A stretch of DNA of 35,721 nt, taken from the NCBI GenBank assembly GCA_945828295.1, contig CALZQV010000006.1:1-35721 (forward strand), read 5' to 3'. Of this stretch, positions 1-35,721 are shown piece after piece (positions within the stretch are counted from its first letter, which is position 1; each line of letters starts with the position of its first letter). The notes under the pieces were generated by a model. It saw only the letters and a program-made list of their open reading frames with translations. It made no database searches and was not told the DNA's origin. The position numbers were made by a program, and so were the translations under genes. Source of the stretch: an uncultured Prevotellaceae bacterium (lineage in GTDB: Bacteria > Bacteroidota > Bacteroidia > Bacteroidales > Bacteroidaceae).

Positions 1-30
1 TTCGTTGATAGAATTTTGTTTATATGCCAT
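1..30 (-). CDS. Possible 5' end of a truncated CDS running off the left edge (MAYKQNSINE...)
   Basis: ATG on the minus strand at 30..28 with an open frame to the window edge; only 10 codons visible. Confidence 0.25.
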   Translation of the reverse strand, partial: MAYKQNSINE

Positions 31-114
31 ATTATTATACTTTGACTATGCTAATGACCTATCATAAAGCATTCCCTGCTTTCGGCATACCTGTTCTTGA
101 TTATTCTGGAAACC

Positions 115-145
115 AAAAAGGGATCTGCCCAAGCGGACAGGTCCC
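115..145 (-). terminator. Rho-independent terminator of ppdK
   Basis: Inverted repeat GGGATCTGCCC-AAGC-GGACAGGTCCC (120-145); on the minus strand it is followed by TTTTT (119-115), just downstream of the ppdK stop. Confidence 0.75.
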
Positions 146-170
146 TTTATTAGGTATATTAGAGTGATAT

Positions 171-2891
171 TTACTCCTCAACGGCGGCCTGCGCCGCGGC
201 GAGGCGGGCGATGGGCACGCGGAAGGGCGAGCAAGAGGCGTAGTTGAGGCCAATCTTGGCGCAGAACTTGACGCTGGTGGGTTCACCACCGTGCTCACCG
301 CAGATGCCGGTGCGGAGGTTGGGACGAACCTGACGGCCCTTCTCGACGGCGTACTTCACGAGCTTGCCGACACCGTTTTGGTCGAGAACCTGGAAGGGGT
401 CAACCTTCAGAATCTTCTTCTCGAGGTATGCGGGCAGGAAGCTGGCGATGTCGTCGCGGCTGTAGCCGAAGGTCATCTGCGTGAGGTCGTTAGTACCGAA
501 CGAGAAGTACTCGGCTTCGGTGGCGATGCGGTCGGCGGTGAGGGCAGCACGAGGAATCTCAATCATGGTTCCGATTTCGAATTCTACCTCGATGCCGTAT
601 TCCTCGAATACTTCCTTAGCAACCTTCTGGATGATGGCCTTCTGCTGCTTCAGCTCGTAGAGGATACCAATCAGGGGCACCATGATTTCGGGTTTCGGGT
701 CGAAGCCTTCCTTCTTCAGTTCGCAGGCTGCGCTCAGGATGGCGCGTGTCTGCATGGCTGTGATTTCAGGGAAGGTGATGCCCAGACGGCAACCGCGGTG
801 GCCCAGCATGGGGTTGTTCTCGGCGAGAGAAGCGACGCGGCGCTGGATGGTCTGGAGGTCGACGCCCATTTCCTTAGCCATGGTCTCCTGGCCAGCGTGA
901 TCGTGGGGCACGAACTCGTGGAGAGGGGGATCGAGAAGGCGGATGTTGACGGGCAGTCCGTCCATAGCCTTGAGGATACCCTTGAAGTCAGCCTTCTGGT
1001 AGGGCAGCAACTTGGCCAGAGCCTTTTCGCGGCCCTCGGCGCTGTCGGCCAGAATCATCTGACGCATGGCGATAATCTTCTGGTCGTCGAAGAACATGTG
1101 CTCGGTACGTGTCAGACCGATACCCTTGGCACCGAATGCGCGAGCAACCTCGGCGTCGTGGGGAGTGTCGGCGTTGGTGCGAACCTGCAGCTTGGTGTAC
1201 TTGTCACAGAGGTCCATCAGTTCCTTGAAGTCGCCAGAGAGCTCAGCAGCCTTGGTGGGCACCTCGCCGGCATATACCTGACCGGTGGAACCGTTGATGC
1301 TGATGTAGTCGCCTTCCTTATATACTGTGCCGTCGATTTCAACAGTCTTGGCCTTGTAGTCAACGTTGAGGGAACCTACGCCGCTGACGCAGCACTTGCC
1401 CATACCACGAGCCACAACGGCTGCGTGAGAGGTCATACCGCCACGAGCGGTGAGGATACCTTCGGCAGCAGACATACCTGCGAGGTCTTCGGGGCTGGTC
1501 TCGATGCGGACGAGCACCACCTTGTGACCGTCGGCATGCCAAGCCTGTGCATCGTCGGCGTGGAATACGATCTGACCACAGCCGGCACCGGGGCTGGCGG
1601 GCAGACCCTGTGCGATGACCTTGGCCTGCGTGAGGGCCTTCTTGTCGAATATGGGGTGGAGCAGTTCGTCGAGCTTCTGGGGCTCGCAGCGCATGATGGC
1701 GGTCTTCTCGTCGATCATGCCCTCGTGGAGCAGGTCGATGGCAATCTTAACCATGGCGGCGCCGGTGCGCTTACCGTTACGGGTCTGCAGGAACCACAGC
1801 TTGCCTTCCTGTACGGTGAACTCCATATCCTGCATGTCGCGATAGTGCTTCTCGAGCTTGTCCTGCAGGGCGTCGAGCTGCTTGTAGATTTCGGGCATTG
1901 CCTCCTCCATTGAGGGATACTTGGCGGCGCGCTCTGCTTCGCTGATGCCTGCGCGCTCTGCCCAACGCTGGCTGCCCAGCTTGGTAATCTGCTGAGGAGT
2001 GCGGATGCCGGCTACGACGTCCTCACCCTGTGCGTTGACGAGGTATTCGCCATTGAATACGTTTTCACCGTTTGCGGCGTCGCGACTGAAGCATACGCCG
2101 GTGGCGCTGGTGTCGCCCATGTTTCCGAATACCATGGCCATAACGCTAACGGCTGTACCCCACTCGTCGGGTATGCCTTCCATCTTGCGGTAGAGGATGG
2201 CGCGCTCGTTCATCCAAGAGCGGAATACGGCGCAGATGGCGCCCCAGAGCTGTTCAACGGGGTCGTTGGGGAAGTCCTTGCCCGTGCGCTCCTTGATGGC
2301 CACCTTGAAGCGCTTCACGAGTTCCTTCAGTTCGTCGACGCTCAGGTCCTTGTCGAGCTTCACGCCACGAATGGCCTTCACCTGGTCGATGATTTCCTCG
2401 AACGGGTCGATGTCGGTCTTGTTCACGGGCTTCATCTCGAGCACCACGTCGCCGTACATCTGCACGAAGCGGCGATAGGAGTCGTAGACGAAGTGGGGGT
2501 TCTTGGTCTTTGCCACCATGCCCTCGGCAACCTCGTCGTTCAGACCCAGGTTGAGGATGGTGTCCATCATACCGGGCATCGAGGCACGAGCGCCCGAGCG
2601 AACGCTGACGAGCAGGGGGTTCTGGGCATCGCCGAACTTGCAGTTCATCAGGGTTTCGATGTGGCGAACGGCAGCCATCACGTCGTCGTTCAGCAGTTCC
2701 ATAATCTTCTCCTGACCAACCTCGTAGTACTCGTTACAAACGTCGGTGGTGATGGTGAAACCGGGAGGAACAGGCACGCCGATGTGGTTCATCTCGGCCA
2801 GGTTCGCACCCTTGCCACCCAGTGCCTCGCGCATCTGGGCATTACCTTCGGCCTTTCCGTTTCCGAAGGTGTAAACTCTCTTTTGACTCAT
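171..2891 (-). CDS. ppdK: Pyruvate, phosphate dikinase
   Basis: ORF with start at MSQKRVYTFGNGKAEG; contains GGKGANLAEM, GGMTSHAAVVARGMGKCCVSG (phospho-His domain) and FGTNDLTQMTFGYSRDD / GICGEHGG motifs. Confidence 0.97.
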   Translation of the reverse strand: MSQKRVYTFGNGKAEGNAQMREALGGKGANLAEMNHIGVPVPPGFTITTDVCNEYYEVGQEKIMELLNDDVMAAVRHIETLMNCKFGDAQNPLLVSVRSGARASMPGMMDTILNLGLNDEVAEGMVAKTKNPHFVYDSYRRFVQMYGDVVLEMKPVNKTDIDPFEEIIDQVKAIRGVKLDKDLSVDELKELVKRFKVAIKERTGKDFPNDPVEQLWGAICAVFRSWMNERAILYRKMEGIPDEWGTAVSVMAMVFGNMGDTSATGVCFSRDAANGENVFNGEYLVNAQGEDVVAGIRTPQQITKLGSQRWAERAGISEAERAAKYPSMEEAMPEIYKQLDALQDKLEKHYRDMQDMEFTVQEGKLWFLQTRNGKRTGAAMVKIAIDLLHEGMIDEKTAIMRCEPQKLDELLHPIFDKKALTQAKVIAQGLPASPGAGCGQIVFHADDAQAWHADGHKVVLVRIETSPEDLAGMSAAEGILTARGGMTSHAAVVARGMGKCCVSGVGSLNVDYKAKTVEIDGTVYKEGDYISINGSTGQVYAGEVPTKAAELSGDFKELMDLCDKYTKLQVRTNADTPHDAEVARAFGAKGIGLTRTEHMFFDDQKIIAMRQMILADSAEGREKALAKLLPYQKADFKGILKAMDGLPVNIRLLDPPLHEFVPHDHAGQETMAKEMGVDLQTIQRRVASLAENNPMLGHRGCRLGITFPEITAMQTRAILSAACELKKEGFDPKPEIMVPLIGILYELKQQKAIIQKVAKEVFEEYGIEVEFEIGTMIEIPRAALTADRIATEAEYFSFGTNDLTQMTFGYSRDDIASFLPAYLEKKILKVDPFQVLDQNGVGKLVKYAVEKGRQVRPNLRTGICGEHGGEPTSVKFCAKIGLNYASCSPFRVPIARLAAAQAAVEE

Positions 2892-2933
2892 GTTAGTAAG
2901 TATAAAATTTGTGTTACCTAATATGTTTGCCTG

Positions 2934-2964
2934 CAAAGATACAAAAATGGAACGAATGTGCAAA
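2934..2964 (-). promoter_or_regulatory. Bacteroidetes-type promoter of ppdK
   Basis: Minus strand TTTTG-N19-TATCTTTG (plus: CAAAGATA 2934-2941, CAAAA 2961-2965). Confidence 0.7.
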
Positions 2965-2990
2965 ATTTCTCCCCTTTAATATTTAAGATT

Positions 2991-3240
2991 ATGATGTGTC
3001 GAAAGCGTCGCTGCATCGACGGGACCTCGACAATGCATCGACGAGGCTCCATCCATGCGTCGACGAGGCTCCATCCATGCGTCGACGAGGCTCCGTCAAT
3101 GCGTCGACGAGCCCCCGTCGTTGCCAAGGCGCGCACGCGTGAGAAGCGTCGCGAGCGAAGGAACAACGCGTCGCGAGCGAAGGAACAACGCGTCGCGAGC
3201 GAGGGAACAACGCGTCGCGAGAACGGCGCCATAGCTTCAC
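2991..3240. repeat. Degenerate GC-rich tandem array, 22-bp period (array A), between divergent genes
   Basis: Unit starts at 2991, 3013, 3035, 3057, 3079, 3101, 3123, (+23) 3146, 3168, 3190, 3212, 3234. Sub-block 1 GCGTCGACGAGGCTCCATCCAT, sub-block 2 GCGTCGCGAGCGAAGGAACAAC. Confidence 0.92.
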
Positions 3241-3303
3241 GCGCACGGACAATATATTAAGGTAAGGGAAAAAACACGCTAAATTTCCCATCATTTTTCT
3301 TGC

Positions 3304-3330
3304 TTTGTATCTGAAATTTAACTATCTTTG
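3304..3330 (+). promoter_or_regulatory. Bacteroidetes-type promoter for the 3436 gene
   Basis: TTTG 3304-3307 and TATCTTTG 3323-3330 (15-nt spacer, slightly short). Confidence 0.5.
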
Positions 3331-3362
3331 CGATACTGAAACACATTTTTCATTAATCACGC

Positions 3363-3419
3363 GTCCCACGGGGATAAAAGGGCTCACCCCCGACGGACCT
3401 AATACTAACTTGAGAGCCC
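3363..3419 (+). promoter_or_regulatory. Candidate H-type pseudoknot in the 5' leader
   Basis: Stem 1 GUCC(3363-3366)/GGAC(3395-3398) plus CGGGG(3369-3373)/CCCCG(3388-3392); loop GGGCUC(3380-3385) pairs with GAGCCC(3414-3419); start codon at 3436. Confidence 0.55.
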
Positions 3420-3435
3420 GACACAAGAATACATT

Positions 3436-3873
3436 ATGGCAAACCTGAAATCTGGCCTGATTCTGAGAGAAGACGAAAACTTGGTAATGGAACTGGAAGC
3501 CGAGTTGTGGGCAACGAGCATGAATCCCCTGGCACGTCTGTGGGGCAGCATCGTGCGCATCATCAACCTTATCCTGGGCAACAAGCGCAAGGGCTTCATC
3601 GTCATCACCGACAAGCGTGTGATGGAAATCACCCAGTTCAAGGCCCTGTGGGTACTGAATGCCGGCAAGGACGTGAAGTATGTGCTCCCCAGCAGCGTGA
3701 AGGAAGTAGGCTACACCAAAGAGGGCACCTGCTTCGGATGCTTCTGCCAGCAGTACGACCTCTACTACGAGTCGTTCACACAGCGCACCAGTGTTATGCT
3801 TCCCGTTCAGGGAGAGGCTGAGGCTCAGCGCGTAGTAGATTCATTCTACAAGGCCATCTCTGCAGCTCAATAA
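3436..3873 (+). CDS. Small PH-like (bacterial PH domain type) conserved hypothetical protein
   Basis: 145-aa ORF; pattern 'KRKGFIVITDKRVMEITQFKALWVLNAGKDVKYVLPSSVKEVGY' resembles bacterial PH-domain proteins. Confidence 0.7.
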   Translation: MANLKSGLILREDENLVMELEAELWATSMNPLARLWGSIVRIINLILGNKRKGFIVITDKRVMEITQFKALWVLNAGKDVKYVLPSSVKEVGYTKEGTCFGCFCQQYDLYYESFTQRTSVMLPVQGEAEAQRVVDSFYKAISAAQ

Positions 3874-3882
3874 ACGTACGGC

Positions 3883-4329
3883 ATGGGACATCGGAAGCAC
3901 AGCATTTCCACGTTTCCGAGATTCCTTTATCTCAACAGCTATGCCTTCCTCCTCCTCGCGATGGGGGTGGGCATAGCTATTGTTCCCTGTTACAGGATGG
4001 GCGGATGGTGGTTTGTCGTGCCGCAGGCCATAGTCGCCCTGACATGCCTCAAGGGCGCATGGCGCATACTGCACTCATGGGGCGACAAGAAGCGCAAGTA
4101 CCACGTGCTGATGGAACGCAACACCCCCACCCTTCGCCCCGAGACCTTCAGAGAATACATGCAGGCCCCCTGCGGCAGGCTACTCACTAAGACGGTGCTC
4201 TACGACCTGGGAAAGCGTGAGGCTTACCGCGAGCTGAAAGCACTGGAAGAGCCGCTGCCCCGCCGGCTGAGGAAAGCCTGCAAACCACAGAAAACGACTA
4301 TCTACATCAACAAAGACTTCCAACCATGA
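3883..4329 (+). CDS. Hypothetical membrane protein
   Basis: 148-aa ORF with two hydrophobic N-terminal segments; ATGA overlap with the next ORF. Confidence 0.65.
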   Translation: MGHRKHSISTFPRFLYLNSYAFLLLAMGVGIAIVPCYRMGGWWFVVPQAIVALTCLKGAWRILHSWGDKKRKYHVLMERNTPTLRPETFREYMQAPCGRLLTKTVLYDLGKREAYRELKALEEPLPRRLRKACKPQKTTIYINKDFQP

Positions 4330-4967
4330 GTATCTTTCTCGTCATCCTCTTCGTCCTGCTGGTTCCGGCCTGCGCCGCAGCATTTGTCCACTACCTTGTG
4401 CGCCCCATGGAAAAGTCCACCCACAAAACGATGCTCTACGTGCTGAGCATAGGGGGTGCCGTGCTGTTCGACGTGCTGCTGGTGCTCACGGCCCTGATTC
4501 CGGGCAAGGCCGAAACGTTTCTCTCCAGCGGCATCGCCAAGATAGAGGGAAACATCAACAACATCTCGCCCGACTATGCCTACCAGGAACTGGACACGGC
4601 ACAAATAAAGACGCTGCTCTCGGACAGCAAGCAGATAGAGTCGTACCTCAAGACCAACGACGGGGCACGACTGGTTGTCCGCCTCATCGGCGTGCATGCC
4701 TACATCGACTACCTGGAGTCGTTCACCAACTCTATGGACAGCAACCTGCAGGAGATGCAGGAACAGCACACGCCCGTCACCCTGCACAACGTCTTCACGC
4801 ACATACAGGAGAAAAGCCGCCAACCCATATTGCATGCCACCAAGACGCTGGAAATCCTGCTCCTGGTAGCGATGTTCATCTACGCAGGATTCTTGCTTTT
4901 CAGCTATTTCAGCATGAAACGGGGGTGGGACTCCGAGGCGTCGGTGACCCTGGGAGAGGATGTCTGA
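4326..4967 (+). CDS. Hypothetical membrane protein with N- and C-terminal TM segments
   Basis: 213-aa ORF, co-directional and overlapping the previous ORF. Confidence 0.7.
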   Translation: MSIFLVILFVLLVPACAAAFVHYLVRPMEKSTHKTMLYVLSIGGAVLFDVLLVLTALIPGKAETFLSSGIAKIEGNINNISPDYAYQELDTAQIKTLLSDSKQIESYLKTNDGARLVVRLIGVHAYIDYLESFTNSMDSNLQEMQEQHTPVTLHNVFTHIQEKSRQPILHATKTLEILLLVAMFIYAGFLLFSYFSMKRGWDSEASVTLGEDV

Positions 4968-4973
4968 ACGACT

Positions 4974-5615
4974 ATGAAGAAGAAAGAACTATACGAGCAA
5001 GTGACGGCCTACTTCATGCAGGCCATGCCCGAGGCGAAGACGGAACTGCACTACGGCAACAACTTCCAGCTGCTGGTGGCCGTGATGCTGAGTGCCCAGT
5101 GCACCGACCGGCGCGTGAACATGGTCACCCCGCGCCTGTTTGAGGACTACCCCACCGCCGAAGCCATGGCCGAGGCCACTCCCGAGGTGCTGCTCGACTA
5201 CATCGGTTCCGTCTCCTACCCCAACAGCAAGGCTGCCCACCTGGTTGCCACGGCAAAGATGCTACAGGCTGAATATCAGGGCGAAGTGCCCAGCACGCTG
5301 GAGGAACTGACAAGGTTGCCCGGCGTGGGGCGGAAGACGGCCAACGTGGTGCAGAGCGTGGCCTTCCAGAAGGCAGCAATGGCGGTGGACACACACGTCT
5401 TCCGCGTCTCCCACCGCATAGGCCTGGTGCCCGCCCGATGCACAACCCCCTACGCCGTCGAGCGCGAACTGGTGCGCAACATCCCCAAGGAACTCATCAC
5501 CCGCGCCCACCACTGGCTCATCCTCCACGGACGCTACGTCTGCCAGGCCCGCCGCCCCAAGTGTGAGCAATGCGGCCTGCGCCCCTACTGCGAGAGGAAT
5601 TTAAGAAAATTGTAG
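4974..5615 (+). CDS. nth: Endonuclease III
   Basis: MLSAQCTDRRVN, LPGVGRKTANVV HhH motif, VDTHVFRVSHRIGL, and 4Fe-4S C-X6-C-X2-C-X5-C at the C-terminus. Confidence 0.96.
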   Translation: MKKKELYEQVTAYFMQAMPEAKTELHYGNNFQLLVAVMLSAQCTDRRVNMVTPRLFEDYPTAEAMAEATPEVLLDYIGSVSYPNSKAAHLVATAKMLQAEYQGEVPSTLEELTRLPGVGRKTANVVQSVAFQKAAMAVDTHVFRVSHRIGLVPARCTTPYAVERELVRNIPKELITRAHHWLILHGRYVCQARRPKCEQCGLRPYCERNLRKL

Positions 5616-5625
5616 ACAAGAGATA

Positions 5626-5655
5626 TTGACATTGAGAATAATTTTCGTATCTTTG
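5626..5655 (+). promoter_or_regulatory. Bacteroidetes-type promoter of pgk
   Basis: TTG 5626-5628, about 19 nt, TATCTTTG 5648-5655. Confidence 0.65.
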
Positions 5656-5725
5656 CCGACGTAAACAGACAAAGCCACGAAACGTCAAATACTACACAAA
5701 TAAAAAACAACTAAATCTACAAGTT

Positions 5726-6994
5726 ATGACAATCAAAGATTTCAATTTTGCCGGCAAGAAGGCAATCGTGCGTGTAGACTTCAACGTGCCCCTCGACGGC
5801 AACGGCAACATCACCGACGACACCCGCATCCGTGGTGCCCTGCCCACCCTGAAGCACATCCTCGCCCAAGGCGGCGCTCTCATCATCATGAGCCACATGG
5901 GCAAGCCCAAGGGCAAGGTTAACCCCAAGCTCTCGCTGGGCCAAATCAAGGACGCCGTTGCAAAGGCACTGGGAGCCGACGTGAAGTTCGCCCCCGACTG
6001 TGCTAAGGCTCAGGCCGAAGCCGCTGCCCTGAAGGCTGGCGAAGTGCTGCTGCTCGAGAACCTGCGCTACTATCCCGAAGAGGAAGGCAAGCCCGTGGGC
6101 ATCGACAAGGAAGACCCCGCCTACGAAGAGGCTAAGAAAGCCATGAAGGCAAGCCAGAAGGAATTTGCCAAGACACTGGCTTCATACGCCGACTGCTACG
6201 TGATGGACGCCTTCGGCACCGCACACCGCAAGCACGCCTCAACGGCCGTCATCGCCGACTACTTCGACGTCGACCACAAGATGCTCGGCTTCCTCATGGA
6301 GAAGGAGGTAGAGGCCGTCGACAACGTGCTGAACAACATCAAGCGCCCCTTCGTGGCCATCATGGGCGGCTCCAAGGTGAGCACCAAGATTGGTATCATC
6401 GAGAACCTGCTGGGCAAGGTCGACAAGCTCATCCTCTGCGGTGGCATGACCTACACATTTGCCAAGGCTCACGGCGGCGAAATCGGCGAGAGCATCGTCG
6501 AGCTGGACAAGCTGGACGTAGCCCTGGGCGTAGAGGAACTGGCTAAGAAGAACGGCGTGGAACTCGTACTGGGCACCGACTCTGTCTGCTGCACCGGTTA
6601 TGACTTCTCCACGTTCAGCGTGAAGCCCGGAGCACAAATCAAGACATTCCCCTCAAACGCCATCGAGGCAGGTTGGGACGGCCTCGACGCTGGTCCCGAA
6701 AGCCGTGAGAAGTTCGCCAAGGCCATCGAAGGCGCAAAGACCATCCTCTGGAACGGTCCTGCCGGATGCTTCGAGTGTGACGAGTTCACCGCAGGCTCTC
6801 GTGCCGTAGGCGAAGCAGTGGCCAAGGCAACTGCCGAAGGCGCCTTCTCGCTCATCGGCGGTGGCGACAGCGTAGCCTGCGTCCACAAATTCGGTCTGGA
6901 AGACAAGGTTAGCTACATCTCAACCGGTGGTGGTGCCCTGCTCGAGGCCATCGAGGGCAAAGTGCTTCCCGGCGTAGCTGCCATCAAGGGATAA
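5726..6994 (+). CDS. pgk: Phosphoglycerate kinase
   Basis: [48 protein letters not shown]...STGGGALLE. Confidence 0.97.
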
Positions 6995-7008
6995 CCCCCA
7001 AATATCTT

Positions 7009-7075
7009 AAAGTAAAAAGTAAAAAGTAGGAATCACATGAAACACCGTGCATTTTTACTTTTTACTTTTTGCTTT
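7009..7075 (+). promoter_or_regulatory. Long inverted repeat bracketing the start codon of the downstream lipoprotein gene
   Basis: AAAAAGTAAAAAGTA (7014-7028) is perfectly complementary to TACTTTTTACTTTTT (7056-7070), extendable to about 20 bp with one G-U; ATG (7037) lies in the loop. Confidence 0.7.
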
Positions 7076-8005
7076 TTATTAGCGTTCGCCGCATGCCAGA
7101 AACAGGTCGAGACCATCTCGCCCGAAGAACTGGCAAGGCGCGACTCACTGGCGCTGCACGTAGCCGTGATGCCCGTCCTCGACTGCCTTCCCATCTACTA
7201 TGCCCAACAATGCGGAATGTTTGAGAGCGAAGGGCTCGACGTGCGACTCCACGAATACCTGTCGCAGATGGATTGCGACACCGCACTCCAGTTCAGCCAC
7301 GCCCAAGTGGCCTACACCGACATCATGCGCCTGCTCCAAATGAGCGACAACACCAGCGCCATAGTCACCCTGCAAGGCAAAATGAGCCTGCTGACGGCAC
7401 GCACCAAACGCATCCGCCAGCTCAAGCACCTGGGCGAACGCCTTGTGGCTCTCGACCGCCTGAGTGCTACCGACTACTGGAGCGACCAGCTCATGGAGGA
7501 GGCTGGGTTGGACATAAACGACATCTATCGCCCCCAAATCAACGACATACAGCTGCGCACGACCATGCTCACGGAACAGCTCGTCGATGCCGCCCTGTTG
7601 CCAGAGCCCTACGCCACACAGGCCGAAATGCAGGGCAACCGCCGGCTGCGCTCCAGGCTGGAGGGCGACTCACTGCCCCACTTCACCTGCCTGGCAATCC
7701 AGCGCCCAGTCCTCGCCGACACGATGCGCCACCGGCAAATCAAGCAATTCCTTGCCGCCGTCGCCAAGGCCGCCAGGCAGATGAACAGCGCAGAATGCCA
7801 AGAAGACTCCATCCGCAACATTCTGAAAATCCAATACGCCCTGCCGGGCTCCGTTGCCGACTCCCTGAAGTTTACCCGCTTCCCCGCCCCGCGGGAGGCA
7901 AAGGCAAAGGATATCGACGAGGCCGTCAGATGGCTCACAAAACGCGAGCGCGCACCGAAGAAACAACGACGCGACTCGCTGCTGTGCAACCCTATGGAAC
8001 CATGA
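7037..8005 (+). CDS. Lipoprotein resembling ABC transporter substrate-binding (NMT1/TauA-like) proteins
   Basis: Signal peptide with lipobox (FLLAFAAC); 'LDCLPIYYAQQCGMFESEGLDVRLHEY' typical of NMT1-like SBPs. Confidence 0.75.
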   Translation: MKHRAFLLFTFCFLLAFAACQKQVETISPEELARRDSLALHVAVMPVLDCLPIYYAQQCGMFESEGLDVRLHEYLSQMDCDTALQFSHAQVAYTDIMRLLQMSDNTSAIVTLQGKMSLLTARTKRIRQLKHLGERLVALDRLSATDYWSDQLMEEAGLDINDIYRPQINDIQLRTTMLTEQLVDAALLPEPYATQAEMQGNRRLRSRLEGDSLPHFTCLAIQRPVLADTMRHRQIKQFLAAVAKAARQMNSAECQEDSIRNILKIQYALPGSVADSLKFTRFPAPREAKAKDIDEAVRWLTKRERAPKKQRRDSLLCNPMEP

Positions 8006-10125
8006 AGCAGCCCTTCAACAACATCGACGAGGACACCTTCTCCCAACTTGCCAACCACATTGAGGCCGAACTGGAGAAGAACCACCTGAGCACAGCACTG
8101 AACCTGCTCTCGCAACTGCTCGACATGGTCGCCGAACTGCCAGACTACAACAAGGCTCGCGAAAGCACCGAAACAGCAGCTGCCGACTACCACCGACTGC
8201 TCCACTACATGGCCGAGGGCACAGAAGACCCACAACGCCACGCCGTGCAGAGCAACCTCGTGCAGAAGACCTTCCGCATCATGCAGGACCTGCGTCGCAG
8301 CTTCCACATCGCCACGCAGAAAAACATTTACTCCTCTACGGCCACCCTGACATCGGAGCACGAGCAGCAGAGCCTTCACACCATACTCCAAGCCGCGCAG
8401 CTGGCAAGCGACCCTGCCCTTCAGGACATCCTTTTCGACTGCATCTGGACGGCCCCGCAACTGACAGCAGCCGAAGAGAACGAACTTCGCCTGGCACTCT
8501 ACGCCGCGCCCCTGAACGTGCAGGCCTACGTAATGAGTGCCCTCACGATGGCGCTGCTCCACTATTTCGACCCCACAAAGTTTCGCCTACTCCTCTCTTA
8601 TGCCAGCGCACAGGAAAAGGAAGTGAGCGCACGAGCCATGGTGGGAACATGCATCGTCACGCAGATTCACGCCACGCGCCTCACGCTCTTCCCCCAGCTG
8701 GCCGACGAAGTGACCCAACTCCTGCAAGCGCCTCAGCGCATGGAGGACATGACGCTGATTCAGCACTTCATCTGCCTCTATCTGGAAACCGAGCGCATAC
8801 AGCAAAAGTTTGAAAAGGAAATCATACCCACACTCATCAAGCTCGGCCAGCAACGCAAGAAACTCGGGTTCGACGACATGGAACTCGACCTCACCGACCC
8901 CGAATCCACCCCCGAAATAAGCCGAAAGACCCGCCACATGCTGAACGACAGCATGCAGGAAATGGCGCAGCTCTTTCACGAAGGCATGGACCTCAACCTC
9001 CACACATTCACCTCGCTGAAGTCGTTTCCCTTCTTCCATCGCGTCGGACACTGGCTGGCACCCTACGACGCATCGAGGTCCGACATTGCCGACCATGCAC
9101 TCATTCGCCTGCTGCCCATCTGCGACAGCGACAAGTATTCCGTTGCCGCACTGTTCAAGCACATCGCCGAGGAACAGCGTGAGGCCATGAAGAAGAACAT
9201 CGACAAGCACGCCGAAATCTTCGCGATGCACCAGCACGAAACAGGTAACGAGTTCCAAAATGTCATCCAATGCCTCTATCGCCTGCTCAAGCGCTCCCCG
9301 TGGACCTCGCTATGGCCTCAGGTCTTCAGCCCCGACATGCTGTTCATCAATAATCCCATCCTTCACCGGATGGTGGAAGCCACGCCTAAGTTCTTGCTCG
9401 AGACGGGAACGATGCTGCTGCGCCACAAGTTCTACGATGCTGCCGAGAAGCACCTGAGCCTCTATGCCCAAAGTGCCGGAGCCGACGTTGCACTACTCCT
9501 CAAGCTGGGACTCTGCGCCCAACAGCAGGGCAAATACTCGACAGCCATACGCCACTATCAGCAGGCCGCCTTGCTCGACCCCAACAACACGAACGTGACC
9601 TACCGTCTGCAATACTGCTATGCCCAGACGGGGCGCTATCAGGAACAGCTGGACTGCCTGCTCAGCCTGGAAAAGGCCACGCCCGACGATGCGAGGGTGC
9701 TCATGGAGACTGGTCTCTGCTGCATTCAGCTCAAGAAGTGGGAAGAAGCCGAACGCCGTTTCTATAAGCTCGAATTTAAGGGAAAACACGTCATTCCCTC
9801 CGTTCGGTCAATCGCTTGGTGCTGCCTGAACCGTGGGGATTACGAAGCGGCGAAGAAAAACTACCTGCGCATTTTCAACGAAGCGCCAACAGAAGCAAAC
9901 TGGGAAGACTACCTGAACATGGGCCACACCACATGGCTGTTAGGCGACACGCCTGCTGCCCTGGCCTTCTACGCCGAATATGCCCACCGCTATCTCATCG
10001 CACAACCGGAGGCCAAGGACGCGCTGATGCCCTTCATCGAGGACGCTGCGCTACTGCGCTCAAAGGGGAAGTTGCAGAACGACATCGACCTGATGTACGA
10101 CCTCATTACCGAACAACTTTCGTAA
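8002..10125 (+). CDS. Large TPR-containing hypothetical protein
   Basis: Start ATGA-overlaps the previous stop; C-terminal TPR-like units ('AEKHLSLYAQSAGADVALLLKLGLCAQQQGKYSTAIRHYQQAALLDPNNTNV'). Confidence 0.8.
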   Translation: MKQPFNNIDEDTFSQLANHIEAELEKNHLSTALNLLSQLLDMVAELPDYNKARESTETAAADYHRLLHYMAEGTEDPQRHAVQSNLVQKTFRIMQDLRRSFHIATQKNIYSSTATLTSEHEQQSLHTILQAAQLASDPALQDILFDCIWTAPQLTAAEENELRLALYAAPLNVQAYVMSALTMALLHYFDPTKFRLLLSYASAQEKEVSARAMVGTCIVTQIHATRLTLFPQLADEVTQLLQAPQRMEDMTLIQHFICLYLETERIQQKFEKEIIPTLIKLGQQRKKLGFDDMELDLTDPESTPEISRKTRHMLNDSMQEMAQLFHEGMDLNLHTFTSLKSFPFFHRVGHWLAPYDASRSDIADHALIRLLPICDSDKYSVAALFKHIAEEQREAMKKNIDKHAEIFAMHQHETGNEFQNVIQCLYRLLKRSPWTSLWPQVFSPDMLFINNPILHRMVEATPKFLLETGTMLLRHKFYDAAEKHLSLYAQSAGADVALLLKLGLCAQQQGKYSTAIRHYQQAALLDPNNTNVTYRLQYCYAQTGRYQEQLDCLLSLEKATPDDARVLMETGLCCIQLKKWEEAERRFYKLEFKGKHVIPSVRSIAWCCLNRGDYEAAKKNYLRIFNEAPTEANWEDYLNMGHTTWLLGDTPAALAFYAEYAHRYLIAQPEAKDALMPFIEDAALLRSKGKLQNDIDLMYDLITEQLS

Positions 10126-10128
10126 GCG

Positions 10129-11364
10129 CTACAACAGTCCCTTTATGGGCTGGAACATCCGACCCACGAAACGACGCTTCAGCGAGAAACGTTGCCTGAA
10201 GTTCTTGGGTGTCAATATCTGGCTTTGCAGGGCACTCCGACGAAAGATTTCATTCAGCTCCTTCGTCACCTGAGGGTCGAAGACAACAGCATTCACTTCA
10301 TAGTCGTAGCGAAGGCTGCGCCCGTCCAGATTGGCCGTTCCGATGATGCCAATCTCATTATCCACCGTCATAATCTTGCTATGATGGAATCCTCCCTCAA
10401 AGTAGTATACCTCGGCTCCGCGGCGCATCATCTTCTTCATCTGAATGCCTATGACCTCAGGCACAATTTTATTGTCAGAATTTGCCGACACCATGATTTT
10501 CATGCGTATGCCCCTTCGCAGAGCCTGCTTCATGGCACGACGCACGCTGTGGGTGTTCGTAACATAGGGATTAATGATGCACACCTCTTGCTTTGCAGCC
10601 TTAAGGGCTGCGACCAGCGACTGCCGGATTTGGCGGTTCGACACCTTGGGCTCACGGTTCACTATCGAAACGACGCTACTGCCATAAGCTTCAGGCTCAC
10701 GTGTGGCTCGATACTGCCGAGGGGCGAGCGATTCGCCCGTTGTTTTGTTCCAAATGCGAATGAAGATGTTCCCGAAATCATCCACCACAGGCCCCTCGAA
10801 GCGAGCATGCAAGTCGTGCCACGCTCCCGTCTGTTTCGTCCCGTGGATGTAGTAGTCAGCCACGTTCATGCCACCCGTCCAGGCATAAAGCCCGTCGACG
10901 ACAACAATCTTGCGGTGGTCGCGATGCAGCATATTAGGAATCCAGGGGAAACGCAGGGGATCGAAGACGGCAAAATGGATTCCCAACTGCCGAATGCTGT
11001 CCATCTGTTCCTCGGTTATCGGATCAGATGCCTTCCAGTTTCCATAGGCGTCAATCAGCAGGCGCACCTCCACGCCCTGCTCCACCTTCTCGCGAAGCAA
11101 GTTAATCAGTTCGCCGCCTATTGAATCATGGCGAAAAATAAAATATTCGAGGTGGACGAAGCGTTCAGCCTTGCGTATGACTGAAAACATGTCGGCATAC
11201 TTCTCCCTTGCAGACGGAAGTAAGGTAACCCTGCAACTGTCGTACTCCGGGTTTCCCTGCTCAATGAGTACACGGCGCAGCACCTCCCCAGATGTCTGGG
11301 AAAAGGATAGTTGGGGTATAAGAAGGAGCAGGAGGAGCAGAAGCCGGCTGTTCATAGCATACAA
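10129..11364 (-). CDS. Phospholipase D / cardiolipin synthase-like protein
   Basis: Two HKD motifs: HRDHRKIVVVDGLYAWTGG and HHSKIMTVDNEIGIIGTANLD; N-terminal signal sequence. Confidence 0.9.
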   Translation of the reverse strand: MYAMNSRLLLLLLLLIPQLSFSQTSGEVLRRVLIEQGNPEYDSCRVTLLPSAREKYADMFSVIRKAERFVHLEYFIFRHDSIGGELINLLREKVEQGVEVRLLIDAYGNWKASDPITEEQMDSIRQLGIHFAVFDPLRFPWIPNMLHRDHRKIVVVDGLYAWTGGMNVADYYIHGTKQTGAWHDLHARFEGPVVDDFGNIFIRIWNKTTGESLAPRQYRATREPEAYGSSVVSIVNREPKVSNRQIRQSLVAALKAAKQEVCIINPYVTNTHSVRRAMKQALRRGIRMKIMVSANSDNKIVPEVIGIQMKKMMRRGAEVYYFEGGFHHSKIMTVDNEIGIIGTANLDGRSLRYDYEVNAVVFDPQVTKELNEIFRRSALQSQILTPKNFRQRFSLKRRFVGRMFQPIKGLL

Positions 11365-12302
11365 CTGAAATTGTCTACAATGCCTAACAATTGCTGCTGG
11401 GCATCGACAACCAAAACGGCATGAATCTTATTAAGTTGCATGATGCGTTGTATGTCACTAATCTTCGTGTCCGGACCGACGGACTTGGGGCTTCGGGTCA
11501 TCACTGAAGATACGGGCATCTTGAAGAAGCGCTCCTGCAGTTTCTGCATGGCACGACGCACATCGCCGTCCGTGATAATTCCCTGTATCTGTCCGTCTTC
11601 TACAATTACGCACAAGCCCAGGCGACCTTCGCTCACATGAACAACCGTCTCCGGAAGGGGTGTGTCGGGCGAGATGACGGGGAGGTCTTCGCTTCGCATG
11701 ACGTCGCGGGCACGAGTGAGCAAACGTTTGCCCAGCGAACCGCCGGGATGGAATCTTGCAAAGTCGCGCTCCTTGAATTGGCGGCGCTCAATCAGAGCAC
11801 AAGCCAATGCATCGCCCATGGCCAGCGTGGCCGTGGTACTGCTTGTGGGGGCAAGGTTCAACGGGCACGCCTCGTGGCTGATGCCAACATTGATATGACA
11901 CGTCGAGTTGCGCGCAAGCAGGCTGTCCGGATTGCTGCTGATTCCAATCAGCGTGATGCCCTCGTCGATAAGGAACGGAACGAAGCGCAGCAATTCGTCG
12001 GTCATTCCGCTATGGCTAATGGCTATCACCACGTCGTCTGTCGTGATGACCCCTAAATCGCCGTGATACAAGTCCAGCGGAGATACGTAGAAGGCAGGGG
12101 TGCCCGTACTGCTCAGTGTTGCCGCAATCTTGGCACCAATATGCCCACTCTTTCCAACGCCCGTCAGTATGACCTTACCCGAGCAATTATATATCATGTC
12201 GACAGCCTTGTCGAATTGTTCGTCGAGCTGCGGTATCAGGCTTAGTATAGCTTGCGCCTCATCGCGGAGGCATTGTGATGCAATTTCTCTATTTGTCATC
12301 AT
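11352..12302 (-). CDS. kdsD: Arabinose-5-phosphate isomerase (KpsF/GutQ family)
   Basis: SIS domain (GVGKSGHIGAKIAATLSSTGTPAFYVSPLDLYHGDLG) plus two CBS domains; next to kdsA. Confidence 0.93.
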   Translation of the reverse strand: MMTNREIASQCLRDEAQAILSLIPQLDEQFDKAVDMIYNCSGKVILTGVGKSGHIGAKIAATLSSTGTPAFYVSPLDLYHGDLGVITTDDVVIAISHSGMTDELLRFVPFLIDEGITLIGISSNPDSLLARNSTCHINVGISHEACPLNLAPTSSTTATLAMGDALACALIERRQFKERDFARFHPGGSLGKRLLTRARDVMRSEDLPVISPDTPLPETVVHVSEGRLGLCVIVEDGQIQGIITDGDVRRAMQKLQERFFKMPVSSVMTRSPKSVGPDTKISDIQRIMQLNKIHAVLVVDAQQQLLGIVDNFSCML

Positions 12303-13051
12303 AAAAGGGATTTCACAACTGTTTCAAAGTCGTGCAAATACAACATATTGGGCCCATCGCTCAGGGCTTCTTCGGGGTTGGGATGAATTTCGAAGAAGTA
12401 CCCAGTGGCACCAAAAGCCTTTGCGGCCAGCGCCATAGCGGGCACGAACTCGCGGTTACCACCCGTCTTGCCCCCAGCACCGCCAGGACGCTGGACAGAG
12501 TGCGTGCAATCCATTATCACACGTGGAGTCCATTGTTTCATGTCCGGGATGTTGCGGAAGTCGACAGCAAGATTGTTATAGCCGCACATGTTGCCACGCT
12601 CCGTCAGCCACACGTCGACAGCTCCGCTTTCGCGACATTTCTCTACGGGGTATTTCATGTCCTGGCCAGAAAGGAACTGCGCCTTCTTGATGTTGACAGG
12701 CTTGCCCGTCCTGGCTGCAGCCACGAGCAAATCGGTCTGCCGACACAGGAAAGCAGGAATCTGAATGGCATCCACGACGCGGCCGACAGGCTCTGCCTGA
12801 CAGCTTTCATGAATGTCTGTAATCAAGGGAAGGTGGTATTTCTCGCGTATGTCTGCCAGCATCTGCAGTCCTCGTTCCATTCCCGGTCCGCGATAACTGC
12901 TCAGACTCGTGCGGTTTGCTTTGTCAAAAGAGGCTTTGAAATAGATGTCCAGCGAATAGGCCGTGCGCAATCTCACTAATTCGCGTGCTACCGTTTCTAA
13001 GCAATCCATGTTTTCAATAACACATGGGCCAGCTATAAAAATAGGTTTCAT
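12299..13051 (-). CDS. kdsA: 3-deoxy-8-phosphooctulonate synthase
   Basis: IAGPCVIE, FKASFDKANRTSLSSYRGPG, DCTHSVQRPG motifs. Confidence 0.96.
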   Translation of the reverse strand: MKPIFIAGPCVIENMDCLETVARELVRLRTAYSLDIYFKASFDKANRTSLSSYRGPGMERGLQMLADIREKYHLPLITDIHESCQAEPVGRVVDAIQIPAFLCRQTDLLVAAARTGKPVNIKKAQFLSGQDMKYPVEKCRESGAVDVWLTERGNMCGYNNLAVDFRNIPDMKQWTPRVIMDCTHSVQRPGGAGGKTGGNREFVPAMALAAKAFGATGYFFEIHPNPEEALSDGPNMLYLHDFETVVKSLL

Positions 13052-13144
13052 CGGTTGCTTATTTTTTGCAAAAATACAAAAATATTCTCAATTTTCACTA
13101 ACTTTGCCGTCGAAAGACAACGATAAGCAGATAAAACTACTATT

Positions 13145-13606
13145 ATGATAACGATTCAATCCTACGAAGACTTTAAACGACTCGAAGGCTCCGACCTGGG
13201 CAAGAGCGAAAACATTCATGTAACGCAAGAGCGCATCAACCAATTTGCTGACGCCACACTCGACCACCAGTGGATTCACGTCGACGAAGAGCGCTGCAAG
13301 CGTGAGAGTCCCTTTGGCCAAACCATTGCCCACGGCTACCTCACGCTATCGCTGCTTCCCGTTATGTGGAATCAGATTATAGCAGTAGAGAATCTGGAGC
13401 GCCAGATGAACTACGGAATGGACAAACTCAAGTACATCCAACCCGTGCTCTCTGGCCAGCATGTCTTCATGACGGCTCACCTCGAGGAGGTCTTGAACCT
13501 GCGCGGAGCCATCAAGACGACCGTAAAAATTACCATTTGGATTGACGAGACAAAGAAGAAAGCCCTCGAAGGACTTGCTACTTTCGTCTACTACTTCAAA
13601 GCATAA
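13145..13606 (+). CDS. MaoC-family dehydratase
   Basis: Hot-dog motif FADATLDHQWIHVDEERCKRESPFGQTIAHGYLTLSLLP. Confidence 0.92.
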   Translation: MITIQSYEDFKRLEGSDLGKSENIHVTQERINQFADATLDHQWIHVDEERCKRESPFGQTIAHGYLTLSLLPVMWNQIIAVENLERQMNYGMDKLKYIQPVLSGQHVFMTAHLEEVLNLRGAIKTTVKITIWIDETKKKALEGLATFVYYFKA

Positions 13607-13612
13607 ATTCCC

Positions 13613-13643
13613 GGCTGGGGGCGCAAGCATGGCGCCCTAAGCC
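13613..13643. terminator. Shared hairpin between convergent maoC-like and dapA
   Basis: GGCT..GGGCGC-AAGCATG-GCGCCC..AGCC; overlaps the dapA stop; no clear U tract. Confidence 0.4.
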
Positions 13644-14521
13644 AGGTTCTTCAGAATCTCCGCAATACGGGTGTCAGTGCGTTCCGTGACAGGAACCAAC
13701 GGCAGCCGTACTACGTTTTCTATTCGTCCCAGACTATGCAATGCCGATTTCACGCCAGAGGGATTACCATCGATAAACATCAGGCTGTATAGTTCAAACA
13801 GTTCATCGTTGATAATCTTGGCCTCGGCCAAACGACCCTCTTGCATAAGGTGCACCATGCGACTGAATTCTGCGGGAATGGCGTTGCCCACAACACTTAT
13901 GATGCCACAGCCACCAGCCTTCATGACTGTCAGAGTCAGGCTGTCGTCGCCTGAAATCACGTCAAAGCCCTTGGGACGCTTTTCCAGTATCTCCTTTATC
14001 TGATCAATCTTTCCGCTTGCCTCTTTAATCGCCACGATGTTGGGAAAATCGTAGGCCAGTCTCAAGGTGGTGTCGGCTGTCAGATTAACCCCAGTCCGCC
14101 CCGGCACATTATACAGCACCACGGGCAGCGGGCTTGCCTCTGATATGGCCCGATAGTGTTGGTAGAGTCCCTCCTGCGAGGGCTTATTATACATTGGACA
14201 CACGCTCAGTATGCCGTCGATACCGGTCCAGTCTGTCATCTTGATTTCCTCGGCCACGGCCGACGTGCAGTTCCCGCCGCAACCCATCAAGATGGGCATC
14301 CGGCCACCCACGTGTTTCACAATCGTCTGCTTTATCGTCTGTTTCTCCTCTCGGGTGAGGCATGGCGTCTCGGCAGTGGTGCCAAGGATACACAAAAAGT
14401 CCACACCACTCTTCATGTGGAAATCGACGAGCGATAACAGCGCTTCGTAATCAATACTGCCGTCTGTCTTAAACGGAGTAATCAGGGCAATACCCAATCC
14501 CTTGAATTTATTCTCTTTCAT
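13637..14521 (-). CDS. dapA: 4-hydroxy-tetrahydrodipicolinate synthase
   Basis: GLGIALITPF, LGTTAETPCLT, YNVPGRTGVNL, AIKEASGKI, VISGDDSLTL motifs. Confidence 0.96.
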   Translation of the reverse strand: MKENKFKGLGIALITPFKTDGSIDYEALLSLVDFHMKSGVDFLCILGTTAETPCLTREEKQTIKQTIVKHVGGRMPILMGCGGNCTSAVAEEIKMTDWTGIDGILSVCPMYNKPSQEGLYQHYRAISEASPLPVVLYNVPGRTGVNLTADTTLRLAYDFPNIVAIKEASGKIDQIKEILEKRPKGFDVISGDDSLTLTVMKAGGCGIISVVGNAIPAEFSRMVHLMQEGRLAEAKIINDELFELYSLMFIDGNPSGVKSALHSLGRIENVVRLPLVPVTERTDTRIAEILKNLA

Positions 14522-14529
14522 ATAATAAG

Positions 14530-17565
<3,036 letters not shown>

Positions 17566-17582
<17 letters not shown>

Positions 17583-17907
17583 CTTCCGCCTCGGATTGGC
17601 TGTCCAAAGTACCATCCATGAACACATACACGTCCTCGTCTGGGTACTTCATAAGGTATACCTCACGAGCCACACGCACAACCTCTTCCTGTTTGCTCTC
17701 CAAGGCCTCCAAGGCACGTGTGTCCTGCTCATATCGATTCTGATACTGGCGCATTTCGTCCTTTAAGGCCGATATCTCCTGAATGCGCTGATAGCGGGCC
17801 CAGAAACTATCCTCATCTATAATGCCCACTTCTAATGCAAAGAAGGCTAATACGACAAAATACTTATATTTACGCAGGAATTCCCATACGGTCTGAATAC
17901 TACTCAT
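17566..17907 (-). CDS. FtsB/DivIC-like septum formation protein
   Basis: 113 aa: N-terminal TM then coiled coil and 'EEVVRVAREVYLMKYPDEDVYVF'. Confidence 0.85.
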
Positions 17908-17952
17908 ATTCCTTATTTATTTTACGACGCAAATATACGAATAATTTTATAT

Positions 17953-17987
17953 TTTGAACCATATATTTGAATTAATTTGTATCTTTG
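17953..17987 (+). promoter_or_regulatory. Bacteroidetes-type promoter of dnaX
   Basis: TATCTTTG 17980-17987 with TTTG at 17953-17956. Confidence 0.55.
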
Positions 17988-18008
17988 CAACGATTATTAA
18001 CAATCAGC

Positions 18009-19760
18009 ATGGAACAATATATTGTATCGGCCCTAAAATATCGTCCAGCAACCTTTGACAGCGTTGTGGGCCAACGGGCACTTACCACCACCCTACTCAA
18101 TGCCATACGCACAGGCAAACTGGCCCACGCCTATTTATTTTGCGGACCGCGAGGGGTTGGCAAGACCACCTGCGCCCGCATTTTTGCCAAGACCATAAAC
18201 TGCGAACATCTGAACGAGAATGGCGAACCTTGTGGCACGTGCGAATCATGCCGTGCATTCGACGAGGGGCGCTCACTGAACATACATGAACTCGATGCCG
18301 CCTCGAACAATTCTGTCGACGACATCCGCGAGCTTATCGATCAAGTTCGCATTCCGCCTCAGGTAGGGCGCTACAAGGTGTTCATAATCGACGAGGTCCA
18401 CATGCTGTCGCAACAGGCTTTCAACGCCTTCCTCAAGACGCTGGAGGAGCCACCACGCTACGTTATCTTCATTCTGGCCACTACTGAAAAACATAAGATT
18501 CTCCCCACCATTCTCAGCCGCTGTCAGGTTTACGACTTTCAACGCATAACCGTTAAGAATACCGTAGACCACCTGAAATACGTTGCCGAGAAGGAGGGCT
18601 ACCAAGTGGAGGAAGAAGCGCTCGCACTGATTGCCCAAAAGGCCGACGGAGGAATGCGTGACGCCCTTAGCATCTTCGACCAGATGGTAAGTTTCACTGG
18701 TGGGAACGTCACCTATCAGTCCACCCTGCAGAACCTGAACATCCTAGACTCGGAATACTACTTCCGCGTGGCGGACAACATGCTCAACCATGATGTCGAA
18801 TCATCGCTCCTGCTCCTCAACGAAGTCATGGAAAAAGGCTTCGACGGAGGAAATTTCATTGCCGGACTGGCCGACCACTTCCGCAACTTGCTTGTGAGCC
18901 GCGACGCCAAGACTCTCCCCCTGCTCGAGGTGAGCGAAACACAGCGTCAGCGCTATCACGAACAGGCCATGCGCTGCAAGCCTCAGTTCCTGTTCCGCGC
19001 CATAAAGCTCTGCAACGAATGCGACATCAACTACCGCCAAAGCCGGAACAAGCGGCTGCAGGTGGAATTATGCCTCATACAAACCACACAGAGCACAGAT
19101 GATGATGGGGCCAGCGCGGGGCGTTGCCCTGCCAAGACTATAAAACCCCTATTCACTCAGCAGCCCACTCAACAACAGGCTCTCACTAAGATAGTGGAGA
19201 GCACATCGGCTGCGCCCAAGCAAGAAAAGCCCGCAACACCGAAGCCCACGCTTCGCAACCTTGACCTGAACGCTACCAGCATACGCAGCAACGTGGCGCC
19301 AAGGAAGCCGTCGCCAGTAAAAACTGAGAACACACCTGCCAATAGTACCACCACACAGGCACCCTCTGTCAGCGCCCCACAGGCAACAGCCCAGCAGCAA
19401 CAGCTCGACGCCGAACGACTCACTGCCGCCTGGCATCATTTTGCCAATATGCTGCCGAAGTCTGAGATTGCCATTGCCCAGCGCATGCGCAGCACCACGC
19501 CACAATTAGTGTCGCCCAAGAGTTTCTCAATCACCGTAAGCAACCCGCTCGTCGAAAAGAGCTTACAGAAGTTCCGACCTAAAATCGAAGCTTTCATCAA
19601 ACAAGAGTACAAGACAGAGGATATTAGCATGCAAATTCTGGTGGCTGAGCCCGAAGTAATGATAAAGAACTACAGTAGGCCCGATCAATTCCGCCACATG
19701 CTCAAGACCAGCCCCAGCTTTGCCAAGCTCCACGAGATATTCTCACTCGAACTCGCCTAG
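18009..19760 (+). CDS. dnaX: DNA polymerase III subunit gamma/tau
   Basis: YRPATFDSVVGQRALTTTL, FCGPRGVGKTTCARIFAK, zinc cysteines, IIDEVHMLS. Confidence 0.96.
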   Translation: MEQYIVSALKYRPATFDSVVGQRALTTTLLNAIRTGKLAHAYLFCGPRGVGKTTCARIFAKTINCEHLNENGEPCGTCESCRAFDEGRSLNIHELDAASNNSVDDIRELIDQVRIPPQVGRYKVFIIDEVHMLSQQAFNAFLKTLEEPPRYVIFILATTEKHKILPTILSRCQVYDFQRITVKNTVDHLKYVAEKEGYQVEEEALALIAQKADGGMRDALSIFDQMVSFTGGNVTYQSTLQNLNILDSEYYFRVADNMLNHDVESSLLLLNEVMEKGFDGGNFIAGLADHFRNLLVSRDAKTLPLLEVSETQRQRYHEQAMRCKPQFLFRAIKLCNECDINYRQSRNKRLQVELCLIQTTQSTDDDGASAGRCPAKTIKPLFTQQPTQQQALTKIVESTSAAPKQEKPATPKPTLRNLDLNATSIRSNVAPRKPSPVKTENTPANSTTTQAPSVSAPQATAQQQQLDAERLTAAWHHFANMLPKSEIAIAQRMRSTTPQLVSPKSFSITVSNPLVEKSLQKFRPKIEAFIKQEYKTEDISMQILVAEPEVMIKNYSRPDQFRHMLKTSPSFAKLHEIFSLELA

Positions 19761-19769
19761 CCCCACCAA

Positions 19770-20540
19770 ATGATGGAACTAAACCTTCAACAACTAACTA
19801 TCGCTGTCTGTCAAGTTGCCTGTCAGGCAGGAGCCTACATACGTCAGGAACGCACTAAATTCTCCACCGACAAGGTGGAACGGAAGCATGCCCACGACTA
19901 TGTGTCGTACGTCGACAAAGGTTCGGAACAAATCATCATCTCCGCCCTCAAAACACTCCTGCCAGAGGCTGGATTCATCACCGAGGAAGGACTGGCCACA
20001 CATGCAGACGAGCAATGCCTATGGGTTGTCGACCCTCTTGACGGCACGACCAACTTTATCCATAGCTTTTCGCCATATGCCGTATCCATAGCCCTCACCC
20101 AGAGCAACGAGATTCTGCTGGGTGTGGTCTACGACGTCTGCTCCGACGAATGTTTCTATGCGTGGAAGGGAGGTGGCGCCTTCGTCAACGGACAAGCCAT
20201 TCATGTTTCGGCCCACCGACTCGACGACGCCCTGCTTTGCCTGCAACTGCCATACAACAGCAAGGCCTATACACCCGTCATCCATCGTCTTATCGACCGG
20301 TACTACGGCAATGTGGGCAGCATTCGCATGATTGGCTCTGCGGCAATAGCCTTGTGCTACGTTGCAGCCGGGCGGCTCGACGTATATGCCGAAAAGTATC
20401 TGGGGCAGTGGGACTACATGGCGGGAGCGCTAATCGTCAGGGAGGCAGGCGGCCTTGTTACCAGTTTCGAAGGCGATGCCGAATTTATGACGAGTGGTGG
20501 CATACTGGCCACTAATGGCCTCTCCTTCACCACAACCTAA
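19770..20540 (+). CDS. Inositol monophosphatase family protein
   Basis: ITEEG, WVVDPLDGTTNFIHSFSPYAVSIAL, WDYMAGALIVREAGG motifs. Confidence 0.94.
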   Translation: MMELNLQQLTIAVCQVACQAGAYIRQERTKFSTDKVERKHAHDYVSYVDKGSEQIIISALKTLLPEAGFITEEGLATHADEQCLWVVDPLDGTTNFIHSFSPYAVSIALTQSNEILLGVVYDVCSDECFYAWKGGGAFVNGQAIHVSAHRLDDALLCLQLPYNSKAYTPVIHRLIDRYYGNVGSIRMIGSAAIALCYVAAGRLDVYAEKYLGQWDYMAGALIVREAGGLVTSFEGDAEFMTSGGILATNGLSFTTT

Positions 20541-20550
20541 GTTTGAAATT

Positions 20551-22014
20551 ATGAGTAGAAAAAGAAAAGAACTGCCCGTATTGGAGCAGATAGAGATTAC
20601 TGACGTGGCTGCCGAGGGCAAGGCACTAGTAAGGGTTGACGAACTGGTGGTATTTGCGCCCTGGGTGGTCCCTGGCGATGTAGTGGACTTGCGACTTACC
20701 AAGAAGAAGCACCACTATGCCGAGGCTGAGGCCATACGCTTCCACAAATACAGCGAACAGCGCACAGAACCCTTCTGCCGCCACTTTGGCGTGTGCGGCG
20801 GTTGCAAGTGGCAGATGCTGCCCTACGACGAGCAGCTCCGCTGGAAACAGAAGCAGGTGATGGACGCCCTGACGCGAATCGGCAAAGTAGAACTGCCCGA
20901 GCCTCACCCCATCATGGGAAGCTGCAAGACACGCCAGTACCGCAACAAGCTCGACTTTGGATGTAGCAACAAACAATGGCTCACGTGGGAGCAAATGAAG
21001 GAGGGCGTTCCTTTTAAGCCCGGCATCGGTTTCCACATCAGCGGGGCCTTCGACAAGGTGCTGCCCATCGAGAACTGCGGCCTAATGGACGACCTGAACA
21101 ATGACATCCGCAACTGGCTCTTCGACTACGCTATTGCCAATAATCTTACTTTCTACGACCTCAGAGCCCAAGAGGGCTTCTTGCGCGGCATCGTGATGAG
21201 GAACTCGCTCTCGGGCGAATGGATGGTAACCGTGCAGTTCGGCCCGAAGGCTCGCGTGGAAGCGAGCAAGGAGGCTGCCGAGGAAGAGACGCGCACAGAG
21301 AGCCTGTTTGACAGGGAGGAGGCCACGAGGCTGCTCGAGGCCATGCACGTGCAATTCCCTCAAATTACGAGCCAGATGTACGTCTATAATCCCAAGTGCA
21401 ACGATACATTCAACGACCTCGACGTAAAGTGCTATCACGGTACACCCTTCATCTATGAGCTCATGGAAGACCTGCGGTTTAAGGTGGGCCCCAAAAGCTT
21501 CTACCAGACCAATACGGAGCAGGCCTATGAGTTGTATAAGGTTGCAAGAGAGTTTGCCGGGCTCACTGGCCACGAGTTGGTCTACGACCTCTACACCGGC
21601 ACAGGCACCATCGCCAACTTCGTAGCCAGAAAGGCCAGCAAGGTCATCGGCATCGAATACGTTCCTGAAGCCATCGAGGACGCCAAAGTGAATGCCGAAC
21701 TAAATGGCATCACGAACACAACATTCTATGCTGGAGACATGAAAGACATCCTGACGGAAGAGTTTATCAACCAGCACGGAAGGCCCGACGTTATCATCAC
21801 CGACCCACCACGAGCAGGCATGCACGCCGACGTGGTTGCCACCATCCTGCAAGCCGCGCCACAGCGCATCGTCTACGTCAGCTGTAACCCTGCGACACAG
21901 GCTCGAGACCTCAACCTTTTGGACGTGGCCTACCGCGTAGCAAAAATTCAGCCCGTCGACATGTTCCCTCACACACAGCACGTCGAGAACGTCGTTTTAC
22001 TTACAAGAAAATAA
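20551..22014 (+). CDS. rlmD: 23S rRNA (uracil-5-)-methyltransferase, RlmD/RumA type
   Basis: TRAM-like N-terminus, CRHFGVCGGCKWQ Fe-S cysteines, LYTGTGTIANF, DPPRAGMH, YVSCNPATQARDL; start MSRKRKELPVLEQ. Confidence 0.93.
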   Translation: MSRKRKELPVLEQIEITDVAAEGKALVRVDELVVFAPWVVPGDVVDLRLTKKKHHYAEAEAIRFHKYSEQRTEPFCRHFGVCGGCKWQMLPYDEQLRWKQKQVMDALTRIGKVELPEPHPIMGSCKTRQYRNKLDFGCSNKQWLTWEQMKEGVPFKPGIGFHISGAFDKVLPIENCGLMDDLNNDIRNWLFDYAIANNLTFYDLRAQEGFLRGIVMRNSLSGEWMVTVQFGPKARVEASKEAAEEETRTESLFDREEATRLLEAMHVQFPQITSQMYVYNPKCNDTFNDLDVKCYHGTPFIYELMEDLRFKVGPKSFYQTNTEQAYELYKVAREFAGLTGHELVYDLYTGTGTIANFVARKASKVIGIEYVPEAIEDAKVNAELNGITNTTFYAGDMKDILTEEFINQHGRPDVIITDPPRAGMHADVVATILQAAPQRIVYVSCNPATQARDLNLLDVAYRVAKIQPVDMFPHTQHVENVVLLTRK

Positions 22015-22026
22015 GAACCCGAGAAT

Positions 22027-22890
22027 ATGAAATCTACGGCCATACTCCTGCTCCACTGCCCCGACAGGCCAGGCATCATCAGCGAAGTCACCAAATTCAT
22101 CACCGATAACCATGGCAACATCGTCTACCTCGACCAGTATGTCGACCGCGAAGACGGCGTTTTCTTCATGCGCATAGAATGGGAACTCGACGGTTTCCTT
22201 GTACCCAAGGAGAAAATCAAGGAATACCTCTCCACACTCTACGCCCAGCGCTACCAGATGACGTTTAACCTCTACTTCAGCGACGAACGCCCGCGCATGG
22301 CAATCTTCGTGAGCAAGATGAGCCACTGCCTCTACGACCTGCTGGCTCGCTACAAAGCCGGCGAATGGAACGTGGACATCCCATGCATCGTCTCCAACCA
22401 CGAAGACCTTCAATACGTGGCCGAACAATTCGACATTCCCTATTACGTGTGGAGCATCAAAAAAGACCACTCCAACAAAGCCGAAGTGGAACAAGCCGAG
22501 ATGGAACTACTGCGCGAAAAGCGCATAACATTCATCGTGCTGGCCCGCTACATGCAAATCATTAGCGACGATATGATTGCCAAATACCCCCATCATATCA
22601 TCAACATCCACCACTCCTTCCTGCCAGCATTCGTGGGTGCAAAGCCCTACCACCAAGCATGGGCGAGAGGCGTTAAAATCATCGGCGCAACAAGCCACTA
22701 CGTAACGGCAGAACTGGACGCCGGCCCCATCATCGAGCAGGATGTGGCCCGCATCACACACAAGGACACACCCGAAAGCCTCGTGCTGAAGGGCAAAGAC
22801 CTGGAAAAGATTGTGCTGTCGCGAGCCGTGTCGAAACACATCGACCGCAAAATCCTCACCTACAAAAACAAAACCATCATCTTCAGTTAA
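22027..22890 (+). CDS. purU: Formyltetrahydrofolate deformylase
   Basis: N-terminal ACT domain (LLHCPDRPGIISEVTKFI) plus formyltransferase motif INIHHSFLPAFVGAKPYHQAW. Confidence 0.95.
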   Translation: MKSTAILLLHCPDRPGIISEVTKFITDNHGNIVYLDQYVDREDGVFFMRIEWELDGFLVPKEKIKEYLSTLYAQRYQMTFNLYFSDERPRMAIFVSKMSHCLYDLLARYKAGEWNVDIPCIVSNHEDLQYVAEQFDIPYYVWSIKKDHSNKAEVEQAEMELLREKRITFIVLARYMQIISDDMIAKYPHHIINIHHSFLPAFVGAKPYHQAWARGVKIIGATSHYVTAELDAGPIIEQDVARITHKDTPESLVLKGKDLEKIVLSRAVSKHIDRKILTYKNKTIIFS

Positions 22891-22920
22891 CAAGCACGTT
22901 AACGCAACGAATCATCCTTC

Positions 22921-23122
22921 GCGACGCGTCACTGTGAGTGACGCGTCGCTATGATGTAAGCGACACGATGCTACGATGCGAACGGCGCGACGCAATAATA
23001 CAAACGTCACGACGCTATGATGCAAACGCAACAACGCTATGATGTGAACGCAACAACGCTATGATGTGAACGACGAAACGCTATGATGTGAGCAGCGTGG
23101 CGTTATGACGACTACGCTACTG
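22921..23122. repeat. Degenerate tandem array, 22-bp period (array B), between convergent genes
   Basis: Units start at 22925, 22947, 22969, 22991, 23013, 23035, 23057, 23079, 23101; consensus CGCTATGATGTGAACGCAACAA. Confidence 0.92.
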
Positions 23123-23172
23123 CATAATAACGGAGCACTAATAAAGTATCTTGGAAAGAAGAATTGCGGACC

Positions 23173-23643
23173 TCAACGACCGGGGAAAGTCTGGAAGGTT
23201 CCATCATCAAAGAAAATACGAATCTCTGTAATTACACGCTGCGGTTTGTCAACATATTTTACCACCTCGCGAATTACGGGCACTCGTGGGGTCCCCCCAG
23301 CGAGGTCGAACGACAAATCTGCAGGATCACTCCCAGCAGCCGACGAAGTTCCATCACCCATCTCTAATCCGGGGAACAACCCGCCACTCAAATCAGTTGA
23401 ATCAGAACTGCCACTGTTTTCAGCGCGCTTTTCGCTCTGATACATATCGCCCTCACCAAAAAGCAACCACGACATATTAAGCTTCGGAAAACGACGATGG
23501 AGAGCTTCCGCGTGATTAAGCGTGGGGCTGGTTCGTCCGTTGAAAATACTTGACAAAGTTGCTGGGCTGATTCCTGTGGTAGCAGCGAACTCTTTTTGGT
23601 TGAGTCCCTCCTGCTTCATGATTTGGAATATACGATCTTTCAT
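23173..23643 (-). CDS. XRE-family HTH transcriptional regulator
   Basis: MKDRIFQIMKQEGLNQKEFAATTGISPATLSSIFNGRTSPTLNHAEALHRRFPKLNMSWLLFGEG. Confidence 0.9.
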   Translation of the reverse strand: MKDRIFQIMKQEGLNQKEFAATTGISPATLSSIFNGRTSPTLNHAEALHRRFPKLNMSWLLFGEGDMYQSEKRAENSGSSDSTDLSGGLFPGLEMGDGTSSAAGSDPADLSFDLAGGTPRVPVIREVVKYVDKPQRVITEIRIFFDDGTFQTFPGR

Positions 23644-23697
23644 CTTAGCGTACTGGGGGTAGGGTGAGCACCCCGATTTTAGATTTCTAACTTGATA

Positions 23698-23729
23698 CAA
23701 AGTTACAAAAATTGATTTATACCGCCAAA
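23698..23729 (-). promoter_or_regulatory. Bacteroidetes-type promoter of the XRE gene
   Basis: Minus strand TTTG-N20-TAACTTTG (plus CAAAGTTA 23698-23705, CAAA 23726-23729). Confidence 0.7.
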
Positions 23730-24228
23730 TTTAAATCTCTATAATTAAATAAATAGATTCAGGTTTTACTTTTAATTAATGAATCAATACGTAAAAATCA
23801 CGGAGGCGCAGCAGTTCAGCATTCAGAAAACGAATTTAAGAGACTATTATCAATATATCTAAAGCAAAAGCTTGCACAATTCAGCATAAACAACTGGTAA
23901 TTCGGTAGATAATACCGATAATAAAAGCCAAATCGGGCGATATGAATATTGCCCTCTTATAGGCGAGGTTATACCCTGTTGCTTTATATGATTAAACTCA
24001 CACTAATCGTTGATTTTCTACTAATTATCGTTTAGTGTAATATTAGAATGGATATTCATTCACACATATGGACGCAAGTGTTGCGATTCGTAAAATCAAC
24101 ATCAAGGAAACAATACCAGCGTTTCGGGTTGCTTAATTCGGAACTCTATACGTCAAAGAACGCTTCGAGGTCGTTCATGTTTCAAAACTTCAATTCAGGT
24201 TTGATGGAATTTAGAGTTCTAAAACACG

Positions 24229-24249
24229 AATCGCCGAGAAGCGATTTTT
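24229..24249 (+). terminator. Terminator-like hairpin in an orphan intergenic region
   Basis: AATCGC-CGAGAA-GCGATT followed by TTT. Confidence 0.4.
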
Positions 24250-24362
24250 GCTGAATTTTGAATCCTTACGTTATTTGCCTACAACTGGGCGCTTGGAAAA
24301 ATCTACGCGATTCTCAGGGCACATGAATTGGCGTCAAAGCCTTTTCAGATAGCGCTTTACGC

Positions 24363-24393
24363 GAAAAAAATTGCCTCACCGACGGCGAGGCAA
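24363..24393 (-). terminator. Rho-independent terminator of holA
   Basis: Minus strand TTGCCTC-GCCGTCGGT-GAGGCAA followed by TTTTTTT. Confidence 0.85.
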
Positions 24394-24404
24394 ATAGAAA
24401 GAAA

Positions 24405-25427
24405 TTAGTGAAGAATATAGAAAATAAGTTCCTTCAGGAGGTCTCCAGGCGAAGATTTGCAGCCCCCTACCCCCTTAGATTTGGCATCGGTTTGGCGTAT
24501 TTCACTTAATATATCCATCACCTTCTTTCCAGAGTAATTTCGGCGCGCTGGAATGAGTGCACGCCGAGCCACCCATGTCGACTTACCCAAATACTGGGCA
24601 ATACCATCGTCGGTTTGTGAGGGTGCGAAATACGCCATCAGGACGTCGGAAAAGAAATTAAAAAGTGAAGACAGCGTGATAGGGAGAGCAAATGTGCGAG
24701 GATTGCTGTCAAAATATTTTACTATCTGATTTGCCTTATAAACATCGCGAACGGCCAGGGCATTATGAAGCTCAAAGTTGTTAAAGTCCTTGCTCATGCC
24801 CGTAAGCTCTTCAACCAGCCGCGCCCCCACCCTGTTCTCTCCTTGCGGAAGAGCCATGAGCAATTTGTCCATCTCTGCAACGAGACGCGAAAGGTCGCTG
24901 CCCACATGGTCGCACAGCATCTGCGCTGCAGCCGGCTCAATTGTCTTCTGGTGGCGCTGCATATAGTTGTTGACAAACGGCGGAAGCTCGTTGTCGTAGA
25001 GTCGCTTGCTCTCGAACACCACGCCCTGACGTTTGATTTCCTGCGCCAGCGCGCGGCGGGTGTCATATTTACCGTGCTTATGGCACAGTATGAGAATCGT
25101 GGAGAGCGTGGGATTCTTGGCATAGGCCGCCAGCGTATCCTTGTCGTTGAGCGACTGAAATTCGCGTACGAGCACCACGCGCCGATCCGCCATCATGGGA
25201 TATTGCCGCGCCACGTTGATAATGTCGTTGGCACGCGTTTCGGCACCGTATAGCAAGTCGTAGTTAAAATCGCGTTCTTCAGCCTTGAGGGCATTATCAG
25301 CAATAAACTGACTGAGCATGTCGATATAGTAGTCCTCGTCTCCCATGAGCAGGTAAATGGGTGCAAACTTCCCAGCTCGCACATCCTTCACGATGTCCAT
25401 GTAGTTTAGGCCAGCTTCCTTTGCCAT
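24405..25427 (-). CDS. holA: DNA polymerase III subunit delta
   Basis: IYLLMGDEDYYIDMLSQFI, AAAQMLCDHVGSDLSRLVAEMDKLL, FELHNALAVRDVYKANQIV. Confidence 0.92.
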   Translation of the reverse strand: MAKEAGLNYMDIVKDVRAGKFAPIYLLMGDEDYYIDMLSQFIADNALKAEERDFNYDLLYGAETRANDIINVARQYPMMADRRVVLVREFQSLNDKDTLAAYAKNPTLSTILILCHKHGKYDTRRALAQEIKRQGVVFESKRLYDNELPPFVNNYMQRHQKTIEPAAAQMLCDHVGSDLSRLVAEMDKLLMALPQGENRVGARLVEELTGMSKDFNNFELHNALAVRDVYKANQIVKYFDSNPRTFALPITLSSLFNFFSDVLMAYFAPSQTDDGIAQYLGKSTWVARRALIPARRNYSGKKVMDILSEIRQTDAKSKGVGGCKSSPGDLLKELIFYILH

Positions 25428-25492
25428 AGTTTTCTGTTACCTGTTTCCGGCTTTCTGCTTTCCGTTGCTTGGTTCTTTCTTCCTGCTTCCGA

Positions 25493-26269
25493 CTAATAAT
25501 CGAACTTCAGGTGGCGAACGGTCTTCTTCTCCTGCTTGATCATCTCCAGTGCCTCGATGCCGATTTCCACATGTTTCTCGACATAGCTGGCCGTAACGAT
25601 ATTGTCGCTGGCTGCCGTCTTCACACCCTCGGGCGTCATGGGATTATCGGAGACGAGCAAGAGGGCGCCCGTCGGGATATGGTTGGCAAAGCCGCAGGTA
25701 AAGAGTGTGGCAGTTTCCATGTCGACTCCCATGGCGCGTGTCTTACGCAAATACTTCTTGAAATCGTCATCGTGCTCCCACACACGGCGGTTTGTGGTGT
25801 AGACGGTGCCCGTCCAATAATCCATCCCCATATCGCGGATAGCACTGGATACGGCACGCTGCATCATAAATGCGGGCAGCGCAGGCACTTCGGGAGGAAA
25901 GTAGTCGTTCGACGTACCCTCGCCTCGTATGCCGGCAATGGGCAGAATAAGGTCGCCTCGCTTTGTCTTGTTAGAGATGCCTCCGCACTTACCCAGGAAC
26001 AGGCAAGCCTTGGGGCTGATAGACGAGAGGAGGTCCATGATAATCGCAGCATTGGGCGATCCCATGCCGAAGTTGATTATCGTGATGCCCTCGGCCGTTG
26101 CCGAACGCATGTTGGCCTTATAGTCAGGGCATTCGATGCCGTAGCGATTGCAAAAGATATCAACGTAGTTATTAAAATTGGTTAGTAGGATGTACTCGCC
26201 AAAATCTTCCAACGGACGATTTGTGTACCTTGGCAACCAATTCTGAACAATTTCTTCTTTTGTCTTCAT
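25493..26269 (-). CDS. amn: AMP nucleosidase
   Basis: NORF/PNP-like: INFGMGSPNAAIIMDLLSSISPKACLFLGKCGGI, GVDMETATLFTCGFAN; start MKTKEEIVQNW. Confidence 0.9.
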   Translation of the reverse strand: MKTKEEIVQNWLPRYTNRPLEDFGEYILLTNFNNYVDIFCNRYGIECPDYKANMRSATAEGITIINFGMGSPNAAIIMDLLSSISPKACLFLGKCGGISNKTKRGDLILPIAGIRGEGTSNDYFPPEVPALPAFMMQRAVSSAIRDMGMDYWTGTVYTTNRRVWEHDDDFKKYLRKTRAMGVDMETATLFTCGFANHIPTGALLLVSDNPMTPEGVKTAASDNIVTASYVEKHVEIGIEALEMIKQEKKTVRHLKFDY

Positions 26270-26347
26270 ATTCCTTATTATATATAATACCTCGCAAAGA
26301 TAGCGAATTATTTTCAATTTCGATTTTTAATTTCTATTTTTGTCGTC

Positions 26348-26797
26348 ATGTTGACGTTAAACCTACCGCAAACCGACCTGAGACTGGAAAAAAGAGGCGA
26401 CACGATGTACGTTTTCGACATTCTGCGCCGTCGCTACATCAAGGTGACTCCAGAGGAGTGGGTAAGGCAACATTTCGTACACTTTTTGCTTGAGCACAAA
26501 GGCTATCCCACGGGCCTCATGTCAAACGAGGTGTCGCTCTCGCTTAACGGCACCACCAAGCGATGCGACACCGTGCTCTACGACCAACATGCAAGCCCTC
26601 GTATGATCGTGGAATACAAGGCGCCCCATATTCAGCTAAGCCAGAAGGTATTCGACCAGATTTCGCGCTACAACATTGTGTTGCGAGTGCCCTACCTCAT
26701 TGTGTCGAACGGCATAGCGCACTACTGTTGCCACGTGGACTACGAGCACGAGAACTACCAGTTCCTGCGCGATATTCCCCGCTACGAAGATTTATAA
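26348..26797 (+). CDS. Solo HsdR N-terminal-domain (HSDR_N, PD-(D/E)XK-like) protein
   Basis: 149 aa; 'SLNGTTKRCDTVLYDQHASPRMIVEYKAPHIQLSQKVFDQISRYN' matches the HSDR_N nuclease core; no helicase domain. Confidence 0.82.
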   Translation: MLTLNLPQTDLRLEKRGDTMYVFDILRRRYIKVTPEEWVRQHFVHFLLEHKGYPTGLMSNEVSLSLNGTTKRCDTVLYDQHASPRMIVEYKAPHIQLSQKVFDQISRYNIVLRVPYLIVSNGIAHYCCHVDYEHENYQFLRDIPRYEDL

Positions 26798-26822
26798 GAA
26801 AGGGATTACGCCGTGTAAGGAC

Positions 26823-28292
26823 TTACGCCGTGTGCTCGGCACCGGCCTGACGGCGATACCACAGCGCGAACCACACGAGGGCCACGAGCAGGCAGACCAT
26901 TCCCAACGGATAGCCAATCGAGCCAGGCAGGAACAGCATCAGCTTCGACACGAAGAAGAAGGTAGTGCAGACGGCAGTCATGAAGAGGGCCGGGATGAGT
27001 GTAATCCAGAAACATTTGCGTTGGCGCACCATGTAGACGGTGGCCGTCCACAGCATGATGGCTGCCAGCGTCTGGTTGGCCCACCCGAAATACTGCCACA
27101 CGACCTTGAATCCGTCGGCGTTCTCAATCTGCCACACCAGGATGGCGATAGAGGCAAGGAACAAGGGCACGCCGATGAGCAGGCGCTTATGGATGGGACG
27201 CTGGTCGAGCGTCAGGCCCTCGGCAACAATCAGGCGAGCCGAGCGGAAGGCCGTGTCGCCGCTGGTGATGGGCGCTGCCACCACACCCAGGATAGCCAGC
27301 ACGGCGCCGAACGTGCCCAGCCAGTTGTTGCAAACCAACGTAACCACGTCAGCCGCCGAAGTGCGGAAGCCAGCCTGTGCCTCGGGAATCATGGAGTATC
27401 CCGTCTCAGGCGAGTTGTAGAAGAACCACGAAGCCACGCTGGCCCAGATGAGGGCCACGATGCCCTCGGTTATCATTGCGCCGTAGAACATCGGGCGCCC
27501 CATGTGCTCGTCCTTCGTGCAGCGGGCCATAAGTGGCGTCTGGGTGGCGTGGAAGCCAGAGATTGCGCCACAGGCAATCGTGATGAAGAGGCACGGGAAG
27601 ATTTGGTCGGTCCATGTGTCGGGAGCCGTTTCTGCCCCCATGTTGTAGAGGTGGTCCCACACCTCGGGGATGGCCGGCCAGTTGATAAACATCACTGCCA
27701 TCAGGGCTGCCGCCATGAACAGCAGCGAGAAGGCGAAGAGGGGGTAGATTTTACCGATAATCTTGTCGATGGGGAGCATGGTGGCAATGATGTAGTAGAC
27801 GAATATCACGCCCACCCACATCATCTTGCTACCTCCCATGTCGCTGAGTATCTGGGCCGGCGAATAGACAAACACCGTGCCCACCATGAGTAAGAGGAAT
27901 ACCGTGAACGCGAGCACCAGCAGGCGCGGCCAACGGCCCAGGTAGCGCCCCGCCAGTTCGGGCAGTCCCTCGCCGTCGTGGCGCATGGAGAGCATGCCTG
28001 CCATGTAGTCGTGGACCGCACCGGCAAAGATGCAGCCCAAGACTATCCACAGGTAACTGACCGGCCCGAACTGGGCCCCCATGATCGCTCCGAAGATAGG
28101 GCCCGTGCCAGCGATGTTCAGGAACTGAATCATGAACACCTTCCAGCCCGGCATGACGATGAAGTCGACACCGTCGGATTTGCTCACTGCAGGGGTGACT
28201 CTGTTGTCAGGCCCGAACTTGCGTTCTACGAAACGCCCATAGAAACGGTAGCCCAACACGAGGGCTACCATACTAATCAGGAACGATATCAT
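26823..28292 (-). CDS. cstA: Carbon starvation protein CstA family transporter
   Basis: Multi-TM; FLNIAGTGPIFGAIMGAQFGPVSYLWIVLGCIFAGAVHDY, SGFHATQTPLMARC. Confidence 0.93.
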   Translation of the reverse strand: MISFLISMVALVLGYRFYGRFVERKFGPDNRVTPAVSKSDGVDFIVMPGWKVFMIQFLNIAGTGPIFGAIMGAQFGPVSYLWIVLGCIFAGAVHDYMAGMLSMRHDGEGLPELAGRYLGRWPRLLVLAFTVFLLLMVGTVFVYSPAQILSDMGGSKMMWVGVIFVYYIIATMLPIDKIIGKIYPLFAFSLLFMAAALMAVMFINWPAIPEVWDHLYNMGAETAPDTWTDQIFPCLFITIACGAISGFHATQTPLMARCTKDEHMGRPMFYGAMITEGIVALIWASVASWFFYNSPETGYSMIPEAQAGFRTSAADVVTLVCNNWLGTFGAVLAILGVVAAPITSGDTAFRSARLIVAEGLTLDQRPIHKRLLIGVPLFLASIAILVWQIENADGFKVVWQYFGWANQTLAAIMLWTATVYMVRQRKCFWITLIPALFMTAVCTTFFFVSKLMLFLPGSIGYPLGMVCLLVALVWFALWYRRQAGAEHTA

Positions 28293-28335
28293 GCTACTCT
28301 ATCCTCCTCTTACTTAGAAAGTTCTTTGTCGAAGA

Positions 28336-29166
28336 CTATTCCTCCTCGGTCGTATTCTTGGCCGTGCGGCGAGCCGAGCGCTTGGGCTTCTCGGCAGCTG
28401 GCTTTTCAATCTTCACGCCGGCGAGTTCGCTGTCAATCATGATGCGGCCGCAGTATTCGCAGACGATAATCTTCTTGCGCATGCGGATGTCGAGCTGGCG
28501 CTGGGGCGGAATCTTGTTGAAGCAACCGCCACAAGCATCGCGCTGCACGTAGACGATACCCAGTCCGTTGCGGCTGTTGCGGCGGATGCGCTTGAAGGCG
28601 GCCAGCAGGCGCGGCTCGATTTGTGCCTCCAGGCTCTTGCTGCGCTCGCGCAGTTTCTCTTCCTCGGCCTTCGTCTCCGAGATGATTTCGTCGAGCTCCG
28701 ACTTCTTGATGTCGAGGTCGGTGCGGCGTTCTGTCACGTTCTCGCTGCTCTGGGCCAGTTCGTCAGTCTTCATGCGGATGGCCTCCTCGGCCTCGCGAAT
28801 CTTCTTCTGGTTCAGTTCAACGTCGAGTTGCTGGAACTCGATTTCCTTGTTCAGGCTGTCGTATTCGCGGTTGTTGCGCACGTTGTCCATCTGCTCCTTA
28901 TACTTGGCGATGGCGGCGTTGGCGTTCTCGATGGCGGCCCGGCGGTCGGCAATCTCGCGCTTCAGTTCCACGATTTCGTTCTGTATCTTCTCGATGCGCG
29001 TGGTCAGGCCTTCGATTTCGTCCTCCAGGTCCTGCACTTCCAGGGGCAGTTCGCCACGGAGGGTCTTGATTTTGTCAATCTCGCTGAGCATGGTCTGCAG
29101 TTGATAGAGGTTCTTCAGTTTCTCCTCAACGGTCAGTTCTGCGGGGTCTTTTTGTTTTGTTGCCAT
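28336..29166 (-). CDS. Coiled-coil C4-type zinc ribbon protein
   Basis: Long coiled coil then CGGCFNKIPPQRQLDIRMRKKIIVCEYCGRIM. Confidence 0.9.
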   Translation of the reverse strand: MATKQKDPAELTVEEKLKNLYQLQTMLSEIDKIKTLRGELPLEVQDLEDEIEGLTTRIEKIQNEIVELKREIADRRAAIENANAAIAKYKEQMDNVRNNREYDSLNKEIEFQQLDVELNQKKIREAEEAIRMKTDELAQSSENVTERRTDLDIKKSELDEIISETKAEEEKLRERSKSLEAQIEPRLLAAFKRIRRNSRNGLGIVYVQRDACGGCFNKIPPQRQLDIRMRKKIIVCEYCGRIMIDSELAGVKIEKPAAEKPKRSARRTAKNTTEEE

Positions 29167-29211
29167 AATGTTATGATATGATTTTATGTGATTATGTCCT
29201 TTTATATATAT

Positions 29212-30015
29212 TTATATAAGGTATTGTATCGGGTTCGTGTCGACGTTGGTCATGAACAGGGGCAGTTCGGGCCATCGGTCACCAATAATCTGGTAGAAGA
29301 TTTCCTTCGTGTACTGCTCGCTCTGATAGTGACCCATGACGGCAATCTGTATCTCCTGCTCGTGGCCGAAGAACTGGTGGTACGACATTTCGCCCGTCAG
29401 GAAGGCATCGGCCTCCAGGCGTATGGCCTCGTCCAGCATGAAGGCCCCAGCCCCACCACACAGGGCCACCGACTGTATGGGCCGCCCCAGCAGTTCGTTG
29501 TGCTGCAGAGCTTCGATGTGGAACACATCCTTCACGCGCTGCAGGAAAGCCAGCGAGTCCTCCGCCGCCGGCAGGTAGCCGATGAGCCCCGAGCCGGCCA
29601 CGACGTGGCGCTCGCCCACGCTCACCGTGTGCCGCTGCATCATGGCCACGTCCACCAGTCCCAACTTTTCAGCAATGCGGTAGTTCACACCGTCCTCGGC
29701 ATTGTCCAGGTTGGTGTGGGCGGCATAGATGGTGATGTCGTTCTGGATGGCCAGTCGCACGCAGCGCTCCACCTGTGTGCGCTCAGTAACCTGACGCAGG
29801 GGGCGGAACAACAGGGGGTGGTGACTGATGATGAGGTTACAGCCGAGGTCTATGGCCTCGCGTATCACCTCCTCGGTAACGTCCAAACACAATAATGCCC
29901 CTGAGGCTTCCTGCTCCGCTGTCAGTCCAACTTGCAGGCCGGCATTATCGTAGCTCTCCTGCAGTGGCAACGGCGCAAAACGTTCAAGGGCGCTAATTAT
30001 CTCCTTAATTTTCAC
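29212..30015 (-). CDS. Nif3-like dinuclear metal centre protein
   Basis: NAGLQVG, LIISHHPLLFRPLRQVTE, AHTNLDNAEDGVNY, CGGAGAFM, TGEMSYHQ. Confidence 0.94.
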   Translation of the reverse strand: MKIKEIISALERFAPLPLQESYDNAGLQVGLTAEQEASGALLCLDVTEEVIREAIDLGCNLIISHHPLLFRPLRQVTERTQVERCVRLAIQNDITIYAAHTNLDNAEDGVNYRIAEKLGLVDVAMMQRHTVSVGERHVVAGSGLIGYLPAAEDSLAFLQRVKDVFHIEALQHNELLGRPIQSVALCGGAGAFMLDEAIRLEADAFLTGEMSYHQFFGHEQEIQIAVMGHYQSEQYTKEIFYQIIGDRWPELPLFMTNVDTNPIQYLI

Positions 30016-30185
30016 GCTGTACGTAATATGTATGGTTCTAAAACCGCCGCAAATTTACAACAAATCTCCGTCATTCACAAATTTAGTGAATATTATTTCC
30101 CCGACGGCAGTCTATGGGCAGGTCGAGAGGCAGACGGAAGGAGCCGCTATCCTCGCGGACGGCGGCTCCCTATTGAAACAAAAAA

Positions 30186-30214
30186 ATTACTTAAAACACA
30201 CGCAACAACGTGTG
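30186..30214 (-). terminator. Hairpin and U tract downstream of the small peptide gene
   Basis: Minus strand CACACG-TTGTTG-CGTGTG-TTTT followed by further T-rich sequence. Confidence 0.55.
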
Positions 30215-30255
30215 CGCTGTCGCCAGCCCCAGGCGGGGCCGGCATATCTCAATCA

Positions 30256-30444
30256 TTACTCTTCGCTGGCATCCTCATTGTCCCAGATGTCCCAGCCCTT
30301 GTTCTCGTGTACCTCGAAATCTCCAGGCGCAACGCCGTCAGCTGACTTGTCTACACTTACACCAGGGTTGCTGGTTGTAAGGAGAGTATTATTCAGTTCT
30401 GTCTTAATCACTACCGTTTGAGGCTGTATATATGTCATTTTCAT
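30256..30444 (-). CDS. 62-aa uncharacterised acidic peptide
   Basis: MKMTYIQPQTVVIKTELNNTLLTTSNPGVSVDKSADGVAPGDFEVHENKGWDIWDNEDASEE; starts 19 nt after the stop of the surface protein gene, same strand. Confidence 0.75.
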   Translation of the reverse strand: MKMTYIQPQTVVIKTELNNTLLTTSNPGVSVDKSADGVAPGDFEVHENKGWDIWDNEDASEE

Positions 30445-30462
30445 GTCGTTATTCCTCCTTTC

Positions 30463-33400
30463 TTATTTTACTAAAATCTTTTTACCATTCACGATGTTTA
30501 CACCCTTGTGCATACGGCTCATGCGCTGGCCTGCGAGGTTGAAGATAGCTTCCACCTCCTCACGAGTGGCAGTGCGAGTTTCCGTGATGCCAGTGGTTTC
30601 ATCCTCAAACACAAGAGTGAAGTCTTTCACACCAGTACCAGTCGGGATGCTCGTCTCTTTGATATATGCCTTGCCGGCAGAGATATTACCTGAACCGTTG
30701 TTGACAACAAATTTGTTGCCCGACAGGCCATAGGCAGTACCAGCTTCAACGTATGTGGGAGCGAGGGTGCCTACAAGTTTGTTGTCGTTGGAATCGAACT
30801 CGGTTGTGCCGTCAGCAAAAGTAACTGTAACGTTGCTGGTGTTCACACCGTCAGCGTCCTTGTTGTAGAGGACGACGCCCTGACCACCCTTAATCTTATC
30901 CGCAATCTTTTTAAACGTAATAGCGCCCTCGCTGGTAATTTCGCTTACACGCCAAGCGGTATAGCCCGTTGTGTTCGTGAAGTCGATGGGGTTCACTGAG
31001 CAGTATGTAGCATATCCATACTTATTAAGAGTAACATTGGCTGAAGGTATATTATATGCCTTTATGGTGAAGTCCTTTACTTCCCACATACCATTTGCAT
31101 TCGTTCCACTGGGAGTATAGCGGAAAATGAAGTGTACTGTCTTCCCAGCATAGTCGCTAAGGTCGATATCGCCCGAATTAACAAAAGTCCAGTTGGTACC
31201 GCCGAACCAATTAGGAATTGTTAGTTCAACCGGAGTTTCAGAACCTTCTTGAACAAACAACTTACATACTGTTTTCTTATTGGAGGATATTTTGTTTCCT
31301 ACATGGCTAAAGTAAACAAACGGCTCGCAATAACCTGACAAGTCAAAGTCCTCAGTAACCATGTCATAGTTTGTATCTTCGACTCCATTGTTTGTTGTTT
31401 CACGGCCAGCAACGGCTCCATATTTGGCTTCATAATGCCACAAGTTACCTGCGTCTGTAGTCCAGCCAGCAGGCAGGCCTGTGCCCTCGGTTTCAATACG
31501 CTTATAAAGTTGAATAGCATCACCCACAGGGAATTCTGTGAGGCCGGCAGGAGCATTGACAGTCACAGGAATCACTACAGGGCTACCTGCGGTATAGAGG
31601 TTTTCTGCGTCGGCAGGGGCTGTGATGGTGATAGTTGTTGAACCAACGGCTACGGCAGTCACCTCTCCACTGGCGTTAACAGTGGCAACGGACGTATTGG
31701 CACTTTCGTAGGTTAGTGTTCCAGCATAGTCGGCAGATACGGCGGCACCAATAGCCTCGGCAGCATCGCCGTAAGTCATATCTACATCGTTTGCCGTAAC
31801 AGCAACAGGAGCCGACACGCTAACACTGCGTTTTACGCTCACCATTCCATAGTTCTCCGTATCCACGGGAGTAATGGTACAGGTTATCGTTGCTGTACCA
31901 CGACCAACTGCAGTGTATGCGCCAGTCGAGGCATTCGTAATCTCAATTACACTGCTATTACTTGAAGTCCATGTCTTTGTGCAATCATCGGCATCGGTAG
32001 AAGTCGCAGCAAATGTACCCGTAGCATCTTTAGCCAACGTGCCGGGATCAGTAATTGTCACATCTGTTGAGATTGGAGTCTTCAGCGGAGTGATGGTGAT
32101 GCCAGTAAACACTGCATATGTACCATCTCCCTGTATTGTGATGGTTGTGCTGGTCTTTGTTGTGGTCAAAGAATTCGTTCCGCTATTTGTTCCATCGGAA
32201 ATGATAACATTGTTGGTCTTTTTCGTCGTTCTGATGGTGAAGCCATGATTACTTTTAATCGTAGGAGATGTAACCTTGCCAGTTGTAACCTTAATTTGCC
32301 AGCCATCATTATTGTAATAACCGTTAACCTCTTTCCATGTATAAGAGTTCCCATCGGAGCCTACTATTTCACAATCCCGGTTTCCATACGAATCCCCAAG
32401 CATGGTTTGATTCCACGAACCAAACGTTATTCCCTCCCCAGTCGTCCTTAAATCAATAGCGCCGTCAGAGACGGTAACTACGCAAGCAGCAGACTTAGTA
32501 TTATCTGCATTCGATTTAGCGGTGATGGTGGCCGTACCGAGGGCAATCGCTGTTACCACACCTGCGGAAGAGACAGTGGCCACGCCTGTGTTATCCGATT
32601 CCCAGTTCACGGTCTTATCTGTAGCATTTGTAGGAGATACGGTTGCGGTCAGTGTCAGATACTTCCCTACCATTAATAAGGCAGTGGCCCTATTTAATGA
32701 AACACTGGATACAGCTGTGGGTTTAACCGTGACGGCGCAGGTTGCGGTCTTTGTGTCATCTGCCACGGACTTCACGGTGATGGTGGCCGAGCCAACGCCA
32801 ACGGCCGTTACAACGCCATCAACTACAGTAGCTACGTCCTCGTCACTCGACTCCCATGTCACAGCCTTGTTTGTGGCATCAGCAGGAGAGATGGTTGCGG
32901 TCAGAGTCTCGGCGTCGCCTGCCTCCATCGTTACAGAGGTCTTATCGAGCGTAACGTCAGTAACGGCAATGGGAGCCGTTACGGTTACGGTGCATTCAGC
33001 CTTAATGCTGCCATTAGAAGGCGACTTGGCACGGATAGTTGTGGAACCAACTGCTACGCCAGTTACAACGCCATTGCTCACCGTGGCAATATCCGTATTA
33101 TCAGACTCCCACATAACGGTTTCACTCGTGTTTGCTGGGGCAACAGTCGGAGTCAGAGTCACATTACCACCAACAGCGACACTTGCCGTTGCGTCCATCG
33201 TGATTGACGTAATGGCAACGACTGCTCTCTTCTTGTATATATAAGGTTTGCTTTGTCCTGACGTATACTGAGAGAATAATTTACTCGTACCATTAAATGC
33301 TAAATAATATGAAGTGTTTTTCACATTTTGAACAGTAAAGACACTGTTGGCAGCAGACAAGGTCCACGCAGAAGTAGTGGTGGGTGCAGTAGACGCCGCT

Positions 33401-33765
33401 GTCGTGTTCGTCTTAAGATTATTCTTTGAAGTGCTTGCAGAATAAATATATCCGCTGCCCGTGTGGAAGCCAAAATTACTGCCATTCTTCTTTACTACAA
33501 ACACCTGCACATTATCAGAAGAAGAATAGGTGTAGGTGTGGTCAGTAACTGTAATTGATACCGGTGTGCGGTTGTTTGTGTTTTGTGTTGTTCCACAAGC
33601 ATGGGTCTCAGCCTGATTAACAAAGATGACTTCGTCACCATCGGCCAAACTGGTCGCATCTGAAATGCGTTCAAAGACGTCTCCGTTACTTACAGCCCAC
33701 GAGGTTGTGGAGCCTGCTACGAGGGAGAATAGCAGGAGCATTGTTTTAAGTAAAAGTTTTTTCAT
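30463..33765 (-). CDS. Large secreted surface protein with tandem Big_2 (Ig-like) domains and a T9SS-like C-terminal tail
   Basis: Signal peptide MKKLLLKTMLLLFSLVAGSTTSWA; repeated 'VTLDKTSVTMEAGDAETLTATISPADATNKAVTWESSDEDVATVVDGVVTAVGVGSATITVKS'; C-term 'IFNLAGQRMSRMHKGVNIVNGKKILVK'. Confidence 0.92.
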   Translation of the reverse strand: MKKLLLKTMLLLFSLVAGSTTSWAVSNGDVFERISDATSLADGDEVIFVNQAETHACGTTQNTNNRTPVSITVTDHTYTYSSSDNVQVFVVKKNGSNFGFHTGSGYIYSASTSKNNLKTNTTAASTAPTTTSAWTLSAANSVFTVQNVKNTSYYLAFNGTSKLFSQYTSGQSKPYIYKKRAVVAITSITMDATASVAVGGNVTLTPTVAPANTSETVMWESDNTDIATVSNGVVTGVAVGSTTIRAKSPSNGSIKAECTVTVTAPIAVTDVTLDKTSVTMEAGDAETLTATISPADATNKAVTWESSDEDVATVVDGVVTAVGVGSATITVKSVADDTKTATCAVTVKPTAVSSVSLNRATALLMVGKYLTLTATVSPTNATDKTVNWESDNTGVATVSSAGVVTAIALGTATITAKSNADNTKSAACVVTVSDGAIDLRTTGEGITFGSWNQTMLGDSYGNRDCEIVGSDGNSYTWKEVNGYYNNDGWQIKVTTGKVTSPTIKSNHGFTIRTTKKTNNVIISDGTNSGTNSLTTTKTSTTITIQGDGTYAVFTGITITPLKTPISTDVTITDPGTLAKDATGTFAATSTDADDCTKTWTSSNSSVIEITNASTGAYTAVGRGTATITCTITPVDTENYGMVSVKRSVSVSAPVAVTANDVDMTYGDAAEAIGAAVSADYAGTLTYESANTSVATVNASGEVTAVAVGSTTITITAPADAENLYTAGSPVVIPVTVNAPAGLTEFPVGDAIQLYKRIETEGTGLPAGWTTDAGNLWHYEAKYGAVAGRETTNNGVEDTNYDMVTEDFDLSGYCEPFVYFSHVGNKISSNKKTVCKLFVQEGSETPVELTIPNWFGGTNWTFVNSGDIDLSDYAGKTVHFIFRYTPSGTNANGMWEVKDFTIKAYNIPSANVTLNKYGYATYCSVNPIDFTNTTGYTAWRVSEITSEGAITFKKIADKIKGGQGVVLYNKDADGVNTSNVTVTFADGTTEFDSNDNKLVGTLAPTYVEAGTAYGLSGNKFVVNNGSGNISAGKAYIKETSIPTGTGVKDFTLVFEDETTGITETRTATREEVEAIFNLAGQRMSRMHKGVNIVNGKKILVK

Positions 33766-33819
33766 ATTAAAATATTTTAATGATGAGTTAAAAGTTCAAT
33801 AAGGTTGGCGTAGGGGCAC

Positions 33820-33959
33820 AAAAAAAGCGCAGGTCTTCACCATACGCTACTCGGGTCTAGGCCAACCCCCATCCACTATGGGAGACCTGCGCATACGCGC
33901 ATGTCCCATATGTGGGTGGTATTGTTCTTTCACTTTTCGAGGGCCTAGTTCGAGTAGCG
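33820..33959 (-). ncRNA. Candidate attenuator or structured leader RNA with two mutually exclusive folds
   Basis: Nested palindrome 33845-33959 versus the alternative hairpin GCGCAGGTCT (33892-33883)/AGACCTGCGC (33836-33827) followed by U7. Confidence 0.7.
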
Positions 33960-33976
33960 ACATGAACAACAAAAAG

Positions 33977-33994
33977 GTATTTCCGCCGAAATAC
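33977..33994 (-). promoter_or_regulatory. Short perfect hairpin near the predicted transcript start
   Basis: GTATTTC-CGCC-GAAATAC; minus strand continues CTTTTTG. Confidence 0.4.
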
Positions 33995-33998
33995 GCTG

Positions 33999-34030
33999 CA
34001 AAATTACTACTTTATTTTGTCATAGCCAAA
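33999..34030 (-). promoter_or_regulatory. Bacteroidetes-type promoter upstream of the structured leader
   Basis: Minus strand TTTG (34030-34027)-N20-TAATTTTG (34006-33999). Confidence 0.72.
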
Positions 34031-34132
34031 GGAATGGAGGATTTTAATACTGCCAACGCGCGACACCACATCACATCGATGCAGGGTTGCATTTGCTTAC
34101 ATCCACGAGACGGAATGCGCGAGGGAAGTATT

Positions 34133-34326
34133 TTAATTGAGGGCCTCTTTGGCCAAGATTGAGATTTTGTCGAGAAAAGCCTCCGTCGGCTCGATATAAG
34201 GGAGGACATCTGCCTCAGTGAGACCAAAGCGATCGCTATAGTCTCCTTTCAATCGCATCGTCAGCAAGTGGTTCAATAAATTCTATATGAGACAATGTCC
34301 TTCCTATTTTCGTCCTGAAGACTCAT
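34133..34326 (-). pseudogene. HEPN-domain (HepT-like) remnant, internally deleted and frameshifted
   Basis: ATG overlaps the MNT stop: MSLQDENRKDIVSYRIY*; another frame then gives LLNHLLTMRLKGDYSDRFGLTEADVLPYIEPTEAFLDKISILAKEALN*, resembling the N- and C-termini of HEPN partners. Confidence 0.7.
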
Positions 34327-34646
34327 AGCCTGATTCCTTCCCTCGTAACGTTTTCGTAGAATGGACTTGCCATATCATGCTTCCACTCTTCCTTGGTATA
34401 TAGTATGGTATTTATTGTTTCCCCAAATTCCCAACCGAGCTCTCTCATTGGATATGTCAAGTCATCAATGTCGGCAGGCATAACCTGTTTTTTGTCTACG
34501 AGCATCAGTATGTCCCAATCCGAGTCCTTGCGGGCATCGCCTCGCGCCTGCGACCCAAAGAGTATAATTTCGGTCCCCTTGGGTGCAATGGATTTTGCCT
34601 TGTCGGCAATTGCTTTAATTATGTTCTTACGTCTCAGTTCGGTCAT
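34323..34646 (-). CDS. MNT-type nucleotidyltransferase (MntA-like)
   Basis: GSQARGDARKDSDWDILMLVD (GSX10DXD motif). Confidence 0.9.
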   Translation of the reverse strand: MTELRRKNIIKAIADKAKSIAPKGTEIILFGSQARGDARKDSDWDILMLVDKKQVMPADIDDLTYPMRELGWEFGETINTILYTKEEWKHDMASPFYENVTREGIRL

Positions 34647-34723
34647 CGGACTTATGCCTATCTCACGCTGCGAAGTTAATACTTTATTTTATAATTGCAA
34701 AGGGAACAGCAGGAAAATGAGCT

Positions 34724-34831
34724 TTAAGTTAGGGCGGAGGTTAAGTTAACTTAGGACGGAGGTTAAGTTAACTTGAGGCGCGAGGTTAAGTTAAGTGGGA
34801 GGCGGGGGTTAAGTTAACCTGCGCCGCGGGG
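34724..34831. repeat. Palindrome-containing tandem array (array C), period 17/22/23/23 bp
   Basis: TTAAGTTA block starts at 34724, 34741, 34763, 34786, 34809, separated by G-rich blocks (GGACGGAGG, GGCGCGAGG, GGAGGCGGGGG). Confidence 0.88.
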
Positions 34832-34835
34832 GCTG

Positions 34836-35721
34836 CTAAAGGAAGAGCTGAGGCAGGGGAAGGGAGGGGCTGTAGGTAGTGCGGATGCGCCACTCGGACG
34901 GGTAGAGGTTGTTGAGGCGCGAGCCGACGCTCTTGGCCGGACCAAGGGGCAGGGAGCGATAGGTGACGACGAGGGGGCCACGGGGAGCAGCGACGTGGAG
35001 CGCCTCGCGACGCAGGTAGGCAATGGCCTGGTCGTAGGTGAGCTCGAAGCGCGGAGCGTCGTCGGCCACGGAATCAAGGCCCACGGAGGCCAGCGACGTG
35101 AGTCCCTTGAGGAAGCGCGGCGGGCGTGAGAGGTCGGAGGGCTGGAGAAGGCCGGGGCGGCGCAGGGCGGCAAAGTAGAGCCCCTCGCCGCGGTCGCGAC
35201 CGGGAAGGAAGTGGCGCTCCTCGAGCAGTTGCAGGCCATAGTCGGCCATGAGCCAACGCACCTGGTCCTCGTCCTCGTGGCGGTTGAAGGTGCAGGTGCT
35301 GTAGACGAGCAAACCGCCGGGCTTGAGCGTGGGAAGGATGGCGCGCAGGATGTCGCGCTGGCGCTGGGCACACTGGCGAACGTTGTCGAGGCTCCACTCG
35401 CTGAGGGCCACGGGGTCCTTGCGGAACATGCCCTCGCCGGAGCAGGGAACGTCGGTGAGGATGAAGTCGAACGTATCGCTGAAACGGGCGAATTCATCGG
35501 GGAAATTCTGGGTCACCACGACGTTGGCCGACGACGAGCGACGGGCTCCGGCGCTGACGGGGCTGCACCACTTCTGCATGTTCTCGGCCAGGACCTGGGC
35601 TCGCTTGCGCATGGGCTCGTTAGAGACGAGCAGACTGCCCTCGGGCAGATGGCTGGCCAGGAGGGTGCTCTTGCCGCCCGGGGCGGCGCAGAGGTCGAGG
35701 GCAAGGAGGGGCGGTAGAGGG
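34836..35721 (-). CDS. rRNA cytosine-C5 methyltransferase (NOL1/NOP2/Sun family), 5' part truncated by the window edge
   Basis: LDLCAAPGGKSTLLASHLP at the edge, TDVPCSGEGMFRKDP, YSTCTFNRHEDEDQV. Confidence 0.93.
   Translation of the reverse strand, partial: PLPPLLALDLCAAPGGKSTLLASHLPEGSLLVSNEPMRKRAQVLAENMQKWCSPVSAGARRSSSANVVVTQNFPDEFARFSDTFDFILTDVPCSGEGMFRKDPVALSEWSLDNVRQCAQRQRDILRAILPTLKPGGLLVYSTCTFNRHEDEDQVRWLMADYGLQLLEERHFLPGRDRGEGLYFAALRRPGLLQPSDLSRPPRFLKGLTSLASVGLDSVADDAPRFELTYDQAIAYLRREALHVAAPRGPLVVTYRSLPLGPAKSVGSRLNNLYPSEWRIRTTYSPSLPLPQLFL

Follow-up and report, generated by a model that had tools for sequence, protein, structure and literature searches.

The window analysed here, a stretch of 35,721 nucleotides from an uncultured Prevotellaceae bacterium, carries on its minus strand a gene (30463..33765) for an 1100-aa exported protein with Big_2 Ig-like domains (Pfam Big_2, E 1.7e-46, four stretches). 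The N-terminus of this protein, MKKLLLKTMLLLFSLVAGSTTSWA, is signal-peptide-like, and its C-terminal IFNLAGQRMSRMHKGVNIVNGKKILVK bears what we take to be a resemblance to the sorting tails of secreted Prevotella proteins. Just upstream of the RNA element described below lies a gene for an MNT-type nucleotidyltransferase (34646-34323, minus strand; NTP_transf_2), followed by an apparent broken HEPN partner split over two frames (region 34646-34160, minus strand). The stretch between the start of the MNT gene and the promoter reads like a decayed MNT-HEPN toxin-antitoxin pair, a possibility inferred from sequence alone.

The leader of the 1100-aa protein gene, all parts of which lie on the minus strand, begins at a promoter of the Bacteroidetes -33/-7 type, TTTG-N20-TAATTTTG (33999..34030), identified by letter-by-letter reading. 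A 5'-terminal hairpin, P0 (GTATTTCGGCGGAAATAC, 33977..33994), is located at about +1; it was obtained by folding of the leader and is also present in homologues. The conserved RNA core (33823..33970) is matched by two covariance models (R1, 138 bits, E 2.5e-32; R2, 127.3 bits). From 5' to 3', the leader further comprises the H1 5' strand TTGTTC (TTTGCTC in the family; 33964..33969), the P1 5' strand CGCTACTC (33952..33959), the P2 5' strand CTAGGC (33943..33948), the H1 3' strand GAACAA (family GAGCAA; 33922..33927), the P3 5' strand CCACCCAC (33912..33919), strand A (GACATGCGC, 33897..33905), the switching strand B (GCGCAGGTCT, 33883..33892), the hexamer CCCATA (33877..33882), the P3 3' strand GTGGATGG (33869..33876), the H2 5' strand GGGT (family RGGY; 33865..33868), the P2 3' strand GCCTAG, which doubles as the H2 loop (33857..33862), the H2 3' strand ACCC (family RCCY; 33853..33856), the P1 3' strand GAGTAGCG (33845..33852), TATGG directly 3' of P1 (33840..33844), strand C, which forms the 3' side of the terminator stem (AGACCTGCGC, 33827..33836), and the terminator U-run, T7 (33820..33826). 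The ATG of the 1100-aa protein (33765) follows about 55-60 nt past the T-run.

All elements of this leader were checked letter by letter. The original prediction had claimed the promoter, a set of nested helices, a 10-bp alternative pair and the T7 run, and every one of these was found in place, with a single blemish. Complementarity is perfect between 33845-33853 and 33951-33959, 33857-33863 and 33942-33948, 33878-33883 and 33904-33909, and 33888-33892 and 33897-33901, as it is in the competing 10-bp pair (33883-33892 with 33827-33836), after which T7 follows (33826-33820). The helix CCATCCAC/GTGGGTGG (33869-33876 with 33912-33919) held only in part, being the sole imperfect one, with one C-A mismatch. 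Several parts had gone unmentioned in the prediction, namely the 5' hairpin (33994-33977), H1 (33969-33964 with 33927-33922), H2 (33868-33865 with 33856-33853) and the terminator extension CCATA:TATGG (33881-33877 with 33844-33840). In the window copy, CCCATA is also able to pair with TATGGGA just 5' of strand A. The minimum free energy of the leader is -82.1 kcal/mol, against -59.3 +/- 4.4 kcal/mol in 200 dinucleotide shuffles (z = -5.19), and the homologous cores reach a median folding z of -5.15 (n = 142).

Distribution of the element and the genes behind it

Homologues were initially collected by a DNA similarity search in 120 relatives, in which same-genus genomes were found to carry the element, several of them in two or three copies. 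Relatives were also sought via the downstream protein, and none was found in this way; the conserved unit is the RNA rather than the protein. Covariance model R1 was built from a MAFFT alignment of 18 of the homologues. It matched 83 of the 139 genus genomes searched, 135 of 400 in the family (15 of 30 genera) and 22 of 395 in the order (12 of 208 genera), with E-values down to 3e-38. Several other Bacteroidales families thus also carry the element, and faint traces occur outside the order. A search with the second model, R2, in 346 class-level and 250 phylum-level genomes gave almost no matches and doubles as a negative control. Among the weak matches at class level, outside the order, two loci (L212 and L214; family f165) retain by eye the P1, P2, H2 and B:C pairings in a quite different sequence (B, GCGTGGG; C, CCCACGC); these look like true distant relatives and may hint at a wider superfamily. 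Those named contigs that carry a conserved 3' motif belong to MAGs of Prevotella, Prevotellaceae and Bacteroidaceae, mainly of ruminant origin. No match indicating a phage or plasmid origin was found in 50,697 phages, 72,556 plasmids and IMG/VR, using blastn or pattern searches, which do not reach the sensitivity of the covariance model.

Exhaustive counting in 16 genomes gave 4 to 11 copies per genome. The genome of the window itself holds a second copy (G000:C4:36940-37092; L060, L217), which sits 61 nt before a non-exported ORF resembling a DnaQ-type exonuclease and running off the contig. In a subgroup of homologues (L020, L023, L071, L075, L076, L078, L081, L090 and L092) the core measures ~178-185 nt as against ~150 nt; L020 and L023, the two that were aligned, carry the additional ~30 nt, which look like a hairpin, between the H1 3' strand and P3. 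Two loci of one genome (L013 and L029, genome G038) are paralogous, with near-identical promoters and downstream genes and with RNA cores that differ in the sequences of P1 and P3.

The placement of the element is shown by sequence evolution, as are its promoter, its U-run and the type of its regulon. Of 141 homologues, 124 have an exact TANNTTTG (-7 element) in the 130 nt upstream, compared with 8% in mononucleotide shuffles; its distance to the core is 27-42 nt in nearly every case, and the 5' hairpin stands between them (median z -2.2 in homologues, two size classes). On the other side, a U-run with T at 6-7 of 8 positions directly follows strand C in 132 of 142 copies, and in 134 of 142 copies the U-run is followed by a same-strand start codon, the median distance being 75 nt (IQR 68-83). 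The leader thereby lies between a promoter (124/141) and a start codon (134/142), as an attenuator must. A candidate conserved hairpin, P5, between the U-run and the start codon is visible by eye in many copies but too weak overall to be claimed (median z -0.66). Many copies, as at loci L193, L196, L184 and L208, show an inverted repeat of the type GTTAAACGTAT...ATACGTTTAA near the start codon, 3' of the U-run; this could perhaps constitute a second control point, a tentative suggestion given its weakness on average. A cobalamin riboswitch (RF00174, 48.8 bits; L184:3024-3153) is present in the same locus as one homologue, ~1.4 kb away.

The downstream proteins are mutually unrelated (mean column identity 8%), and it is therefore the element, not the gene, that recurs. 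What most of them share is export: 105 of 134 (78%) carry an export signal, compared with 58 of 221 (26%) among the remaining genes at these loci (p = 3e-22), as labelled by a simple hydrophobicity rule and not by SignalP. BspA-type leucine-rich repeats are present in 13 of 128 downstream proteins, and the other types include lipocalin-like lipoproteins (Lipocalin_4), Big_2 proteins, proteins with T9SS sorting tails and beta-barrels (OMP). Roughly one downstream gene in five does not look exported, among them the gene after the second copy in the window's genome; examples are AIPR, an SNF2-type helicase and an exonuclease-like protein. The downstream genes encode diverse, mostly exported proteins without a shared pathway that would point to a common ligand. 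Together, it is likely that the element belongs to a large and apparently undescribed family of RNA switches across Bacteroidales, standing at a fixed distance before many unrelated genes, with the switching itself inferred.

Covariation of two mutually exclusive folds

The helices of the core fall into two groups. In fold 1, P1, P2, P3 and P4 (A:B) are mutually nested; in fold 2, H1 (TTTGCTC:GAGCAA), H2 (RGGY:RCCY) and the terminator (B+CCATA with TATGG+C) are mutually nested, and each fold-2 helix crosses members of the fold-1 group. In the MAFFT alignment of 18 homologues, which was fitted to no structure, 89.7% of cells were paired, compared with 76.8% after shuffling and 29-46% when the partners were slid, and none of 500 shuffles reached the observed value. 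A larger alignment, A4, comprises 92 distinct sequences and was fitted to the fold-1 model, so that the fold-1 counts lean that way; H1, H2 and B:C were left out of the model behind it. Here, fold 1 together with H1, H2 and CCATA:TATGG was paired in 93.9% of cells (71.6% when shuffled), with two-sided changes at 41 of 47 pairs and a covariation score of 0.642 compared with 0.216. All 8 pairs of P1 covary (99.0% of cells paired), as do all 6 pairs of P2 (99.6%) and all 7 main pairs of P3 (98.3%).

The fold-2 helices show the same signature. The terminator pairing including its extension was paired in 91.4% of cells compared with 87.3%, with two-sided changes at 13 of 15 pairs; only 35-45% remained paired when the strands were slid, and 0 of 500 shuffles reached the observed value. 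Two-sided changes occur at 5 of 5 pairs of CCATA:TATGG (92.1% paired), which lengthens B:C, at 2 of 4 pairs of H2, where the inner pair is UA in 45 sequences and CG in 32, and at 2 of 5 core pairs of H1, the first being UA, AU or GC and the third CG or UA (TTGTTC/GAACAA in the window copy). The second copy in the window's genome has CTATG/CGTAG in place of CCATA/TATGG, a clear compensatory pair. A CTCG:CGAG hairpin was considered as the fold-1 partner of the H1 strand; it has only 3-4 bp, is largely invariant and could not be demonstrated.

The exchange of strand B was further assessed by a column-independent comparison of own and swapped partners. B binds its own A better in 83 of 92 sequences (p = 3e-15) and its own C better in 76 of 92 (p = 3e-12), or in 80 of 92 when the extension is included (p = 5e-13); these p-values assume independent sequences despite kinship and are optimistic. 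Both folds and their strand exchange are therefore supported by covariation, and it is because the single strand B keeps two exclusive partners that the element is read as a switch. Absence of covariation in homologous leaders had been named beforehand as an outcome that would refute the original prediction, and covariation was found; its central claim, an antiterminator/terminator leader for a surface-protein gene, is strongly supported by the covariation of B with both A and C in 92 homologues, by the placement between promoter and start codon and by the lack of an Rfam match. The stem directly before the U-run and the exclusive antiterminator sharing a strand with the terminator, both of which an attenuator requires, are present, as is a conserved structured domain of the kind expected in a metabolite riboswitch, in which P1, P2, H1 and H2 covary and unpaired AA and CCTC are conserved at >=93% in 92 sequences at both ends of P2. 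The lengths of P1, P2 and P3 are nearly fixed in the same sequences. Covariation cannot tell a replacement of fold 1 by the fold-2 helices from a partial coexistence of the two as pseudoknots, and either remains possible.

A putative attenuator and its rivals

The most probable reading is that the element represents a new class of RNA that attenuates transcription in cis and is probably an orphan riboswitch, serving a surface-protein regulon; we put its probability at roughly 0.78, with termination, read-through and the signal all inferred in the absence of transcript data. In this model, the promoter would start a ~230-nt leader whose core can form two exclusive nested folds. In fold 1, P1, P2, P3 and P4 would hold B with A, leaving C free, so that no terminator forms and the polymerase enters the gene. 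In fold 2, H1 and H2 would form and B+CCATA would pair with TATGG+C directly before the U-run as an intrinsic terminator, ending the transcript ~175 nt from its start. The sensor choosing between them would be the strictly conserved P1/P2/H1/H2 region with its fixed lengths and invariant unpaired bases; the signal is predicted to bind near the nearly invariant AA and CCTC at the ends of P2, an inference without binding data, and P2 might persist in fold 2 through a kissing interaction of the H1 loop with the H2 loop. The same element would drive up to 11 genes per genome, mostly for exported or surface proteins. A point against the attenuator reading is the long loop of the proposed terminator (about 45-55 nt).

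The energetics do not point one way. Taken as an isolated duplex, B+CCATA with TATGG+C outdoes A:B in strength in 92 of 92 sequences. When complete nested folds are compared with pseudoknots excluded, however, 83 of 92 sequences have the lower energy in fold 1, the median difference being 10.6 kcal/mol. The resting state at equilibrium is likely to be read-through, which is not settled, as duplex and whole-fold energies conflict and co-transcriptional kinetics remain open. Because the whole-fold energies favour fold 1 at rest, termination induced by the signal is inferred to be the sign of regulation, by a narrow margin. The nature of the signal is likewise inferred, with a slight leaning towards a small molecule over a protein. 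A bolder reading, which is slightly less likely than not, holds that the element is a new Bacteroidales-wide riboswitch class whose ligand, itself inferred, is a global small-molecule signal switching a whole surface-protein regulon by a terminator with two strand exchanges; these would be B between A and C, and the GAGCAA strand between H1 and fold 1.

Among the alternatives, the one that stays possible is a switch controlled by a protein, either one that binds RNA or a specialised antiterminator of the NusG type, with the leader as its landing site and the protein favouring one fold. The functionally diverse regulon, without a shared metabolic pathway hinting at a metabolite, would fit, and leader-based control by NusG paralogues (UpxY) and RNA-binding proteins occurs in Bacteroides. 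However, no regulator gene regularly accompanies the element, and the fixed helix lengths and invariant unpaired bases resemble a compact aptamer. The original prediction had itself offered a free-standing RNA of ~170 nt as an alternative, and this is not supported as the main function. A trans-acting sRNA of ~175 nt, with the downstream gene merely read through, could draw on the element's own promoter, 5' hairpin and terminator, and on its multiple copies in a genome, which some sRNA families show too; it is nevertheless unlikely, since it needs neither the tight start-codon distance (median 75 nt in 134/142) nor the bias towards exported proteins, and since both folds covary, including an antiterminator superfluous for a plain sRNA. 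The terminated leader may still act in trans as a by-product.

It is also unlikely that the helices all form together in a single pseudoknotted RNA of static function, as a 5' stabiliser, protein-binding element or ribosome-access structure, the U-run being incidental. H1, H2 and B:C do cross P1-P4, so that a pseudoknot is formally possible, and the helix lengths are fixed. Against this, B covaries with A and C yet cannot pair with both at once, the U-run directly after strand C is conserved, and no spacer separates P1 from TATGG (0 nt in 91 of 92), so that the full 15-bp B:C stem is hard to fit on an intact coaxial P1-P2-P3 stack. Very little speaks for a repetitive DNA element such as a palindrome or recombination site: the element is multi-copy and rich in inverted repeats, but it accepts G-U pairs at many positions and keeps a constant orientation relative to promoter, U-run and gene, and a DNA palindrome leaves two coevolving alternative pairings of one strand unexplained. 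That the element is a diverged 6S RNA, or belongs to some other class known to Rfam, is all but excluded within the reach of sequence and structure models. Only a loose shape (closing stem, bubble, terminal stem) supports it, whereas neither the window leader nor 20 divergent homologues match any of 4227 Rfam families, and the element occurs in up to 11 copies per genome in leader position, not as one or a few free-standing genes. The loose 6S likeness suggested in the original prediction is thus not supported.

Relation to known systems

In the comparison with Rfam that had been proposed at the outset, including 6S-Flavo and Bacteroidales-1, no family matched the window at gathering thresholds. 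With Rfam 15 and E up to 10, the leader returned only snoZ162 (19.4 bits against a gathering score of 45), a chance snoRNA match, and 20 divergent homologues gave no match over the element, so that no curated model of a riboswitch, T-box or ribosomal leader fits. The covariance models of 6S, 6S-Flavo (RF01685) and Bacteroidales-1 (RF01693) matched neither the leader nor its homologues, and RF01693 was not found in the window's own genome (assembly 83% complete). As far as searched, the element is not described in the main text of a 104-motif paper, a 26-genome study, a B. thetaiotaomicron transcriptome atlas or a human-microbiome study. It is therefore likely to be new relative to Rfam 15 and the literature searched, which excludes the 2017 collection of 224 motifs and the supplement of PMC8040213 (3161 candidates), so that the element may have been listed before without a name.

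Exported proteins are the means by which Bacteroidales, the dominant order in human and ruminant guts, interact with their environment, and the coordination of the genes for these proteins is poorly known. The element alone marks such a regulon, one RNA being kept across genera and families before up to 11 genes per genome, and as both competing folds can be read from evolution, the putative switch is directly testable by compensatory mutations. Should the signal prove to be a small molecule, the element would add a new riboswitch class, and one with a regulon in surface biology, to a phylum having few known.

Several known systems resemble the element in part. 6S, 6S-Flavo and Bacteroidales-1 RNAs share with it a size of about 180 nt, a Bacteroidetes-type promoter and a terminator, but the element is a multi-copy leader and not a free-standing RNA. 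Antitermination of surface-polysaccharide operons of the UpxY/LoaP type shares leader-based termination control of surface products, as is known of UpxY, whereas the element has a complex two-fold RNA and no operon-linked regulator was seen. Regulons of c-di-GMP (GEMM) riboswitches likewise have several copies per genome and diverse genes, many of them for surface or secreted proteins; unlike these, the element lacks an Rfam match in sequence or structure, has another architecture and is almost solely found in Bacteroidales. Most riboswitch expression platforms are variable, and a large sequence diversity has been reported for them (PMC13273304), whereas the whole platform of the element, including the terminator stem sequence, is kept across families of the order. 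Its genes also differ from those of terminator-type riboswitches in sharing only the export bias and no pathway, and no ligand or signal has been identified. With terminator-type riboswitches and attenuators it shares the leader position, a conserved domain upstream of the terminator, a switching strand common to antiterminator and terminator, and the U-run, and its mechanism, as inferred from sequence alone, is likely to be of this known kind.
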